From NCBI RefSeq assembly GCF_014062315.1, contig NZ_JACGLT010000001.1, forward strand, positions 186,001 through 250,000: a stretch of 64,000 nt of DNA. The letters run 5' to 3'. The notes under the pieces were generated by a model. The model saw only the letters and a program-made list of their open reading frames with translations. It did not search any database and was not told the DNA's origin. This DNA is from Gelidibacter maritimus. Lineage in GTDB: Bacteria > Bacteroidota > Bacteroidia > Flavobacteriales > Flavobacteriaceae. Below are positions 1-64,000 of this stretch, one piece after another (the stretch's first letter is position 1; every line of letters begins with the position of its first letter). A program made the translations under genes and the position numbers.

Positions 1-518
1 AAAATCTTATGGCGACAATGTTCGCTATTGACTTGCGAGAATCCGAAGACTTCTGAGTCGGTCAGCTTTCTGCCGATCTTTTTGGAAATCCCTTCTAGAT
101 AGTCGATTTCCTCCTCATTCAAAGCCAAACCTTCTTGTTGGTTGTACGCCGAAATATCATCGATATTGACGATAGGCTCCGGTTGGATATGAATGGTGAA
201 TGACTCTTGATTGATCCCCTTATATTTTTCAGAGATCATTGGGTCAAAGTCTTTAAAATCTTCAGTTACAGACTGAAATTCTTCTATACGGATGATATCG
301 GAAATGCCCATGTTCTGCGTAATTTCAACAGCATTCGTACTCCAGGGCGTAATCATGGCAGCACGGGGGCCAACAAAAAAAGCATCGAGAGATGCTTGTT
401 CAATTTTAGGTTGGTTGCCAAATAACCATACCAATTTATCAATGGTTTCTGTTGTTAATTCTTTTGTGGCTTGAACAGCAAATACCTTGCTATTTTGGTT
501 TCCGAAGAAATGAATCAT
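1..518 (-). CDS. purL: Phosphoribosylformylglycinamidine synthase, N-terminal part (cut by window edge)
   Basis: This is the first ~172 codons of the large FGAM synthase, which converts FGAR, glutamine and ATP to FGAM in step 4 of purine synthesis. The reading frame is open to the left edge, so the C-terminal part lies outside the window. The translation starts MIHFFGNQNSK and includes SEHCRHKIF near the edge, the hallmark of the PurL FGAM synthetase domain; the preceding ~165 residues match the PurS-like N-terminal and linker region of the long single-chain form. The start is the ATG whose first base is 518. It lies ~55 nt downstream of a TAATTTTG promoter box. The purB gene of the same pathway is 40 kb away. 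Confidence 0.93.
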   Translation of the reverse strand, partial: MIHFFGNQNSKVFAVQATKELTTETIDKLVWLFGNQPKIEQASLDAFFVGPRAAMITPWSTNAVEITQNMGISDIIRIEEFQSVTEDFKDFDPMISEKYKGINQESFTIHIQPEPIVNIDDISAYNQQEGLALNEEEIDYLEGISKKIGRKLTDSEVFGFSQVNSEHCRHKI

Positions 519-835
519 TATGTCTTAGTTTATGCCTGACTTTTTGGACAGACAGTTTGTATTTTGAAAGAGCAAAATTAGTCTTTTTTAAGGATATTAT
601 TTAGAAACTATTCATAAATAAATGTGGCTTCCACTTCAATAAGATTAGTCACCAAAGTGAAACCAGCATTAAAAATCTATTGACCAAAATCAATAGAACT
701 ATTAGATAATTTTTGATACCTATGTTTTAGACTAATAAGAGCATGATTACGTGCTAAATTACTCCGATTGTAATTAGAGAATTTATATTAAAACTGCCTA
801 CTGATAACATAGTTTATGCTTCACCACTCAATGCC
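519..835. other. Intergenic gap between purL and the RsmB-like gene
   Basis: The 317 bp are AT-rich and carry no convincing ORF or RNA gene. They hold the purL -7 box near the right-hand start and a 6-bp inverted repeat CTATTG/CAATAG (677-696, 8-bp loop) with no T-run. Both flanking genes are on the minus strand, so the left part is purL promoter and leader and the right part is the 3' region of the methyltransferase. Confidence 0.5.
573..580 (-). promoter_or_regulatory. Bacteroidota -7 box upstream of purL
   Basis: On the minus strand the bases read TAATTTTG, a perfect TAnnTTTG box, ~55 nt before the purL start. No clear TTTG -33 element sits at the usual distance, so the call rests on one box. 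Confidence 0.4.
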
Positions 836-2047
836 TTACTTTTTCTGTAAGAGTGCCATATAAAACCCATCAAAACCAGAGGTGTGAGCCAATATCTTGT
901 TATCTTTTACAAACTTAAAACCCTGTCCCGCTTCTGAATCTAAAAACGCTTTTACTTGATCTTGGTTTTCAGATGGCAATATCGAGCAAGTTGCATAAAC
1001 CATCTGCCCGCCTGATTTGACCATTCTTGAATATTGTTGGAGGATCTCCTGTTGGGTTATCTTTATTTGCTCAATGAACTCAGGTTGCAGTTTCCATTTG
1101 GCATCCGGATTTCTACGCAATACGCCCAAACCAGAACACGGTGCGTCTATTAAAACGCGATCGGCCGTGTCATAGAGTTTTTTGATGACCTTGGTCGAGT
1201 CGATAGCTCTTGTTTCTACATTGAAAACACCGTTGCGTTTGGCGCGTCGTTTAAGTTCGTTGAGCTTGTTTCCATAGATATCCAAAGCAATAACCTGGCC
1301 TTTATTTTCCATTAATGCGGCAAGATGCAAGGCTTTTCCACCGGCACCGGCACAGGCATCCACCACACGCATTCCTGGCTCAACATTTAAAAACTGTCCT
1401 ACCAATTGTGATGAGGCATCCTGAACTTCAAAATGTCCATCTTTAAAAGCCTCCGTTTGAAACACGTTGGCGCGCTCTTTTAATTTTAAGGCATCGGGAT
1501 AGTTTGGAATAAAATCGGTTTCAATATCCAGGTCGAATAACACGGCTTGCAACTTCTCTTTGGTCGTTTTTAAGGTATTCACCCTCAAAATCACATCAGC
1601 TTGTTCATTTAATGCGCTGATTTCCTTGGTCCATACGTCATTGCCCAATTCTTTTTCACCCAATTCGTCCAGCCAATCAGGAATGGATTCCTTGAACTTT
1701 CTGATTTTGGAAAGTTCATCAAACCGTCCTTTTATTTTTCTGGTAGGCGTGTTCTCAAAATACGGCCAATCAGGAAGTTTAATTCCTCTTAGGGTTGCCC
1801 AAACGGCAAACAATCTCCAAATATTATCTCTATCAAATGGCTCCTTTACTTCTGCTATTTCGGCATATAAGCGCTTCCACCTCACAATGTCATAAGTGGT
1901 TTCTGCAACAAAAGCGCGATCCCGGGCACCCCAGCGTTTGTCGCGTTTTAAAAGTTGCTGGATGACCTTATCCGCATATTGGCCCTCATTAAAAATCAAC
2001 ATCAGTCCATCAATAACTGCAAAAGATATATTTCGGTGTAATCTCAT
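836..2047 (-). CDS. RsmB/NOP-family rRNA cytosine-C5 methyltransferase
   Basis: 403 aa SAM-dependent m5C methyltransferase, probably acting on 16S rRNA. The N-terminal ~60 residues resemble the NusB-like RNA-binding part of RsmB. The SAM loop is VVDACAGAGGK (228-238). The two cysteines of m5C enzymes are both present: motif IV DAPCSG (Cys304, product release) and motif VI ATCS (Cys354, catalytic nucleophile). The length is slightly shorter than E. coli RsmB (429). It is monocistronic, and its promoter region is shared divergently with the propeller lipoprotein gene. The family is certain; the exact target base (C967-type or another) cannot be read from sequence. Confidence 0.88.
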   Translation of the reverse strand: MRLHRNISFAVIDGLMLIFNEGQYADKVIQQLLKRDKRWGARDRAFVAETTYDIVRWKRLYAEIAEVKEPFDRDNIWRLFAVWATLRGIKLPDWPYFENTPTRKIKGRFDELSKIRKFKESIPDWLDELGEKELGNDVWTKEISALNEQADVILRVNTLKTTKEKLQAVLFDLDIETDFIPNYPDALKLKERANVFQTEAFKDGHFEVQDASSQLVGQFLNVEPGMRVVDACAGAGGKALHLAALMENKGQVIALDIYGNKLNELKRRAKRNGVFNVETRAIDSTKVIKKLYDTADRVLIDAPCSGLGVLRRNPDAKWKLQPEFIEQIKITQQEILQQYSRMVKSGGQMVYATCSILPSENQDQVKAFLDSEAGQGFKFVKDNKILAHTSGFDGFYMALLQKK

Positions 2048-2116
2048 TGTTTAATTTTGTTAATTGTTTGTCGTTAGATTGAACGACTGCAAGCTTTTCT
2101 ATAAAAATTGCGACTG

Positions 2117-2124
2117 CAAAGTTA
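2117..2124 (-). promoter_or_regulatory. -7 box for the RsmB-like gene
   Basis: The minus strand reads TAACTTTG, matching TAnnTTTG, 70 nt upstream of the methyltransferase start. The -33 element is not clear. Confidence 0.35.
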
Positions 2125-2201
2125 CATTAAAATGCCACGACTGCGCGACTATTTTATATTTTTGATTCTAAATCGATTATCTTTCGGCAAAAAATGTGAC
2201 C

Positions 2202-3248
2202 ATGCGAATATTGACCAGTCTATTATTGTTAACAGCAATTTTATCTTGTAAACAAAAAGAAACACCTATCAAGCCTGAAATCTCCTCAGTTGAGATTGAA
2301 GAGATTTTTAAAGACAGTACATTAAGTATTAGAGCGATTGATGTTGCTTCGGATAAAAGTTTAGCTTTTGCTGCCAACAACGGCGTTTTTGGATTGTATA
2401 ATCCTCAAACTGACGAGTGGGCAACGGCAACACAAAATTATGACACTTTAAATCTGCAGTTTAGAGCGGTGGCAAGGACATCCAATGACTTTTTTATGTT
2501 GAGTGTAGAGAATCCTGCATTATTATTTAAGACAGGAGAAAATGGTGAAATGGAAGTGGTTTATAAAGAGGAACATGAAAAGGTGTTTTATGATGCCTTG
2601 AGTTTTTGGAATTCAGAAGAGGGTATTGCCATAGGAGACCCGATTGATGGCTGTATGAGCATAATCATCACCCGAGATGGTGGCGAAACTTGGACTAAAC
2701 TACCTTGTGAAGTCTTGCCGAAAAGCATGGAAGGTGAGGCTGCGTTTGCAGCTAGCAATACCAACATTGCTATAGTAGGTAACAAAACCTGGGTAGCTAC
2801 TGGTGGGAAAACGAGTAGAATATTATTTTCTGGTGATAAAGGCAAGTCTTGGGAGGCATCTGGAACACCAATGGTCAATGGTGAAAACACGACAGGCATA
2901 TATTCCGTTGATTTTTATGATGAAACTAATGGTTTTGCAATTGGTGGAGACTATACCAAACCAGATGAAAGCAAGGCCAATAAGATGCGAACTTCAGATG
3001 GCGGAAAAACTTGGCAATTGGTTGGTGATGGAGAAGAACCAGGTTATCGAAGCTGTGTGCAATATGTTCCGAATAGTCAAGGGAAGAAGCTTGTAGCCAT
3101 CGGTTTTAAAGGCATTGACTATTCTTCGGATTCCGGTAGTACTTGGAACCATTTAAGCGATGAAGGATTTTACACCCTCCAATTCTTAAATGATACTGTG
3201 GCTTATGCCGCTGGCAAGGGGAGAATAGCACGATTGAAATTTCAATAA
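2202..3248 (+). CDS. YCF48/BNR-type beta-propeller lipoprotein
   Basis: Secreted lipoprotein of 348 aa from this start. The signal peptide is hydrophobic and ends in a lipobox (LLLTAILSC, Cys16). The body has repeated Asp-box (BNR) motifs such as TRDGGETWTKL, SGDKGKSWEA, TSDGGKTWQL and SSDSGSTWNHL, typical of six- or seven-bladed propellers of the sialidase/YCF48 class, widely annotated as oxidoreductase or photosystem assembly factor-like. No glycosidase catalytic residues can be assigned, so a binding or assembly role is as likely as enzymatic activity. An upstream in-frame ATG at 2196 would add only two residues; 2202 gives a standard signal peptide. Confidence 0.75.
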   Translation: MRILTSLLLLTAILSCKQKETPIKPEISSVEIEEIFKDSTLSIRAIDVASDKSLAFAANNGVFGLYNPQTDEWATATQNYDTLNLQFRAVARTSNDFFMLSVENPALLFKTGENGEMEVVYKEEHEKVFYDALSFWNSEEGIAIGDPIDGCMSIIITRDGGETWTKLPCEVLPKSMEGEAAFAASNTNIAIVGNKTWVATGGKTSRILFSGDKGKSWEASGTPMVNGENTTGIYSVDFYDETNGFAIGGDYTKPDESKANKMRTSDGGKTWQLVGDGEEPGYRSCVQYVPNSQGKKLVAIGFKGIDYSSDSGSTWNHLSDEGFYTLQFLNDTVAYAAGKGRIARLKFQ

Positions 3249-3254
3249 AACAAA

Positions 3255-3337
3255 AGAAATCTCAATAAAAAAAAATCCAATTTCCAATTATTTAGTATTG
3301 GAATTTGGAATTTTTAGTTTTCGAAATTTGAGATCTT
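3255..3337. terminator. Long imperfect hairpin between convergent genes
   Basis: Nested inverted repeats: outer AAATCTCAA/TTGAGATCT and inner TCCAATTTCCAAT/ATTGGAATTTGGA around a short loop. The A-run at its left and T-rich right arm allow bidirectional termination for the propeller gene and the Spy-like gene. The pairing has several mismatches. Confidence 0.5.
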
Positions 3338-3342
3338 AATTA

Positions 3343-3789
3343 TTATTTTCCATGTGGATCACCATGACGCTTTCGGTATTCCTGGAGCATTTTTCGGTTG
3401 AATTCATCCTCAGTTGTTCTTAACTGAAGAATTTTCTTTGCAGGCAATACATTTTGCTTCAACAGAGTTTCAATAAAATCGATTCTCAAATTCTCTCTGT
3501 TTCTTTCAAATTTTATGAGATCATTCAGCGCAATTTTGGCTTCTGCTTCAGTGATGTTGTCCGAAATCTGTTTACGTTTTTCATAGCCAAGCCTACGTTG
3601 ATTATCTTTTTCAGTTTCGTAGGCATTGTAAATAGGCCAAAATTTTTGGGCTTCGGTCTGGGTCAATGCCAAACGCTCAGTAATAAAAGCTACTTTAAGC
3701 GATTTTATTCTTTCCCTTTTATCAGAGTTCTGTGAGAATGTTGACCAAGAGGTCAAAATCATCAAAAATATAAACGTTATTTTTTTCAT
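3343..3789 (-). CDS. Spy/CpxP-like periplasmic protein (sensor linked to ECF sigma)
   Basis: 148 aa with a cleavable signal peptide (MKKITFIFLMILTSWSTFSQ) followed by an all-helical, highly charged body. The LTQTEAQKFWPIYNAYE segment and basic C-terminus resemble the LTxxQ-type Spy/CpxP/heavy-metal-resistance family seen next to ECF sigma factors in flavobacteria. It is the last gene of a three-gene unit; its start overlaps the stop of the anti-sigma-like gene by 4 bp (ATGA), implying translational coupling. The probable role is a periplasmic chaperone or stress sensor feeding the sigma/anti-sigma pair. Ligand unknown. Confidence 0.65.
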   Translation of the reverse strand: MKKITFIFLMILTSWSTFSQNSDKRERIKSLKVAFITERLALTQTEAQKFWPIYNAYETEKDNQRRLGYEKRKQISDNITEAEAKIALNDLIKFERNRENLRIDFIETLLKQNVLPAKKILQLRTTEDEFNRKMLQEYRKRHGDPHGK

Positions 3790-4310
3790 TTTCCAAATAT
3801 TAAATCTTCGAGAGAGGTGTGGTTAAGAAGGTAATTTTCTAAGGATTCTTCTGTAAGTGTTGTGGATACAAAGTTATCTATATTCAATTCATCATCATCC
3901 AAATAGGATGCAATATCATAATCATTGAGGTTTTCATTATTAAGATAGGCTTCTATTGAAGCTGTTTCAACCTGATTGATGGATAAAGGGTCGTCTGATT
4001 TTAAAACTAAAGTAAACAACAGCAATAAAGTGGCCGCCACACCTGAAATAACCATAGCACTTCGCCACGATATTAATGGGACGATTTTAGATTTTGCTGA
4101 TGACTCACCGTCCGCACTTAAACGAGCTTGTAGATGTGTGTCAAACGCTTCAAAATAATTTTCTGGAACAGTGTAACCAGGATCTTTTATAGTAGCCATC
4201 TCGTCTTGAACGGCCATTTTATCCATTAGGCGCTTCTCAAAAGAATCAAAATAAGAATCAGGGATCGTAAACCCTGTCTCTTTGATATTATGTAACTGAC
4301 TTTTCTTCAT
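3786..4310 (-). CDS. Probable anti-sigma factor, single-pass membrane protein
   Basis: 174 aa. The N-terminal ~85 residues are cytoplasmic and contain two repeats of an IPDSYFDSFE / VPENYFEAFD motif. One strong transmembrane helix follows (AMVISGVAATLLLLFTLVL, ~95-115), then an acidic periplasmic tail. It lies between an ECF sigma gene and a Spy-like gene in the same orientation, which is the usual place for the cognate anti-sigma. No ZAS zinc motif (HxxxCxxC) is visible, so the interaction surface must differ from classical zinc anti-sigmas. The function is inferred from context and topology. Confidence 0.6.
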   Translation of the reverse strand: MKKSQLHNIKETGFTIPDSYFDSFEKRLMDKMAVQDEMATIKDPGYTVPENYFEAFDTHLQARLSADGESSAKSKIVPLISWRSAMVISGVAATLLLLFTLVLKSDDPLSINQVETASIEAYLNNENLNDYDIASYLDDDELNIDNFVSTTLTEESLENYLLNHTSLEDLIFGK

Positions 4311-4343
4311 GCTATTACTAAGACTTTTAAATTATAAAAAGGT

Positions 4344-4886
4344 TTAATCGTCGGTTAAATAAGCCTCTATTTTTTTTACGGCAATATGGTAAGAGGCTTT
4401 TAGGGCCCCCTCACTGGTCTCTAAAATTTCTGACATGTCAGCGTATTTTAAATCGTCAAAATACCGCATGTTGAACACCAATTTCTGTTTTTCAGGCAAG
4501 GTGGCAATGGCTTTTTGCAGTTTCAATTGAATCTCATCGCCCTCAAAGTAAACATCGGCCTCAAGGTTATTAATGGTATGATCATGTAACTCCTGACTGC
4601 CAATACTCTTTAATTTTGAATTGCGTTTTAAATGCGTCAAGGCTTCATTGGTGGCAATACGATAGATCCAAGAGAATAGTTTGCTCTCACCCTTAAAACC
4701 GTGGATGTTTTTATAAACCTTAATAAAGGTATTTTGTAAAACATCATCCGCATCGTCATGGCTTACCACAATTTTTCGAATATGCCAATATAACCGTTCC
4801 TTATATAGCGTGAGCAATTCCTTAAAAGCGGAATCTTTGGTGACCTTAGATGTTAATCTTAAAATGAGTTCTTCGTCGCTATGCAC
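4344..4886 (-). CDS. ECF-type RNA polymerase sigma factor
   Basis: 180 aa. Region 2 spans roughly residues 20-85, with DADDVLQNTFIKVYKNIHGF (-10 recognition/melting helix) and FSWIYRIATNEALTHLKR. Region 4 spans ~125-175 (LPEKQKLVFNMRYFDDLKYADMSEIL, helix-turn-helix). The start codon is GTG (4884-4886); no in-frame ATG lies nearby and the sigma-2 domain begins directly after it. It heads a sigma / anti-sigma-like / Spy-like operon. A sequence fitting an ECF promoter (AAC-N16-CGTC) lies just upstream, pointing to autoregulation. Confidence 0.9.
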   Translation of the reverse strand: MHSDEELILRLTSKVTKDSAFKELLTLYKERLYWHIRKIVVSHDDADDVLQNTFIKVYKNIHGFKGESKLFSWIYRIATNEALTHLKRNSKLKSIGSQELHDHTINNLEADVYFEGDEIQLKLQKAIATLPEKQKLVFNMRYFDDLKYADMSEILETSEGALKASYHIAVKKIEAYLTDD

Positions 4887-4904
4887 AAAAACGTTTTTTA
4901 ATAA

Positions 4905-4928
4905 GACGGTTGAAGATATGAAAAGTTT
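4905..4928 (-). promoter_or_regulatory. Putative ECF-sigma autoregulatory promoter
   Basis: Read on the minus strand this is AAAC, 16 bases, then CGTC, the classic ECF group pattern (AAC -35, CGTC -10). The -10 is 18 nt from the GTG start, which would make a very short leader of about 10 nt. Confidence 0.5.
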
Positions 4929-4971
4929 AATGCAATTATTTAAAATTTATTCCAACAATCGATTTTAATTC

Positions 4972-5026
4972 CCCAAGCATTGTCTCGATTTAAAAGATAT
5001 CTTCCCAGATATACCTAATGGACTTG
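4972..5026. repeat. Degenerate repeat, copy A
   Basis: Aligns without large gaps to copy B (5496-5552) at roughly 70 percent by eye. Shared landmarks are CAAG, CTCGATT, AAAAG, TTCC, ATACCT and TGG-CTTG in the same order and spacing. No ORF spans both copies. It may be a decayed intergenic or mobile element. Confidence 0.45.
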
Positions 5027-5149
5027 TCCTTACTTACCAATCGAATGGACCCCAAGATTTTTGGTTCAAAATAACTTTATTGATAATCAGTTATTTAGGA
5101 GAAATAATATCGATAAGGTGTTAAAATTATCGATGAATTGCATTTTTTT

Positions 5150-5181
5150 CTTGGTTAGTAAGATAAAAAGTAATAGGTTTG
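5150..5181 (+). promoter_or_regulatory. Two-box promoter for a candidate small transcript
   Basis: CTTG (5150-5153), 20-bp spacer, TAGGTTTG (5174-5181). The second box is a perfect TAnnTTTG and the spacing is in the accepted 17-23 range. An 8-bp inverted repeat (5109-5134) sits just upstream, a plausible regulator site. Confidence 0.5.
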
Positions 5182-5186
5182 TACCT

Positions 5187-5272
5187 ACCTAACCTACTTA
5201 TTTGTTAATGACTTTATGGGCATTGACGCAAAATTGAAAAGGATGCGCATTGGTAGTGGCATCCTTTTCTTA
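5187..5272 (+). ncRNA. Candidate small RNA (~86 nt)
   Basis: Predicted from signals only: transcription from the TAGGTTTG box would start near 5187 and end at the hairpin AAAAGGATGC/GCATCCTTTT (5237-5268, 12-nt loop) followed by CTTATT. The 5' part is pyrimidine-rich (CCTACCTAACCTAC), a possible single-stranded pairing region. A 9-codon ORF, MTLWALTQN (5208-5237), lies inside and could make it a tiny mRNA. The nearest downstream genes are on the other strand, so the transcript has no obvious mRNA to lead. It matches no RNA family I recognise. Confidence 0.4.
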
Positions 5273-5495
5273 TTAGTAAAACTCTGGTTTAAAAAAGGAG
5301 CAAAGCTCCGCATATAAAACAGATGGTTGAACTCATCTCCGCTTTTAGCAGGATAATTTACTTCTCTTTTATTTCCACCAATAGGATTTAATACCGATTA
5401 TAATTTTAATGTCGCTTAAATGCTCCTTAAAAATTTATATCGGCATTATATCCTATAAAAATAAACACGATATTTAAAAATTTAATTGGCATAAT

Positions 5496-5552
5496 ACCTC
5501 AAGGCTTGCCTCGATTGAAAAGTCAATTCCTTATTCATACCTCGTGGGTTTG
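5496..5552. repeat. Degenerate repeat, copy B
   Basis: Second copy of the 4972-5026 element in direct orientation, ~520 bp away, bracketing the candidate small RNA. It contains CCTCAAGGCTTGCCTCGATT, itself a partial CGAGGC-type palindrome. Confidence 0.45.
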
Positions 5553-5682
5553 ACAGAGGTTCTTGAATATTCATCAAGCTAATTTATCGATCTTTCTGAC
5601 TGTATGTAGGCTGAACCAGATCGTAGAGCTGATCCTCGAGGTTTTCTGATTAACAGAATCTCAGTTGTAATAATTGATAGAT

Positions 5683-7509
5683 CTACTCAAAACTTTGCAT
5701 ATCCACCAACATTTTGTAAACTCCATTTTTTTCAATGAGCTCATTGTGTTTACCTTGCTCAACAATTTCACCCTTTTGCATGACTACAATTTCATCGGCA
5801 TTTTGGATGGTTGATAATCTATGGGCTATGACAACTGATGTTCTGTTACGCATCATATTTTCTAAGGCCGATTGAACTAGACGCTCACTTTCTGTATCTA
5901 AAGCTGATGTAGCTTCATCAAGGATCATGATTGGAGGATTTTTCAGGACCGCTCGAGCAATACTTAAGCGTTGTTTTTGACCTCCCGACAATTTATTTCC
6001 AGAGTCGCCAATATTGGATTCAATACCATTAGGAAGATCTTTTACAAACTCCCAGGCATTGGCAATTTTCAAGGCATCAATAACCTCCTCATCGGTAGCG
6101 TCTTGTTTGCCAATTTTAATATTGTTGGCAATGGTGTCATTAAATAAAATAGAATCTTGGGATACCACACCCAGCATGCTTCTTAATGAGGTTTTGGATA
6201 GGTCTTTAATGTCTATGCCGTCAATGGAAATGCTGCCTTCATTGACATCGTAAAATCTTGTAATCAAATTGGCAATGGTACTTTTACCGCTTCCGGATTG
6301 CCCAACAAGTGCCACAGTTTGTCCTTTTGGAACATTAAGGTTGAAATTTCTTAACACCAAATGATCATCGTACTTGAAGGAGATATTGTCGATTTTGATG
6401 TCAGATTCAAATTCATTTTTGATCACCGGGTTTTCAATTTCCTTAATGGTGTTTTCCGATTCCAAGAATTCCAGAATTCTATTGGCTGCACCATTTCCTT
6501 TTTTAACCCCATAACTAGCCTTGGCGATAGCCTTTGCAGGGGTAAGGATGTTATAGGCCAATGTAATGTATCCTATAAAAAAACTCGGATCCATGGAATT
6601 ATCTATAAACACTAAATAACCACCATACACCAGAAGTATCCCTATTACGATGATGCCTAAGAATTCACTGACGGGAGATGCCAAATTTTGACGATTCAGC
6701 AGAGTATTGGAGTATCTGTAGTAACGTTCATTGGAGTCTTCAAATTTTTTGGCAAAAACATGTTCCACGTCAAAAGCTTTAATAATACGCAGGCCAGACA
6801 TAGTTTCCTCAAGAATGGATAAGAATATACCCTGTTCTTGCTGAACTTTTAAAGAGCCTTTTTTAAGTGACTTGCCGATTTTTGAAATAATGAAACCCGA
6901 AATCGGGATAAATATAAAAACAAACAAGGTCAATTTGGCGCTCAAGATGAGCATGGCAATCAGTGAGAATAAAATGGTAAGCGGTTCTCTAACCACCATT
7001 TCCAAGACTGCTAAAAATGAGTTTTTAACCTCGTCTACATCCGCACTAACACGAGAAATGGTGTCGCCCTTGGTTTTTTCAGAATAGAAGGCAATTGGTA
7101 AGGTGACGATCTTATCGAATAATACATTCCGGATATCTTTTAAAACGCCATTTCTCAAAAAAGTAATATAGTACATGGCGAGATAATTGAAGAGGTTTTT
7201 TAAAAGAAACATACTGATAATGATCCCGACCATGAGCATAAGCACCTTAAAATCGCCATGCGTTTCAATTTTGTCAGCAATAAAAAAGTTGAGGTAATCT
7301 TCCACATAAGTTTTAATGCTCCCCAGGCCTTCAAATTGAGGTTCCGTAGCAACTTTGCGCTGGCCGCTGAAAATAACTTTAAAAACCGGAATTAAAGCAA
7401 CGAAAGAAAGTGTGCTAAATAGCGCATAAAGAACGTTGAAAAATATATTGAGGTAAGCATGTTTTTTATACGGGATTATAAACCGATAAAACTTTTTTAA
7501 ATACTCCAT
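5683..7509 (-). CDS. MsbA-type ABC exporter (fused membrane and ATPase domains)
   Basis: 608 aa half-transporter working as a homodimer in the inner membrane. Residues 1-340 carry six transmembrane helices of the type I exporter fold. The ATPase domain has Walker A GQSGSGKST (403-411), signature LSGGQKQR, Walker B MILDEATSALD and the H-loop AHRLST. Similarity is to lipid A/lipid-linked or multidrug exporters; the substrate cannot be read. Its ATG directly abuts the TAA of the phosphosugar mutase gene (no gap), and a polyprenyl-type GT2 lies further upstream. The neighbourhood suggests envelope glycolipid export, though drug efflux remains possible. Confidence 0.85.
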   Translation of the reverse strand: MEYLKKFYRFIIPYKKHAYLNIFFNVLYALFSTLSFVALIPVFKVIFSGQRKVATEPQFEGLGSIKTYVEDYLNFFIADKIETHGDFKVLMLMVGIIISMFLLKNLFNYLAMYYITFLRNGVLKDIRNVLFDKIVTLPIAFYSEKTKGDTISRVSADVDEVKNSFLAVLEMVVREPLTILFSLIAMLILSAKLTLFVFIFIPISGFIISKIGKSLKKGSLKVQQEQGIFLSILEETMSGLRIIKAFDVEHVFAKKFEDSNERYYRYSNTLLNRQNLASPVSEFLGIIVIGILLVYGGYLVFIDNSMDPSFFIGYITLAYNILTPAKAIAKASYGVKKGNGAANRILEFLESENTIKEIENPVIKNEFESDIKIDNISFKYDDHLVLRNFNLNVPKGQTVALVGQSGSGKSTIANLITRFYDVNEGSISIDGIDIKDLSKTSLRSMLGVVSQDSILFNDTIANNIKIGKQDATDEEVIDALKIANAWEFVKDLPNGIESNIGDSGNKLSGGQKQRLSIARAVLKNPPIMILDEATSALDTESERLVQSALENMMRNRTSVVIAHRLSTIQNADEIVVMQKGEIVEQGKHNELIEKNGVYKMLVDMQSFE

Positions 7510-9237
7510 TTAGCTCAGGTTCATGTCTTTAAGTATGGCGTCAATTTTTTCCTGTAATTGACTATCAACAGCAGCATATTCTTCAATAGAAGATAATGGG
7601 GCATTAACGCTCATATAAAACTTAATTTTAGGCTCCGTACCACTTGGTCTCAAGGCTATTTTACTGCCATCTTCGGTATAGTAAATAATGACATTCGATT
7701 TAGGAATGGCGATGTTCTCATCGGTATTGCTGACAAAATTTCGCGCTTTTGAGGTTTGATAATCCTCAATTCTCGTTACTTTGGAACCATTGATTTCCTT
7801 TAACGGATTTTCTCTGGCGTCAATCATCATTTGCTTAATCTCCTGGGCGCCTTCCATGCCTTTTTTGGTTATTGCCACTAAATGTTCTTTATAAAGTCCG
7901 TGAGTAACGTAAAGCTGTAAAAGTGTCTCGTAAAATGAGCTGCCGTCTGCTTTTGCTTGTGCTTCTATTTCGCAAGCCAATAGGGTAGAGGTTACCGCAT
8001 CTTTATCTCTAACAAAATCGCCCACCATAAACCCAAAGCTCTCTTCACCGCCTCCAATAAAGTCGAGCTCAGGAAAATCCTTGATCATTTTGGCAATCCA
8101 TTTAAATCCGGTTAAGCCTTCTTTATATTCAACCCCGTAAGAGTTTGTCAAAACCTTAACCATTGGTGTGGAAACTATTGTGGAGCCTACAAATTCATTC
8201 CCATCTAGTTTGCCTTGTTTTTTCCATTGTCTTAATAAAAAATCGGTCATTACCAACATGGCCTGATTACCATTGAGAAGGATTAATTTACCTTCTAAAT
8301 CTCTAACGGCTACCCCTAAACGGTCGCAGTCAGGATCTGTTCCGACAACAATATCTGCATTGACTTTTTCTGCAAGCTCTAAAGCCATTTTGAGAGCTTC
8401 CGGTTCTTCAGGGTTTGGCGATTCTACCGTCGGGAAATCACCATCTGGCTCGGCTTGTTCTTTGACAACATGAACGTTTTTGTAACCTGCACGTTCCAAC
8501 GTTTCAGGAATGGTAACTATTGAAGTTCCATGAAGTGAAGTGAAGACAACAGTAATGTCATCTTTTGCTTTCTGATCGGTAAAGTTTCCATTCTTTACTG
8601 ATGCATTTATAAAAGCCTCATCCACTTCCTTACCAATGATTTTTATGAATTGTTCATTGGATTTAAAATTAATTTCGGAATATTCCAAACTGTTAATTTC
8701 AGTTACAATTTCAGCGTCTTGAGGCGGAACCAATTGGCCACCATCTTGCCAATAAACTTTAAAACCGTTATACTCTGGAGGGTTGTGGGATGCTGTTAAA
8801 ACAATGCCACATTGACAACCCAGGTGTCTTACTGAAAATGATAATTCAGGGGTGGTGCGTAAATCTTCAAACAAATAAACTTGAATATTGTTTGCTGAAA
8901 ATACATCGGCTACAACCTTAGCCAAAGTTTTACTGTTGTGACGACAATCGTAGGCAATGACCACCTTAGGCGTTTCGTTAGGAAACTGCTCGTGTAAGTA
9001 ATTGCTCAGACCCTGTGTGTTTCGTCCAAGGGTATATTTATTGATACGATTGGTGCCAACGCCCATAATTCCACGCATTCCGCCAGTGCCAAATTCTAAA
9101 TCCTTATAAAATGCTTCTTGAATTTCCTTAGGCTGAAAAGCGATACTGTCCTTGATTTTATCTTGTGTTTCTTTATCAAAAGTTGGTGTTAGCCAAGTGT
9201 TGATACGTTCTAAAATTTTTGGTTCAATGTGGATCAT
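7510..9237 (-). CDS. Phospho-sugar mutase (phosphoglucomutase/phosphomannomutase family)
   Basis: 575 aa alpha-D-phosphohexomutase interconverting hexose 1- and 6-phosphates. The phosphoserine loop is TASHNPP (148-154, Ser150), the Mg-binding loop DPDCDR (301-306), the sugar-binding loop GGEESFG, and the phosphate-binding loop [10 protein letters not shown] near the C-terminus. The length fits the large PGM2-like subgroup common in Bacteroidota. It is the first gene of a tight pair with the ABC exporter downstream (TAA-ATG contact). It supplies activated sugar precursors for envelope polysaccharide or storage; glucose versus mannose preference cannot be told from sequence. Confidence 0.9.
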
Positions 9238-9317
9238 GGCGGTGTGATTAAAGTTAATATTACAAAAATAGGCAATTAAGCAAATGCTGGTCGATTAAAG
9301 ACTATTAATTTAATGAG

Positions 9318-10265
9318 TTAAAAGTTCAATTCATCATGAACAAGATAACGTTTTCTGTCGTCTTTGTTGCGCAAAATAATTTCGCCCAAAAAGCCAGCGA
9401 TAAAAAACTGTGTTCCAATTATCATCGTGGATAGTGCAATATAGAATTGTGGACGATCTGTAATCAGGCGTCCTGCCGTATTTAAAAAGAGTTTATCTAT
9501 ACCCAAATACAATGTAAAACCAAGTCCTATAATTAGCATTATTGCACCTAAGGCACCAAATAGATGCATTGGTCGTCTTGCAAAACGGGAAACAAACCAA
9601 ATAGTCAACAAATCCAGAAACCCATGAATAAACCGATTCATACCAAATTTGGTAGTGCCGTATTTACGAGCTTGATGGCGGACTACTTTTTCGCCGATAT
9701 TTGAAAACCCAGCGTTTTTGGCCAATACAGGGATATAACGATGCATTTCGCCGTGGACATCAATATTTTTTACAACGGTGAGGTTGTAGGCTTTAAGACC
9801 ACAATTAAAATCGTTTAATTTCACTCCAGAGGTACTACGTGCTGCCCAATTAAAAAGCTTGGAAGGCAGGTTTTTAGAAAGCACAGCGTCGTAGCGTTTT
9901 TTCTTCCACCCTGAAACCATATCGTAATGCTCTTGGACAATCATCCTGTAGAGTTCGGGAATTTCTTCGGGACTATCCTGCAAATCGGCATCCATGGTGA
10001 TGACTACATCGCCTTGCGCCTTTTCAAATCCGGCGTGAAGTGCTTGCGATTTGCCGAAATTCCGCATAAAACGAATGCCCTTAACATTCGGATCTTTTTC
10101 TGATAACTTTTTAATAATTTGCCATGAACCATCCGTACTACCATCATCAATAAAGATAATTTCATAAGAAAAATGATTGGACAGCATCACTTTTGCAATC
10201 CAATCATATAATTCAGTTAAAGACTCCTCTTCGTTGAGTAGTGGTATAACTACTGATATGTTCAT
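9318..10265 (-). CDS. GT2 glycosyltransferase, DPM1/GtrB-like membrane type
   Basis: 315 aa. The N-terminal GT-A domain has DDGSTDG (40-46) and the metal/nucleotide motif DADLQD (92-97). The C-terminus has two predicted transmembrane helices (~235-260 and ~275-300), as in polyprenyl-phosphate mannosyl/glucosyl transferases (GtrB, ArnC, DPM1). The likely reaction is transfer of a sugar from a nucleotide donor to undecaprenyl phosphate at the inner membrane. Downstream on the same strand are the phosphosugar mutase and an ABC exporter, which fits a route from sugar activation to lipid-linked sugar, though the 80-bp gap leaves operon membership open. Confidence 0.88.
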   Translation of the reverse strand: MNISVVIPLLNEEESLTELYDWIAKVMLSNHFSYEIIFIDDGSTDGSWQIIKKLSEKDPNVKGIRFMRNFGKSQALHAGFEKAQGDVVITMDADLQDSPEEIPELYRMIVQEHYDMVSGWKKKRYDAVLSKNLPSKLFNWAARSTSGVKLNDFNCGLKAYNLTVVKNIDVHGEMHRYIPVLAKNAGFSNIGEKVVRHQARKYGTTKFGMNRFIHGFLDLLTIWFVSRFARRPMHLFGALGAIMLIIGLGFTLYLGIDKLFLNTAGRLITDRPQFYIALSTMIIGTQFFIAGFLGEIILRNKDDRKRYLVHDELNF

Positions 10266-10322
10266 TTAAATGGTTTCAAGTTGAGATGATTCAAAAGTAA
10301 TAAAATAACTCCAAAGCAAGTT

Positions 10323-10847
10323 TTATTGTGTTTTCATTATTAAACCAGCAATAAGCGAATAAATAAGGGCAAAAAGACTACTCATAGCCACCCAAATAGC
10401 TCCCATTATCCAAGGATTGGCAAACATTTCAACAAATTTCATGCTTTGATCAAGCATCTCTTGAGTCATCTCAGGATTTTCTACAAGCATCTTATCTTTG
10501 GTCACATCCATCATTTGATTAACAAAATCAGGATCTATGACATAACTGAATATTAAAGAGTAGATGACAAATACTACGGCACTTATTACACCAATCAGTA
10601 CACCTACCTTAAGTGCATCGCTTAAACTTAAGATGTTGGCATTTCGTTTTTTATACTGAGAAATCGCATAAAATATAACAATAGGAAAAACAAGATAATA
10701 GATAGCTGGAGGCCATTGCGCACCTTCTAGAGCTAAACCTGTTACATAAGTGAGGACAGAAATTACGACCATTATAAGTCCTAAGATCACGCCGTAATTC
10801 ATTGCAAATTTCCCTGGAGGAAATTTTTCTGTTTCCATGATGTCCAT
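10323..10847 (-). CDS. DUF4199-type four-helix membrane protein
   Basis: 174 aa with about four hydrophobic helices (roughly 14-36, 44-62, 78-102 and 146-172) and a charged loop between the third and fourth. The pattern fits the DUF4199 family, of unknown function, frequent next to GT2 genes in flavobacteria. It lies 57 bp upstream of the GT2 gene on the same strand and may be co-transcribed. Two starts are possible, at 10847 or at an internal ATG at 10838; the longer frame is given. Confidence 0.7.
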   Translation of the reverse strand: MDIMETEKFPPGKFAMNYGVILGLIMVVISVLTYVTGLALEGAQWPPAIYYLVFPIVIFYAISQYKKRNANILSLSDALKVGVLIGVISAVVFVIYSLIFSYVIDPDFVNQMMDVTKDKMLVENPEMTQEMLDQSMKFVEMFANPWIMGAIWVAMSSLFALIYSLIAGLIMKTQ

Positions 10848-11018
10848 AATAATTGGTTTAATTGGTTTATATATTAGTTAGTAAGCAAATATAGAAAAAC
10901 GTTACAAACTAATATGAGATAAAATTGCATTCTTACGGGTTATAAGCGCTAATTTTACGCTGAAAATGGCAGCATAAAAATCAATACTTTGTAAAAAGTG
11001 AAAATTTAAACCAAATCT

Positions 11019-11049
11019 ATTGTGCATTTGCAAAAAATACTTAAATTTG
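11019..11049 (+). promoter_or_regulatory. Promoter of the L31 gene
   Basis: ATTG (11019-11022), exactly 19 bp, then TAAATTTG (11042-11049). This is a 3/4 match for the -33 and a perfect -7, leaving a ~30-nt leader. Confidence 0.55.
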
Positions 11050-11086
11050 CACTTTCAAAAATTGAACGATTTTAAAGTATTTAGAG

Positions 11087-11338
11087 ATGAAAAAAGGTAT
11101 ACATCCAGAAAATTATAGACTTGTAGCATTTAAAGACATGTCCAATGACGACGTGTTTATAAGTAAATCTACAGCTGATACAAATGAAACTATTGACGTT
11201 GATGGTGTTGAGTATCCACTTGTAAAAATGGAGATTTCAAGAACATCTCACCCGTTCTACACTGGTAAATCCAAGTTGGTAGATACTGCTGGTCGTATTG
11301 ATAAGTTTAAAAACAAATACGCTAAATTCAAAAAGTAA
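11087..11338 (+). CDS. rpmE2: 50S ribosomal protein L31, type B
   Basis: 83 aa ribosomal protein of the large subunit. The sequence begins MKKGIHPENYRLVAFKDMS and contains EISRTSHPFYTGK, diagnostic of L31. The zinc-binding cysteines of type A L31 are absent and a central insertion is present, so this is the type B (zinc-independent) form. It has its own promoter and a rho-independent terminator 20 bp after the stop, hence a monocistronic unit. Confidence 0.96.
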   Translation: MKKGIHPENYRLVAFKDMSNDDVFISKSTADTNETIDVDGVEYPLVKMEISRTSHPFYTGKSKLVDTAGRIDKFKNKYAKFKK

Positions 11339-11356
11339 TTTAGTAACTAAAATAGT

Positions 11357-11389
11357 AAAAGCCTTCAGATATTTTCTGGAGGCTTTTTT
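11357..11389 (+). terminator. Terminator after L31
   Basis: Stem AAAAGCCTTCAGA / TCTGGAGGCTTTT with a short loop, one G-T pair, followed by a T-run. Confidence 0.75.
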
Positions 11390-11533
11390 GTTTTCTATAA
11401 ATACACTACTTTTGAGCCTTGAAATTTTCGAAATCGAAATAGTTGTAAAATTAAAGAAAAGCATTTTCGCTCTTAATTCGAGATTTTGTCATTTGCTAAA
11501 CTTTTCGATTCCTAACCAATTTTGTTTTAATAC

Positions 11534-12709
11534 ATGAACTACATCCTTTTTGACGGCCCTTTTAGAGATAATCTTTTACCTTTTACCTATACCCGACCAG
11601 TAGCCGATTTAAGAATAGGAATTTTGACTATTAGGGAAAAATGGGAAATGCATTTGGGATACACTACAACCACAATTACCGAAGATTACCTTTCGGAAAG
11701 ATATCCGATGGTAGAATTGGATGAGAATATAATGATCAATGCATCTTATTTACCCAATAAAGAACTAGTGCACTTGGTGAAAAACCTTAATGAAAATCAA
11801 GCTATTTTCCAAGATGAAGATGTGATTGCCTTTTTTACGAAGGATGCCCAAGAAGATATTGATTTTAATTCTTTTGACGCCATTGAATACGACGGTGAAG
11901 CAATTAAAGTGGAGTATGTTTGGGATATATTCTCAAAAAATGGAGTGGCCATCCAAGAAGATTTCAATTTGGTAACAATTGGCAGGGATTCACAGCCAAT
12001 TTCATCCACAAATAGTGTTATAGCCCCACATAATATCTTTCTGGAGGAGGGAGTGGTGATGGAGTTTGCCACCCTCAACGCTTCTAAAGGAGCGATTTAT
12101 ATTGGCAAGGACTCAGAAATAATGGAAGGTGCCATGATCAGAGGGCCATTTGCACTTTGTGAGCATTCTATTGTTAAAATGGGCGCTAAGGTTTATGGAC
12201 CTACAACCGTTGGACCATATTCTAAAATAGGAGGAGAGGTTAACAATTCTGTTCTCTTTTCTCATGCCAATAAAGGCCACGAAGGATTTTTAGGAAATTC
12301 GGTTATAGGAGAATGGTGCAATTTGGGAGCTGATACCAATACTTCAAATCTTAAAAATAATTATGCTGAGGTTAGGGTTTGGGACTATGCTACCGAAAGT
12401 TTTCAGAAAACTGGATTGCAGTTTTGTGGCCTTATGATGGGCGACCACAGTAAATGTGGAATCAATACCATGTTCAATACAGGAACAGTAATTGGTGTGA
12501 GTGCAAATATCTTTGGAAGTGGTTATCCTAGAAATTTCATTCCAAGTTTTAGTTGGGGAGGTGCTTCCGGTTTCACAACTTTTCAAACCAATAAAGCTTT
12601 TGATGTGGCAAAAATGGTCATGGCAAGACGTCAAATAGAGTTTTGTGACATTGATAAAACCATTATGAATCATATCTTTGAGATTACTAGAAAGTTCAGA
12701 AGGGATTAA
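11534..12709 (+). CDS. GlmU-like putative sugar nucleotidyltransferase with left-handed beta-helix
   Basis: 391 aa. The N-terminus (MNYILFDGPFRDNLLPFTYTR) matches the flavobacterial GlmU-related family that lacks the canonical LaaGxGtRm pyrophosphorylase loop. From ~residue 160 to 330 there are hexapeptide-repeat segments (IGKDSEIMEG, GPFALCEHS, IGGEVNNSV, GTVIGVSANIFG) forming a left-handed beta-helix as in acyltransferases and GlmU. Residues NTSNLKNNY are typical of the GlmU acetyl-CoA domain. It may act in UDP-amino-sugar synthesis, but the missing uridylyl loop makes the first activity doubtful. Monocistronic after the L31 terminator. Confidence 0.75.
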   Translation: MNYILFDGPFRDNLLPFTYTRPVADLRIGILTIREKWEMHLGYTTTTITEDYLSERYPMVELDENIMINASYLPNKELVHLVKNLNENQAIFQDEDVIAFFTKDAQEDIDFNSFDAIEYDGEAIKVEYVWDIFSKNGVAIQEDFNLVTIGRDSQPISSTNSVIAPHNIFLEEGVVMEFATLNASKGAIYIGKDSEIMEGAMIRGPFALCEHSIVKMGAKVYGPTTVGPYSKIGGEVNNSVLFSHANKGHEGFLGNSVIGEWCNLGADTNTSNLKNNYAEVRVWDYATESFQKTGLQFCGLMMGDHSKCGINTMFNTGTVIGVSANIFGSGYPRNFIPSFSWGGASGFTTFQTNKAFDVAKMVMARRQIEFCDIDKTIMNHIFEITRKFRRD

Positions 12710-13079
12710 CTTCGGCTGTATTAGATTAAGATATCTTGTTTTTTTACCAAAAATAAATTATCAGTTTTTCAATGTTATTGCTGGAGCGTCTGCTAAAGAA
12801 CTATATTCTTGTGTTTAAGATTTAAAATCTCCAGTTATTGGTTATCCCCATAATTCAATATAATTTCTTATCCCAAAATTGTGTATGCTCGCACAACCAT
12901 CTAAGTTGAAAAGCCTTGCAATCTTCTCAATTTAGTGGCTTAAATCTTCCAGTCAAATTTTACGATATTGGTATTACTTTCAAACAATTGCGTAACTTTG
13001 CGCTTCAAAATCCAAAATCAAGTTAAATTTGTGTTCTCATGTACATATAGCTTGTGTTTTAGAAAATGACGATTGAATT
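12710..13079 (+). other. 370-bp gap upstream of mtaB
   Basis: No tRNA cloverleaf or convincing ORF was found. The right end carries the mtaB promoter and an ~80-nt leader containing no recognised riboswitch. The left ~230 bp show only AT-rich sequence with no strong hairpin plus T-run for the GlmU-like gene. Confidence 0.5.
12967..13000 (+). promoter_or_regulatory. Promoter of mtaB
   Basis: ATTG (12967-12970), 22-bp spacer, perfect TAACTTTG (12993-13000). Spacing is at the long end. Confidence 0.4.
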
Positions 13080-14405
13080 ATGAGAAAAAAAGTAGCGTTT
13101 TATACTTTAGGGTGCAAACTGAATTTTTCAGAAACCTCCACCATTGCAAGAACTTTTGTAGATGAAGGTTTTGATCGTGTGGACTTTAATGAGGTTGCAG
13201 ATATATATGTGATCAATACATGTTCTGTGACCGAAAATGCCGATAAGCGATTTAAGTCCATCGTAAAATTGGCCCAAAAAGCTAATCCTGATGCGTTTGT
13301 GGCGGCAGTGGGTTGTTATGCGCAATTAAAACCTCAGGAGTTGGCTGATGTCAATGGTGTAGATTTAGTGCTCGGCGCAACAGAGAAGTTTAAAATCACC
13401 GATTACCTAAATGATCTTTCTAAAAACGATATGGGAGAGGTACATTCTTGCGAAATCGAGGAGGCTGATTTTTATGTTGGAAGTTATTCCATTGGCGATA
13501 GGACGCGGGCTTTTTTAAAGGTTCAAGATGGCTGTGATTATAAATGTACATACTGCACCATTCCGTTGGCTCGAGGCATTTCGCGAAGCGATACTATGGA
13601 AAGTGTCATTGCCAATGCCAAAGAAATTGCCGGCCAGAATATTAAAGAAATTGTATTGACGGGGGTTAATATTGGCGATTATGGTAAAGGGGAGTTCGGC
13701 AATAAAAAACACGAACACACCTTTTTGGATCTGGTTACGGAATTGGATAAAGTGGCGGGTATTGAACGTTTACGAATTTCTTCTATTGAACCAAATTTAT
13801 TGAAGAATGAAACCATTGATTTGGTTTCTAAATCGAGAGCTTTTGTACCACATTTCCATATTCCTTTACAAAGTGGGAGTAATGACATTCTTAAAAAAAT
13901 GAAACGTCGGTATATGAGAGAGCTTTATGTAGACCGGGTTTCAAAAATAAAAGAAGTCATGCCTGAAGCTTGTATTGGTGTTGACGTTATTGTTGGTTTC
14001 CCGGGAGAAACTGACGAGCACTTTCTGGAGACTTATAATTTTTTGAATGAACTTGATATTTCTTATTTGCATGTATTTACTTATTCCGAACGGGACAATA
14101 CTGAAGCAGCTGAAATGGAGGGTGTCGTTTCTAAAAATGTGAGAGCAAAACGCAGTAAGATGTTAAGAGGGTTATCGGTAAAAAAACGTCGAGCATTCTA
14201 TGAAAGTCAACTGGGAAGTACAAGAACCGTATTGTTTGAAGGCGAAAATAAAGAAGGCTACATTCATGGGTTTACCGAAAACTACGTTAAAGTAAAGCAC
14301 CCTTGGAATCCGAATCTTGTCAACACTATACATCAAGTAGAACTTACTAAAATTGATACTGATGGTATGGTGAGGTTTGAGTTTGCGTCGGTACTTGCAC
14401 ATTAA
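13080..14405 (+). CDS. mtaB: tRNA t6A37 methylthiotransferase MtaB
   Basis: 441 aa radical-SAM enzyme that thiomethylates t6A at position 37 of ANN-decoding tRNAs to ms2t6A. The N-terminal UPF0004 domain has the three auxiliary-cluster cysteines (Cys12 in GCKLN, Cys48 in NTCSV, Cys79 in GCYAQ). The radical-SAM CxxxCxxC is CDYKCTYC (152-159). A TRAM domain occupies the last ~65 residues. The GCKLN start and overall length distinguish MtaB from MiaB and RimO. Its own promoter lies ~80 bp upstream. Confidence 0.93.
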   Translation: MRKKVAFYTLGCKLNFSETSTIARTFVDEGFDRVDFNEVADIYVINTCSVTENADKRFKSIVKLAQKANPDAFVAAVGCYAQLKPQELADVNGVDLVLGATEKFKITDYLNDLSKNDMGEVHSCEIEEADFYVGSYSIGDRTRAFLKVQDGCDYKCTYCTIPLARGISRSDTMESVIANAKEIAGQNIKEIVLTGVNIGDYGKGEFGNKKHEHTFLDLVTELDKVAGIERLRISSIEPNLLKNETIDLVSKSRAFVPHFHIPLQSGSNDILKKMKRRYMRELYVDRVSKIKEVMPEACIGVDVIVGFPGETDEHFLETYNFLNELDISYLHVFTYSERDNTEAAEMEGVVSKNVRAKRSKMLRGLSVKKRRAFYESQLGSTRTVLFEGENKEGYIHGFTENYVKVKHPWNPNLVNTIHQVELTKIDTDGMVRFEFASVLAH

Positions 14406-14529
14406 ATTTTCGTTATCAACATCTTAAGGTGTTTCTTGTCTGTCTTTTTAGCCATTTATCCCATTTTTTTTAGATAATCAACACTTATCAATAAATTTGG
14501 CTTTGATCCCAGATCTAAATATTGATAAG

Positions 14530-15039
14530 ATGAAAACTTCTATACGCCTACTTTTATATACTTTCAGTATTATTTTTTTCCTAAGTGTTTCAAAACCTAC
14601 GGACAATAGTCCATTGGTTGGTGCTTGGGAATTGACGACCTGGACTGTGGGCATTCCTATGGCGTTGAATGATAATACCCAGTTGACCACCAATCTTTTA
14701 GATCAAACAGCCTGTGACGTCAATGAGATTTTAACCTTTGACAATAAAGCGATTGTGATTTCTCAAGATTCGTTTAGCCCGGATATTACAATTCGTTTAA
14801 AAGAGGGAACTACAGATGTTTATATAGTTGAAGAAACCTGTGCTGAAGGTGTGATTGGTTATGCAACAGATTATTCGCAAGATGCCAATGGAGACGTTCA
14901 ATTTAATGGCACCGTAGGGGTTTTGTCTAATAATCAATTGACCGTAATCTACAAGAACGCCATAAAAATTTATAATGAAGCTTTGACCGAGGTAATTGAG
15001 AGTAGAGATCTTACCCTCATATATACAAAAAAAGGATAA
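14530..15039 (+). CDS. Secreted lipocalin-like protein of unknown function
   Basis: 169 aa from the ATG at 14530, which begins a signal-peptide-like stretch (MKTSIRLLLYTFSIIFFLSV). The mature part opens with NSPLVGAWELTTW, the G-x-W of lipocalin-like small beta-barrels, followed by alternating strands. An upstream start at 14497 would add 11 polar residues before the signal peptide and is less likely. Two cysteines in the mature part could form a disulfide. No specific ligand can be proposed. A bidirectional terminator follows immediately. Confidence 0.6.
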   Translation: MKTSIRLLLYTFSIIFFLSVSKPTDNSPLVGAWELTTWTVGIPMALNDNTQLTTNLLDQTACDVNEILTFDNKAIVISQDSFSPDITIRLKEGTTDVYIVEETCAEGVIGYATDYSQDANGDVQFNGTVGVLSNNQLTVIYKNAIKIYNEALTEVIESRDLTLIYTKKG

Positions 15040-15068
15040 AAAATACCGAAGCATAACTTCGGTATTTT
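15040..15068. terminator. Bidirectional terminator
   Basis: Perfect stem AAAATACCGAAG / CTTCGGTATTTT with a 5-nt loop, flanked by A- and T-runs, between convergent genes. Confidence 0.85.
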
Positions 15069-15072
15069 AATT

Positions 15073-15369
15073 TTAAATTCTGATGCCCACTGGAAGCATC
15101 TTTTGGTATTTTCTGTTCCTTCTTACAAATTTAGCTATTTCTGGACTCGTTGGTACGACGCTAATATTGCGTTCGGAAATATTCTCGAATACCATAACCA
15201 AGAAATTAGTTTCAAATTCCTCAGATGTTACATGTTCAGGAATAGATAATTTGGTTAAGAAAATTTTACGATCTTGAAGAGAATATTCTATTTTTGCCAT
15301 ATCATCTTCAACTTTAAGCTCAAATTGACGTAAGAAGTCATTATCAACTAGTTCTGTTGCATCAATCAT
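15073..15369 (-). CDS. Small GNAT-like / NATD1-type protein
   Basis: 98 aa without signal peptide. The MAKIEYSLQDRKIFLTKLSI segment followed by NISVVPTSPEIAKFVRRNRK resembles the compact Gcn5-related (YjdJ/NATD1-like) proteins of flavobacteria, where the last helix-strand unit ends in the conserved LLPVGIRI-type tail. The acetyl-CoA loop (Q/RxxGxG/A) is not evident, so catalytic activity is uncertain. It is monocistronic and convergent with the lipocalin-like gene. Confidence 0.55.
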   Translation of the reverse strand: MIDATELVDNDFLRQFELKVEDDMAKIEYSLQDRKIFLTKLSIPEHVTSEEFETNFLVMVFENISERNISVVPTSPEIAKFVRRNRKYQKMLPVGIRI

Positions 15370-15578
15370 AATAGTATATTTAATTTATTTAATTGGGCTG
15401 GAAGGTGCTTTCACTACATTTTTATATAGCTTTGCATTACAAATTTACGAAAAATAAGCATAGCATTCGACTTTATGAATGTTAAATACTTAAGAAGTAA
15501 ATGTTTACGAGAGCTTAACGATCGTATTTTTTGGTAACAATACTTAAAGCCTTTGACTGAAGATTGAAATTTTCAAAA

Positions 15579-16247
15579 ATGGAGAAAGATATAATACCTG
15601 TTTATCTTATGCCTGGAATGGCGGCCAAGCCAACCATATTTGAGCGGATTAGACTGCCTAAAGATCAATTTAAGGTTTATTGGCTGGAGTGGATGATTCC
15701 TGAAGAGAATGAAAGTTTAGAAGCTTATGCCAAACGCATGGTTTTAAAGATAGAACATGACAATCCAGTGCTTTTGGGAGTTTCTTTTGGTGGTATTTTG
15801 GTGCAGGAAATGAGTAAGTTGATGAAGGTAAGAAAATTGATTGTGGTAAGTAGTGTCAATTCGCGCCATCAACTCCCTAAACGGATGAAACTTGCCAAGT
15901 TTATCAAAGCATATAAATATGCACCAACTCAATTGCTTTCAAATCTGGACGTTCTTAAAAAATATGCTTTCAACGATACCATTTCTAAACGCATTGATCT
16001 TTATAAAACTTACCTTGCAGTAAATGATAAACGGTATTTAGATTGGGCTATCAAAGAAATGTTGCTATGGGACCAGGAAGAACCTAATGAGAACGCCGTA
16101 TATATTCACGGAGATAAGGATGCTATTTTTACACATTCTTGTGAAGGCGACTGTATTTTGGTAAAAGGAGGCACTCATATCATGATCGTTACAAAATACA
16201 GATGGTTCAATAAACATCTACCAGAATTAATAACTGGTGCCAAGTGA
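15579..16247 (+). CDS. Alpha/beta-hydrolase
   Basis: 222 aa from the ATG at 15579 (the frame also opens at a TTG five codons earlier, less likely). The nucleophile elbow is GVSFGG (Ser69), preceded by the oxyanion strand PVYLMPGMAAK. A candidate acid lies in HGDKDAIF and the catalytic His in GGTHIMIV near the C-terminus. No lid insertion is seen and no signal peptide, so this is a cytoplasmic esterase-like enzyme of unknown substrate. The lytic transglycosylase gene starts 40 bp downstream on the same strand. Confidence 0.8.
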   Translation: MEKDIIPVYLMPGMAAKPTIFERIRLPKDQFKVYWLEWMIPEENESLEAYAKRMVLKIEHDNPVLLGVSFGGILVQEMSKLMKVRKLIVVSSVNSRHQLPKRMKLAKFIKAYKYAPTQLLSNLDVLKKYAFNDTISKRIDLYKTYLAVNDKRYLDWAIKEMLLWDQEEPNENAVYIHGDKDAIFTHSCEGDCILVKGGTHIMIVTKYRWFNKHLPELITGAK

Positions 16248-16287
16248 AACGTGTTAAATTATTTTTTACATTTATAAAAAAATTAAA

Positions 16288-17217
16288 ATGAAAATTATTA
16301 AGAATTTATTAGCTATTGTGGGTCTAATCAGCATTTCAGGACTGTTTATATTTGCGGTCCAAAAACCGATAGAAAACGATATCAAGCCTGAACAGAATAC
16401 GGATGGGGGCTATAATATTTATGCTTTAAAAATACCTGATGACCTAAACTTTGCCAATGAACCCTTGCCTTTATCTATTCCAGATGTTTATGAGCGAATG
16501 GATAGAGAACTTTTAGTAAATACGTATTGGCAATCTAATGCTCTTTTAATGTTTAAACGTGCCCAAAAATACTTTCCAGTAATTGAGCCTATCTTGGAAA
16601 AGCATGGAGTTCCTGACGATTTTAAGTATTTGGCCGTGATTGAAAGTGGCTTGATGAATGCTGTTTCTCCAGCTGGTGCAAGAGGCATTTGGCAAATTAT
16701 GCCAGCTACTGCAAGAGAAAATGGATTGGAAGTGAATAGTAACGTCGACGAACGGTACCACTTAGAGAAATCAACTGAAGTTGCCTGTAAATACTTATTG
16801 CAGTCAAAACGAAACTTGGGTTCATGGACATTGGCAGCAGCAGCTTATAATGCTGGCAATGCAGGAATATCAAGGCGTTTGAGAGAACAAGGCGTTACTG
16901 ATTATTATGACCTTTTGCTAGGAGAAGAAACAGGACGCTATATGTTCAGAATTGTGGCTTTAAAAGAAATTATGACAAATCCTAAAACCTACGGATTCAA
17001 CTTTGATGTGAACGATCTCTACGCCAACATTCCAACGTTTAATGTTGTGATTGATACGGAGGTTCCTGATTTTACGGCATTTGCTCAAGAGTATGGAATC
17101 AATTATAAAATTCTTAAAATCCATAATCCTTGGTTAAGAGAAGCCCGATTAAATAATAAATCGAGAAAGGAATACGTCATAGAAATTCCTGAAAACGGAC
17201 ATTACTCTATTAACTAG
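16288..17217 (+). CDS. Membrane-anchored lytic transglycosylase (SLT/MltD-like)
   Basis: 309 aa periplasmic enzyme that cleaves the glycan MurNAc-GlcNAc bond with 1,6-anhydro product. An N-terminal hydrophobic helix (5-25) is either a signal or an anchor. The SLT domain (~90-250) has the catalytic Glu119 in AVIESGL, then SPAGARGIWQIMP, AYNAGNAG and a GRY segment typical of MltD/Slt70. No LysM domains follow, unlike E. coli MltD. The last G of its TAG stop is the first base of the cardiolipin synthase GTG start, so the two are translationally coupled. Confidence 0.88.
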   Translation: MKIIKNLLAIVGLISISGLFIFAVQKPIENDIKPEQNTDGGYNIYALKIPDDLNFANEPLPLSIPDVYERMDRELLVNTYWQSNALLMFKRAQKYFPVIEPILEKHGVPDDFKYLAVIESGLMNAVSPAGARGIWQIMPATARENGLEVNSNVDERYHLEKSTEVACKYLLQSKRNLGSWTLAAAAYNAGNAGISRRLREQGVTDYYDLLLGEETGRYMFRIVALKEIMTNPKTYGFNFDVNDLYANIPTFNVVIDTEVPDFTAFAQEYGINYKILKIHNPWLREARLNNKSRKEYVIEIPENGHYSIN

Positions 17218-18674
17218 TGTTGGCCCATATCTCCAATAATATTTGGGTCATCTTGATAGCCATAAACTATCTCTTAGTTATTTTAACAGCATTCACCGTG
17301 CTGACCAAAAACTTAAATCCGACCAAAACGATATCCTATATTATCGTTTTGGTGTTTTTTCCATTTTTCGGGCTCATTGTCTATTATCTTTTTGGACAGG
17401 AATATCGGAAAAATAAAATCTTCAACAGAAAACATGTTCTCAATCAAAAAATAATTGCAGATGTTAGCGAACGTTTGAAACCTGATAAAAAGGAGGTTAA
17501 AGACTTGGAGGAGGATGTTTTAGATGATAAAATCAAGCTTGTAAAATTGCTTCACAGTAGTCAAAATGCACCGTTGACGATAAATAATGATGTAAAGATT
17601 ATTAAAAATGGAGAAAACAAGTTTAAATTACTTTTGGCCGACTTAAAAAAGGCTAAGCACCATATTCACATGGAATACTATATTCTACGTGACAACAAGA
17701 TTGGAATGAAAGTGATTGATGTCCTTTGTGAAAAGGCAAAAGAAGGTGTAAAGGTAAGGTTGAGCATAGATGATGTAGGCAGTAGCATTTCAAGAAAGAA
17801 TAAGCGAAAAATGGAGGAAAGCGGTGTGGAATGGCACTCGTTTATGCCGGTTCTTTTTCCAAATTTCACAGGTAAAATGAATTATAGAAACCATCGTAAA
17901 ATCGTTATTATTGATGGCCAAATAGGTTATATAGGTGGCATTAATATCTCTGACACCTATGTCAATTATGATGATTCTGATGTTTTTTGGCGTGATACGC
18001 ATTTAAGGATTACTGGAGAAGCCGTAAAATCCTTACAAATTCACTTCTTGATGACTTGGGAATTCGTTTCCAACGAAAAGATAGAAATATTAGTTGATTT
18101 TTTTCCAGAGGATAATTGTAAAACGTGTGTTCCTATGCAAATTGCGGCCAGCGGACCAGATACAGATTGGGCCAACATTATGGAAGTGCTTTTTACGGCC
18201 ATTGTTACTTCCGAAAAATACGTGTATCTGACAACTCCTTATTTTATTCCGAACGAACAAATTATTACCGCGTTACAAGTAGCGTCCAAAAGCGGGGTTG
18301 ATGTTAGGCTGCTCATCCCAAAGGACTCGGATTCTTGGACGGCCAAACACGCTACCAACTCCTATATAGAGTGCTTGTTAGACGCCGATATTAAGGTTTA
18401 CAGATATTGCAAGGGCTTTATCCATGCCAAAACAATCGTTATTGATGATGTGTTCTCTACCGTAGGAACCACTAATATGGATTATAGAAGCTTCAATATC
18501 AATTTTGAAATTAATGCCATTATTTACAACCAGGAAAATAGTTTGGAACTGAAATCACACTTCTTAGAGGATTTAAATGAGAGTGAAATCATTGATAAGG
18601 AAAGGTGGATGAATCGGCCAAAGATCGAAAAATTAAAAGAGTCGTATTGCCGCTTATGGGCGCCATTGCTTTAG
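17217..18674 (+). CDS. cls: Cardiolipin synthase
   Basis: 485 aa phospholipase-D superfamily enzyme joining two phosphatidylglycerols into cardiolipin. Two N-terminal transmembrane helices (~8-30 and 38-60) precede two HKD motifs, HRKIVIIDG (His226) and HAKTIVIDD (His404). The second D is followed by GTTNMDYRSF, typical of ClsA. The start is GTG at 17217 overlapping the preceding stop by one base; a TTG codon follows directly. Coupling to a lytic transglycosylase is an unusual pairing that may reflect co-timing of wall and membrane growth. Confidence 0.92.
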   Translation: MLAHISNNIWVILIAINYLLVILTAFTVLTKNLNPTKTISYIIVLVFFPFFGLIVYYLFGQEYRKNKIFNRKHVLNQKIIADVSERLKPDKKEVKDLEEDVLDDKIKLVKLLHSSQNAPLTINNDVKIIKNGENKFKLLLADLKKAKHHIHMEYYILRDNKIGMKVIDVLCEKAKEGVKVRLSIDDVGSSISRKNKRKMEESGVEWHSFMPVLFPNFTGKMNYRNHRKIVIIDGQIGYIGGINISDTYVNYDDSDVFWRDTHLRITGEAVKSLQIHFLMTWEFVSNEKIEILVDFFPEDNCKTCVPMQIAASGPDTDWANIMEVLFTAIVTSEKYVYLTTPYFIPNEQIITALQVASKSGVDVRLLIPKDSDSWTAKHATNSYIECLLDADIKVYRYCKGFIHAKTIVIDDVFSTVGTTNMDYRSFNINFEINAIIYNQENSLELKSHFLEDLNESEIIDKERWMNRPKIEKLKESYCRLWAPLL

Positions 18675-18686
18675 CTTAGTTCTATT

Positions 18687-19415
18687 TTAACGATGCGCCT
18701 TTGGTGTTTGGAGTAAGGCGGTGTCAGTTTGATTTGCTAATAATTCAGCAATGCTTCTGTGTGCCCTGTCAGCAAATAATTCCTGTGTGGTCTCATTTAG
18801 GTTTTTCAAGAAAAATTTTCGATCTATATCAGAAATCTGTTTGTACTGATTGATATAGAAGCATGCCGGAGTGCCAAAAGAATATTTTAACGCTGAAAGC
18901 GCATGGTTAAAGTCATTCCGACGTTCATCAGCATAAACCACTATGATATTTTTGTTGTAATGACGGGATTCGTTTTTGGCAATCGCCTTCTTGTTCCAAT
19001 ATAAAACTACAACAGCCACTTTCCCGTTATATGCGTTTGCAAGTGCATTAATTGTTTTTATTTCCTCCTTTGACTGAATGATCGCGGAATTTTTTGTGAT
19101 CAGTAAAAATGGTTTGTCAATATGTTCGGTATGCAGTGTGCCTCCCGTTATTTTTTTGAATTTTAAATCGGAAATATAGGTGTTTTTGATATGGGTTCTT
19201 ATCAACGTATCAAATAGGGCATCCACTTTATGAGGCATTTCATTTTTGATAGCCAGATCAGATTTGATATTAAATTTCCCTATATGTTGCGCCAGTGCAT
19301 CATCAAAATATACTTTACTCTCTTGAGCAAATAGCAGAGGAATATAAGTGATAAGTAAAAACGTAAGTAGTTTTCTAAAAACCATAAGCGGTAGGGGTTT
19401 GTTAAGAATGAGCAA
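18687..19415 (-). CDS. Secreted thioredoxin-fold-like protein lacking the active-site cysteines
   Basis: 242 aa (an internal ATG at 19385 gives a cleaner signal peptide, MVFRKLLTFLLITYIPLLFAQ). The order of the mature part suggests an AhpC/thioredoxin-like core: KVAVVVLYWNKK (central strand), a helix, NIIVVYADERR, and GTPACFYINQ, where TP matches the cis-proline. No CxxC is present; the only mature cysteine is next to the cis-Pro. A redox role is therefore unlikely and a structural or binding role more likely. It is convergent with cls (12 bp between stops). The fold assignment is tentative. Confidence 0.45.
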   Translation of the reverse strand: MLILNKPLPLMVFRKLLTFLLITYIPLLFAQESKVYFDDALAQHIGKFNIKSDLAIKNEMPHKVDALFDTLIRTHIKNTYISDLKFKKITGGTLHTEHIDKPFLLITKNSAIIQSKEEIKTINALANAYNGKVAVVVLYWNKKAIAKNESRHYNKNIIVVYADERRNDFNHALSALKYSFGTPACFYINQYKQISDIDRKFFLKNLNETTQELFADRAHRSIAELLANQTDTALLQTPKAHR

Positions 19416-19612
19416 CTTAGTCTATATTTGAAACAATCTCAAAACTTATCGATAAGCGCTTAAAAAACCCTGTTAATGTTCAGTTTAGAATCCATGATGA
19501 GAGGGTAAAATCTACAGTTGGGAATAAAAAAACAATATTATAGAGAAATGTTTTATGTTTTAATATGGAATTACTGGATCATCTTGGTTTTTGAGACTTT
19601 AGAAAAAGCTTT

Positions 19613-20176
19613 CTATCGTCGCCTTCCCTGTCTGTTTCCACCGTAATGTTGATTGGGCATTTGCGCTTTTTTCATGCTGTCCTTCATCATTTTTATTTGG
19701 TCTGCAAGCATGTTGCGTTTATCAAGTTTTTGAGCTTCCTTCAAAAGCATTTTGGCTTCTTGAGGACGTCTTTTACTAAATGCAATTCCTGCAAGATTCA
19801 ATTTTGCCATAGCCATATCATGGTCCATTGACAATCCGAAAGACAACGCCTTTTTGAAATATTTTTCAGCTTCATTCATATTGGTTTGAGAAACCATAAT
19901 GCCGTGGAGGTAATTGTAATAGCCCTCTTGTTTTTTAACCAAAGCGCTTGACGGATTTTTAATCATATTAAGCCACTTTTTAGCACCGACAAAATCTTGC
20001 TTTCGCAACCTCAAAAATGCTAACAGGATAAATTCATTTTTAAAATAAAGGAATACGAAAATAGTAGATAATAATATAAACATGATGCCATTTCCGATAT
20101 AGCCTTCAGTAAATTGATAAACGGCATAAGCTACGATCAACGCAGTTATTACAAGTTTTATGTTTTTGTTGTACAT
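19613..20176 (-). CDS. TPR-type membrane protein
   Basis: 187 aa. Two hydrophobic helices lie at the N-terminus (~8-24 and 29-47), then a cytoplasmic or periplasmic helical region with at least two tetratricopeptide-like units (YYNYLHGIMVSQTNMNEAEK and MAKLNLAGIAFSKRRPQEAK). The tail is basic, Gln/Gly/Arg-rich (GGNRQGRRR). It lies 2 bp downstream of the DUF6263-like gene and is probably co-transcribed with it. It is likely a scaffold or adaptor; partner unknown. Confidence 0.6.
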   Translation of the reverse strand: MYNKNIKLVITALIVAYAVYQFTEGYIGNGIMFILLSTIFVFLYFKNEFILLAFLRLRKQDFVGAKKWLNMIKNPSSALVKKQEGYYNYLHGIMVSQTNMNEAEKYFKKALSFGLSMDHDMAMAKLNLAGIAFSKRRPQEAKMLLKEAQKLDKRNMLADQIKMMKDSMKKAQMPNQHYGGNRQGRRR

Positions 20177-20178
20177 GG

Positions 20179-21054
20179 TTAATTTAAGATTTTATAAGTA
20201 ATAGTAGATGATATCTTAGTGGGTACGTCTACGTTTTGAGCTTTTATTTGTGTGTTGCCCATATAAACCCCATCAACTGTAATTTCTTCAAATAGCCCTG
20301 TTTTTGAGTTGGCATGAATTGTTGTTTTTTGTGATCCAGTAAGAACCATTGTTACATTCTCATCAATATTGGACATGGTAACGTCCGCAGTTCCAGAAAC
20401 CGTATATGTTGCCTCATTATAAGCCAATAATGTCCATTTATTGATGGCTTTTAAATCGCCTTGATAAACATTTTCCCATGTATCATTAAGGCTTACGGCC
20501 TTGGCAGGCAAAAAATAGGTCATTTGCTCAAAACTGTTGGAAAGTGCATCACTCCCAAATTGCTTCTCAAATTGTGCTTTGTTGGCTTCAATGGTGGCAC
20601 CATCTGTAATATTAGCAGCCTTGAACATCGAAGCAATTAAGGCGTCACCACCAGAAATAGATTGGATTTTTCCGGTACGTTCCATAATCAAGGTTACAGG
20701 AATATTTAAAGTACCCTTAAACATTTGTGAAGTCAGATCAGAATCGTCTAAATTGGCGGTGTCTGCATTAAGCAGCTCACCAAGTTCAGGAGAGGACATG
20801 ACCATTTTTAAATGCTGAAAGGTCATTTCCAAGGTGATTACATCTTGTGCAACTTTAACCACTTTAAACTGCATTACGCTTTTTAAGTTGTTATCAATAA
20901 TTTGATCAACACCGTTAATATCTTGTGTAATGTGTTGTTTAGCTTGTTGTTCAACCTTAAAAGTGTCATCTGCATTAAGAGCATACTGCAGCACTCCCTG
21001 AGCGGTTAAACTCAAAGATGAGCAGAAAATGAGCGAAAGAATCCATGCTTTCAT
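20179..21054 (-). CDS. Secreted protein, DUF6263-like
   Basis: 291 aa with signal peptide (MKAWILSLIFCSSLSLTAQG). The body is beta-rich with segments typical of the DUF6263 group: QYALNADDTFKVEQQ at the start, PVTLIMERTGKIQSI, LPAKAVSLNDTWEN, and a C-terminal barrel-like strand set ending in STITYKILN. No enzymatic motif is visible. It is first in a two-gene unit with the TPR membrane protein and has a long AT-rich 5' region shared divergently with rpmH. Confidence 0.55.
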   Translation of the reverse strand: MKAWILSLIFCSSLSLTAQGVLQYALNADDTFKVEQQAKQHITQDINGVDQIIDNNLKSVMQFKVVKVAQDVITLEMTFQHLKMVMSSPELGELLNADTANLDDSDLTSQMFKGTLNIPVTLIMERTGKIQSISGGDALIASMFKAANITDGATIEANKAQFEKQFGSDALSNSFEQMTYFLPAKAVSLNDTWENVYQGDLKAINKWTLLAYNEATYTVSGTADVTMSNIDENVTMVLTGSQKTTIHANSKTGLFEEITVDGVYMGNTQIKAQNVDVPTKISSTITYKILN

Positions 21055-21218
21055 TTAACTATTGAATGGGTCTGATTACAAATCACAAAGAAACTAATTT
21101 TTTTTAAGTTGGCATTGATATATTCTATCTTATTAAAGGCGATTCTCCATAGAAATAAGTTGTAATTTTGAATCCTCAATAAGGAGATGAAAATATAATA
21201 AAATATTTTAAAATTTGA

Positions 21219-21249
21219 TTTGCCAGAGTAAAAAGTCTTTGTATATTTG
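21219..21249 (+). promoter_or_regulatory. Consensus promoter of rpmH
   Basis: TTTG (21219-21222), exactly 19 bp, TATATTTG (21242-21249). Both boxes match the Bacteroidota primary-sigma consensus perfectly, ~70 bp upstream of the L34 ATG. Confidence 0.8.
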
Positions 21250-21319
21250 CCCGCAGTTTTGAAGAAAGAATCAAGACGAAGTTTTAGACGATACAAGATT
21301 ATTTTAAAGATATAAAAAA

Positions 21320-21481
21320 ATGAGTAAAAGAACGTTTCAACCATCGAAAAGAAAGAGAGTAAACAAGCACGGGTTTAGAGAAAGAATGGCTTCTGCCAAT
21401 GGAAGAAAAGTCCTTGCTCGTAGAAGAACAAAAGGAAGAAAAAAGCTTTCTGTGTCTTCAGAAATAAGCCATAAAAAATAA
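21320..21481 (+). CDS. rpmH: 50S ribosomal protein L34
   Basis: 53 aa, basic throughout, missed by ordinary length cut-offs. [20 protein letters not shown] followed by [20 protein letters not shown] is the universal L34 signature; the C-terminal [11 protein letters not shown] extension is normal for flavobacteria. It is preceded by a perfect promoter and followed by a strong terminator, so monocistronic, without rnpA beside it. Confidence 0.97.
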
Positions 21482-21502
21482 TGATTAACAATTGTTGATA
21501 TT

Positions 21503-21536
21503 AAAAAGGTGTTACTTAGGTGTAACGCCTTTTTTT
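21503..21536 (+). terminator. Terminator after rpmH
   Basis: Stem AAAAAGGTGTTAC / GTAACGCCTTTTT with a short loop (one G-T pair) running into T7. Confidence 0.85.
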
Positions 21537-21649
21537 GTACCTAATTCATACTTATTTTTGTGCGGGAATTTTAAACCGCAAAGAATATCAAAGATTAAAA
21601 TAGCCATAAATTTTCACGATTTTAAAACACTGAAAAACAATTCAACATA

Positions 21650-24502
21650 ATGCCTAGAAACAAAAACATTAAATCTGTACTTATTATTGGATCTGGACCA
21701 ATCGTTATCGGACAAGCTTGCGAGTTTGACTATGCAGGTACCCAGGCCTTAAGATCACTTCGAGAAGATGGTATAGAAACCATCCTCATTAACTCAAATC
21801 CGGCAACCATTATGACAGATCCTACCATGGCGGATCATGTTTACTTACTGCCGCTTACTACAAAATCAATCGTCCAAATCTTAAAGGAACATCCACAAAT
21901 TGATGCTGTTCTACCAACAATGGGTGGGCAAACGGCATTAAATTTATGTATTCAGGCAGATGAAAAAGGCATTTGGGAAGATTTTGGAGTCAAACTAATA
22001 GGTGTAGATATCAATGCCATTAATATTACCGAAGACCGTGAAGAATTTAGGGAATTAATGATAAAAATAGGTGTTCCAATGGCCCCTCAAGCTACGGCAA
22101 CGTCCTACTTGGAAGGTAAAGAGATTGCGCAAGAGTTTGGTTTTCCATTGGTTATTAGAGCTTCTTATACTCTTGGTGGAGAGGGCGCATCATTTGTACA
22201 CACGGAAGATCAGTTTGACGAATTACTGACGCGTGGCCTAGAAGTTTCTCCAATTCATGAAGTCATGATTGACAAAGCCTTGATTGGATGGAAAGAATAT
22301 GAATTGGAGCTACTTCGTGATAAGAATGATAACGTAGTTATTATCTGTACGATAGAAAATATGGATCCAATGGGTATTCATACAGGCGATTCTATTACCG
22401 TTGCTCCTGCCATGACCTTGTCTGACACAACTTTTCAGCGCATGCGCGATATGGCCATTCATATGATGCGCAGCATTGGTGACTTTGCCGGAGGGTGTAA
22501 TGTTCAGTTTGCCGTAAGTCCGGATGAAAATGAAGATATTATCGCTATTGAAATCAATCCACGGGTGTCCCGCTCTTCAGCACTGGCTAGTAAAGCTACT
22601 GGGTATCCCATCGCAAAAATTGCTTCAAAATTGGCCATTGGCTATAATTTGGATGAATTGACCAATCAAATTACAAAATCAACATCTGCTTTATTTGAGC
22701 CTACCTTAGATTATGTGGTCGTAAAAATTCCGCGTTGGAATTTTGATAAATTTGAAGGTGCTGACCGTACTTTAGGATTACAAATGAAAGCAGTTGGCGA
22801 AGTGATGGCAATTGGCCGATCGTTTCAGGAAGCGCTCCACAAAGCCACTCAGTCGTTGGAAATTAAGCGTAACGGACTTGGTGCCGATGGAAAAGGATAT
22901 AAAAACTATGATCAGATTCTCGAGAAATTGGAAAATGCCAGCTGGGATCGGGTATTTGTAATTTATGATGCCATCCAAATGGGAATTCCGTTGAGTCGGA
23001 TCCATAAAATCACCAAAATTGATATGTGGTTCTTAAAACAATATGAAGAACTGCACCATCTCGAAAAGGAAATCTCAACCTTTACTATTGAAACCATTGA
23101 ACATGATTTGCTCTTGGAAGCAAAGCAAAAAGGCTATGGCGACAGACAAATTGCGCACATGTTAAACTGCTTGGAAAGTCAGGTTTATAAAAAACGTGAT
23201 GAGTTGAATATCAAACGTATCTATAAATTGGTAGATACCTGCGCTGCCGAGTTTAAGGCACAGACTCCGTATTATTATTCGACATTTGAGAATAATGTGG
23301 AATTTCCAGACGGCACACAAATGTCAGCTAACGAAAGTGTGGTGTCTGATAAGAAAAAAATTATTGTCTTAGGTTCGGGACCCAACCGAATTGGACAAGG
23401 TATTGAGTTCGATTATTGTTGTGTCCATGGCGTCATGGCTGCTTCAGAGTGTGGCTATGAAACTATCATGATCAATTGTAATCCTGAGACGGTTTCTACA
23501 GATTTTGATATTTCCGATAAACTGTATTTCGAACCAGTATTTTGGGAACATATATATGACATTATCCGTCACGAAAAACCAGAAGGCGTTATTGTGCAAT
23601 TGGGCGGACAAACCGCTTTGAAATTGGCTGAAAAGTTAGACCGTTATGGGATTAAAATAATCGGAACAACTTATAAATCGTTGGACTTAGCTGAAGACAG
23701 AGGCAGCTTTTCAAAATTATTGAAAGAAAACAATATTCCTTATCCAGAATTTGACGTGGCTACAACGGCTGATGAAGCTTTGGCAATTTCTGATGTTCTT
23801 GACTTTCCTATTCTGGTAAGACCGTCATATGTTCTTGGAGGTCAAGACATGAAAATTGTCATTAACCGACGTGAATTGGAAGAGCACGTGGTAAATTTAC
23901 TCCGAAAAATGCCAGATAACCAATTGCTTTTAGACCGTTATTTAGATGGTGCCATTGAGGCGGAAGCAGATGCAATCTGTGATGGTGAAAACGTTTATAT
24001 CATCGGAATTATGGAGCATATTGAACCTTGCGGTGTTCATTCAGGAGATAGTAATGCTACCTTGCCACCTTTTAATTTAGGCGAATTTGTATTGCAACAG
24101 ATAAAAGATCACACAAAAAAGATTGCTTTGGCATTAAATACCGTTGGGCTTATCAACGTTCAATTTGCCATTAAGGATGATATTGTTTACATTATTGAGG
24201 CCAACCCAAGAGCCTCCAGGACTGTTCCTTTTATTGCTAAGGCCTATAAAGAACCTTATGTGAATTACGCCACTAAAGTGATGTTGGGAGCGAAGAAGGT
24301 TACAGATTTTGATTTTAATCCACAGTTAGAAGGTTTTGCCATCAAACAACCTGTATTCTCATTTAATAAGTTTCCAACGGTCAACAAACAATTAGGGCCA
24401 GAAATGAAGAGTACGGGGGAAAGTATTCTATTTATTGATAGCTTGAAGGATGACCAGTTTTATGATCTGTATTCGCGACGTAAAATGTACTTAAGTAAAT
24501 AA
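21650..24502 (+). CDS. carB: Carbamoyl-phosphate synthase large subunit, without MGS-like domain
   Basis: 950 aa synthetase making carbamoyl phosphate for pyrimidine and arginine synthesis with the CarA glutaminase. Two ATP-grasp halves are clear: half 1 (SVLIIGSGPIVIGQACEFDY; IRASYTLGGEGA; IEINPRVSRSSALASKATG) and half 2 from ~560 (VLGSGPNRIGQGIEFDYCC; VRPSYVLGGQDM; IEANPRASRTVPF). An oligomerisation region lies between them. The chain ends at LGPEMKSTGESILFI plus ~20 residues, so the C-terminal regulatory MGS-like domain of the ~1070-aa enterobacterial enzyme, which binds UMP and ornithine, is missing. A TATTTTTG -7 box lies at 21553-21560. Confidence 0.96.
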   Translation: MPRNKNIKSVLIIGSGPIVIGQACEFDYAGTQALRSLREDGIETILINSNPATIMTDPTMADHVYLLPLTTKSIVQILKEHPQIDAVLPTMGGQTALNLCIQADEKGIWEDFGVKLIGVDINAINITEDREEFRELMIKIGVPMAPQATATSYLEGKEIAQEFGFPLVIRASYTLGGEGASFVHTEDQFDELLTRGLEVSPIHEVMIDKALIGWKEYELELLRDKNDNVVIICTIENMDPMGIHTGDSITVAPAMTLSDTTFQRMRDMAIHMMRSIGDFAGGCNVQFAVSPDENEDIIAIEINPRVSRSSALASKATGYPIAKIASKLAIGYNLDELTNQITKSTSALFEPTLDYVVVKIPRWNFDKFEGADRTLGLQMKAVGEVMAIGRSFQEALHKATQSLEIKRNGLGADGKGYKNYDQILEKLENASWDRVFVIYDAIQMGIPLSRIHKITKIDMWFLKQYEELHHLEKEISTFTIETIEHDLLLEAKQKGYGDRQIAHMLNCLESQVYKKRDELNIKRIYKLVDTCAAEFKAQTPYYYSTFENNVEFPDGTQMSANESVVSDKKKIIVLGSGPNRIGQGIEFDYCCVHGVMAASECGYETIMINCNPETVSTDFDISDKLYFEPVFWEHIYDIIRHEKPEGVIVQLGGQTALKLAEKLDRYGIKIIGTTYKSLDLAEDRGSFSKLLKENNIPYPEFDVATTADEALAISDVLDFPILVRPSYVLGGQDMKIVINRRELEEHVVNLLRKMPDNQLLLDRYLDGAIEAEADAICDGENVYIIGIMEHIEPCGVHSGDSNATLPPFNLGEFVLQQIKDHTKKIALALNTVGLINVQFAIKDDIVYIIEANPRASRTVPFIAKAYKEPYVNYATKVMLGAKKVTDFDFNPQLEGFAIKQPVFSFNKFPTVNKQLGPEMKSTGESILFIDSLKDDQFYDLYSRRKMYLSK

Positions 24503-24591
24503 CAAGTCATTAGCGAATTTATTCGTTGAAATGCGTTTTATGTTTTATTTATAAATTGTAATTTAGCTTGCTTGCTAATGAAATTTATGTA

Positions 24592-25122
24592 ATGAATATA
24601 AAATGCATTTTTTTTTTGATGTCCTTTTTTGTGTTTCTTGTAGCGCATTCCCAAAAGAGTGTTTTTGAAGTAGCACGTTCTGGTTCAGTTAATGAGATAA
24701 AGGCTTTAATGGCTATTAATGCGGATACAATCAATGCGGTTGAAGATTCAGGATATTTACCTTTAACCTTAGCCTGTTACAATGGAAATAATGAGGTTGC
24801 CTTGTTTTTGGTAAATCATGTCAAGGATATTAATGGCAATAGTAAGATGGGGACACCATTAATGGCTGCAGTTTATAAGAATGATGAGCTTGTCGTGCAA
24901 GCCTTGTTGGCTATGAATGTCAATCCAAATATTGCGGATGCTAATGGCACAACGGCCCTACATTATGCTATTATGAGCAGAAATGAAGCTATTGTCAAGT
25001 TATTGATTGATGCCAATGCTGATGTCGCTTTTACGGATAAACGAGGGAACTCTGCTTTAGACTATGGCAAAATGACCCAAAATCAAAACATTATTAATCT
25101 ATTGAAAAAGAATAAAATATGA
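24592..25122 (+). CDS. Secreted ankyrin-repeat protein
   Basis: 176 aa from the ATG at 24592 (the frame opens at a TTG 8 codons earlier). The signal peptide MNIKCIFFLMSFFVFLVAHSQ is followed by four to five ankyrin repeats with typical phrases: GYLPLTLACYNGNNEVALFL, GTPLMAAVYKNDELVVQALL, GTTALHYAIMSRNEAIVKLL, GNSALDYGKMTQNQNIINLL. It probably works as a periplasmic binding or scaffold protein; bacterial catalase-linked ankyrin proteins (AnkB) are one known precedent but no catalase gene is near. Its stop overlaps the next gene by 4 bp (ATGA), so the two are coupled. Confidence 0.85.
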   Translation: MNIKCIFFLMSFFVFLVAHSQKSVFEVARSGSVNEIKALMAINADTINAVEDSGYLPLTLACYNGNNEVALFLVNHVKDINGNSKMGTPLMAAVYKNDELVVQALLAMNVNPNIADANGTTALHYAIMSRNEAIVKLLIDANADVAFTDKRGNSALDYGKMTQNQNIINLLKKNKI

Positions 25123-25898
25123 AAAAAACTACTTTGGCCTTTTTGGGCATTTTATTAACCTCATTTTGTTTGGCTCAAACTTATACTACTGGAACCATGG
25201 AACTTTACAATCAAAATGATGATGTTTTTACCGCCAGAGTAGATGTTACAAGTACTTTGGTAACCTTAACCTTAGTTGGTCCTGACAATAGTTATTTAGG
25301 GTTTGGTTTTGGAACTCAAACAATGGGGTCTGGTGGCGATGTTGTGCTTTTTTATGATGATGTTGACACTCCGGCCGAAGATTTTCAGTTGTCTGATAGA
25401 AAATTCATTGGAACAGGACCGGTGCCAGAAGTTGATACGCATCAAGATTGGACCTTAGTATCAAATACTCTTGAAAATGGTCAGCGTACTGTGGTAGGGA
25501 CGAGAGTTTTAGATACAGGACATGATGACGATTATGTGTTTTCGACCTCAGATAGTTCATTGGATTTTGCTTGGGCAATAGGTAGTAGCTATGAACTTAA
25601 ACGTCACAGTGCAAGGGGTGGCTCTATGCAATCTTTCACCCTGAGTCAAGATACGTTCACTTTGAGTGATTTTGTCATGACTCCTAATCCTGGACTTTCT
25701 AAATTTGAGTTGCGACTTCCTTCTGGGGTTAGCAATGTAAAACTTCAAGTCTATGATGTGTTGGGGAAGAATATCTTTTCTAAAATATTGACTACACTTT
25801 CAACGACGGTTGATGTTTCAAAATGGAATAGCGGCGTGTATTTGGTAAGAGTAACGTCCAACAATGGTTCGCAAACCAAACGTTTTGTAAAACAATAA
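25119..25898 (+). CDS. DOMON-domain protein with T9SS type A sorting signal
   Basis: 259 aa. The signal peptide (MKKTTLAFLGILLTSFCLAQ) is followed by a ~150-residue beta-sandwich with the DOMON phrase YLGFGFGTQTMGSGGDVVLF; DOMON domains bind haem or sugar. The last ~75 residues (TPNPGLSKFELRLP..., VYDVLGKNIF, GVYLVRV, KRFVKQ) are a Por secretion/T9SS type A sorting domain, so the protein goes to the cell surface or outside. Haem-ligand Met/His placement was not proven. Co-translated with the ankyrin protein and followed by a terminator. Confidence 0.8.
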   Translation: MKKTTLAFLGILLTSFCLAQTYTTGTMELYNQNDDVFTARVDVTSTLVTLTLVGPDNSYLGFGFGTQTMGSGGDVVLFYDDVDTPAEDFQLSDRKFIGTGPVPEVDTHQDWTLVSNTLENGQRTVVGTRVLDTGHDDDYVFSTSDSSLDFAWAIGSSYELKRHSARGGSMQSFTLSQDTFTLSDFVMTPNPGLSKFELRLPSGVSNVKLQVYDVLGKNIFSKILTTLSTTVDVSKWNSGVYLVRVTSNNGSQTKRFVKQ

Positions 25899-25921
25899 AA
25901 GTTAAAAAATTAAAACAATTG

Positions 25922-25951
25922 ACCATCAACTCTAACGTTGATGGTTTTTTT
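25922..25951 (+). terminator. Terminator after the ankyrin/DOMON pair
   Basis: Perfect 9-bp stem ACCATCAAC / GTTGATGGT with a 6-nt loop and a T-run. Confidence 0.85.
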
Positions 25952-26663
25952 ATGAAATCAAAGGAACACTCACCAAGTAAAGCAGTCCAACTAATATGGC
26001 AATTCCAAAACTGATCAGGGTTCCAATTAAAATGTATTCCGTCAACTTACGCTCTTTTGATTCTCTAAGATCTCCAAACCTAAATACTGATTTTGCCGTG
26101 ATCAAAAATCCCACAGCTTCCCAATGATCTAAGATTACAAATACAAATACTAAGACACGCTCCAAGATTCCGATATACTTTCCTGCATCCTTGAGCGATT
26201 CGTTACCTTCAACTATTTTTGAAATGTTCCATTTTAAAAAGATGGTCTTCATAATGATGGAAACTGGAATGGTTAAGAATAGCACACAAGTTAGAAGTAG
26301 GAGGGTTTGATCTGTTAGTAGATGCTTTACACTTGGATCTGAGGCGATAAATAGCCAATAGACCAACAAAATAACCAGAAGGTGTAGAAACTGATCTATA
26401 AAAAATAGAAGTCGTTTTGTTTTTTTGGTTTGAAACTTCAGTTTTAAGATATCAATAGCAAGATGTGATACCCCGATGATTACTATTATTGGCCATTTTG
26501 AAATATCCCAAAGGATTACGAACAATAGAACAATATGAATCAGAACATGCAGATATAACTTTGGTGATCTCAATATTTTCTTTTCCTTTTCCTTGACCCA
26601 TGAATAGGGCTGAAGAAAAAAATCACCAATGAGATGCGCGAGAATGAGCTTTATGAGTATCAT
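25950..26663 (-). CDS. DUF3307 polytopic membrane protein
   Basis: 237 aa with about six or seven hydrophobic segments. Polar residues recur inside or next to helices: HLIGDFFLQ (His10, Asp14, Gln18), HVLIH (His39, His43), SHLAID (His67, Asp71) and IDQFLH (Asp90, Gln91, His94). This is the DUF3307 pattern and recalls membrane metal-dependent hydrolase families (DUF457/YdjM-like), so a metal-binding membrane enzyme is possible but unproven. The ATG overlaps the SatD stop by 4 bp (ATGA), so the two proteins are made in a coupled way. SatD-DUF3307 pairing recurs in other genomes (known association, function unknown). Confidence 0.75.
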   Translation of the reverse strand: MILIKLILAHLIGDFFLQPYSWVKEKEKKILRSPKLYLHVLIHIVLLFVILWDISKWPIIVIIGVSHLAIDILKLKFQTKKTKRLLFFIDQFLHLLVILLVYWLFIASDPSVKHLLTDQTLLLLTCVLFLTIPVSIIMKTIFLKWNISKIVEGNESLKDAGKYIGILERVLVFVFVILDHWEAVGFLITAKSVFRFGDLRESKERKLTEYILIGTLISFGIAILVGLLYLVSVPLIS

Positions 26664-27277
26664 GCCTTTAACGGTATTATTTTATAACGGTAATGCTGTT
26701 CCAACTGCATAATGAGTTCCAAATGGGCGCGTTTTTGTCTGCTGCTCACTGCATTTTGATTGATGCCTATAAGTTTGCCAAGTTCTTCCTGTAAGGCATT
26801 TGGTTGTTCTATATGTAATTTTACAATTTCTGCCGAGTTGGTGGTCCATTGATCCATAATGGTCAAAGCCAGTTTGAAGTAGAGATTGAGATCTTGATTC
26901 AATGGTGCATTTCTGGTTTTGATCTTGAGGTTGACTTTTTCTTTTTTTAAATTTTCTAAAGTGTCACCCGAAAATTGGAACGCCTCTCCGTTAGATTCTA
27001 CGATGGTCTGACCAGTAAATGATTTCTCGCCAATCCCTATGGCAATGCGTACGTCGAGACCTTTAATGGTTTTTATGCAAGCTTTAATATATAGAGCAGC
27101 TTTTAAACTTTCGGTAATATTTTCCAACTCCAATTGGAAGCTGTCGCCTCTATAGATTTCCCATTGAGACTTATTTTGCGTGCATGCACCTAATGCTTCC
27201 TTTAAGGTGGTAAGCCATATCTCAGGGTTTTTGATAGATCGTGATTTGATGATGTCTCCGGTTAATACACTCGTCAT
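26660..27277 (-). CDS. SatD family protein with cyclase-like motif order and C-terminal HTH
   Basis: 205 aa cytoplasmic protein. The N-terminus VLTGDIIKSR (Asp8), the hairpin IYRGDSFQLEL (44-46 GDS), the strand DVRIAIGIGE (75-84) and GEAFQFSGDTLENL (97-110) occur in the same order as the metal-binding Asp, GGDEF/GDxx hairpin, vrvGIhtG strand and GpxvNxAaRL helix of class III cyclases and GGDEF enzymes. The last ~60 residues contain a helix-turn-helix (LGKLIGINQNAVSSRQKRA, 166-184). SatD is known from the Streptococcus mutans sat locus; its biochemistry is unknown to me. A nucleotide-sensing regulator acting on its own promoter is my inference. Confidence 0.7.
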   Translation of the reverse strand: MTSVLTGDIIKSRSIKNPEIWLTTLKEALGACTQNKSQWEIYRGDSFQLELENITESLKAALYIKACIKTIKGLDVRIAIGIGEKSFTGQTIVESNGEAFQFSGDTLENLKKEKVNLKIKTRNAPLNQDLNLYFKLALTIMDQWTTNSAEIVKLHIEQPNALQEELGKLIGINQNAVSSRQKRAHLELIMQLEQHYRYKIIPLKA

Positions 27278-27313
27278 GTAACTACATTATTAATTTAAAT
27301 ATCACTTCATAAA

Positions 27314-27333
27314 ATGATAACACATATTATCAT
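27314..27333. promoter_or_regulatory. Operator-like perfect inverted repeat downstream of the satD promoter
   Basis: ATGATAA, 6 bp, TTATCAT: a perfect 7-bp inverted repeat located in the satD leader, ~40 bp before its ATG. No T-run follows, so a terminator is unlikely. Confidence 0.55.
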
Positions 27334-27354
27334 GTATTTAGCGGATAAATTAGA

Positions 27355-27376
27355 TTATCATTTTATTAGATGATAT
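27355..27376. promoter_or_regulatory. Second operator-like site overlapping the satD transcription start
   Basis: TTATCAT, 8 bp, ATGATAT: 6 of 7 symmetric positions, using the same half-site as 27314-27333 but in the opposite relative arrangement. It directly follows the -7 box and would cover the start point. Confidence 0.45.
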
Positions 27377-27377
27377 T

Positions 27378-27409
27378 CAAATGTATCACTTATTAACGAG
27401 ATAAACAAG
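27378..27409 (-). promoter_or_regulatory. Promoter of satD-DUF3307
   Basis: On the minus strand CTTG (27406-27409), 20 bp, TACATTTG (27378-27385), a perfect -7 with a 3/4 -33. It overlaps the end of the thioesterase gene spacer. Confidence 0.5.
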
Positions 27410-27964
27410 TTACGGAATAGCGACTTTTACCTTATATCCTTCTAAAATATGTAAATAATCATTTGGTGAAAAGTTTTTTTCCTTAAATTCTTTCTGTCTC
27501 ATGCGTTTCATGTCGTTTCGCTTGAGGCATTTTAAAAACCGTCTGACTTCTTGTTTGTCGTTAATGATTAATCCTGGAACCTCAACAGAGTTTCCGTCAG
27601 CATCTTTGGCAACCATTGTAAAGTATGAAGAGTTGCAGTGTTTTATTTCACCGGTTCTAATATTTTCAGCTTCCACACGAATGCCGACCACCATGGACGT
27701 ATTGCCCACATAATTGATAGATGCTTTCATGGTCACCAACTCGCCAATTTCAATCGGATTTAAGAAATCGACCGTATCTACAGAAGCCGTAACACAATAG
27801 GTTTTTGAGTGTTTTGAAGCGCAGGCAAAAGCAATCTGGTCCATTAAATTTAAAATATAACCGCCGTGAATTTTTCCATTAAAATTGGAATTTGATGGAA
27901 GCATCAATTCAGAAATTAAAATTCTTGAATCATCTATTTTTTTAAACTTAGTTTTGTCTTTCAT
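27410..27964 (-). CDS. Acyl-CoA thioesterase (hotdog fold)
   Basis: 184 aa from the ATG at 27964 (a longer frame starts at 27985 and would overlap rmuC by 20 bp). The hotdog domain has GKIHGGYILNLMDQIAFACA, the H-G-G...D motif of YciA/ACOT-type thioesterases that hydrolyse acyl-CoA. The C-terminal ~40 residues are basic (RFLKCLKRNDMKRMRQKEFK), as in flavobacterial members. Only one base separates this start from the rmuC stop, so the two are probably one transcript, although the functions do not obviously connect. Confidence 0.85.
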   Translation of the reverse strand: MKDKTKFKKIDDSRILISELMLPSNSNFNGKIHGGYILNLMDQIAFACASKHSKTYCVTASVDTVDFLNPIEIGELVTMKASINYVGNTSMVVGIRVEAENIRTGEIKHCNSSYFTMVAKDADGNSVEVPGLIINDKQEVRRFLKCLKRNDMKRMRQKEFKEKNFSPNDYLHILEGYKVKVAIP

Positions 27965-27965
27965 A

Positions 27966-29351
27966 CTATTCGTCGTCATTGGCACGTTTTAAAAGTTTTT
28001 CGTTTTGTTGTTTACTGGCTTTGGCACCTAGTGTTTTCAGAGTTTCTACACGTTTGATTAAATTGCCTTTCCCAGTTAATTTAATCATCGCACTGTCATA
28101 AGATTTTTGGACGGTTCCTATTTGATTACCCACTTTAATCAATTCATCGGTTAAGTTTACAAAAGAATCATATAATCGTCCTGCTTGCGTGGCAATTTCG
28201 ATAGCATTTGCCTTTTGTTTTTCGTTTTGCCACATACTATCAATGGTTTTTAAAACGGCAAGTAGGGTAGTGGGGGTAACGATGATAATATTCTTATCAA
28301 AGGCATCGTTGTACAAAGCTGGATATTCCATAGAGGCGATGGCAAAAGCAGATTCAATAGGAATGAACAACAGTACAAAGTCCGGGCTTTCCATATCGTA
28401 AAGTTGGTGGTAGTTTTTTTCTCCCAATTCACTCACTCGTTTTCTAATCGAAATTAAATGGTTTTTTAAATGTGAAGCACGTTCTGTTTCGTCAACATCA
28501 TTGATATATCTTTCGTAAGCGACCAAAGACACTTTAGAGTCAATAATCATTTTCTTGTCCCCTGGTAAAGAAATGACCACATCTGGCAAGACACGTTTAC
28601 CTTCTTCTGTGGTAAAACTTTGCTGTACAAAATATTCGCTGTCTTTTTGAAGTCCACTGCGTTCCAGAACACGCTCCAAGACCAATTCGCCCCAATTTCC
28701 TTGCATTTTAGTATCACCTTTCAAAGCTTTGGTCAAATTAGTAGTCTCTTTGCTCATTTGCTCGTTAAGCTCTTTTAAACCGATGATCTGGCGACGCAAA
28801 TCGGCGCTTCTGGTAATATCTTCCTTGTTGGTTTCTTCCACGCGTTTTTCAAAGTGCTGAATTTTTTCGTGTAAAGGTTTTAAGATGGCGTTTATATTCT
28901 CCTTATTTTGTGTAGTAAATTTGGTCGATTTTTCATCAAGGATTTTATTGGCTAAATTCTCAAACTCTAAAGTGAATTTCTCCTGCAACTTTTCTACTTC
29001 GGCTTTTTGTTCTTGATGTTTTGTAAAGAGATTTTCGAAATCAGCATTTTTCCGCGTCAATTCAGTGTTTAAAAAATCCTTTTCATTGCGGATAAACTCT
29101 CGATCTTTTTCAATTTTGGCTAAAGAGTCATTAAGCGAACTTATTTGAGCTGCATTATTCTGTTCCATTTTTTCAATCTCCAGATCATATTGTGCTCTTG
29201 AATTATGAAGTAGCTGTTGAAGATTTAAAATGCGTTCTTCAAGTGTACTTTGTTCGCTCTTATTTTTAAGTTTGGTAATAGTGATGCCAATATAGGCACC
29301 AATTACGCCAGAGACAAGAATGGATATAATAAGGATAATGCTGTCGTTCAT
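27966..29351 (-). CDS. rmuC: DNA recombination protein RmuC
   Basis: 461 aa. An N-terminal transmembrane helix (IILIISILVSGVIGAYIGI) is followed by a long coiled coil (~30-210), then the RmuC nuclease-like domain with QGNWGELVLERVLERSGL, PDVVISLPGDKKMIIDSKVS and YERYINDVDE. In E. coli RmuC limits inversions between short repeats. The conserved DSK (IIDSKVS) matches a PD-(D/E)xK-type active site. It leads a two-gene unit with the thioesterase. Confidence 0.92.
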   Translation of the reverse strand: MNDSIILIISILVSGVIGAYIGITITKLKNKSEQSTLEERILNLQQLLHNSRAQYDLEIEKMEQNNAAQISSLNDSLAKIEKDREFIRNEKDFLNTELTRKNADFENLFTKHQEQKAEVEKLQEKFTLEFENLANKILDEKSTKFTTQNKENINAILKPLHEKIQHFEKRVEETNKEDITRSADLRRQIIGLKELNEQMSKETTNLTKALKGDTKMQGNWGELVLERVLERSGLQKDSEYFVQQSFTTEEGKRVLPDVVISLPGDKKMIIDSKVSLVAYERYINDVDETERASHLKNHLISIRKRVSELGEKNYHQLYDMESPDFVLLFIPIESAFAIASMEYPALYNDAFDKNIIIVTPTTLLAVLKTIDSMWQNEKQKANAIEIATQAGRLYDSFVNLTDELIKVGNQIGTVQKSYDSAMIKLTGKGNLIKRVETLKTLGAKASKQQNEKLLKRANDDE

Positions 29352-29551
29352 TTAAAAAAATCAGTTTTATCAAAGATAGATTTTTTTTCGAAAGATGATG
29401 GAAGAAAGAAGGTGGAAGCGTGGAGCATGAAGCAGAGTATTCGGCGAATTGAATTGCGGAGAATGCGGTTAAAAATTACAATTTTCAATTTGGCAATAAC
29501 TAGGATAATGTGTCAACTGCCGACTGTTAAGCACCAAACAAAAACTATGGC

Positions 29552-30346
29552 TTATTTCTTAACTCTAAATGTACCTGTGTTTTCATCAAAAGAGATCAGA
29601 TCCTTTGGAAATAAATTATTAAAAGTACCTTTGGAAATAAGCTGACATGGTGGGCCTGAAATGACGTCGTTTTCGCTCATCACGATGATATTATCGCACA
29701 GTTGAATGACTAAATCTATTTCATGGGAAGAGAATAAAATAGTTTTCCCAGTCTCTTTCGATAATTTCTGAAGCAGTTTTAAAATATACGCCTTGTGGTA
29801 CATATCAAGATGAGTAGTTGGCTCATCTAAAATGATCAAGTCGGTATCCTGGGCCAAAGCACGGGCAATCATTACTTTTTGGAGCTGTCCATCACTTAGT
29901 TCAAAGCATTTTTTAGTTTTTAAAGCTTCAATATTGGTCTGACCCAATGCTTTATTGGTAATGTCGATATCTTCCTGAGTTAAAGTCCCCATCCAATTGG
30001 TATACGGTTGCCGTCCTAAAGCAACCAATTCAAAAACGGAGAGGTTTTTTGAAGCAATCTGCTCAGTAAGCACAAGACTTAATTGTTTTGCCAAGTCAAT
30101 CGGTTGATAGTCTAATACCGATTTGGAATTGATATAGATCTCACCCGATAAAGGTTTTTGCACATTGGTCAAAGTCCGTAAAAGCGTTGATTTTCCGATA
30201 CCGTTGGCGCCAACTAAACCTACCAATTGTCCTTTTTCTAAAATAACATTGATACTATCAGCTACACAGGTTGATGCTTTTTTGGAAATATAACCAATGG
30301 ATAGATTTTTGGTTTCAAGGACGATATGTTGAGGTGTTTTTATCAC
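29552..30346 (-). CDS. btuD: Cobalamin/haem-type ABC transporter ATP-binding protein
   Basis: 264 aa cytoplasmic ATPase with Walker A GANGIGKST, signature LSDGQLQKV (D for the usual G in LSGGQ), Walker B LIILDEPTTHLD and switch His in FSSHEID. It belongs to the FecE/BtuD/FhuC class. It follows the FecCD permease and the binding lipoprotein on the same strand, and the locus faces a TonB receptor under a cobalamin riboswitch, so B12 import is the most likely task; siderophore or haem import would be the alternative on sequence alone. A 128-bp spacer separates it from btuC. Confidence 0.82.
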   Translation of the reverse strand: MIKTPQHIVLETKNLSIGYISKKASTCVADSINVILEKGQLVGLVGANGIGKSTLLRTLTNVQKPLSGEIYINSKSVLDYQPIDLAKQLSLVLTEQIASKNLSVFELVALGRQPYTNWMGTLTQEDIDITNKALGQTNIEALKTKKCFELSDGQLQKVMIARALAQDTDLIILDEPTTHLDMYHKAYILKLLQKLSKETGKTILFSSHEIDLVIQLCDNIIVMSENDVISGPPCQLISKGTFNNLFPKDLISFDENTGTFRVKK

Positions 30347-30474
30347 GTTCTATTTAGTAAAATTCCAATTAGACTTTGTTGTCTGTTGTCTGTTCGTAAT
30401 CTGAGTAATATTTCTATATTCTATATTCGAAATTGGATATTCGATATTCATTTTGTCTCTAATTCCTAATACCT

Positions 30475-31497
30475 CTAAAATAACATTTTCCGTTTCCTGA
30501 CCAACAACCAAATCACCACTGGCGCACCAACCAATGAGGTTATGGCATTAATAGGTAGTGTATAATCACTGGTTGGCAATTGCGCAATGCTATCACAAAT
30601 AAGCATCACTATGGCGCCAAACAAAAATACGGCAGGCAATAAGATTTTATGGTTTGAGGTATGAAAAACTTGGCGTGTCATGTGTGGAATGGCGAGACCA
30701 ACAAAGGCTATCGGCCCTGCAAAAGCCGTAATTGTCCCTGCCAATAAACTTGTTGCGATTATTATAATGAGTCTGCTCTGTTTTAAATTCAGTCCCAAAC
30801 TTTTAGCATAATTCTCACCTAATAATAAGGTGTTCAGGCCTTTTATTGAGACAATGGTCAGCAAAACACCTGCGAGATAGATTAAAAAGAAAATTAAAAG
30901 TTCGTTCCACGAAAGATTACCAAGACTTCCAAAACCCCAAAAAACATACTGTTGGAGTTGTTCTGCAGAACTAAAATACGAAAGAACGCTAACCACAGCA
31001 GCGGTGATGCTTCCAAACATTAACCCAATAATAAGGATGGCCATAGTGTCCCTGATCTTTGACGAAACAATCATGACTGCCAAGAGTACCAAAAAACTTC
31101 CTAAACTTGCAGCAATCACGACGCTCCATTTGGAGATCAGTAAGGTGGTAAAAACACCGCCAAAAAAGCCGGAACCCAAAATTACCAAAGCAACCCCTAA
31201 GCTTGCTCCAGAACTTATGCCCAAAACAAATGGTCCTGCCAACGGATTTCTAAACAGGGTTTGCATCAACAAACCTGAAATGCCTAACCCTGAACCCACT
31301 AAAATTGCCGTAAAGGCTTTTGGTAAACGGTAATTTTGAATAATGTATTGCCAAGACTCGTTATCAACATGGCCAATTAAGCTCTTGAAGATTTCCTTTG
31401 TTGGTATGGACACAGACCCCAAACTAATGTTTACAAGAAAGCAGATGATAAGGAGCGCTATCAGAATTAGGAATGGAGATGTGTATTTATTGTTCAT
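30475..31497 (-). CDS. btuC: FecCD/BtuC-family ABC permease
   Basis: 340 aa inner-membrane permease with about ten transmembrane helices. Family phrases include NYRLPKAFTAILVGSGLGIS, QTLFRNPLAGPFVLGISSGA and GLAIPHMTRQVF (the coupling-helix region). It pairs with the ATPase at 29552 and the binding lipoprotein at 31560, forming an F-C-D set. Vitamin B12 is inferred from the neighbouring riboswitch-controlled btuB. Confidence 0.88.
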   Translation of the reverse strand: MNNKYTSPFLILIALLIICFLVNISLGSVSIPTKEIFKSLIGHVDNESWQYIIQNYRLPKAFTAILVGSGLGISGLLMQTLFRNPLAGPFVLGISSGASLGVALVILGSGFFGGVFTTLLISKWSVVIAASLGSFLVLLAVMIVSSKIRDTMAILIIGLMFGSITAAVVSVLSYFSSAEQLQQYVFWGFGSLGNLSWNELLIFFLIYLAGVLLTIVSIKGLNTLLLGENYAKSLGLNLKQSRLIIIIATSLLAGTITAFAGPIAFVGLAIPHMTRQVFHTSNHKILLPAVFLFGAIVMLICDSIAQLPTSDYTLPINAITSLVGAPVVIWLLVRKRKMLF

Positions 31498-31559
31498 ACT
31501 TTTTAGACCTGATAGGTTTTGTCCCGTTAACGATCGGATGGTTAGGTCTTAATGATTTA

Positions 31560-32705
31560 TTATTTTAAACGCTCAAAAAATGTCGGGTCATAGTCACTTA
31601 AAAGTTCTGGATGAGTTATTTTGATCAAATCCTTTAAGACCAAGTCTGGCCTCGCCATCCCCATTTCAAAATAGGTAACACCTCCCGTTTCTCCTGTGGT
31701 ATTGACAAAAGAATAAACTGCTTTATTTTGGAAGGCTTTAAACTTGGTATAATGTTGGTTAGCCTTCTCGATGGCTTCCAAACTTGAATAATATGACGGA
31801 CTGATCCATACATCAGCATCTTTGGCCTTTTCAAAAACAACTTCAAAATTAAGTGAAAGACTGCCCTTATCGGTTGTTTTACTCCATAAATAATTAGCGT
31901 TGGCGTCCTTTAATAATATGGCCTCTGAACTGGTACCACTTGGTAAGTACCAAATATCCTTGTACATAGCGCCACTTAAAACCGTTGGACTATGAGTCAC
32001 ATCTTGGGCAATCTTTTTGGCGTCCAAATAATCGGCTTCAATGTTCTTAAAAATCGAATCGGCTTCTTTTTCCTTATTGTAAAGTACACCAAAAAACTTA
32101 ATCCATTCGGCTTTGGCCAAAGGCGATTTTTCTACCCAATCGCCATTAAAGATGACTGGAATTCCCGCTTTCTGAATGTTGTCAAAAGTTTTGTTGTTAC
32201 CATCAATACCAAAGCCAATCACCAGTTCAGGTCTGAGCTCCAATAAGACTTCCGTATTGATACTTTCATTCTTGCCCAATTCCCTGACCAAGCCTTCATC
32301 AATTAATGCTCTTGTTTTTTCTGAAGACACAAAATTGGTGTCAGGAAATCCAATCAATGTGTTTTCTTCATTAAGCAGTTCCAAGGCGGGAATGTGTGTG
32401 GTGGAGGTGACCACTATTTTTTCAATCGGTGTAATTAAAATGGCGTCAAATTCATCTTTGTTTAATGTGATTTTTGGTGCCATTTCTTTACGGATAAGTG
32501 CATAGCGATATATTTTATCCGACTTAGGCCACGGGTTCCTGATTTCCAATACCTTAAAATCTTGATGGTGCTCTATGGTAAAACCCTCTGCGTAAGCAAG
32601 CAATGTGTTTTCTTTGGTGGTTACTTCAGGTTCTACAGATAATCCTTTGTTTTCTTTGCAGTTAACAAAGATTAAAAACAGTAATAACAATGATATTTTT
32701 TTCAA
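31560..32705 (-). CDS. btuF: Periplasmic substrate-binding lipoprotein (BtuF-like)
   Basis: 381 aa, signal peptide with lipobox (LLFLIFVNC, Cys16). Class III binding protein with two lobes joined by a long helix; phrases include TSTTHIPALELLNEENTLIG, RPELVIGFGI and the C-terminal lobe VWISPSYYSSLEAIE. The family serves Fe-siderophores, haem and cobalamin; the neighbouring riboswitch makes B12 most likely. A TACTTTTG -7 box at 32724-32731 would start transcription only ~15 nt before the ATG, leaving no room for a riboswitch on this side. Confidence 0.82.
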   Translation of the reverse strand: MKKISLLLLFLIFVNCKENKGLSVEPEVTTKENTLLAYAEGFTIEHHQDFKVLEIRNPWPKSDKIYRYALIRKEMAPKITLNKDEFDAILITPIEKIVVTSTTHIPALELLNEENTLIGFPDTNFVSSEKTRALIDEGLVRELGKNESINTEVLLELRPELVIGFGIDGNNKTFDNIQKAGIPVIFNGDWVEKSPLAKAEWIKFFGVLYNKEKEADSIFKNIEADYLDAKKIAQDVTHSPTVLSGAMYKDIWYLPSGTSSEAILLKDANANYLWSKTTDKGSLSLNFEVVFEKAKDADVWISPSYYSSLEAIEKANQHYTKFKAFQNKAVYSFVNTTGETGGVTYFEMGMARPDLVLKDLIKITHPELLSDYDPTFFERLK

Positions 32706-32723
32706 AATCTTTATTTTTCACCT

Positions 32724-32731
32724 CAAAAGTA
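32724..32731 (-). promoter_or_regulatory. -7 box for btuF
   Basis: Minus strand TACTTTTG, a perfect TAnnTTTG, leaving a leader of ~15 nt. The -33 element is unclear. Confidence 0.4.
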
Positions 32732-32822
32732 AGATTATTAACTGAAATACGAGACTTGCCTGCAGGGAAGATTATAGAATCAAAACATTTTAAGCCTACG
32801 GATTTTATCCAATTAAAATGAT

Positions 32823-32830
32823 TATTTTTG
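32823..32830 (+). promoter_or_regulatory. -7 box for the riboswitch-btuB transcript
   Basis: TATTTTTG just upstream of the riboswitch P1 arm, placing the transcript start at the very edge of the aptamer. Confidence 0.45.
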
Positions 32831-32834
32831 CACC

Positions 32835-33007
32835 GAATTTGGTTTGATATAATAATCTATGTCAATTAAAAGGGAATTTGGTTGAAATCCAAAACTGTTC
32901 CCGCAACTGTAAGCTATAAAGCTTCATGTTACACTTCAAGTCACTGTTTCTATTAGCGAAATGGGAAGGCAAACATGAAGACGCAAGTCAGGAGACCTGC
33001 CAATTTC
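32835..33007 (+). promoter_or_regulatory. Cobalamin riboswitch
   Basis: The aptamer contains the conserved sequence blocks: GGGAA near 32872, then GAAATCC, CTGTTCCCGCAACTGTAAGC, the CACTG stretch, GGGAAGG near 32963, and the B12 box AAGTCAGGAGACCTGCC (32985-33001). P1 can form between GAATTTGG (32835-32842) and CCAATTTC (33000-33007). It ends 40 nt before the btuB ATG; the intervening sequence (GCGGCTTT...AAGAGCC) could form the expression platform. Adenosyl- or another cobalamin binding should switch btuB-btuG expression off. Confidence 0.95.
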
Positions 33008-33046
33008 ATCATCAAAAGCGGCTTTCGGGTAAAGAGCCTTTAGATT

Positions 33047-34876
33047 ATGAAACGACTGCTTTATATTTTATTTGTTTTGGTTATTGGCAACTTCAATGTT
33101 GTCCAAGCACAGCTGGACTCTATCCAAAAACTTGATGAAGTTCTCTTGAGCGATGTAAAATTAAAACGCTACACTTCAGGCTACAAAGTGACGGTGTTAA
33201 AAGATTCTATTTTAAGAAAAAGCCCATGGTCATTGACCGATTTACTTCGACATAATTCAAATATATACTTTAAGGAAAACGGTTATGGCATGGTGTCCTC
33301 ACCATCTTTTAGAGGTACGAATGCCTCACAGACCGCTGTGGTTTGGAATGGCATCAACATCAATTCCCAACTTAATGGTCAAGTCGATTATAATACCATC
33401 AACACTTCAAATTATGATTCGGTCGAAATCCGCAGTGGTGGTGGCAGTGTACAGTATGGCAGCGGCGCCATAGGAGGAAGTTTGCACTTGAGTAATGCAC
33501 TATCTTTTATGAAGCACACCGACCATATGGTTAGAATCAGTTATGGTAGTTTTGATACCAAGCGGGCAAATTATCGCCTTTCAACAGCTTCAGAGCAATG
33601 GTCGCTTAATCTGGGAGTGGCCTACGTCGATTCGGAAAATGATTACAAATATCTGGGCACCGATAAAACCAATAAAAATGGTCAATACAATAATTTGAGT
33701 TTAAATCTCAATGCAGGTTATCTGCTTAATGAGCATCATGTATTGAAGTTATATCACCAAAGTTTTTTAGGCGATCGAAATTTTTCAGGAACGCTCTTGG
33801 CACCGTCAAAAAGTAAATATGAAGACACCAATTATAGGTCGATGCTAGAGTGGGGCTATTTTCATAAACAGTACACTTCAAAAGTGAAGGTGGTACATCT
33901 TCTTGAGGAATTTAAATACTTTGAGAATAAAGATGCAGACTACTATTCCTCTGGTCGGGTGCAGAGTTTAATAGGCAACCACAATCTCAATATCAAACTG
34001 ACTGAAACTATTGATTTGCGGACGATTCTTGAGTTTGCCAAGTACTCTGGAAACGGTGATGATTTTGAAAATCCGAATAGAAATGCATTTTCCGCCACCG
34101 CATTATGGCGACATCAAGTTTCTGAACCTCTGATTTACGGATTGAGCATCAGAAAGGACTTTACATCAGATTTTGAAAGTCCGCTCGTGTTTTCTGTAGA
34201 TGGCGCATATCATTTTAGCGACAGTTATACCATTAAGTTAAATGGTTCTAAAAATTTCAGGGTGCCCACTTTTAACGATTTGTATTGGAATCCTGGTGGT
34301 AATCTCGATTTGCTTCCTGAATCATCTTATCAAGTGGATTTAGGTCAAGAATTTTCATCAAATTTCATCGACCTAAAATTGAACGCTTATTATATCGATA
34401 CTAAAGATATGATCCAATGGGTGCCCGATAACACTGGATTGTTCCGTCCGCAGAACATTAATAAGGTAAAAAGTTATGGTGCAGAATTTGAAATTTTCTT
34501 AAAGCACACTATTGGAAGTCATAATTTGAATCTCAATTCAGGATATTCTTATACCATTTCTGAAAATGATACCAGTGCTCAACAGCTCATTTATGTACCC
34601 TTACATAAAGCTAATTTAAATTTTGGCTATCGTTTTAAAGCTTTGGATGTGTTTTACCAGCATTTATTTAACGGCGATGTGAACATTATTGGAGGACAAT
34701 TGGATGGGTATAACGTGGGTAATTTAGGGTTTTCCTATAAATATGAGCTCTTTAAAAATGTCCATTCCATTTTACAGTTTAATATCAATAACCTTTATAA
34801 TACAACTTATGAAAATGTGGCGTTGCGTCCAATGCCCAATCGAAATTATCAATTACAATTAACTCTCAAATTTTAA
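33047..34876 (+). CDS. btuB: TonB-dependent cobalamin receptor
   Basis: 609 aa outer-membrane receptor. Signal peptide MKRLLYILFVLVIGNFNVVQ is followed by a candidate TonB box (LDEVLLSD), a plug domain (~60-170: SLTDLLRHNSNIYFKENGYG, RGTNASQTAVVWNGI, SGAIGGSLHL) and a 22-strand barrel ending in YQLQLTLKF with terminal aromatic F. The length is near E. coli BtuB (614) and there is no N-terminal carboxypeptidase-like extension, unlike SusC-type receptors. The riboswitch directly upstream assigns B12. The BtuG-like gene follows after 4 bp. Confidence 0.93.
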   Translation: MKRLLYILFVLVIGNFNVVQAQLDSIQKLDEVLLSDVKLKRYTSGYKVTVLKDSILRKSPWSLTDLLRHNSNIYFKENGYGMVSSPSFRGTNASQTAVVWNGININSQLNGQVDYNTINTSNYDSVEIRSGGGSVQYGSGAIGGSLHLSNALSFMKHTDHMVRISYGSFDTKRANYRLSTASEQWSLNLGVAYVDSENDYKYLGTDKTNKNGQYNNLSLNLNAGYLLNEHHVLKLYHQSFLGDRNFSGTLLAPSKSKYEDTNYRSMLEWGYFHKQYTSKVKVVHLLEEFKYFENKDADYYSSGRVQSLIGNHNLNIKLTETIDLRTILEFAKYSGNGDDFENPNRNAFSATALWRHQVSEPLIYGLSIRKDFTSDFESPLVFSVDGAYHFSDSYTIKLNGSKNFRVPTFNDLYWNPGGNLDLLPESSYQVDLGQEFSSNFIDLKLNAYYIDTKDMIQWVPDNTGLFRPQNINKVKSYGAEFEIFLKHTIGSHNLNLNSGYSYTISENDTSAQQLIYVPLHKANLNFGYRFKALDVFYQHLFNGDVNIIGGQLDGYNVGNLGFSYKYELFKNVHSILQFNINNLYNTTYENVALRPMPNRNYQLQLTLKF

Positions 34877-34880
34877 AACT

Positions 34881-35939
34881 ATGAAAATTAAAAACAATTT
34901 AGTATTAGCATTATCAGTGCTTATTTTGTCATTCTCTTGTAGTAGTGATGATGATAACCATCAGCAAGAACCACAAGGCGCATATGAAGATGGTATTTTG
35001 GTTACAAACGAAGGTAATTTTGACCAAGGCAATGGTGCAGTCACTTTTATATCGGATGATTTCGCTTATGCCGAACAAAAAGTGTTCTTCAATGTCAATG
35101 GAACGTTGTTGGGCGATACTGTACAAAGTATAGATTTTTATGGTGATTTGGCTTATATCGTGGTGAACAATTCACAAAAGATAGAGGTGGTCAACCGCTA
35201 TACATTTCAATCGGTAGCAACTATTGACTCTGGCTTAAGCAATCCGCGCTATATTACTTTTTTATCAGGAAAAGGCTATGTGACCAACTGGGGCGATGGT
35301 TCGAATCCGGATGATGATTACGTGGCAGTTATCAATTTAGAGAACCATACAGTTTCAAGTACAATTTCAGTAGAAGAAGGTCCTGAAAGAATAGTTGCAA
35401 ATGAAACCTCTATTTACGTAGCACACCAAGGTGGCTACAGCCAAAATAATGTTGTCTCGGTAATTAAACCGAATTCTGATGAGGTAGAGACGATAACTGT
35501 TGGTGATGTTCCAAATTCAATGGTTTTTGATAGCCAAGGGATGTTATATGTGTTGTCTGGCGGCATACCAGCTTGGACAGGAAATGAAACTGGCGGTCAA
35601 TTGGATGTTATCAATACGAGCTCTAATACCGTTTCAACAACTATTGAGTTTGTTGATAATGAGCACCCATCCAACTTATCTTACGGAGAATCTCTTTATT
35701 ATACTTTAAATGGCGGCGTTTATAAATTAGCTATAGGTAGCCAAGAGTTGTCGACCACACCAGAAATTGAAGGTGTCAATTTTAATTTTATGACGGTACA
35801 CGATAATATTTTATATGGTGTAGGTGCAGAAGATTATACATCAAATGGAACTTTAGAAAGTTTTGACTTAGCTACCAATGCGATATTGCATTCAAAAGAG
35901 GTGGGCATTAATCCTGGAGGAATCTATTTTAATGATTAA
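34881..35939 (+). CDS. btuG: BtuG-like surface beta-propeller lipoprotein
   Basis: 352 aa. Signal peptide and lipobox (LSVLILSFSC) are followed by SDDDN, the acidic stretch typical of surface-exposed lipoproteins in Bacteroidota. The body is a seven-bladed YncE/DUF5074-type propeller (repeated NxxSNTVSTTI, VVNRYTFQSVATI, VINLENHTVSSTI units). In Bacteroides, BtuG binds cobalamin with extreme affinity and docks on BtuB. This gene follows btuB after 4 bp under the same riboswitch, strong context for the same role. The cobalamin-contacting residues were not checked. Confidence 0.82.
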   Translation: MKIKNNLVLALSVLILSFSCSSDDDNHQQEPQGAYEDGILVTNEGNFDQGNGAVTFISDDFAYAEQKVFFNVNGTLLGDTVQSIDFYGDLAYIVVNNSQKIEVVNRYTFQSVATIDSGLSNPRYITFLSGKGYVTNWGDGSNPDDDYVAVINLENHTVSSTISVEEGPERIVANETSIYVAHQGGYSQNNVVSVIKPNSDEVETITVGDVPNSMVFDSQGMLYVLSGGIPAWTGNETGGQLDVINTSSNTVSTTIEFVDNEHPSNLSYGESLYYTLNGGVYKLAIGSQELSTTPEIEGVNFNFMTVHDNILYGVGAEDYTSNGTLESFDLATNAILHSKEVGINPGGIYFND

Positions 35940-35961
35940 TTTCAATCATAAAATTCAATAA

Positions 35962-35986
35962 AAAAGCCGCTTAAATAGCGGCTTTT
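35962..35986. terminator. Bidirectional terminator
   Basis: AAAAGCCGCT / AGCGGCTTTT with a 5-nt loop, flanked by A- and T-rich sequence, between the btuBG transcript and the S41 peptidase gene. Confidence 0.85.
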
Positions 35987-36002
35987 ATATTGTTTAATAT
36001 TT

Positions 36003-37481
36003 TTATCTCAAATTTTCAAATGTTGGAAGATGATCCAACACGTCAATATACATTTCCTTATCCATCAATTTTCGATCAACATGATCCTGCAAAGGTGTCA
36101 GATAATTGTCAGCTGATTGAAGTGGGCGTCCTGCAACCCCTGTAATATCAGCAATAGCCTTAGCTAAAAATGGTTCGGTTGGTTCGCCTAAAATGCCATA
36201 GAAATTTACAGCTTCTCTCATCTGAAACTGCTCCATAGAATTCAAGAAACCATTAGGTGGCACACGTGTATCATCTTTATTCACAGATACAGCTACTAAA
36301 GGCTGTATGGCGTACGTATGATTTGGATTTGCGTTTTGCTTCGTAAAGTTCTCAGAGTCATATAAGGTGACTGAAGCTTGAGATTTGCCCGTTGTTCTAT
36401 CCCCGATTTGAACCACATCAATATAAGCGGAAAGCCCGTTGATAATGAGCTCACTGGCAGAGGCTGTTCTATTGGTTGTTAAGACGTATACCTTTTCTAA
36501 ATTCAGAGAATTAATAGCGCCAACACCTTCAGGAGCATTGTTTTTAAATGTATATGCAGTGTTTTCAGATTGTAAATTTTCATTCCAAACAAGTTTGGAG
36601 AAAACTTCACCATTAAATTGACCGGTAATCATACTGGCCAAAAGGGCTGCAGAATTGACTGAGCCGCCGCCATTATATCTTAAATCTAAAACTAAATGCT
36701 GAACGCCAGCAGATTTTAATTCCCCAAAAGCTTCGTTCAACTGAGGGTCATAATTGCTGGTAAAGCTAGTATACATTAAATAACCAATTTTTGAACCATT
36801 GATGTCCAATACTTTGGTGGTGTGAACTGGGTTCTCGTTATAAGGTTTTTTGGTCAATGTTGCCGTCTCAGAAGTCGAGTCTACGCTGTCGTCATTAGGT
36901 GTTGGCGTACCGTTATCGTTGTAAGTGGCCAAATTTAAAGTGTAGGTGTCTTGATTTAAAAGTGTATTGAAATTGTCCCTGGTCATTGGAACACCATCAA
37001 TCGCATTAAAAGCTTGTCCGCGCTGTAAACCTGCGGCACTTGCCTCACTGTCATTTAATACCAGTCTAACAATTCCAAATACCTTCGTATCACTGCCAGG
37101 TTGGAGATAATAATTAGACTCTAAGCCATTGGTTTTGAATTCACCCTGAAACTGTTGTTCTAATGCAATATAATCTGGAGTTATAAAACTAAAACGATCC
37201 ACAACCTCTCTTTGAAATATTAAACTTTCAAAGAACTCTTCAGATACGGAATATCCGTTAATATAGTTTGTATAGGCTTCATCGCTTGGAAACCTGCTGT
37301 TTGCTAAATTAGGAACATCTGCTTTATAGAGATAAAAAATGTTCATCGCTGTCCATATATAATCATTGACTTCATTTTTAACGACAACCGGAGGTGGCAC
37401 TTCATCATCTTTGTCTTTAGAACAGCTCATATTTAAGCTGAAAACAATAAGAGCGAAAAGGGCAAATTTTAAAATTTTCAT
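36003..37481 (-). CDS. S41-family (C-terminal processing) peptidase, lipoprotein
   Basis: 492 aa. Signal and lipobox (FALIVFSLNMSC) direct it to the periplasm as a lipoprotein, with acidic SKDKDDE after the Cys. An N-terminal helical region is followed by a PDZ-like segment (~130-200: FGIVRLVLNDSEASAAGLQR) and the S41 core with LVLDLRYNGGGSV, the nucleophile Ser in RTASASELIINGL and the general-base Lys in GDRTTGKSQA. It belongs to the C-terminal-processing peptidases but its target is unknown. It is divergent from an ECF sigma operon and could be part of the same regulon. Confidence 0.86.
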   Translation of the reverse strand: MKILKFALFALIVFSLNMSCSKDKDDEVPPPVVVKNEVNDYIWTAMNIFYLYKADVPNLANSRFPSDEAYTNYINGYSVSEEFFESLIFQREVVDRFSFITPDYIALEQQFQGEFKTNGLESNYYLQPGSDTKVFGIVRLVLNDSEASAAGLQRGQAFNAIDGVPMTRDNFNTLLNQDTYTLNLATYNDNGTPTPNDDSVDSTSETATLTKKPYNENPVHTTKVLDINGSKIGYLMYTSFTSNYDPQLNEAFGELKSAGVQHLVLDLRYNGGGSVNSAALLASMITGQFNGEVFSKLVWNENLQSENTAYTFKNNAPEGVGAINSLNLEKVYVLTTNRTASASELIINGLSAYIDVVQIGDRTTGKSQASVTLYDSENFTKQNANPNHTYAIQPLVAVSVNKDDTRVPPNGFLNSMEQFQMREAVNFYGILGEPTEPFLAKAIADITGVAGRPLQSADNYLTPLQDHVDRKLMDKEMYIDVLDHLPTFENLR

Positions 37482-37560
37482 GGGACTTATTTTTTTTATA
37501 TAGTTAATTGGTCGGTAATTTAACTCGAAATTTACTTACATTATTGTAAAATCGAAAATA

Positions 37561-37588
37561 TTTGTAACAAAACTGAAAGTCTTTCGTC
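37561..37588 (+). promoter_or_regulatory. Putative ECF promoter of the second sigma operon
   Basis: TTTGTAAC (37561-37568), 16 bp, CGTC (37585-37588). The AAC-N16-CGTC geometry is the same as at 4905-4928, ~50 bp before the sigma gene. Confidence 0.6.
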
Positions 37589-37636
37589 GTAAGAACAGGG
37601 AACAGGTTTAACTCACCTGTTATAAAACCAACCATA

Positions 37637-38146
37637 ATGACACAAACTAATTTTGTAAAATTGGTACTGCCTTTTAAGGATAAGGTCTTCAGACTTGCTA
37701 AACGGCTTCTAGTCTCCAGAGAGGAGGCTGAAGATGCCACTCAAGAGATTTTGATGAAATTATGGAACCATAAGGAGAAGATAAAAGATTACAAAAATGT
37801 TGAGGCTTTTTCGATGACGATGACTAAAAACTTGTGCTTGGACCGATTAAAATCAAAACAAGCACAAAACTTAAAAATTGTCCACAGCAATTATCAGGAT
37901 TATAATATATCATTACAAAAACAAATAGAAGCCAATGATAGTGTGGACTGGGTATCGAAAATTATGGAGGAATTACCTGATCAGCAAAAAATTATTGTAC
38001 AACTTAGAGATATAGAAGAATACGGTTATGATGAAATTGCTAAGGTTTTGGAAATGAACGAAACCGCAGTGAGAGTGGCTTTGTCAAGAGCAAGAAAGAC
38101 AATAAGAGAGAAATTGACTAAAAAACACAATTATGGCATTAAATAA
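37637..38146 (+). CDS. ECF-type RNA polymerase sigma factor
   Basis: 169 aa. Region 2 contains EDATQEILMKLWNHKEKIKDY and AFSMTMTKNLCLDRLKS; region 4 contains LPDQQKIIVQLRDIEEYGYD and EIAKVLEMNETAVRVALSRA. It overlaps the next gene (membrane anti-sigma-like) by 14 bp. The presence of the AAC-N16-CGTC promoter suggests it transcribes its own operon. The ATG at 37637 is the only start compatible with a complete region 2. Confidence 0.9.
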   Translation: MTQTNFVKLVLPFKDKVFRLAKRLLVSREEAEDATQEILMKLWNHKEKIKDYKNVEAFSMTMTKNLCLDRLKSKQAQNLKIVHSNYQDYNISLQKQIEANDSVDWVSKIMEELPDQQKIIVQLRDIEEYGYDEIAKVLEMNETAVRVALSRARKTIREKLTKKHNYGIK

Positions 38147-38645
38147 TATAGAACAACTTTTAGAAAAATACGATAATGCTGAAACAAGCTTGGCTGAAGA
38201 AGCACAGATTAGAGCGTATTTTGCCCAAGGCGATGTGCCTGCACATTTGGAACCTTATAAATATTTGTTTCAATACGTATCGGATTCAAAACAAGAGCAG
38301 TTTACCAAAGACGTTCCATTGCTCCCGAAAGCTTCCAGGATTAGACGCACTAAATTGTACCAGTGGATTTCTGTCGCAGCTGTAGTCGTTCTTATGTTGG
38401 GTGGTTATTATCAAGTGACTCAAATGAATCAGAAAGCAACTTTGAGTGATTTGGACCAAGAACAATTAATGGCGTACAATCAAACTATGGAGGTGTTCAA
38501 TTTAGTGTCCTCTAAACTCAATAAAGGTTCCAGTAACTTAGGAGCTTTAACTTTAGTGTCCTCGAAGTTGAATGAAGGAGCTGAAAACTTAATCCATATT
38601 AAAGAATTTAATAAAGCAACAAATAAAATAATTAAAAACAAGTAA
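38133..38645 (+). CDS. Probable anti-sigma factor with one transmembrane helix
   Basis: 170 aa. The cytoplasmic N-terminal ~80 residues (NNIEQLLEKYDNAETSLAEE) are followed by a hydrophobic helix (WISVAAVVVLMLGGYYQV, ~85-102) and a periplasmic tail containing two near-identical LVSSKLNKGSSNLGALTL / LVSSKLNEGAENL repeats. It overlaps the sigma gene by 14 bp and is followed by two DUF4252 genes. Position and topology match anti-sigma proteins; no zinc motif is seen. Confidence 0.6.
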   Translation: MALNNIEQLLEKYDNAETSLAEEAQIRAYFAQGDVPAHLEPYKYLFQYVSDSKQEQFTKDVPLLPKASRIRRTKLYQWISVAAVVVLMLGGYYQVTQMNQKATLSDLDQEQLMAYNQTMEVFNLVSSKLNKGSSNLGALTLVSSKLNEGAENLIHIKEFNKATNKIIKNK

Positions 38646-38664
38646 CCTGATAAATAAAGAAAGT

Positions 38665-39291
38665 ATGAAAAAATTAAAAAATCTTCGCGTCTATCTTCAA
38701 AGAAAGCATGACGTGAGCAAAAAAGCAGTTCTATTATTGGCCATATTGATGGCGCCAATCTTATCCTTTGGTCAGAGCTTTTTTGATAAATATGAATCCA
38801 TGAAAGGCGTGACGTCTGGAGTCATCAGTCAAAAAATGTTTAAGATGATTGCTACTATAGACGTAGATCTTGATGATCTGGAGGCTCAGAGCTTTTTGGA
38901 TATGGTCAAAAAAATACAGAGCATCAAGGTATTAAGTACAGGCGATTCAAATATCTCTTCAAGTTTGGCCGCTGATACAGAAAAGTATATTAGCAGTTCA
39001 AAATTAGATGAATTGATGCGCTTTAAGGATGGTGATCAATCGGTAAAGTTTTACGTCAAAGAAGGATCTGATGCCAACCATGTCAAAGAACTGTTGATGT
39101 ACATTAGCGGTTTGAAAGAATTGACCGAAGACGCGAATATTGAAATTAATGGTGAAAAAAGAGCGTTTGAAACCATCTTGGTGTCCATTATTGGCGATGT
39201 TGATTTGAGAGAAATATCAAAAATCACAGATAAAATGAATGTTCCAGGTGGCGAACATCTTGAAAAAGCAGGAAAAGGTAAAAAACAATAA
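38665..39291 (+). CDS. DUF4252-containing secreted protein
   Basis: 208 aa. A basic N-terminus (KKLKNLRVYLQRKHDVSKKA) precedes the hydrophobic helix VLLLAILMAPILSFGQS, then a DUF4252 body (SFFDKYESMKGVTSGVISQK...IKVLSTGDSNISSSLAADTE). The N-terminus is longer than usual but the only in-frame start before the hydrophobic helix is this ATG. Function unknown; DUF4252 pairs next to ECF sigma operons recur in Bacteroidota. Lies 19 bp after the anti-sigma-like gene. Confidence 0.65.
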   Translation: MKKLKNLRVYLQRKHDVSKKAVLLLAILMAPILSFGQSFFDKYESMKGVTSGVISQKMFKMIATIDVDLDDLEAQSFLDMVKKIQSIKVLSTGDSNISSSLAADTEKYISSSKLDELMRFKDGDQSVKFYVKEGSDANHVKELLMYISGLKELTEDANIEINGEKRAFETILVSIIGDVDLREISKITDKMNVPGGEHLEKAGKGKKQ

Positions 39292-39293
39292 TT

Positions 39294-39839
39294 ATGAAAT
39301 CATTAATCAGAAATCTAACAGTAATGACTCTTCTGATGGCAACGCTTTATAGTTGCAATCAAGGGCCGTCGTTACAGAGTTATTATGTTGATAGTCAAGA
39401 ACAACCTAATTTTCTTTCAATAGATGTACCCTTAAGTATGTTAAATCTTGATCAACAACAATTGACTCAAGATCAAAACGACGCTTATAAATCCATCCAA
39501 AAGTTAAATATGTTGGCTTACAAAGTCACACCGGACAATATTATGGAATATGAAGCAGAAATGGCAAAAGTGAAAACTATTTTGGACAATCCGAAATATG
39601 AAGAATTAATGCGCGGAGGCAGCCCTGAAGAAGGGACCTTTACCATTAAAACCTTGGGTAAAGACGATGATATTGATGAGTTTATCCTGTTTGGAAATAT
39701 TGATAGTAGAGGCTTCGCTATTGTAAGGGTTTTAGGGAGAGATATGAACCCAAATAAAATCATGACATTAGCATCTGCGTTGGATAAAGCAAATATAGAT
39801 GATTCACAACTCAGTCAGTTTACAGAGTTTTTTAAATAA
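39294..39839 (+). CDS. DUF4252 lipoprotein
   Basis: 181 aa. Signal and lipobox (MTLLMATLYSC, Cys21) are followed by a DUF4252-like body (NFLSIDVPLSMLNLDQQQLT...DDIDEFILFGNIDSRGFAIV). It shares the pattern (charged helix, LxxLxM..., ISG/DSR-type strand) with the preceding gene, so the two look like diverged duplicates. Separated by 2 bp from it. It ends the operon at a strong bidirectional terminator. Confidence 0.65.
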   Translation: MKSLIRNLTVMTLLMATLYSCNQGPSLQSYYVDSQEQPNFLSIDVPLSMLNLDQQQLTQDQNDAYKSIQKLNMLAYKVTPDNIMEYEAEMAKVKTILDNPKYEELMRGGSPEEGTFTIKTLGKDDDIDEFILFGNIDSRGFAIVRVLGRDMNPNKIMTLASALDKANIDDSQLSQFTEFFK

Positions 39840-39844
39840 TCGGG

Positions 39845-39880
39845 AAATCACCCAGAAACATTAGGATTCTGGGTGATTTT
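39845..39880. terminator. Bidirectional terminator overlapping a stop codon
   Basis: AAATCACCCAGAA / TTCTGGGTGATTT with a 10-nt loop. The right arm contains the last codons and stop (39861-39863) of the small membrane gene on the minus strand. Confidence 0.8.
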
Positions 39881-40049
39881 GATTTTCATATAATCTGATT
39901 AACATATATAAAACTAAAAAGATAAAAGTTCCAAACAACAAAAACTTCACTATAAAGTAATCGAGCACACCAAAAACGCCAGCAATTAAAAAGCCAATCC
40001 CGACAACCCCTGTAAGGATCCGTGCAATTATGTCAATTTTTGCCATCAT
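39861..40049 (-). CDS. Small two-helix membrane protein
   Basis: 62 aa (or 61 aa from the second ATG). Two hydrophobic segments (~8-28 IIARILTGVVGIGFLIAGVF and 31-51 FIVKFLLFGTFIFLVLYMLI) with a basic start and acidic end. It directly abuts the purB stop (TAA-ATG), so it is probably co-transcribed with purB. I do not recognise the family. The coding sequence appears to be under constraint because its stop coincides with the terminator stem. Confidence 0.55.
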   Translation of the reverse strand: MMAKIDIIARILTGVVGIGFLIAGVFGVLDYFIVKFLLFGTFIFLVLYMLIRLYENQNHPES

Positions 40050-41393
40050 TTATATTCCTGTGTAATTACTTGGGGTGATTTGTTTGAGTTCTTCCTTAAT
40101 AGCCTCTGAAACTTCTAAGGTATTAATAAAATCTGAAATCGACTTTTGATTAATTGTGGTATTGGTTCGCGTTAATCCCTTTAAGGCTTCATACGGATTT
40201 GGATACGCTTCTCTTCTTAAGATGGTTTGGATAGCTTCTGCAACAACGGCCCAATTGTTCTCAAGGTCTTCTTGAAATTTAGGTTCGTTCAATACTAATT
40301 TCCCTAAACCAGTCAAAGTACTTTTGAATCCGATAAGAGTATGCCCAAAAGGAACACCAACGTTTCTCAATACCGTACTATCGGTTAAATCGCGTTGTAA
40401 GCGTGAAATTGGCAATTTTGCGGATAAATGCTCAAAAATGGCATTGGCAATTCCTAAATTTCCTTCGCTGTTTTCAAAATCAATGGGGTTGACTTTGTGT
40501 GGCATAGCACTACTGCCAACTTCCCCTTCTTTTATTTTTTGTTTGAAATAATCCATGGAGATATACGTCCACATATCTCTATCTAAATCTATAAGGATGG
40601 TATTGATGCGCTTTAAACTGTCAAATAAAGCTGCGATATGGTCGTAATGCTCAATCTGTGTTGTAGGAAAGGAATGGTGTAAGCCTAATTTTCCTTGCAC
40701 AAATTGAGTTCCAAATGCTTTCCAGTCAATCTTTGGATAAGCAACTTTATGTGCATTGAAATTTCCTGTAGCACCACCAAATTTAGCCGCACTCGGGATA
40801 TCATTTAGCAAATTGAATTGTTCTTCCAATCGCACTATAAATACGTCAATTTCTTTGCCCAATCGTGTCGGCGATGCAGGTTGCCCGTGCGTACGTGCCA
40901 ACATCGGAATGTTTGCCCACTCTTTAGAAAGTGCTTTCAGTTTTTTAATAACATTTTGGTATTCAGGAACGTAAACGTCGTTCATGGCTTCCTTAATACT
41001 GAGTGGAACTGCCGTGTTGTTAATATCCTGAGAGGTCAATCCAAAATGGATAAACTCCTTGTGGGCCTTCAGATCAAGTGCGTCAAACTTCTCTTTAATA
41101 AAATATTCAACCGCCTTAACATCATGGTTGGTTACTTTTTCAATGGCCTTGATCCTTTGTGCATCTTCAGAAGAAAATTGCGTATAAATAGCTCTTAAAT
41201 CATCAAATTTTGAAGTGTCAAAATCTTTTAGCTGAGGCAGTGGTAGTTCACATAATGCAATAAAATAATCGATTTCTACCTGAACCCGATATTTGATGAG
41301 TGCTTCTTCTGAAAAATAATCGGCTAAACTGCTGACTTTGTTTCTATATCTTCCATCAATTGGAGAAATAGCGTTTAAAGGTGATAATGACAT
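40050..41393 (-). CDS. purB: Adenylosuccinate lyase
   Basis: 447 aa enzyme cleaving SAICAR to AICAR and adenylosuccinate to AMP. The fumarase/aspartase-superfamily signature GSSAMPHKVNPIDFENSEGN is present, along with RTHGQPASPTRLGKE and TSQDINNTAVPL. The length is close to E. coli PurB (456). The upstream HEAT-like protein gene lies ~170 bp away on the same strand; the small membrane protein follows downstream. Confidence 0.94.
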   Translation of the reverse strand: MSLSPLNAISPIDGRYRNKVSSLADYFSEEALIKYRVQVEIDYFIALCELPLPQLKDFDTSKFDDLRAIYTQFSSEDAQRIKAIEKVTNHDVKAVEYFIKEKFDALDLKAHKEFIHFGLTSQDINNTAVPLSIKEAMNDVYVPEYQNVIKKLKALSKEWANIPMLARTHGQPASPTRLGKEIDVFIVRLEEQFNLLNDIPSAAKFGGATGNFNAHKVAYPKIDWKAFGTQFVQGKLGLHHSFPTTQIEHYDHIAALFDSLKRINTILIDLDRDMWTYISMDYFKQKIKEGEVGSSAMPHKVNPIDFENSEGNLGIANAIFEHLSAKLPISRLQRDLTDSTVLRNVGVPFGHTLIGFKSTLTGLGKLVLNEPKFQEDLENNWAVVAEAIQTILRREAYPNPYEALKGLTRTNTTINQKSISDFINTLEVSEAIKEELKQITPSNYTGI

Positions 41394-41560
41394 TAGATAT
41401 GTTGTTTTTTGATTTAAAAAGAAGTTGTAAAGATAATAAAGAAAGTGAGAAGTTAGGAGCAGGAAGCTTGAAGTATGTTCGAATATTAATATGACTCATG
41501 TCGCCATGGTCTGCAACGATTTATTACAAGTTTAGATTTTACATTCTGTTCTCCATGTTT

Positions 41561-42133
41561 TTACTCGTATTCTTTTTTTATTTTTGTAAGAATTTGACGT
41601 GCGCGCGCTTTAAATCCAGCGCTTTGCCTATGGAAATCCCGTTCTAAAATAAGTGTCAATTCTGGGTGGATCCAATCAAAATCTTGACCAAACAAATAAA
41701 GGGTATTCATTGAATAGGCTTTTGTAGCAACTTTTTCATCACTGATCATCCAATCAAAGCAAGCTGTAATGATGAGGTCTTTGTGGCTATCAGATAAAAC
41801 TTTAAGTACTGTCTCTTCGGTTTTTGAGTAATAGGCTTTGGTCAGGTATTCACATATCTTTGCAACGGGTCGGACTGCCGAGTCTAAATGCACACGATAT
41901 ATATTTTCAGTAAAAAGTTCCAAATACGGAATAAAAGCTTCAAGATTTTCGCTGCACACAAATTCAAGAATCCAAGCAGCCTTGCACGAAGTTTTATCGT
42001 CAACCTTAAAAACGATGCTTAGTAATTCTGGAATCAATTCCGGTTGTTCCAGTATTAAATTGGCGTATTTTAGCCTATTGGCACGCGAATGGTCAACGTA
42101 GTTTAATTCGGCATAAAGTTGATCGGTAGTCAC
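41561..42133 (-). CDS. HEAT-repeat-like protein of unknown function
   Basis: 190 aa, helical throughout with no signal peptide. Segments such as YVDHSRANRLKYANLILEQP, KTSCKAAWILEFVCSENLEA and SVKLSDSHK-like helices suggest HEAT or ARM-type repeats. It ends in a basic GFKARARQILTKIKK. Flavobacterial homologues next to purB are often listed only as hypothetical. It may help scaffold purine enzymes, but only the gene order supports this. Start choice: ATG at 42133 gives the complete first helix. Confidence 0.55.
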   Translation of the reverse strand: MTTDQLYAELNYVDHSRANRLKYANLILEQPELIPELLSIVFKVDDKTSCKAAWILEFVCSENLEAFIPYLELFTENIYRVHLDSAVRPVAKICEYLTKAYYSKTEETVLKVLSDSHKDLIITACFDWMISDEKVATKAYSMNTLYLFGQDFDWIHPELTLILERDFHRQSAGFKARARQILTKIKKEYE

Positions 42134-42243
42134 TCGTTTTACTTATTTTTAAGCCCGATATCAAATATATCAAATTTCAATTATTTGAAGTCTCATTCGA
42201 ATTTGCAATTTAAATATTTTGAATTTCAATTCTAAGCAGCTCT

Positions 42244-43476
42244 ATGATAAATAAATTACTCATCATCGGTCACGTATGGCCAGAACCTAAAAGTTCGGCC
42301 GCTGGTAGCCGGATGATGCAGCTTATTGAAGCCTTTCAAAAAGAAGATTACGAAATTATCTTTGCGAGTGCCTGTGCCAAAAGTGACAAGGCATTCGACT
42401 TATCAGAGATTGGCATCGTCCAAGCGAACATTGAGATGAACCAGTCCAGTTTTGATCGTTTTGTAAAGAGTTTTAATCCGGATATTGTTCTTTTTGATCG
42501 CTTTATAACTGAAGAGCAATTTGGTTGGCGCGTGGCGGAACATTGTCCAAATGCATTGAGAATACTTGACACTGAAGATTTGCACTGTTTGAGAAAAGGC
42601 AGGCAGCAAGCTTTTAAAGATGGAAAGGATTTTGACCAATCTTATCTCCTCAATGACTTTGCAAAACGTGAAATGGCCAGCATTTACCGTTGTGACCTGT
42701 CCTTGATTATTTCAGAAGTGGAAATGGATATTTTGATAAACCATTTTAAGATTCCGAGCAGCTTACTCATTTATGTGCCGTTTTTGCTTGATAAGATTTC
42801 TGATATAGAGATTTCCAAGCTTCCTGAATTTGATAAGCGCGAGCATTTCATAACCATCGGTAACTTTTTGCACGAGCCTAATTATAATTCAATTTTATAC
42901 CTAAAGGAAACAGTTTGGCCTTTAATCAGGAAGCGATTGCCCAAATCCGAATTACATATTTATGGAGCCTACGCATCTCAAAAAGTAAATCAATTGCATC
43001 ATGAAAAGAGTGGGTTTTTGATCAAAGGTTTTGCGGCAGATGTGAATGAGGTCATGGCAATAGCCAAAGTGTGTTTAGCACCATTACGTTTTGGTGCGGG
43101 ACTAAAAGGAAAATTAGTTGATGCCATGAAAAATGGTACAGTTTGTATGATGAGTTCTATAGCTGCAGAGGGTATGTTTGGAAATATGGTGCCGAATGGG
43201 AGTATTGAGGATGATCCAAATATATTCGTAGATAATGCAGTTCTACTTTATAAAAATGATGCTCTTTGGAAAGAGAAACAGCAAAATGGCTTTAAGGTGC
43301 TCAACCAACGATTCGATAAGATGATTTTTCACGATCGGTTGTTCGCTAAGGTCAAAACCACCATTCAGCATCTGCAGGATCATCGACATAACAACTTTAC
43401 GGGTCAGATGCTGCAGCATCATTTGCTTCAAGCTACCAAATATATGAGCAAATGGATTGAGGAGAAGAATAGGTGA
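42244..43476 (+). CDS. GT4-type glycosyltransferase
   Basis: 410 aa GT-B fold. The N-terminus MINKLLIIGHVWPEPKSSAA and the C-terminal domain (LHIYGAYASQK, KGFAADVNEVMAIAKVCLAP, RFGAGLKGKLVDAMKNG, SSIAAEGM) match family 4 glycosyltransferases that use nucleotide-sugar donors with retention. The acceptor is unknown; no polysaccharide cluster surrounds it. It is divergent from the HEAT-like gene and convergent with egtD. The start at 42244 is followed directly by the first beta strand. Confidence 0.85.
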   Translation: MINKLLIIGHVWPEPKSSAAGSRMMQLIEAFQKEDYEIIFASACAKSDKAFDLSEIGIVQANIEMNQSSFDRFVKSFNPDIVLFDRFITEEQFGWRVAEHCPNALRILDTEDLHCLRKGRQQAFKDGKDFDQSYLLNDFAKREMASIYRCDLSLIISEVEMDILINHFKIPSSLLIYVPFLLDKISDIEISKLPEFDKREHFITIGNFLHEPNYNSILYLKETVWPLIRKRLPKSELHIYGAYASQKVNQLHHEKSGFLIKGFAADVNEVMAIAKVCLAPLRFGAGLKGKLVDAMKNGTVCMMSSIAAEGMFGNMVPNGSIEDDPNIFVDNAVLLYKNDALWKEKQQNGFKVLNQRFDKMIFHDRLFAKVKTTIQHLQDHRHNNFTGQMLQHHLLQATKYMSKWIEEKNR

Positions 43477-43524
43477 TTCTTGGCCTAAAAGTTGGGTTGT
43501 AAGCCGTCTTCAGTCTCTTATTTA

Positions 43525-44472
43525 TTAATATTTTTCCAAAATATAATCCGCAAAAAGATGTTGTGAATCAGTCAATCGATCAATAATTTTTAATGATGAT
43601 CCTGCCAATATTCCATTTAAAATAAGATCGTTATATTTTCTGCTGGTTTCCATATGGATCTTTTCACCCTTTTGAAATGTGAAAGTTTTGTCTAAGCCCT
43701 TGACTAAAACCTTCTGATCTTTTGTGCTTACCAAATAGCTTCTGGCCACGCCTTCTTCTTCGTTGTATTCTGGTTGGTGATCAAAGGTATTGACATCAAA
43801 ATTGGCATTCAATTCTTTATTGATTCTTGTCAATAGATTGAGATTAAATCGTTTGGTAATACCTTGGGCATCATTATAAGCAGGCAAAACAACAGATTTT
43901 GGTTTTATCAAGTCGACACCGAGTAAAACTTTATCCTCTTTTTTTAAATTATAATCAAGCTTCTGAATAAAGTCATTGGCCCTCTCATCGGTTAAATTTC
44001 CAATATTTGAGCCTAAAAACAAGACAATTATAGGGTGATTAGAGGTTTGTAGACCACTCAAAACGTTAAAGTAATCGCCTTGTTTTGGATGGATCTGCAC
44101 CGTTGGCAGTTCTTTGGTTATTGACTTTTTCAGCTGGTTCAGCGCATTTTCTGAAATATCAATGGGAACATATTTAAAATTATAATTCTGATCATTTAAT
44201 GTTTTGAGGAGCTGTTTTGTTTTTGTTCCGTCGCCAGCACCTAATTCCACAAGCTCAAAAAAGGTGTTTTTTTCAAGTTTTAACGCTTTTATAAGCTCTT
44301 GATTCTGATTTTTGAAAATATCAAACTCTGCATTGGTGAGATAATATTCCGGCATATTCATGATTTCGACAAATAGCGCATCGCCAATTTCATCATAAAA
44401 ATATTTGGAGGGTAAGGTTTTATTTTTGGCACTCAAGCCTAAATCGATGTCTTTTTGAAAGTTTCTGTTCAT
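43525..44472 (-). CDS. egtD: L-histidine N-alpha-methyltransferase EgtD
   Basis: 315 aa SAM-dependent enzyme that trimethylates histidine to hercynine, the first step of ergothioneine synthesis. It contains LPSKYFYDEIGDALFVEIMN, LVELGAGDGTKTKQLLK (SAM loop), VPIDISENALNQLK, FLGSNIGNL and LLGVDLIKP, all characteristic of the EgtD family. It lies 3 bp after the egtB stop in the same direction, so both steps are co-expressed. Confidence 0.92.
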   Translation of the reverse strand: MNRNFQKDIDLGLSAKNKTLPSKYFYDEIGDALFVEIMNMPEYYLTNAEFDIFKNQNQELIKALKLEKNTFFELVELGAGDGTKTKQLLKTLNDQNYNFKYVPIDISENALNQLKKSITKELPTVQIHPKQGDYFNVLSGLQTSNHPIIVLFLGSNIGNLTDERANDFIQKLDYNLKKEDKVLLGVDLIKPKSVVLPAYNDAQGITKRFNLNLLTRINKELNANFDVNTFDHQPEYNEEEGVARSYLVSTKDQKVLVKGLDKTFTFQKGEKIHMETSRKYNDLILNGILAGSSLKIIDRLTDSQHLFADYILEKY

Positions 44473-44475
44473 ATA

Positions 44476-45624
44476 TTATTTAGCGAGTCTGATTCCTGAA
44501 AATTGCCATTGTGCTTGAGGGTGAAAGAAATTCCGGTAGGTATGACGGCTATGGCCCGGTGCAGTGGCACTGGATGCACCTCTCAAAACCATCTGATTGA
44601 TCATAAATTTGCCGTTGTACTCTCCAACTGCTCCTTCAGCTGTTTTAAATTTTGGATAGGGTAGATAGGCGCTGTTGGTCCATTCCCAATGCGTTCCCCA
44701 CTGAAATTGTTTAGAAGCAACTTCCCATTCAAATTCCGTGGGTAATCGACAACCTTTCCATTGGGCAAATGCTGACGCTTCATAAAATGAAATATGGGTC
44801 AAGATAGCATTATCGTCTATGGCCTTTAAGCCAGATAAAGTGTAGTGGTGCCATTGGTCATTGATATTTTTCCAATATAATGGATGCTCAATTTTATTAT
44901 CACTAATCCAAAACCAGCCTTCATCTAACCAATATTCGGGTTTTTTATACCCGTCATCCTTAATAAACGCCATAAAATCAGCATAGGTTACAAGTCCATT
45001 TGAAATTTCAAACGGTTCCAAGAACACCCGATGCACCCCCAGTTCATTATCAAAACAGAAGTCGTTGCTATCATGGCCAATAGTGTAAATGCCTTCATCA
45101 ATTTTTAGCCAATCATCTGATTTATTATAATTCGTAACATAATTCGATTCGTAAAGTTTAGGATATAGGGGATTGAAAGATAGTGTGTATTTTATGTCTG
45201 AAACCAACAATTCCTGATGTTGTTGTTCATGATTGATCCCTAAAATGGTCAGGGATATAATGTCTTTGTCAGTTGTTGACTCTAACAATTCAATCATCGC
45301 TTTATCTACATAGGCTCTAAACTCATATACGGTTTCAATTTTGGGCCGTGTCAATAATCCTCTATTGTTTCTTTCAATGCGTTCACCAATACTGTTGTAG
45401 TAACTATTGAATAAAAATCCAAAATCTTCGTTGAAAACCTTATAGTCAGCGACATGGTTTTTCAAAATCATTTCCTCAAAAAACCAAGATACATGAGCAA
45501 TATGCCATTTTGGGGGGCTCGTAAAAACAGCAGATTGAGGTGTGTAATCTTCTACTTGCAAATGTTTGCAGAGCAACTCTGTACGTTGGCGGGTTTCAAT
45601 ATATTTTTTAGTGAGTGTATTCAT
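44476..45624 (-). CDS. egtB: Ergothioneine sulfoxide synthase EgtB
   Basis: 382 aa non-haem iron enzyme forming the C-S bond between hercynine and a cysteine donor. The iron ligands are in HIAHVSWFFEE (His44) and HEQQHQE (His132, His136) of the DinB-like domain; the C-terminal FGE-sulfatase domain ends in RGASSATAPGHSRHTYRNFF and GIRLAK. The start at 45624 gives the usual length; a longer frame to 45741 adds 39 basic, non-conserved residues and is not used. EgtA, EgtC and EgtE are absent nearby, suggesting direct use of cysteine, which is inference. Confidence 0.88.
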   Translation of the reverse strand: MNTLTKKYIETRQRTELLCKHLQVEDYTPQSAVFTSPPKWHIAHVSWFFEEMILKNHVADYKVFNEDFGFLFNSYYNSIGERIERNNRGLLTRPKIETVYEFRAYVDKAMIELLESTTDKDIISLTILGINHEQQHQELLVSDIKYTLSFNPLYPKLYESNYVTNYNKSDDWLKIDEGIYTIGHDSNDFCFDNELGVHRVFLEPFEISNGLVTYADFMAFIKDDGYKKPEYWLDEGWFWISDNKIEHPLYWKNINDQWHHYTLSGLKAIDDNAILTHISFYEASAFAQWKGCRLPTEFEWEVASKQFQWGTHWEWTNSAYLPYPKFKTAEGAVGEYNGKFMINQMVLRGASSATAPGHSRHTYRNFFHPQAQWQFSGIRLAK

Positions 45625-45782
45625 AGCGTTTATAAAGATACTAAGGATTTTATGGATTTGAAATGAAAATCTGAAATGGGAACGCTTTTCTTTCAATTGA
45701 GTTACATTTAATAATGGTTCTAAAACCTGAATACCTTGCAACTTTTTGATTTTTCAACCCCAGCAGTTATCAAAATAAATTA

Positions 45783-45790
45783 TAGTTTTG
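45783..45790 (+). promoter_or_regulatory. -7 box for the ABC-F gene
   Basis: TAGTTTTG, matching TAnnTTTG, ~19 bp before the ABC-F ATG. No -33 at standard spacing. Confidence 0.35.
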
Positions 45791-45808
45791 CACCTTAAAA
45801 TTAAACCT

Positions 45809-47446
45809 ATGATTTCAGTCGATAATTTAGCAGTGGAGTTTGGCGGAACTACCTTGTTTAGTGAGGTGTCTTTCACCATCAATGAAAATGACAAAATTGC
45901 CCTAATGGGCAAAAACGGGGCAGGAAAATCTACAATGATGAAAATTATTGCTGGTGAACAAAGGCCGTCAAAAGGCCATGTGCGTTTTCCAAAAGATGCT
46001 ATTATTGCATATTTGCCCCAGCATTTACTGACTGAAGATGCCTGCACAGTTTTTGACGAGGCTTCTAAAGCTTTTTCACACATTTTTGAAATGCGCGATG
46101 AAATGGAACAATTAAATAAAGCTTTAGAAACCAGAACGGATTATGATTCTGATGATTATATGAAAATCATCCAGAAAGTATCTGATTTAGGTGAAAAATA
46201 TTACGCACTGGAGGACGTCAATTATGATGCTGAAGTTGAAAAAGCGTTAATCGGATTAGGTTTTAAGCGTGCTGATTTCACCAGAATGACCAGTGAGTTT
46301 AGTGGTGGTTTCCGGATGCGGATCGAATTGGCAAAAATTTTACTGCAAAAGCCTGACTTGATTCTGTTGGACGAGCCCACCAACCATATTGATATCGAGT
46401 CCGTGATCTGGCTTGAGGATTTTTTGATCAACAAGGCCAATGCTGTGATGGTTATCTCTCATGATAAGGCCTTTATTGACAATATCACCAACAGAACAAT
46501 TGAAGTCACCATGGGACGGATATATGATTATAAAGCCAATTATTCACATTACTTACAATTGCGAGAAGATAGACGTGCCCATCAAATTAAAGCGTATCAG
46601 GAACAACAACGCTTTATTGCTGATAATATGGCGTTTATTGAGCGATTTAAAGGGACGTATTCTAAAACCAATCAGGTAAATTCCAGAGAACGAATGTTGG
46701 AGAAATTGGAAATTATTGAAGTAGATGATATAGACACTTCCGCTTTGAAATTGAGATTTCCACCAGCCCAACGCTCAGGAGATTATCCTGTTACGGTTAA
46801 GGATTTATTAAAGTCTTATGGCGATCATGTTGTGTTTGAAAACGCCAATATGTCAATCTCAAGAGGGGAGAAGGTCTCGTTTGTAGGTCGAAATGGTGAA
46901 GGAAAGTCCACTATGATCAAAGCCATTATGGGTGAAATTGAGGTAGAAGGAACGTGCCATTTGGGCCACAACGTGAAGGTTGGATATTTTGCTCAAAATC
47001 AAGCTTCACTATTGGATGAAGGCCTGACCATCTTCCAAACGGTTGACGAAGTTGCCGAAGGTGATGTGAGAACACAAATCAAGAATATTCTCGGTCGATT
47101 TATGTTTAAAGGTGATGATATTGATAAAAAAGTAAGTGTACTTTCAGGTGGAGAAAAAACGCGATTGGCTATGGTGAAATTACTGTTGGAACCTGTTAAC
47201 TTATTAATATTGGATGAGCCTACAAATCACCTGGATTTAAAATCAAAAGATGTTTTAAAGGAGGCTTTATTGGCATTTGACGGCACCTTGATTTTAGTTT
47301 CCCACGACCGCGATTTCCTACAAGGGTTATCGCAAAAAGTTTTCGAATTTAAAAACCAAAGAGTCATTGAGCATTTTGAGACTATTGATGATTTCTTAGT
47401 GAGAAATAGAATTGAAAATTTAAAGGAAATTGACTTGCAGAAATAA
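45809..47446 (+). CDS. ABC-F family ATPase (ribosome-associated)
   Basis: 545 aa from the ATG at 45809 (the frame opens 7 codons earlier). Two ABC domains without membrane helices: Walker A GKNGAGKST and GRNGEGKST; signatures FSGGFRMR and LSGGEKTRL; Walker B ILLDEPTNHID and LILDEPTNHLD. Between them is the ABC-F interaction motif region (P-site tRNA-interaction linker) rich in Arg/Gln. Family members act on stalled ribosomes or translation initiation (EttA, YbiT, Uup); antibiotic-resistance ABC-Fs are another possibility but the length and core context fit a housekeeping type. Confidence 0.9.
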   Translation: MISVDNLAVEFGGTTLFSEVSFTINENDKIALMGKNGAGKSTMMKIIAGEQRPSKGHVRFPKDAIIAYLPQHLLTEDACTVFDEASKAFSHIFEMRDEMEQLNKALETRTDYDSDDYMKIIQKVSDLGEKYYALEDVNYDAEVEKALIGLGFKRADFTRMTSEFSGGFRMRIELAKILLQKPDLILLDEPTNHIDIESVIWLEDFLINKANAVMVISHDKAFIDNITNRTIEVTMGRIYDYKANYSHYLQLREDRRAHQIKAYQEQQRFIADNMAFIERFKGTYSKTNQVNSRERMLEKLEIIEVDDIDTSALKLRFPPAQRSGDYPVTVKDLLKSYGDHVVFENANMSISRGEKVSFVGRNGEGKSTMIKAIMGEIEVEGTCHLGHNVKVGYFAQNQASLLDEGLTIFQTVDEVAEGDVRTQIKNILGRFMFKGDDIDKKVSVLSGGEKTRLAMVKLLLEPVNLLILDEPTNHLDLKSKDVLKEALLAFDGTLILVSHDRDFLQGLSQKVFEFKNQRVIEHFETIDDFLVRNRIENLKEIDLQK

Positions 47447-47576
47447 TATTTTCTGTGATACCGTTCGATAAATTTGCCATTGCGCACCGTTATTTGCGAT
47501 TTTTTAATTAGTTTTTGCGCAATAATCACAAGATGATAACCATCTTTATAGAATATTATCATTAACAGCTTGTAAT

Positions 47577-48314
47577 ATGAGAAAAATCGTTGGACTCTTA
47601 ATTAGTAAATTAAGAACTTTTTTAAGAGACAAATTTGATCAATATGATGTGACGCTACCTTATATTATCACGGTTGTTATTGCACTTGTTCTTGTTGTTG
47701 GAGGAATCAATTTGTTTGTCGAACTTACCGAAACTTTAAAATCGGATGTGTTGGCAGACTATGATCATCGAATCACCGAATATGTGATTTCTCACCGCAA
47801 CCCATCACTGACCAAATATTTTATTTTTGTGACCCATGTCGGGGATATTTACGGGTATGCCATCGTGTTGGGAGCTATTGCGTTACTGTCAATATTTGTT
47901 TATAAGCGCTGGAAATATGCGGTACAAATAGTTCTGGTCTTAGCTTTATCGGCAATCTCCAATTTAATATTAAAACGGTTCATTGATCGGGCAAGACCAG
48001 GTATTGAACATATGGTATCGGTAGAGACACTGAGCTATCCTAGCGGGCATGCTATGAGTGCGATGGCGTTTTATGGGTTTTTGATGTATCTGTTTTACAG
48101 ATTCAATATCAATGTTTTTCTCAAAATTATCATTATTTTACTTTTAGGTTTTCTGATATTGAGTATTGGCATCAGCCGTATTTATCTTGGAGTCCACTTT
48201 CCTTCGGATATTGCAGGTGGCTATATTGCAGGTTTTATATGGGTTATTTTCTGTATTCTTATTTTTGATCTTATTGAAGTCTTTAGAAGAGACCCTCAAA
48301 CCGCATCTGTATGA
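47577..48314 (+). CDS. PAP2 superfamily phosphatase
   Basis: 245 aa membrane phosphatase with about six hydrophobic helices. The catalytic motifs are KRFIDRARP (KxxxxxxRP), YPSGHAMS (PSGH) and SRIYLGVHFPSD (SRxxxxxHxxxD). The role is likely undecaprenyl-pyrophosphate recycling or phosphatidylglycerophosphate/phosphatidic acid hydrolysis at the periplasmic face. No operon partner is evident. A 60-residue N-terminal extension with basic KLRTFLRDKFDQ precedes the first helix. Confidence 0.9.
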   Translation: MRKIVGLLISKLRTFLRDKFDQYDVTLPYIITVVIALVLVVGGINLFVELTETLKSDVLADYDHRITEYVISHRNPSLTKYFIFVTHVGDIYGYAIVLGAIALLSIFVYKRWKYAVQIVLVLALSAISNLILKRFIDRARPGIEHMVSVETLSYPSGHAMSAMAFYGFLMYLFYRFNINVFLKIIIILLLGFLILSIGISRIYLGVHFPSDIAGGYIAGFIWVIFCILIFDLIEVFRRDPQTASV

Positions 48315-48532
48315 TGCCTTGGTTCAATTTTTGGTCTAAATCTGTAGTGAAACCCTCGGTGTCAAATAATTATAGATGGCTCACATAATGTAAAGCAGTA
48401 CCGGCTTATTATGCTTAATGAGAGATGAAATGCGGGGTAGGATTTGGTACTTGAATTCTTCCAAAACAATGTAGCTTGGATTCTATCTTAATTACTATTT
48501 TTATACCCCTAAGAATTAAATGAGGTTTCAAA

Positions 48533-51115
48533 TTGTTTAAAAAGCACCTGTTTTTCTGTTATATGTTGTTGTCTTTATGTCTTCAAAAAGGCTGGTCTCA
48601 AACAGGACCGCCTATCATTGATGCTGTTGGCGACCAGTATTACTGTCCATTGACTCAAATTCCGGTCGCTACCGAATTTAAAATTACTGATCCTCATAAT
48701 TCTGGTATTTCCGAATTATTCATCCAAATATCAACCGGTTATGCCATCAATGAGGACCGCTTGTTTTTGATTGGCTCAAATCCTAAAATAGTTTCATCCT
48801 GGAACACTACTGAAGGTAAGTTAACGCTTTCGGGAGTTGGCAATGCCTCAATACCTTACCCTGATTTAATAGCTGCTGTGTTGGATGTAAGATTTGAAAG
48901 TTCCTCAGCTTCAATATCCGGCGACCGACACTTTTCGTTTACAATTGGAAATGCAAACTACCTGCCATCAACGGGGCATTATTATGAGTATATTCCCGCA
49001 GTAGGCATCACTTGGAAAGAAGCAGTTATTGCGGCGTCTAATCGGACTTATTACGGTCTGCAAGGGTATTTGGCCACCATTGGTTCTCCCGAAGAAGCAC
49101 AGCTCACGGGTGAACAAGCTTCAGGTGCAGGATGGATTGGAGGCACCGATGAGGAGGAAGAAGGAATTTGGAAATGGGCAACCGGACCGGAAGCGGGGGA
49201 AGTTTTTTGGAATGGAGGTCCTAATGGTTCATCACCACCTGGTCAATATGCCAATTGGAATACGGGGGAGCCAAATAATTTGAGCGGAGAAGACTATGCC
49301 CATATCACGGCTCCTACGGTGGGTGTTCGAGGCTCTTGGAACGATTTAAGCAACACGGGTAGCAGTAGTGGCGATTTTCAGCCCAAAGGGTATATTGTAG
49401 AATATGGTGGAATGCCTGATGATCCTGAGATTGATATTTCAGGTAGTACAAAAATTATGATTAACACCATACTCCAAGATATTAATCTACCATCGGTAAT
49501 TCCTGTTTATATGGCATGTGATTCTGACGCCGATGGTGATGCTGCCAATGGCTTTACTACGTTTGACCTCATTTCTTATATGCCCGACTTGCTCAATGGG
49601 AGTCCAGTGGCAGATTTCTATTTCAACTTTTACACAGAGGCTAATTACACAAATCTTATTGATAAACCCTCCGAGTTCAAAAATACCGTTAGAGATAGTC
49701 AACCAATCTATGTTCGTATTTTCAATGATCAACACGGCACCTGCTCTATGGATACTTCGTTTGTGATAAGGGTTGGCGAATTACCTGTGGTTCCCATAAG
49801 CATTACGTATCTCAATTGTGATGGAGACGGGGTTACTGACGGATTTACAGACTTTAATTTAAGTGAAATTGATGAACTTTTAAATCCAAATAATGAGTCG
49901 CTAACCATTAGTTACCACTTAACTGAAGAAAATGCTAATGACAATTCATCAACTTTAAACCCGTTGCCGTTTAACAATGCGACGGCTTCCACTATTTATG
50001 CGCGTATTGAAAATCCTGAAGGATGCTATTCTGTATCAACTATTGATCTGAAAGTGTCCACAACGTCTTTTCCCACCAATTTTCTACAGGAAATGGAAGC
50101 TTGTGATGATTATGGATTGAATGATGGTTATTATACCTTTAATTTGAGAGCCAATGATGTACAGATTTTAGCACAATTTCCATCAGGTCAAAATTTAAGC
50201 GTCCATTATTACGAGAGCTTTACGGATGCGCAATTGAATCAAAATGAAATTCAAAATACTTCAGATTATACTAACAGGAACGCGTTTTCTCAGACCATAT
50301 ACGTCAGGGTTCAAAGCGCAGACAATGGTAATTGTTTTGGAGTGGGTCCATATTTGCAATTAACAGTAAATCCGTTACCGGAATTTGACATATTTCAATC
50401 GGAGGGCTTGTGCTTAGAAGGCGATCCGGTTGTTTTGGTCGTTGCAAACCCTACGGGAAACTATAGCTACGTTTGGACGGACGAAACAGACAATATCATC
50501 AGTACAGCGCCAACGGCCACCGTTGCAACTGCAGGAACCTATGCAGTTGTGGCAAAATCAATCCATACATGCGAATCAAACCCCGTGATAATGAGTGTTG
50601 AGGTTTCAGAAATGGCAAATTTAACGGCTCAAAACATTGCGATTGCTGATTTGTCAAATGCCAATACCATCACTATTGATACCAGCAATTTGGGTGTTGG
50701 CGATTATGAGTTTTCGTTAGGTAGTAGTTATGGCCCGTATCAAGATTCACCAGTTTTTACAAACGTTTCCGCTGGGGCTTATCCACTTTATGTAAACGAC
50801 AAAAATGGCTGTGGCATTGCCGAAATAGAGGTGTTCGTGATGGGGTTTCCTAAATACTTTACACCAAACAATGATGGCTATAACGATTGGTGGAATATTG
50901 AGGGCTTTGTAAACCAATTTACAGAACAATCCTATATTGAAATATACGATCGCTACGGCCTGTTGCTCTCACGAATCCAACCCAATGAATTAGGTTGGGC
51001 CGGCACCTATAATGGTCAACTATTGCCAACAACTGATTATTGGTTTGTGGCCCATTTAATAGATGAACTTGGCAAAGTACGGACGTTTAAAGGGCATTTC
51101 AGCTTGATTAGGTAG
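48533..51115 (+). CDS. C-type-lectin-domain surface protein with T9SS type B signal
   Basis: 860 aa. Start is TTG at 48533: it gives a normal signal peptide (MFKKHLFFCYMLLSLCLQ), whereas the ATG at 48563 would lose the positive n-region. A C-type lectin domain spans ~145-300 (TWKEAVIAASNRTYYGLQGY...LATIGSPEEAQL...WIGGTDEEE...WKWATG...EPNN...SWNDLS...YIVEY), with EPN suggesting mannose-type sugar binding. Several Ig/PKD-like repeats follow. The C-terminal ~90 residues (YFTPNNDGYNDWWNIEGF) are the gliding-motility-associated T9SS type B signal. A probable carbohydrate-binding adhesin. Confidence 0.88.
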   Translation: MFKKHLFFCYMLLSLCLQKGWSQTGPPIIDAVGDQYYCPLTQIPVATEFKITDPHNSGISELFIQISTGYAINEDRLFLIGSNPKIVSSWNTTEGKLTLSGVGNASIPYPDLIAAVLDVRFESSSASISGDRHFSFTIGNANYLPSTGHYYEYIPAVGITWKEAVIAASNRTYYGLQGYLATIGSPEEAQLTGEQASGAGWIGGTDEEEEGIWKWATGPEAGEVFWNGGPNGSSPPGQYANWNTGEPNNLSGEDYAHITAPTVGVRGSWNDLSNTGSSSGDFQPKGYIVEYGGMPDDPEIDISGSTKIMINTILQDINLPSVIPVYMACDSDADGDAANGFTTFDLISYMPDLLNGSPVADFYFNFYTEANYTNLIDKPSEFKNTVRDSQPIYVRIFNDQHGTCSMDTSFVIRVGELPVVPISITYLNCDGDGVTDGFTDFNLSEIDELLNPNNESLTISYHLTEENANDNSSTLNPLPFNNATASTIYARIENPEGCYSVSTIDLKVSTTSFPTNFLQEMEACDDYGLNDGYYTFNLRANDVQILAQFPSGQNLSVHYYESFTDAQLNQNEIQNTSDYTNRNAFSQTIYVRVQSADNGNCFGVGPYLQLTVNPLPEFDIFQSEGLCLEGDPVVLVVANPTGNYSYVWTDETDNIISTAPTATVATAGTYAVVAKSIHTCESNPVIMSVEVSEMANLTAQNIAIADLSNANTITIDTSNLGVGDYEFSLGSSYGPYQDSPVFTNVSAGAYPLYVNDKNGCGIAEIEVFVMGFPKYFTPNNDGYNDWWNIEGFVNQFTEQSYIEIYDRYGLLLSRIQPNELGWAGTYNGQLLPTTDYWFVAHLIDELGKVRTFKGHFSLIR

Positions 51116-51222
51116 CATCACATTTTCAAATCACATGCCCAGCTTTTAATTTGTAGAACAATTTTAGTAAAACTGGATTAATTTTTAATGGCATGGGTTT
51201 GATAAAACGTATTATTTTGCTA

Positions 51223-51906
51223 CTAATTCTTATTCCTTAGCAATTCAATAACTTCTTTAACACCTTTTGTGGCCGTTTCAGCGATTACTGTTAAATTCCC
51301 GCGACTTTCCATGGCAGGTTTCGGATCAACAAAATAGATAGGTGTCCCTTCCGGTACATAATGCATTAAGCTCGCTGCGGGATACACTTGCATTGACGTA
51401 CCAATAATGATTAATATATCTGCAGTAGCACAAGTTTCCATGGCGATATCCATATTGGGAACCATTTCTCCAAACCATACAATATGGGGTCTTAATTGAT
51501 GACCATCTGGACAGGTGTCTCCTAAATTAATATCACCTTCATGCTCAAAATAACTAAGCTCATCCTTAATGTTTCTTGCCTTCAGTAGTTCGCCATGAAG
51601 ATGGATCACTTTGGAACTCCCGGCGCGTTCATGTAAATCGTCCACATTCTGCGTGATAATAGACACGTTATAATTTTTTTCGAGCGCTGCCAAGTCAAAA
51701 TGCGCGGCATTAGGCTTTACGGTCAGCAATTGTCTTCTTCTCTGATTATAGAAATCAAGTACCAACTCAGGATTGGCTTTAAACCCTTCTGGTGTGGCAA
51801 CCTGCATCACATCATGGCCTTCCCACAGTCCGTCAGCATCTCTAAAAGTTTTAATTCCGCTTTCGGCACTCATTCCTGCACCACTAAGTACTACAATATG
51901 TTTCAT
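51223..51906 (-). CDS. cobB: SIR2-family NAD-dependent deacylase (class III-like)
   Basis: 227 aa sirtuin removing acyl groups from lysine with NAD. The NAD-binding GAGMSAESGIKTFR starts at residue 9 and the catalytic His104 lies in HLHGEL. Tyr53 and Arg56 in DFYNQRRRQ match the Y-x-x-R pair that favours succinyl/malonyl substrates in SIRT5/CobB-type enzymes. The four zinc cysteines of the usual Cys4 module are missing: only Cys132 (DTCPDGH) and Cys159 are present, and the region is shortened. It is monocistronic. Confidence 0.9.
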   Translation of the reverse strand: MKHIVVLSGAGMSAESGIKTFRDADGLWEGHDVMQVATPEGFKANPELVLDFYNQRRRQLLTVKPNAAHFDLAALEKNYNVSIITQNVDDLHERAGSSKVIHLHGELLKARNIKDELSYFEHEGDINLGDTCPDGHQLRPHIVWFGEMVPNMDIAMETCATADILIIIGTSMQVYPAASLMHYVPEGTPIYFVDPKPAMESRGNLTVIAETATKGVKEVIELLRNKN

Positions 51907-52039
51907 TTTTTTATTCTTTAAGTATCAAATTTCAGATTTAACTTCAATATACAATCTATAAAATAACCCGTAATCGGCATTTAAAATATCACTAATTGAA
52001 TATTCTATAAAAATACTGACTCCAAACGTATGGGCGTGT

Positions 52040-52047
52040 TATCTTTG
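52040..52047 (+). promoter_or_regulatory. -7 box for trmH
   Basis: TATCTTTG matches TAnnTTTG, ~35 bp before the trmH ATG. -33 not clear. Confidence 0.35.
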
Positions 52048-52079
52048 TTTTCGTATTTTGCCTAATATAACCTATTTAT

Positions 52080-52745
52080 ATGATTGATCTTCAACTTTTA
52101 GAATATTTAGAATCGCAGCTCACCCCGCATCGAAAAGCACGGTTTGAAGAAGTTCTTGCAAATCGGACCAAACATTTTACAGTAGCAACCGAAGATGTAT
52201 ATCAATTGCACAATACGAGTGCTGTGATTAGAAGTTGTGATGTCTTCGGGATTCAGGAGGTGCATATTGTAGAAGAGCGAAACACTAAGCGCATTGATCG
52301 TGAAATTGCCATGGGCTCTCAAAAATGGGTGGATCTTAAAAGATACCATTCGGTTGGCGATTGTATCGAGAGTTTAAAAGAAAACGGCTATCAGATTGTT
52401 GCCACCACACCACATGAAAATGATCAGCTGCTTGCAGATTTCGACATCCATAAAAAGTCCTGTTTCTTTTTTGGACGAGAAACAGAAGGTTTATCCCAAG
52501 AGGTTTTAGAAGCAGCAGATTGTTTTTTAAAAATACCCATGGTCGGTTTTACTGAGAGCTTGAATATTTCTGTTTCGGCTGCCATTATTTTGCAGGAGGT
52601 CACCAATAAATTGCGGCATTCTGAGGTAGAATGGCAATTATCTGAACAAGAACAAATGGAGAAGCGAATGGACTGGGTTTCAAAAACCTTGAAAAGCTAT
52701 GATGGGATTGTTGCAAGATATCATCAAGAAAAAAAGGCTACTTAG
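52080..52745 (+). CDS. trmH: tRNA (guanosine-2'-O)-methyltransferase TrmH
   Basis: 221 aa SpoU-family enzyme methylating G18 of tRNA. The knot-fold motifs are visible: motif 1 around NTSAVIRSCDVFGIQEVHIV, motif 2 FFFGRETEGLSQEVL and motif 3 IPMVGFTESLNISVSAAIIL. The N-terminus LTPHRKARFEEVLANRTKHF matches TrmH. Convergent with the next gene: the stop codons overlap by 8 bp. Confidence 0.9.
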   Translation: MIDLQLLEYLESQLTPHRKARFEEVLANRTKHFTVATEDVYQLHNTSAVIRSCDVFGIQEVHIVEERNTKRIDREIAMGSQKWVDLKRYHSVGDCIESLKENGYQIVATTPHENDQLLADFDIHKKSCFFFGRETEGLSQEVLEAADCFLKIPMVGFTESLNISVSAAIILQEVTNKLRHSEVEWQLSEQEQMEKRMDWVSKTLKSYDGIVARYHQEKKAT

Positions 52746-53514
52746 AGCGGCGTTGGCTTCTGCTCAGAATCTTATATTCTTCATAGCATTCATTAATAGC
52801 ATCGAGAATTTGAAGGTCATTTGCCGTTTGGATAAACTCTCTCGAGTAGTTACATTGACTAACGATTTCATCCAAATCTATCCGATCTACTTCCAATAAA
52901 ACCATAAGCATTTCACGATCAAAGCGTGACGCCAGCAGATTCCTGATTTCATCGTCTTTTTTCATCTGCTTCAGCTTTTGTAACTCTCTCGGCTTCTTTC
53001 CAAACATGTTGTATAAAAAGTCGGCAGGATTAAATATCGCACCCAAAACCTTATTCACAGCACCGGTGTTACTTCCAGCTTCATATCCTGTTGTAGATAA
53101 ACCAGAAATGCTGTATCTGTAATTGGTTTTAACGGGAACTTGCTTAATATCAATCTCCAAGTAACCTGTTAGGCGCAGCTGATTCACCACAACCTCCTCT
53201 AACGCTAGCGCAAGCTCTGTCATTTCAATTCTGGTTTCACCAAATTTTAACCAATCGTTTGTCACTCTTACTTTAATCGATTTATAACCTAAAAAAGAGA
53301 AGTGCAAGGTGTCATTGGCAACTGCCTTTATTTCAAATTCACCTTTATTATTGGTCGTGGTGCCAACAACTTGATTTAAATTGACAATATTTACACTCTC
53401 CAAGACATCATTGGTGCTAGTGCTGTAAACTACACCCTTAACAGCAGTTGGTTCCTGAGCCACGATCAGTGTCGAAATAAAGAAAAAAACAGTAAGTATT
53501 AGTAGGTGCCTCAT
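52738..53514 (-). CDS. Secreted carboxypeptidase-like regulatory-domain protein
   Basis: 258 aa from the ATG at 53514 (signal peptide MRHLLILTVFFFISTLIVAQ); an upstream frame start at 53559 would add 15 residues. The first mature domain (TAVKGVVYSTSTNDVLESVN... KGEFEIKA... FSFLGYKSIKV) is the Ig-like CarboxypepD_reg domain common in SusC-type receptors but here without a plug or barrel. The C-terminal half is helical and charged. A probable periplasmic or outer-membrane-associated protein of unknown function. Confidence 0.65.
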   Translation of the reverse strand: MRHLLILTVFFFISTLIVAQEPTAVKGVVYSTSTNDVLESVNIVNLNQVVGTTTNNKGEFEIKAVANDTLHFSFLGYKSIKVRVTNDWLKFGETRIEMTELALALEEVVVNQLRLTGYLEIDIKQVPVKTNYRYSISGLSTTGYEAGSNTGAVNKVLGAIFNPADFLYNMFGKKPRELQKLKQMKKDDEIRNLLASRFDREMLMVLLEVDRIDLDEIVSQCNYSREFIQTANDLQILDAINECYEEYKILSRSQRRSK

Positions 53515-53734
53515 TGGTATATTTATGCGATAAAAATAAGAAACAAAACTTACAAACATGTTGAAACCTTAGAAAATTGATATAATATTAACTTTCAAAG
53601 GCCACATGGGGCGTCAGGAGCATTATTTGACGGAAACAAGAACTGAAGCCGCAGAATAGAGGAAATCATACGTTTTAGGAAGAACGTACATGGGTTGATT
53701 TATTAAGCCACATCAAAACTTGCAAAAACAAAAA

Positions 53735-53765
53735 ACGAAGTGAGAACTTTAAAATTTCACTTCGT
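53735..53765 (-). terminator. Terminator after the PLP-lyase gene
   Basis: On the minus strand ACGAAGTGA / TCACTTCGT with a 13-nt loop followed by T-rich sequence. Confidence 0.7.
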
Positions 53766-53805
53766 TGTATTTGTCATTGGTATTAAATCTCAAAATTGTA
53801 ACGTC

Positions 53806-55008
53806 TTATTTCAAAATCTTCAACTCTTTCATGCATGATTTCATCACAGAATAGGTCCTTTCAATATCCGCATCCAATCCAATAGAAAAACGAATCAATC
53901 CATCGCTAAGCCCCATTTCCTTTTGTTCGTTTAAAGGAATTTCCGAGGATGTTGAGCTTCCGGGCGCAGAAAATAAGGTCTTATAAAATCCGAGACTTAC
54001 TGCAAGGTAACCGAGATTTCGCTTTTGCATCAATTCCATGAGGGCATTGGCTTTTTCTAAAGAACCTACGTCAAGGGTCAACATTCCTCCAAATCCGTAT
54101 TTTTTATTCATCATCGTGGTGAACACCTCGTGGGATGGATGTGATGTCAAGCCAGGATAAACCGTTTTTAAACCATCGTTTTCGAAGTTTTCAGCCAAAT
54201 ACATTGCATTCAGACTGTGTTGTTGCATTCGGATATGTAGGGTTCGTAAATTTTTCAAAATGGATGCCGCCCTTAAACTGTCCATTGTGGCTCCCAATAA
54301 CATGCAGGCGCCATCATTTACGTTTCGTAAATCGTCTATAAATTCTTGACTCCCGCATATAACTCCTCCCACGGTATCACTGGAACCATTAATGAATTTA
54401 GTTAAGCTATGAATAACAATATCCGCACCCATTTGGGCCGGTGAAATAGACAGTGGAGAAAACGTATTGTCAACGACAAGTTTTAAATTATGTTTTTTTG
54501 CCAATTTTGATAATCCTACAAGGTCTGCAACCTCTAATAGCGGATTGCTTACCGATTCGCAATACAATACCTTTGTTTTTGGAGTAATGGCTGCTTCAAC
54601 CAAATCCAATTTGGTAATGTCCACGAATGAGGTTGCAATGTTAAAACGAGGTGCGAAATTTTTCAGAAAGGCATAAGTGCCACCATAAATAGTACGGCTT
54701 GATACTACATGGTCTCCTGCACCACATAAATGCATTAAAACCGAAGTAATGGCACCCATTCCTGAGGCCGTTACATTAGCAGTTGCTGTTCCTTCCATTG
54801 CGGCTAAAGCTTGGCCTAAGTAGAGATTGGAAGGGGTAGAGTGGCGGGAATATAAATAACAGCCGTCTGCATTTCCTTCAAACGTGTCAAACATGGTTTT
54901 TGCCGAAAGAAAGGTGTAGGTAGAAGAATCAGAAATAGAAGGGTTAACCCCTCCAAATTCACCAAAATATTGTAAATCCTGTATGTTGTTTGCCGGTTTA
55001 AATGCCAT
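53806..55008 (-). CDS. Cys/Met-metabolism PLP enzyme (methionine gamma-lyase/CGS-like)
   Basis: 400 aa fold-type I PLP enzyme of the trans-sulfuration family. Lys204 in IHSLTKFINGSSDT is the Schiff-base residue; YSRHSTPSNLYLGQALAAM and ASGMGAITSVLMHL belong to the PLP-phosphate site. Candidate reactions are gamma-elimination of methionine, cystathionine gamma-synthesis or O-acetylhomoserine sulfhydrylation. It faces an Lrp/AsnC regulator across a 167-bp gap, a typical arrangement for a Met- or amino-acid-responsive degradation gene, which favours methionine gamma-lyase. Confidence 0.8.
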   Translation of the reverse strand: MAFKPANNIQDLQYFGEFGGVNPSISDSSTYTFLSAKTMFDTFEGNADGCYLYSRHSTPSNLYLGQALAAMEGTATANVTASGMGAITSVLMHLCGAGDHVVSSRTIYGGTYAFLKNFAPRFNIATSFVDITKLDLVEAAITPKTKVLYCESVSNPLLEVADLVGLSKLAKKHNLKLVVDNTFSPLSISPAQMGADIVIHSLTKFINGSSDTVGGVICGSQEFIDDLRNVNDGACMLLGATMDSLRAASILKNLRTLHIRMQQHSLNAMYLAENFENDGLKTVYPGLTSHPSHEVFTTMMNKKYGFGGMLTLDVGSLEKANALMELMQKRNLGYLAVSLGFYKTLFSAPGSSTSSEIPLNEQKEMGLSDGLIRFSIGLDADIERTYSVMKSCMKELKILK

Positions 55009-55086
55009 TTTGTTGCTGTTTTATAAGTTATAATGATTTCAAAGATGCTTTAATTTAGATGATTAATCAATAGAATTAATAATATT

Positions 55087-55101
55087 TAGATAAGTAATCT
55101 A
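55087..55101. promoter_or_regulatory. 15-bp dyad in the divergent lrp/lyase promoter region
   Basis: TAGAT-n5-ATCTA, the size and symmetry of Lrp/AsnC sites. It lies between the two divergent starts, ~80 bp from each. Confidence 0.45.
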
Positions 55102-55175
55102 ACTATATGTAATTTTATAGATTTATATAAACCATTTTATACATTTATTACCGTTCAACTGAAAATTTTTCTATT

Positions 55176-55634
55176 ATGAATTTTGATTCCATTGACAAGA
55201 ATCTCCTCAAGCTTCTTCAAGACAATAGCAAACGCACCAACAAGGAAATCTCCAATATCCTAAATCTATCCGTTACAGCGGTTTATGAGCGCATTCGGAA
55301 ATTGGAAAAGGAAGGCGTCATCTCAAAATATGTAGCCTTGATTGAAAAGCAAAAGGCCGATAAAAATTTTGTGGCGTTTTGCCATGTAAAACTTGTCCAA
55401 CACACTCAGGATTACATTACTAAGTTTGAAAAAGAAGTGGCAAATCTTGCAGAAGTGATGGAATGTCACCATATTAGTGGTGATTATGATTATCTCTTAA
55501 AGGTTATTGTTTCAGATATGGAAGCTTTTAGAGAATTCATGGTCAATAAACTAACGTCCATCAACCATATTGGTAGTACCCATAGCATGTTTGTGATAAA
55601 TGAAGTCAAGCATACTACCGCCATAACTATTTAA
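55176..55634 (+). CDS. Lrp/AsnC family transcriptional regulator
   Basis: 152 aa. The N-terminal winged HTH (IDKNLLKLLQDNSKRTNKEI... LNLSVTAVYERIRKLEKEGV) precedes a RAM ligand-binding domain (FVAFCHVKLVQHTQDYITKF... ECHHISGDYDYLLKV). Divergent from the PLP enzyme gene, which it probably controls in response to an amino acid. Followed after 5 bp by the CPBP protease gene. Confidence 0.92.
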   Translation: MNFDSIDKNLLKLLQDNSKRTNKEISNILNLSVTAVYERIRKLEKEGVISKYVALIEKQKADKNFVAFCHVKLVQHTQDYITKFEKEVANLAEVMECHHISGDYDYLLKVIVSDMEAFREFMVNKLTSINHIGSTHSMFVINEVKHTTAITI

Positions 55635-55639
55635 TTTCA

Positions 55640-56266
55640 ATGCAGTCAGTCTCCTATAAGCTTACTGAGTTTTTCTTGATTTTTATAATTCTTCCGGTGA
55701 GTTTTGCTTTAGATTATCCTTTTGTCATCAAAGCATTTCTTGCAATTTCGGGATTTTTTTATGTGATTTATGTTTTATTGAAAGTAGAAGGCAATAAATT
55801 CAGAATTGCACCAAATCTGCAATGGCGACTCTTTTGGAAACACGTTAGCATTAAGCTTCTGATCATTGCGTTTTTGACCATTGGATATATGTGGTTAACC
55901 GCAAAATCTGAGTTGTTTCATGTACTTTATCAAAAGCCTCAGCTTTGGGTGGTAATTTTATTCGCTTATGCGATGTTTTCAGTATATCCGCAAGAGTTGA
56001 TTTACCGCACTTTGTATTTTCAACGCTATGCGTCGCTATTTAAGAGCAAGTCACTTTTTATTTTCGTCAATGCCATTGTGTTTTCATTGGCCCATATTTT
56101 CTATAGGAATCCCTTGGTGATGTTAATGACTTTTTTGGGCGGTATTCTTTTCGCCCTAACTTATGATAAAACAAAATCTACGCTGTTGGTTTCTATTGAA
56201 CATGCCATATATGGATGTTGGTTATTTACGGTAGGCATGGGGCAGATGCTTGGATTTCCCGACTAA
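55640..56266 (+). CDS. CPBP (Rce1-like) intramembrane protease, atypical active-site motif
   Basis: 208 aa with about six transmembrane helices. The three CPBP regions are present: motif 1 PQELIYR (118-123), motif 2 FSLAH (His152) and motif 3 SIEHAIYG (His188). The usual EExxxR reads Q-E-L-I-Y-R here, replacing the first glutamate by Gln118. In Rce1 that glutamate takes part in catalysis, so activity is uncertain. It starts 5 bp after the Lrp gene and may be co-transcribed. Confidence 0.75.
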   Translation: MQSVSYKLTEFFLIFIILPVSFALDYPFVIKAFLAISGFFYVIYVLLKVEGNKFRIAPNLQWRLFWKHVSIKLLIIAFLTIGYMWLTAKSELFHVLYQKPQLWVVILFAYAMFSVYPQELIYRTLYFQRYASLFKSKSLFIFVNAIVFSLAHIFYRNPLVMLMTFLGGILFALTYDKTKSTLLVSIEHAIYGCWLFTVGMGQMLGFPD

Positions 56267-56342
56267 GGATTGGCGTAGTAAATTTATAATTTAAGAATAT
56301 TAAAATCACAGGTTGTAATTCGGAAAAGGTCAATCAAAATCG

Positions 56343-56350
56343 TATTTTTG
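56343..56350 (+). promoter_or_regulatory. -7 box for lpdA
   Basis: TATTTTTG, matching TAnnTTTG, 35 bp before the ATG. Confidence 0.4.
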
Positions 56351-56384
56351 TATTCAATTTTAACAAACATCAAAAAACAATTTT

Positions 56385-57785
56385 ATGAATTCATATGATG
56401 TAGCCATTATTGGCTCTGGTCCTGGAGGATACGTAGCAGCAATCCGTTGTGCACAATTAGGCATGAAAACTGCAATTATTGAAAAATATGCAACGCTTGG
56501 CGGCACGTGTCTCAATGTTGGCTGTATTCCTAGTAAAGCCTTGTTAGATTCTTCTCATCATTACGAAGATGCCGTGAAGCATTTTGAAGAACATGGGATT
56601 GAGGTCCCAGGAGATATTAAAGTGAACCTAAAGCAGATGATCTCTCGTAAACAGGCTGTTGTAGATCAGACCACTGGGGGTATCGATTTTTTGATGAAGA
56701 AGAACAAAATTGATGTATATCAAGGCTTGGGCTCTTTTAAAGATGCCACACATATCACTATCAAAGGTGAGAAAACCGAAGAGATAGAAGCAAAACATAC
56801 CATAATTGCCACCGGCAGTAAACCATCCAATTTACCTTTTATTGAATTGGACAAAGAGCGCATTGTCACTTCAACTGAAGCGTTGAAACTCAAGGAAATC
56901 CCTAAACATTTAATTGTTATAGGTGGTGGTGCTATCGGATTGGAGCTTGGACAGGTCTATAGAAGATTGGGTGCAGAAGTGACGGTCATTGAATATATGG
57001 ACCGTTTGATCCCTACTATGGATGCAGGTTTATCACGAGAATTGAATAAGGTGTTTAAGAAGGCCAAATTTAGTGTCAACGTGTCGCATCAGGTTAAGTC
57101 TGTTGAGCGAAAGGGTGATGAGGTTATTGTTAAAGCCGATAATAAAAAAGGTGAGGAAGTTGAGTTTAAAGGTGATTATTGCCTAGTTTCTGTAGGTAGA
57201 CGTCCTTATACAGACGGACTCAATGCTGAGGCTATAGGTGTAAAACTGACGGATAGAGGTCAAGTTGAAGTGAATGAACATTTGCAAACCAGTGTCAAAA
57301 ATATATATGCTATTGGTGATGTGGTAAAAGGGGCTATGTTGGCTCATAAAGCTGAAGAAGAAGGCGTTTTTGTTGCAGAAAGCCTTGCAGGTCAAAAACC
57401 GCATATCAATTATAATTTAATTCCCGGCGTCGTGTATACTTGGCCAGAAGTGGCGGCTGTAGGAAAAACTGAAGATGAACTTAAAGAGGCTGGAGTAGCT
57501 TATAAATCAGGGCAGTTTCCGATGCGTGCTTTAGGTAGGAGTAGAGCAAGTATGGACTTGGACGGTTTTGTGAAGGTTCTTGCGGATAAAGAAACCGATG
57601 AAATTCTTGGAGTTCATATGATTGGTGCCCGTGCTGCAGATATGATTGCAGAAGCTGTTGTAGGCATGGAGTTTAGAGCGTCGGCAGAAGATATTTCCCG
57701 AATCTCCCATGCGCATCCAACGTATACCGAAGCGTTTAAGGAAGCGGCTTTGGCTGCTACCGATGACAGAGCTTTGCATATCTAA
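56385..57785 (+). CDS. lpdA: Dihydrolipoyl dehydrogenase (E3)
   Basis: 466 aa flavoprotein re-oxidising dihydrolipoamide in the pyruvate, 2-oxoglutarate or branched-chain 2-oxoacid dehydrogenases or the glycine system. The FAD motif GSGPGGYVAAIRCAQLG (10-), the redox disulfide GGTCLNVGCIPSK, the NAD motif VIGGGAIGLELGQVYRRLG and the C-terminal active-site HAHPTYTEAFKEAAL are all present. It stands alone, without E1/E2 genes, as is usual for the shared E3 in flavobacteria. A long perfect terminator follows. Confidence 0.95.
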   Translation: MNSYDVAIIGSGPGGYVAAIRCAQLGMKTAIIEKYATLGGTCLNVGCIPSKALLDSSHHYEDAVKHFEEHGIEVPGDIKVNLKQMISRKQAVVDQTTGGIDFLMKKNKIDVYQGLGSFKDATHITIKGEKTEEIEAKHTIIATGSKPSNLPFIELDKERIVTSTEALKLKEIPKHLIVIGGGAIGLELGQVYRRLGAEVTVIEYMDRLIPTMDAGLSRELNKVFKKAKFSVNVSHQVKSVERKGDEVIVKADNKKGEEVEFKGDYCLVSVGRRPYTDGLNAEAIGVKLTDRGQVEVNEHLQTSVKNIYAIGDVVKGAMLAHKAEEEGVFVAESLAGQKPHINYNLIPGVVYTWPEVAAVGKTEDELKEAGVAYKSGQFPMRALGRSRASMDLDGFVKVLADKETDEILGVHMIGARAADMIAEAVVGMEFRASAEDISRISHAHPTYTEAFKEAALAATDDRALHI

Positions 57786-57812
57786 GCTTTAATCATAAAG
57801 CTCAAAATAATT

Positions 57813-57854
57813 AAAAGAGAAGGTGAATGTACATGCATTCACCTTCTCTTTTTT
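57813..57854 (+). terminator. Terminator after lpdA
   Basis: A 17-bp stem (AAAAGAGAAGGTGAATG and its complement) around a 6-nt loop, ending in T-run. Confidence 0.9.
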
Positions 57855-57947
57855 ATACCTACCATTGGACTTTAACATTCCGACGTTTTTAATTTATAAC
57901 CCTGAGCTTTAATTTCTCTAAGGATTGGTATTGACGCTTAAACTAAT

Positions 57948-58538
57948 CTATACTTCTTGAAGTAAATCAATAATGCGAAGTTTTTTATTGTAATCGGCTT
58001 CATTCACGTCTCTAATTAGGCAATAGGCATTTACGGCTTTGTCTTTTACCTTTTTCAAGAGCTCCTTCATAGTGCACGGCCCATATTCCTTAGAGCGTTG
58101 AATATAGTAGAACTCGTGCTCAGATATGAGTTCCGATGCCTTTTTCATGTATTTTTCTTTCAGGTACTTTTTGACGTCGTCTTTATTGTTTATCGCAGTG
58201 TTATAATTGGTGGCGTTAATGAAAAACGAATAATCCTCTGAGGCTTTTTGATTTAAAACCAATACATCCTTATCCTTATAATACGCCTTAATCAGTACGA
58301 TGCCATCTTCAGTGGTAATGGACAGGAAATTCGAATTGATATAACTCCATCTTGTCTTGGTAATTTCATCGTTTTCAGAAATGACCAATTCATTATTGGG
58401 TTTAAAAATATACACAGCCTTGGCGTCTTCAATGCCGTTGATCAAAATCCATTCCTGATTGATAAACTGATGGTCGTAATGCAGCGAATAATCAAATGGT
58501 TCTAAATTTGGAACAATATTGTATAAGAAATTTCTCAA
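57948..58538 (-). CDS. Protein of unknown function with GYF_2-like C-terminal segment
   Basis: 196 aa cytoplasmic, no signal peptide. The first ~135 residues are beta-rich (EWILINGIEDAKAVYIFKPN, TRWSYINSNFLSITTEDGIV) with no family I recognise. The last ~55 residues (EFYYIQRSKEYGPCTMKELL... AYCLIRDV) have the pattern of GYF_2 domains (WYY...GP.s..eL...). Such domains mediate peptide binding. Monocistronic, between two terminators. Confidence 0.45.
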   Translation of the reverse strand: MRNFLYNIVPNLEPFDYSLHYDHQFINQEWILINGIEDAKAVYIFKPNNELVISENDEITKTRWSYINSNFLSITTEDGIVLIKAYYKDKDVLVLNQKASEDYSFFINATNYNTAINNKDDVKKYLKEKYMKKASELISEHEFYYIQRSKEYGPCTMKELLKKVKDKAVNAYCLIRDVNEADYNKKLRIIDLLQEV

Positions 58539-58701
58539 GGCGACAGAATAGGTTAAAATTAAATCATCAAATGTTTCTAATTAATTTAAAGCTACATCAT
58601 ATTTTTCAAATCACATCATTTGAACGTTTTAGGGAAGTTTTTTTAGATGAAATGTAAATTTTAAGTGGTTTTTCAGATTAGAATCAACCTTTAAGAATAA
58701 A

Positions 58702-58731
58702 AAAGGACGAAACCGTTCGGTTTCGTCCTTT
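58702..58731 (-). terminator. Terminator after the longer M28 peptidase gene
   Basis: AAAGGACGAAACCG / CGGTTTCGTCCTTT with a 2-nt loop, followed on the minus strand by a T-run. Confidence 0.9.
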
Positions 58732-58756
58732 AAAATTTTAATCGGAATTTAAATGG

Positions 58757-60325
58757 TTACTGACTCGCTTTGTCAACAATAATTCGGTTTTCACGGTTGG
58801 CCAATTTCCAAGCCGTATAAAACACTAATTTTGTCCTGTTTTCCAATAAATCATATTCAATTTTATCAGGGGTATCAGTCGGTCTGTGATAATCGTCATG
58901 CGTTCCATTAAAATAAAATATTACCGGAACATTATTTTTTGCAAAATTATAATGGTCTGATCTGAAATAAAATCGGTTAGGATCGTTATCGTCATTAAAG
59001 GTATAATCCAAAGTAATATTGGTGTATTTACTATTGGCTTCTTCCGAAATATTATGAAGATCGGTACTCAGTTTATCAGAACCAATTAAATACACATAAT
59101 TTCTATCGCCTTCACGTTTTGGATCTATTCTTCCAATCATATCAATATTCAGATTGGCAATGGTGTTTTCCAATGGAAATACAGGGTTCACGTCAGTATA
59201 ATAACTGGAGCCTAAAAGCCCTTTTTCTTCACCTGTAACGTGTAAAAATAAGATGGATCGTTTTGGACCATGGCCGGCAGCCTGTGCCAATTTAAAGGCT
59301 TCTGCAATTTCCAACAGAGCTACGGTTCCGGAGCCATCATCATCTGCGCCATTGTATATTTCACCATCCTTTATGCCTTCATGATCTAAATGCGCAGAAA
59401 GTACTAAAACTTCATCAGGTTTTTCAGAACCTTTGATGAATGCCAATACATTCTCGGAATGCACATCTTCAGAATGGCTGGTCACCTTAATTTCTAAATT
59501 TGTGGCAATGTCTTTTGAGGTTTTATTTGTTTCAATATCCGCTAAAAGTGCCTTTCCTAACTTCTCACTGATTAAAATTTGAATCATGGCATCTTGTTTG
59601 TCCTTAAGTGCAATACGACTATTACGACCAGATTTAGCCGCAGCTTGCATAAAGTTAGAAACCATTTTTAAATAAGGCTCATCCATAACCAATAGAACTT
59701 TGGCGCCTTTGGTTTTGGCCACTTCTCTTTTAGATGAAAGTGCTTGTCTTCCAACCGACCATTTTGTGTCTTCCTTGGTTCCGGTAGTCACATAAGTACC
59801 GTCGTCATTTTTTGGCTCTCCAGACTTGATCAATACAATTTTATCCTTAACGTCTAAACCGGTATAACTTGAATAGTTTTCAGAATCAATACCGTAGCCC
59901 GCATAAACAATGTCAGATGCCGTTATGGTTTGTGAAGAAGCAGATCCGGCAGTGACAAAATCTGTATAATTCTCAAAGTTGATACCGTTGATCGTGATGT
60001 CGGTTTCTGGTGATTTTTGATTGATCAAAGGTACATCTTGAAAGTAATTGTCACCTGAGAATGGCGACGGAACTCCCATTGAAATGTATTGATCCTTTAA
60101 GAACTCGACAGCCATTTTCTGACCCTTAGACCCTGTATCACGGCCTTCAAATTCATCGGATGCGAAAGTGTACAACAATTCTTTCAATTCTCCAGAGGTA
60201 ATGGTGTTGCCATAGACCGTTGGGTCAACTGAAACAATGGTTTCAGGTGGTGTAGCCTGTTGCTGGCTTGATCCGCAAGCAAAAAGACTTAATGCAATAC
60301 TTGCAATAATTAGAGACTTTTTCAT
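58757..60325 (-). CDS. M28 zinc aminopeptidase with PA domain, lipoprotein
   Basis: 522 aa periplasmic or surface lipoprotein (ALSLFACGSS, Cys17). The catalytic domain (~305-500) has the M28 zinc ligands in SAHLDHEG, NGADDDGSGT, TGEEKGLLG, NLNIDMIGR and FRSDHYNFA. A PA domain (~130-290) is inserted: SAVTAGSASSQ-like start, DVKDKIVLIKSGEP, AKTKGAKVLLVMDEP. It precedes the terminator and follows the shorter paralogue at 60445; the two share DEFEGRDTGSKG and THDDYHRPTDTPDKI-type segments. Substrate is N-terminal residues of extracellular peptides (family knowledge). Confidence 0.9.
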   Translation of the reverse strand: MKKSLIIASIALSLFACGSSQQQATPPETIVSVDPTVYGNTITSGELKELLYTFASDEFEGRDTGSKGQKMAVEFLKDQYISMGVPSPFSGDNYFQDVPLINQKSPETDITINGINFENYTDFVTAGSASSQTITASDIVYAGYGIDSENYSSYTGLDVKDKIVLIKSGEPKNDDGTYVTTGTKEDTKWSVGRQALSSKREVAKTKGAKVLLVMDEPYLKMVSNFMQAAAKSGRNSRIALKDKQDAMIQILISEKLGKALLADIETNKTSKDIATNLEIKVTSHSEDVHSENVLAFIKGSEKPDEVLVLSAHLDHEGIKDGEIYNGADDDGSGTVALLEIAEAFKLAQAAGHGPKRSILFLHVTGEEKGLLGSSYYTDVNPVFPLENTIANLNIDMIGRIDPKREGDRNYVYLIGSDKLSTDLHNISEEANSKYTNITLDYTFNDDNDPNRFYFRSDHYNFAKNNVPVIFYFNGTHDDYHRPTDTPDKIEYDLLENRTKLVFYTAWKLANRENRIIVDKASQ

Positions 60326-60444
60326 TAAAATATAAATTAAATGTAAGTGAAATGCGATAATACGAAAAAGAGGAGAATTTAAGTTTTAATCCGCAATTCA
60401 TTTAACAAACTTTAACAAGAAAAGAGCTGTTGCTCCACTTTAGC

Positions 60445-61485
60445 TTAAATTTTACCCATTTTAAGACGCTCCTCACTATTGGCAAGATACCAAGCAGTTG
60501 CGAAAATAAGCTGCGTTCGTTTTTGTAATAGTGGATAATTAATTTTGTCGGGTGTATCTGTAGGTTGGTGGTAATCTTTATGCTCACCATTAAAATAAAA
60601 AATGACCGGAATGTTTCTATAAGCAAAATTGTAATGATCAGAACGGTAGTAATACCGGTTTGAATCGTCTTCAGCATTATACTTATAGTCAAGTGTTAAA
60701 TTTGTAAACTGATTGTTTGCCGCTTCAGATATATAATGTAGCTCAGTGCTCAATCGGTCTGCACCAATAATATAAACATAATTTTCTATTTGCTTTCTTT
60801 CGTGAATTTTATCCACGCGTCCTATCATGTCAATATTTAAATTTGCCACGGTATTGTCCAAAGCATAAATGGGGTGTTTGACATAATAATTGGAACCTAA
60901 AAGTCCCGATTCTTCAGCCGTAAAATGTAGAAAAAGAATACTTCTTCTTGGACCATGGCCATCCTTTTTGGCTTGGGCAAACGCTTTGGCCATTTCCATC
61001 ACAGCTGCAGTCCCTGAGGCATTGTCATCGGCACCAAAATATATCTGATCGTTGGAGGCGCCAAGATGGTCTAGATGGGCAGAAATTACAATAACCTCTT
61101 CAGGAAGTTCTGAACCCTCTATATAAGCAACAACGTTTTGAGTGCTTGGACTATCCTTTGAGAAATACGATCTCGGAATCCGCTGATAGTAATTGTCATA
61201 ACCTAATGGCGACGGAATTTCATGGTCCACATAAAAGTCCTTAAGATAATTTGAGGCTCTATGGTGCCCTATTTTGCCAGTCTCCCTACCTTCAAAGTCT
61301 TTTGATGACAAGGTATAAACCAGGGTTCTTAACTCTTCAGACGTGATTAAATTACTGTATTTTTGAATGGTTTCAGGGTCCTCGAAAACAATACTTTCTT
61401 TTAGATTGTCAATTTTTTGAGTATATCTAATGTTTGCACAAGAACCAACGAGTGTGAGTGCTGAAGCAATGAGAAGTGCCTTCAT
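60445..61485 (-). CDS. M28 zinc aminopeptidase without PA domain, lipoprotein
   Basis: 346 aa lipoprotein (SALTLVGSCANI, Cys16). It carries the same N-terminal segment (EELRTLVYTLSSKDFEGRET) and the same zinc ligands (SAHLDHLG, GADDNASGT, TAEESGLLG, NLNIDMIGR, YRSDHYNFA) as the adjacent 522-aa peptidase, but the ~170-residue PA region is gone without scar. It ends with QPTDTPDKINYPLLQKRTQL, parallel to the paralogue. A tandem duplication followed by domain loss is the simplest explanation. It is transcribed on the same strand, 119 bp upstream of its paralogue. Confidence 0.9.
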   Translation of the reverse strand: MKALLIASALTLVGSCANIRYTQKIDNLKESIVFEDPETIQKYSNLITSEELRTLVYTLSSKDFEGRETGKIGHHRASNYLKDFYVDHEIPSPLGYDNYYQRIPRSYFSKDSPSTQNVVAYIEGSELPEEVIVISAHLDHLGASNDQIYFGADDNASGTAAVMEMAKAFAQAKKDGHGPRRSILFLHFTAEESGLLGSNYYVKHPIYALDNTVANLNIDMIGRVDKIHERKQIENYVYIIGADRLSTELHYISEAANNQFTNLTLDYKYNAEDDSNRYYYRSDHYNFAYRNIPVIFYFNGEHKDYHQPTDTPDKINYPLLQKRTQLIFATAWYLANSEERLKMGKI

Positions 61486-61587
61486 TTATCTAGGATTAAT
61501 TAGCCATCAAATAAAACAAAATAAAAACGAATAGAGAAGCATTCGCGCATTTAAGTGCTGTATGTCAATAGGTGTATTCAAGTAATG

Positions 61588-61992
61588 TTATTGTTCTTCC
61601 AAGTCTTCTAAATCGGGGAGTTCTTCAATTTCTAAGGCATCTGACTCCGAACTGTCAAGATCCATTTCATCAATTTCCAAACCTTCCAAGATTTCTTTTG
61701 AATCTTCCATGGAAGCTTCTTTCTTTAACTCCAGTTCTTCCATATTTCCTACTTCAGCAGTATTAAAAATAGATTTATATATGGTTAGAACCAATGAGAT
61801 AATTGTCAATATGAAAATCAATTGCACTGTTTTTCTCGGCATTTGCGTTCGTTTAGATATATAAAACGCAACAAAGCCAAATATCAGTGCCGCTACCGCT
61901 GGGATATAAGCAATTTGTGATAACGGTGTCACCGCTAAAATCAATGCTAAAACTGCGGTAATAATTCCTAAAACAATAAATAGAGACCTCAT
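61588..61992 (-). CDS. Two- or three-helix membrane protein with acidic tail
   Basis: 134 aa. Hydrophobic helices at ~3-22, 26-46 and 58-78 followed by a 50-residue tail of which about half is Asp/Glu (EGLEIDEMDLDSSESDALEI). A FUSC-like N-terminal match has been used for relatives but is weak. It lies 3 bp after the DUF3108 gene and is likely co-transcribed. Possibly a small envelope protein; function unknown. Confidence 0.55.
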   Translation of the reverse strand: MRSLFIVLGIITAVLALILAVTPLSQIAYIPAVAALIFGFVAFYISKRTQMPRKTVQLIFILTIISLVLTIYKSIFNTAEVGNMEELELKKEASMEDSKEILEGLEIDEMDLDSSESDALEIEELPDLEDLEEQ

Positions 61993-61995
61993 AGT

Positions 61996-62778
61996 TTAAT
62001 TTTTTAAGCCGGTTGCTGATTTGATCTTAAGTTCGCCGTTGCCCACTGGGATTTTAAATTTCGCATATACAGGGATCTTATTGGCATCTGCCGTGAGATA
62101 CAATAAGTTATCATTTGTTCCGCCTTTAAGTATATCTTTATTCTTCAGGGATAACGCCAATTTGTAACACTCTTTTTTGCCAATGGCCGTATTAATGGTT
62201 TCCTTGCTTACGTACTTTACACTGATTACCATCTCTTCGTTATCAAAAATAACCTTAAAATTTTGGACCTCGCCAGGCGTAGCTTTATGGATGTCCAAAT
62301 TACGAATATGATAAATGGTGGTTACAATATCTTTGGTGCCGGCGTTGATTTTGACCGAAGTTGTTTTATCAATAGTCTCGCCCTTACTATTCTTTTTGCG
62401 CATTAAGCTTTTAACGGAATTAGTCTTATGGCTGAACGTATATTGCATAAACTTGTAGTAGTTGCCTTCGTTAATATCGCGTTTGTATAAGTAAGGTGTC
62501 AGGCTTGTAGGACTGACATAACTTTCATAAAGATCACGGATTTTAAAAAAGCCATCCCATTTAGTATATGTAGCTGCAGTACATTTGAGGTGTAATAGGG
62601 TAGCATTTGACGTTTTGACCTGACCCGTTTCCATAGTCACTTGTGCAATTTCGGTCATTAAGCCAGACATATTATATGCGGCCGTAAAGGTTAGCTTTTC
62701 TCCCACTGCAATAGTATTGTTTTGGCCTAATACCATAGCGCCGTATATAAAAATGCTAACAAGTAAGATGTGTTTCAT
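61996..62778 (-). CDS. DUF3108 periplasmic protein
   Basis: 260 aa with signal peptide (MKHILLVSIFIYGAMVLGQN). The beta-rich body has DUF3108 phrases: AVGEKLTFTAAYNMSGLMTE, ATYTKWDGFFKIRDLYESYV, TTIYHIRNLDIHKATPGE, YLTADANKIPVYAKFKIPVG. DUF3108 proteins are thought to act in the outer-membrane or lipid A environment; the exact role is unknown. First in a two-gene unit with the acidic-tail membrane protein. Confidence 0.7.
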   Translation of the reverse strand: MKHILLVSIFIYGAMVLGQNNTIAVGEKLTFTAAYNMSGLMTEIAQVTMETGQVKTSNATLLHLKCTAATYTKWDGFFKIRDLYESYVSPTSLTPYLYKRDINEGNYYKFMQYTFSHKTNSVKSLMRKKNSKGETIDKTTSVKINAGTKDIVTTIYHIRNLDIHKATPGEVQNFKVIFDNEEMVISVKYVSKETINTAIGKKECYKLALSLKNKDILKGGTNDNLLYLTADANKIPVYAKFKIPVGNGELKIKSATGLKN

Positions 62779-62999
62779 ATTTGAAAATTAGACCTCAAAG
62801 ATATTTATATAAACATTAATAATCCTCATTTTATTTATAAGCTTTTGCACCATTCATCCCACAGGGAAACAGCAATTAATACTGTTAAATTAATCCCAAA
62901 TTAGCAAACGCATTAATGATTGCGTCTTTTGAGATACGCAATGGATAGTAATAGATGTAATTTTATGTAGAACAATTATTAACTTAAAACTTAAACATT

Positions 63000-63185
63000 A
63001 TGAACTCAGATCAATTTGAAGGTAAATGGAAACAAATTAAAGGTGAATTTAAAAAGAAATACGGAAAAATCACCGATGATGAATATACCGAAGCCGAAGG
63101 TAACTTTGATAAGATAGCTGGAAAAGTGCAAGAGCGCTACGGCAAATCTAAAGAAGATTTAAAGAAGGAAATTGATAACTGGTAG
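63000..63185 (+). CDS. CsbD family stress protein
   Basis: 61 aa. The two-repeat helical pattern (FEGKWKQIKGEFKKKYGKIT and AEGNFDKIAGKVQERYGKSK) is the CsbD signature. Members are general-stress proteins of unknown mechanism. The gene is monocistronic, with a terminator 20 bp after the stop. Confidence 0.88.
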   Translation: MNSDQFEGKWKQIKGEFKKKYGKITDDEYTEAEGNFDKIAGKVQERYGKSKEDLKKEIDNW

Positions 63186-63207
63186 AATACCACTTATTGA
63201 TTTATGG

Positions 63208-63245
63208 AAAGGTTCCCAAACGTCTTGTTTGGGAACCTTTTTATT
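63208..63245 (+). terminator. Terminator after csbD-like gene
   Basis: A 14-bp perfect stem (AAAGGTTCCCAAAC and complement), 5-nt loop, T-run. Confidence 0.9.
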
Positions 63246-63370
63246 TTCCGGCAATGGGTTTTTAATACCCCGAAATTCTTGATTTAATAGCCTTATGATA
63301 CTTTGCAGGAAACGCTTAATAAAGCAGGCCTAATCAGGGTGTTGTAAGCCTGAGGGATTCTTTCACTCTT

Positions 63371-63386
63371 TTTGGTTCAAACCAAA
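63371..63386. promoter_or_regulatory. Palindrome upstream of the PNPOx-fold gene
   Basis: TTTGGTT-CA-AACCAAA, 7-bp arms with a 2-bp centre, 16 bp upstream of a candidate -33 (ATTG 63403-63406, 20 bp, TATCTTGG 63427-63434). Confidence 0.45.
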
Positions 63387-63455
63387 TAAACTGACCGATA
63401 TCATTGTTGGTAACTCTACATTGCCGTATCTTGGTAAAATAAAACAACTAACATC

Positions 63456-63911
63456 ATGTACACTAATCTAGACGAAAAAGCCTGTTTGAAGGTTCTTAAA
63501 AACGATTACTTAGGACATTTGTCCTACATTTATCAAAACAGACCATTTGTTGTTCCCATTACCTATTTTTATGATGCCGAAACGAATGTCATAATATGCT
63601 ATTCGGCTGAAGGCCATAAAATGAATGCGATGAGAAAAAACAATGAAGTAGCTTTCAATATTGTCGATGTTGATGGTCTTACTAATTGGAAATCAGTAAT
63701 GGTGCACGGCAAATTTGAACAACTCTTTGGCAGTGATGCCAAATCTTATCTGCATGTGTTTTCTTTAGGAATCAAAACTTTGATCGCTGAAAAGGAATTG
63801 AAAGAGTTGAGTTTTATTAGTGAATTTTCAAGTAAGGCAATTAATGAAAATATCCCAATGATTTTTATCATTAAGGTTGAGGAGATTACAGGTAAGACAC
63901 GCAAGGAATAA
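63456..63911 (+). CDS. Pyridoxamine 5'-phosphate oxidase-fold flavoprotein
   Basis: 151 aa split-barrel FMN-binding protein (PNPOx-like, NimA/nitroreductase-type group). Characteristic are CLKVLKNDYLGHLSYIYQNR, FVVPITYFYDAE, YSAEGHKMNAMRKNNEVAFN and the VMVHGKFEQL strand. The N-terminal Cys and length of ~150 fit the NimA-like subgroup. Substrate unknown; a detoxifying or flavin-dependent reductase role is inferred. A palindrome lies upstream of its promoter. Confidence 0.82.
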   Translation: MYTNLDEKACLKVLKNDYLGHLSYIYQNRPFVVPITYFYDAETNVIICYSAEGHKMNAMRKNNEVAFNIVDVDGLTNWKSVMVHGKFEQLFGSDAKSYLHVFSLGIKTLIAEKELKELSFISEFSSKAINENIPMIFIIKVEEITGKTRKE

Positions 63912-64000
63912 GTCGCTAAATATTTTCTGTATTCGTCTTAAGAGAGCGGGCTGTCACGTCATCAGCCTTAAGGACAGATTGATAATTTCTCAAGGACTCC

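Follow-up and report, generated by a model that had tools for sequence, protein, structure and literature searches.

What might two adjoining genes do, when neither belongs to a family with a described function? The window (the whole stretch of 64,000 nucleotides considered in this study) contains such a pair, satD and the gene for a DUF3307 membrane protein, whose families (PF16264 and PF11750, respectively) carry no function in their descriptions. The original prediction, made from the letters of the DNA, saw in the pair a nucleotide- or metal-sensing switch that acts on a membrane metalloenzyme and on its own promoter. Both open reading frames proved to lie where they had been placed, with a four-base overlap (ATGA), and the motifs named in SatD are present as well: Asp8, GDS (residues 44-46, following Arg43), RIAIGIG (77-83), and GEAFQFSGDTLENL (97-110). 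The analysis described below leads to a related view, that the two genes probably constitute a self-contained, mobile and autoregulated switch, in which a metal- or nucleotide-binding repressor controls the membrane protein. Two families without a function would thereby gain a mechanism open to test. The parts of the locus are as follows.

25950..26663, minus strand: gene for the DUF3307 membrane protein (237 aa), overlapping satD by ATGA; found 3' of SatD in 166 of 169 distinct cases
25953..26291, minus strand: C-terminal part of DUF3307 (AG..IG..ER, AKS..RF, TEY..GT.SF), found in the SatD-linked form
26307..26663, minus strand: residues 1-119, the core of DUF3307, whose helices carry near-invariant His/Asp/Gln
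26660..27277, minus strand: satD (205 aa), a palm plus a C-terminal helix-turn-helix (HTH); 157 distinct relatives
26666..26842, minus strand: HTH region of SatD, residues 146-204; predicted helices, weak profile matches (E 0.055 or weaker)
26726..26758, minus strand: recognition helix of SatD, residues 174-184, of which 175, 176 and 179 covary with the operator triplet
26912..27277, minus strand: palm domain of SatD, residues 1-122, like those of class III cyclases and GGDEF domains
27137..27151, minus strand: R43-G44-D45-S46-F47, counterpart of the GGDEF hairpin and aligned with the GGDEF of DosC; Asp45 is a putative metal ligand (155/157)
27254..27256, minus strand: codon of Asp8, at the end of strand 1, a putative metal ligand (155/157), aligned with the strand-1 Asp of Ma1120
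27300..27403, no strand assigned: operator ladder of eight half-sites TATCxx in alternating orientation, exactly 14 bp from start to start
27378..27385, minus strand: -7 promoter box TACATTTG, flanked by two half-sites, in the same phase at other loci
27406..27408, minus strand: TTG, a possible -33 box, 23 bp ahead of the -7 box (23-24 bp being the commonest spacing in relatives)

Convergent with the operon (24568-25898) are genes for a DOMON-like protein with a Por secretion C-terminal sorting domain (25119-25898) and an ankyrin-repeat protein (24568-25122). To the 5' side of satD and on the same strand is a gene of the acyl-CoA thioesterase family (4HBT, 27410-27985), and the gap between it and satD is mostly occupied by the ladder.

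Fold and conserved residues of SatD

SatD is predicted with confidence to fold as a palm (pLDDT 94), and a fold search ranks class III cyclases and GGDEF domains highest, the two groups that the order of its motifs had called to mind. Structure prediction and fold search had been set beforehand as the test of that resemblance. Palms of this class bear one Asp after strand 1 and another in a hairpin, and SatD has both. Conservation was assessed over 171 fetched loci, which include three plasmid loci and some places fetched twice, and which yield 157 distinct SatDs. Asp8 and Asp45 are each kept in 155 of them, Gly44, Gly97 and Gly104 in 156, Gly83 in all 157, and Gln48 in 151; an alignment of 11 SatDs from plasmids, phage and the window has as invariant elements D, S, RGD, Q, D-x-R, A, and G. 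Such conservation is not a matter of chance. The motifs had been expected to hold across homologues, and Asp8, GD and GxA do so. Less conserved are Ser46 (127/157, with Glu in 18), Glu98 (76), Gln101 (70), and Asp105 (7).

By sequence the tie to cyclases is weak. PDB profile matches have E-values from 0.013 to 0.23, and hhalign gave a probability of 15.6% (P 0.0017) against a set of 30 cyclase rows, one of which was empty and six frame-ambiguous or without the usual motifs, rising to 52% (P 0.00014) against the 23 rows left by a filter for two cyclase motifs. The membership of SatD in its own family is itself marginal: it scores 25.5 bits against PF16264 (E 1.2e-5), where the cut-off is 29, a value passed in 7 of 20 genomes of close relatives.

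SatD shares with the class III cyclase domains of Ma1120 and Rv1900c the palm and the order of strand-1 Asp, GD hairpin and RIxIG strand, but differs from them in being short, in having an attached HTH, in apparently lacking conserved counterparts of the ring-closing Asn and Arg, and in giving no match to PF00211 up to an E-value of 1. The GG[D/E]EF signature is absent from SatD, which has RGDSF in its place (RGDEF in some relatives); Ser most often stands in place of the second acidic residue of DosC. GTP cyclohydrolase III (2qv6), also among the closest known proteins, is a larger chain not known to carry an HTH. CdaR/PucR-type regulators join a degenerate GGDEF-like domain to an HTH; SatD, for its part, keeps both Asp and has a fixed partner gene. 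Signalling through c-di-GMP was considered and set aside as an unlikely context, since GGDEF domains were found in 1 of 119 sampled genomes of the class and are absent from the genome of the window. Class III cyclases are common in samples of the class Bacteroidia (47 of 80 genomes, with up to 15 matches per genome).

The operator ladder and the residues that likely read it

The region upstream of satD may be described by a model in which half-sites TATxyz alternate in orientation every 14 bp, giving a period of 28-29 bp. By this model the ladder beats all 40 simulated controls in 131 of the 157 loci; the same strict test found no ladder in the other 26. The signal is also apparent when the half-site is not given in advance. 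The lag of best self-match is 28 or 29 in 65 of 71 distinct upstream regions, with a value below 0.01 against 200 dinucleotide shuffles in 58 of the 71, and a search for six-letter half-sites without the TAT prefix, which gave a bonus to repeats of 28/29 bp, arrived at a distance of 14 in 50 of the 100 regions that produced a call. Exact convergent pairs of half-sites are 14 bp apart in 142 of 154 cases. Divergent pairs (n = 124) are spaced at 14 bp in 73 and at 15 bp in 36; the choice of the triplet had admitted steps of 13 to 15. With a helical repeat of 10.5 bp, a step of 14 bp rotates successive half-sites by about 120 degrees, which as a matter of geometry only would suit a protein chain wound along the DNA. 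One upstream region (L085) has twelve half-sites in a single unbroken ladder, 11 of them TATCGT.

Within the 4.7-Mb genome of the window, the exact pattern TATCA-N10-TGATA-N8-TATCA occurs twice, both times at satD. With at most one mismatch there are 10 matches, 6 of them at satD, and none for a reversed control pattern. A wider regulon was looked for in this genome and rejected, as the TATCA pattern gave elsewhere just four single matches, each with one mismatch.

The ladder coincides with the promoter. A box TAnnTTTG, the -7 consensus of Bacteroidota promoters, is found in 81 of 130 upstream regions (mean of 16.8 and maximum of 30 after shuffling), mostly at one phase, where its TA is the end of a half-site, and a TTG is most often present 23-24 bp to the 5' side. 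Half-sites, if occupied, would cover the satD promoter. An operator over its own promoter is what one looks for in an autoregulatory HTH protein, and ladder and promoter box together provide it at the level of sequence. As for the protein, the predicted HTH appears in the model of SatD as three C-terminal helices of suitable appearance (residues 146-157, 163-170, and 174-184), with weak matches by sequence to HTH regulators.

The triplet xyz varies by lineage. The 130 loci examined (the 131 with ladders less one below the minimum score) have AAG in 25, TAG in 22, TCC in 14, CAC in 11, CTG in 8, CGT in 7, CGG in 7, CAT in 6, TAC in 6, and others in the remainder. For the window a strict chain of half-sites gives CAG, an artefact of exact matching, and the lattice reading gives CAT/CAC; the row was kept in the statistics of mutual information and prediction.

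Of the 205 positions of SatD, residue 179 has the highest mutual information with the triplet, residue 175 the second highest, and residue 176 the seventh. The positions that rank between 175 and 176 (193, 147, 162, and 105) lie outside the helix, and their ranks are as expected from relatedness. Relatedness was taken into account by comparing pairs of loci (which are not independent of one another) at matched N-terminal identity. At 60-70% identity, the triplet is shared in 76 of 145 pairs that agree at 175, 176 and 179, and in 0 of 50 pairs that agree at none of the three; at 20-30% identity the figures are 11 of 30 and 5 of 331. The helix predicts the triplet in 64% of cases, as compared to 46% for the nearest N-terminal relative and 35-38% for control positions in the HTH region. 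When neighbours with at least 60% identity are left out, the corresponding values are 40%, 21%, and 10-22%, and with neighbours below 40% only, they are 15%, 8%, and 4-14%, a small margin.

Individual residues go with individual letters. Glu179 is accompanied by C as the first letter of the triplet in 18 of 18 loci, as is Asn175 in 23 of 24, while Lys179 is accompanied by C as the last letter in 24 of 27, and Gln or His at 179 by G in 45 of 48. All 14 TCC loci have Lys179, with Asp or Glu at residue 175 in 11 of them and Asn in another (L013); the distant TCC loci L108 and L131 have Asp at 176. By eye, 6 of the 130 arrays have clearly mixed triplets (L011, L014, L015, L023, L051, and L054, with L014 and L015 from one genus). 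Their start-proximal sites match the present helix, and their distal sites have the triplet of another lineage. Many further arrays mix similar triplets, such as TAG and AAG.

Since the triplet covaries with residues 175, 176 and 179 beyond what relatedness accounts for, SatD almost certainly reads it, and the protein very probably controls its own promoter through the ladder of sites. The suggestion of action on its own promoter thereby receives support far beyond what was first claimed.

The ladder, which the original prediction had passed over, and the recognition code are new. In the literature searched, I found neither the fold, the operator, the code nor the mobile contexts of SatD and DUF3307; no paper joined SatD with cyclase, helix-turn-helix and GGDEF, and none bore on the idea of the operator. 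Papers that mention these proteins place SatD in M1UK proteomes (PMC10210942) and in the annotation of F. nucleatum (PMC10326533) and call it a DNA-binding protein in S. suis (PMC12005413); one names DUF3307, in a table of phage genes.

Distribution of the pair and the DUF3307 protein

Of 149 genomes sampled from the window's family, 87 gave a SatD in a protein search. Across the class its distribution is patchy, a profile search having found it in 28 of 198 genomes. A scan of contigs gave 46 loci, mostly in Flavobacteriaceae, with Gelidibacter closest. The linkage to DUF3307 is near-constant. All of the 157 distinct cases except L099, L104, and L156 have a DUF3307 gene 3' of satD and in the same orientation (the match is partial in L103 and L028), and it follows in 12 of 12 further distinct SatDs from plasmids and viruses. 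The total of 166 in 169 distinct cases, across two phyla, bears out the co-occurrence that the original prediction gave as known. One of the exceptions, L104 (G220:C2:291681-292298), is the second SatD of its genome, with the helix SPQTVSK, no DUF3307 downstream, and no ladder detected.

Counted by Pfam, DUF3307 occurs in 38 of 198 genomes of the class (the same sample as for SatD, as far as listed), namely 25 of the 28 with SatD and 13 others. A family profile detects it in two of the remaining three SatD genomes, that of L097 and, in part, that of L103. Seven of the 13 copies without SatD are short (open frame of at most 150 aa), and those linked to SatD have a second conserved half. A conserved third partner, which the original prediction had proposed to seek, did not emerge: apart from the pair itself, no gene family among those listed is common to two divergent groups of loci (25 and 21). 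Within one group of Flavobacteriaceae, the pair sits amid genes that are conserved around it in 24-25 of 25 loci.

The membership of the DUF3307 protein in PF11750 is clear (98.9 bits, cut-off 23). The polar residues said to be placed in its helices are indeed there and near-invariant. Among 150 full-length rows, each of H10, D14, Q18, H39, H67, D71, K74, D90, Q91, and H94 is present in 149-150, and five short copies without SatD have all ten except Q18 and K74. These His, Asp and Gln residues suggest a metal site in the membrane. The predicted structure is less sure than that of SatD (pLDDT 84.9, pTM 0.74). It matched no known fold among PDB structures, and among a set of viral structures it had four matches with a probability of at least 0.99, three named DUF3307 and the fourth nameless. 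A relationship to the YdjM hydrolases (PF04307) was tried and gained no significant support. The HxxxD and F-x-ID motifs can be aligned, but not significantly (hhalign probabilities of 1.2 and 0.7, P 0.042 and 0.079), the YdjM profile having been built from the 12 of 25 fetched loci that carry an RG[FI]TH motif.

Plasmids bearing the pair come from Pseudoalteromonas, Vibrio, Sphingomonas, Pseudomonas, Enterobacter, Klebsiella, E. coli, and Segatella. One of them is the mobilizable plasmid pEC34A (L241; NC_019077.1, 1-3770; 3,770 bp), which has Rop, MobA, one small unnamed ORF, and SatD-DUF3307 as its main cargo. Five further 3,770-bp records from Klebsiella have the same DUF3307 (100% over the aligned part), and the complete E. 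coli genomes searched gave no match to the cassette. Named phage records had no match with the window's DUF3307 or with the SatDs of Pseudoalteromonas and pEC34A, but viral contigs do carry the pair: between a D5-type primase and an integrase on a satellite-like element (L240), 3' of lambda-type O and P replication genes (L239), directly after umuDC-like genes on a contig with tail-tip and ParA genes (L249), about 5.5 kb from a lysozyme (L251), and about 3 kb before a terminase (L252).

When the half-sites are left free, 10 of the 13 regions upstream of these mobile copies have a best alternating array that repeats every 28 or 29 bp and outscores six controls, the exceptions being L116, L248, and L251. 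The excess is narrow in L241 and L249, and in another run L241 scored 2.6 against a control maximum of 4.6, so that its ladder is doubtful. L243 gives no signal with the annotated start, whereas placing the start 34 codons downstream brings out one of 29 bp. The plasmid and phage copies show the period with other half-sites, and in several of them (L244, L247 and L249) it is this period that recurs, not the even 14-bp step.

What the pair may do

The reading I favor takes SatD to be a one-component autoregulator. Its HTH would bind the half-sites that line the satD promoter at 14-bp intervals, alternately head-to-head and tail-to-tail, presumably to repress, activation also being possible. Cyclases close the ring with an Asn/Arg pair, and since the palm of SatD keeps the two metal-ligand Asp but apparently no conserved counterpart of that pair, its most likely ligand is a metal-nucleotide, which it perhaps converts by some other route. 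The state of the ligand may alter how SatD molecules line up on the ladder. Upon release, the translationally coupled DUF3307 protein would be made, and its near-invariant His, Asp and Gln point to an enzymatic or pore-like effector with a metal site. The abundance of lineage-specific half-sites would follow from SatD having in effect a single target, so that operator and helix can drift together. The ladders supply about 130 natural pairings of an HTH with the operator it probably reads, alike in geometry and diverse in specificity, and some arrays, seemingly caught midway between two specificities, offer a rare chance to read a protein-DNA code from evolution.

It is possible, but in my judgment doubtful, that the pair is instead a housekeeping regulator which responds to acid or envelope stress, its membrane protein being a lipid or metal enzyme and its mobile copies incidental. 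Such a regulator would accord with the frequency of SatD in the family and with the association of the sat genes of S. mutans with acid tolerance, as related in PMC11323703. However, the ladder is found at no second place in the window's genome, the drift of the operator by lineage fits a regulator with a single target, and the presence of SatD in only 28 of 198 genomes of the class is patchy.

Less probable again is an enzymatically active SatD, a nucleotide cyclase or a synthase of cyclic dinucleotides, with a product that acts directly on DUF3307 as membrane effector, leaving to the HTH only the tuning of expression. Pycsar and Panoptes-like systems, where a nucleotide product acts directly on a membrane effector, provide the precedent, and several observations are in keeping with it: the palm has both metal Asp, a membrane protein is the strict companion, the pair occurs in phage contigs, on small plasmids and in a satellite-like element, and one copy adjoins a Pycsar set (Sphingomonas plasmid L116). 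Against it, no conserved Asn/Arg pair is apparent. Aligned by eye over the 157 SatDs, position 101 has Q in 70, I in 30 and V in 29, and position 105 has E in 69 and R in 53, and hhalign leaves the GDTVNTASR stretch of cyclases unaligned with SatD. Canonical cyclase catalysis is unlikely. Moreover, no PADLOC model fits (2023 release, 0 matches for 4 proteins), no nucleotide-binding domain is recognized in DUF3307, and the HTH and the ladder are the most evident functional parts. An addiction pair akin to toxin-antitoxin systems, with unrepressed DUF3307 as the harmful element and SatD as antidote by repression and perhaps by contact, is equally hard to credit, for even though the genes overlap, appear autoregulated and are the main cargo of a 3.77-kb plasmid, and even though the satD of S. 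pyogenes, with or without a DUF3307 neighbor, is reported as essential yet accessory (178 of 249 genomes; PMC11323703), the conserved surroundings in one group of Flavobacteriaceae would be unusual for addiction.

To return to the autoregulated switch, the fact that phage contigs, a satellite-like element and very small plasmids carry the pair suggests that it takes part in conflict between genetic elements. A tentative extension, improbable as it stands, would make the pair an uncatalogued mobile module of defence or addiction, in which the palm senses the state of nucleotides during phage takeover, SatD forms a filament on the 14-bp ladder, its release leads to a membrane metalloprotein effector, and the drifting code stops cross-regulation between resident and incoming copies. 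Pycsar (the cyclase PycC with PycTM) is alike in having a cyclase-fold protein beside a membrane protein on mobile DNA, but the present pair is without a match to PycTM or PF00211 and has in addition the HTH and the operator ladder. On the Sphingomonas plasmid (L116, 1947-9437) the two kinds of system are neighbors, the pair adjoining a Pycsar set (PycTM and a class III cyclase domain); on the opposite side of the pair, some genes off, a TIR protein is encoded.
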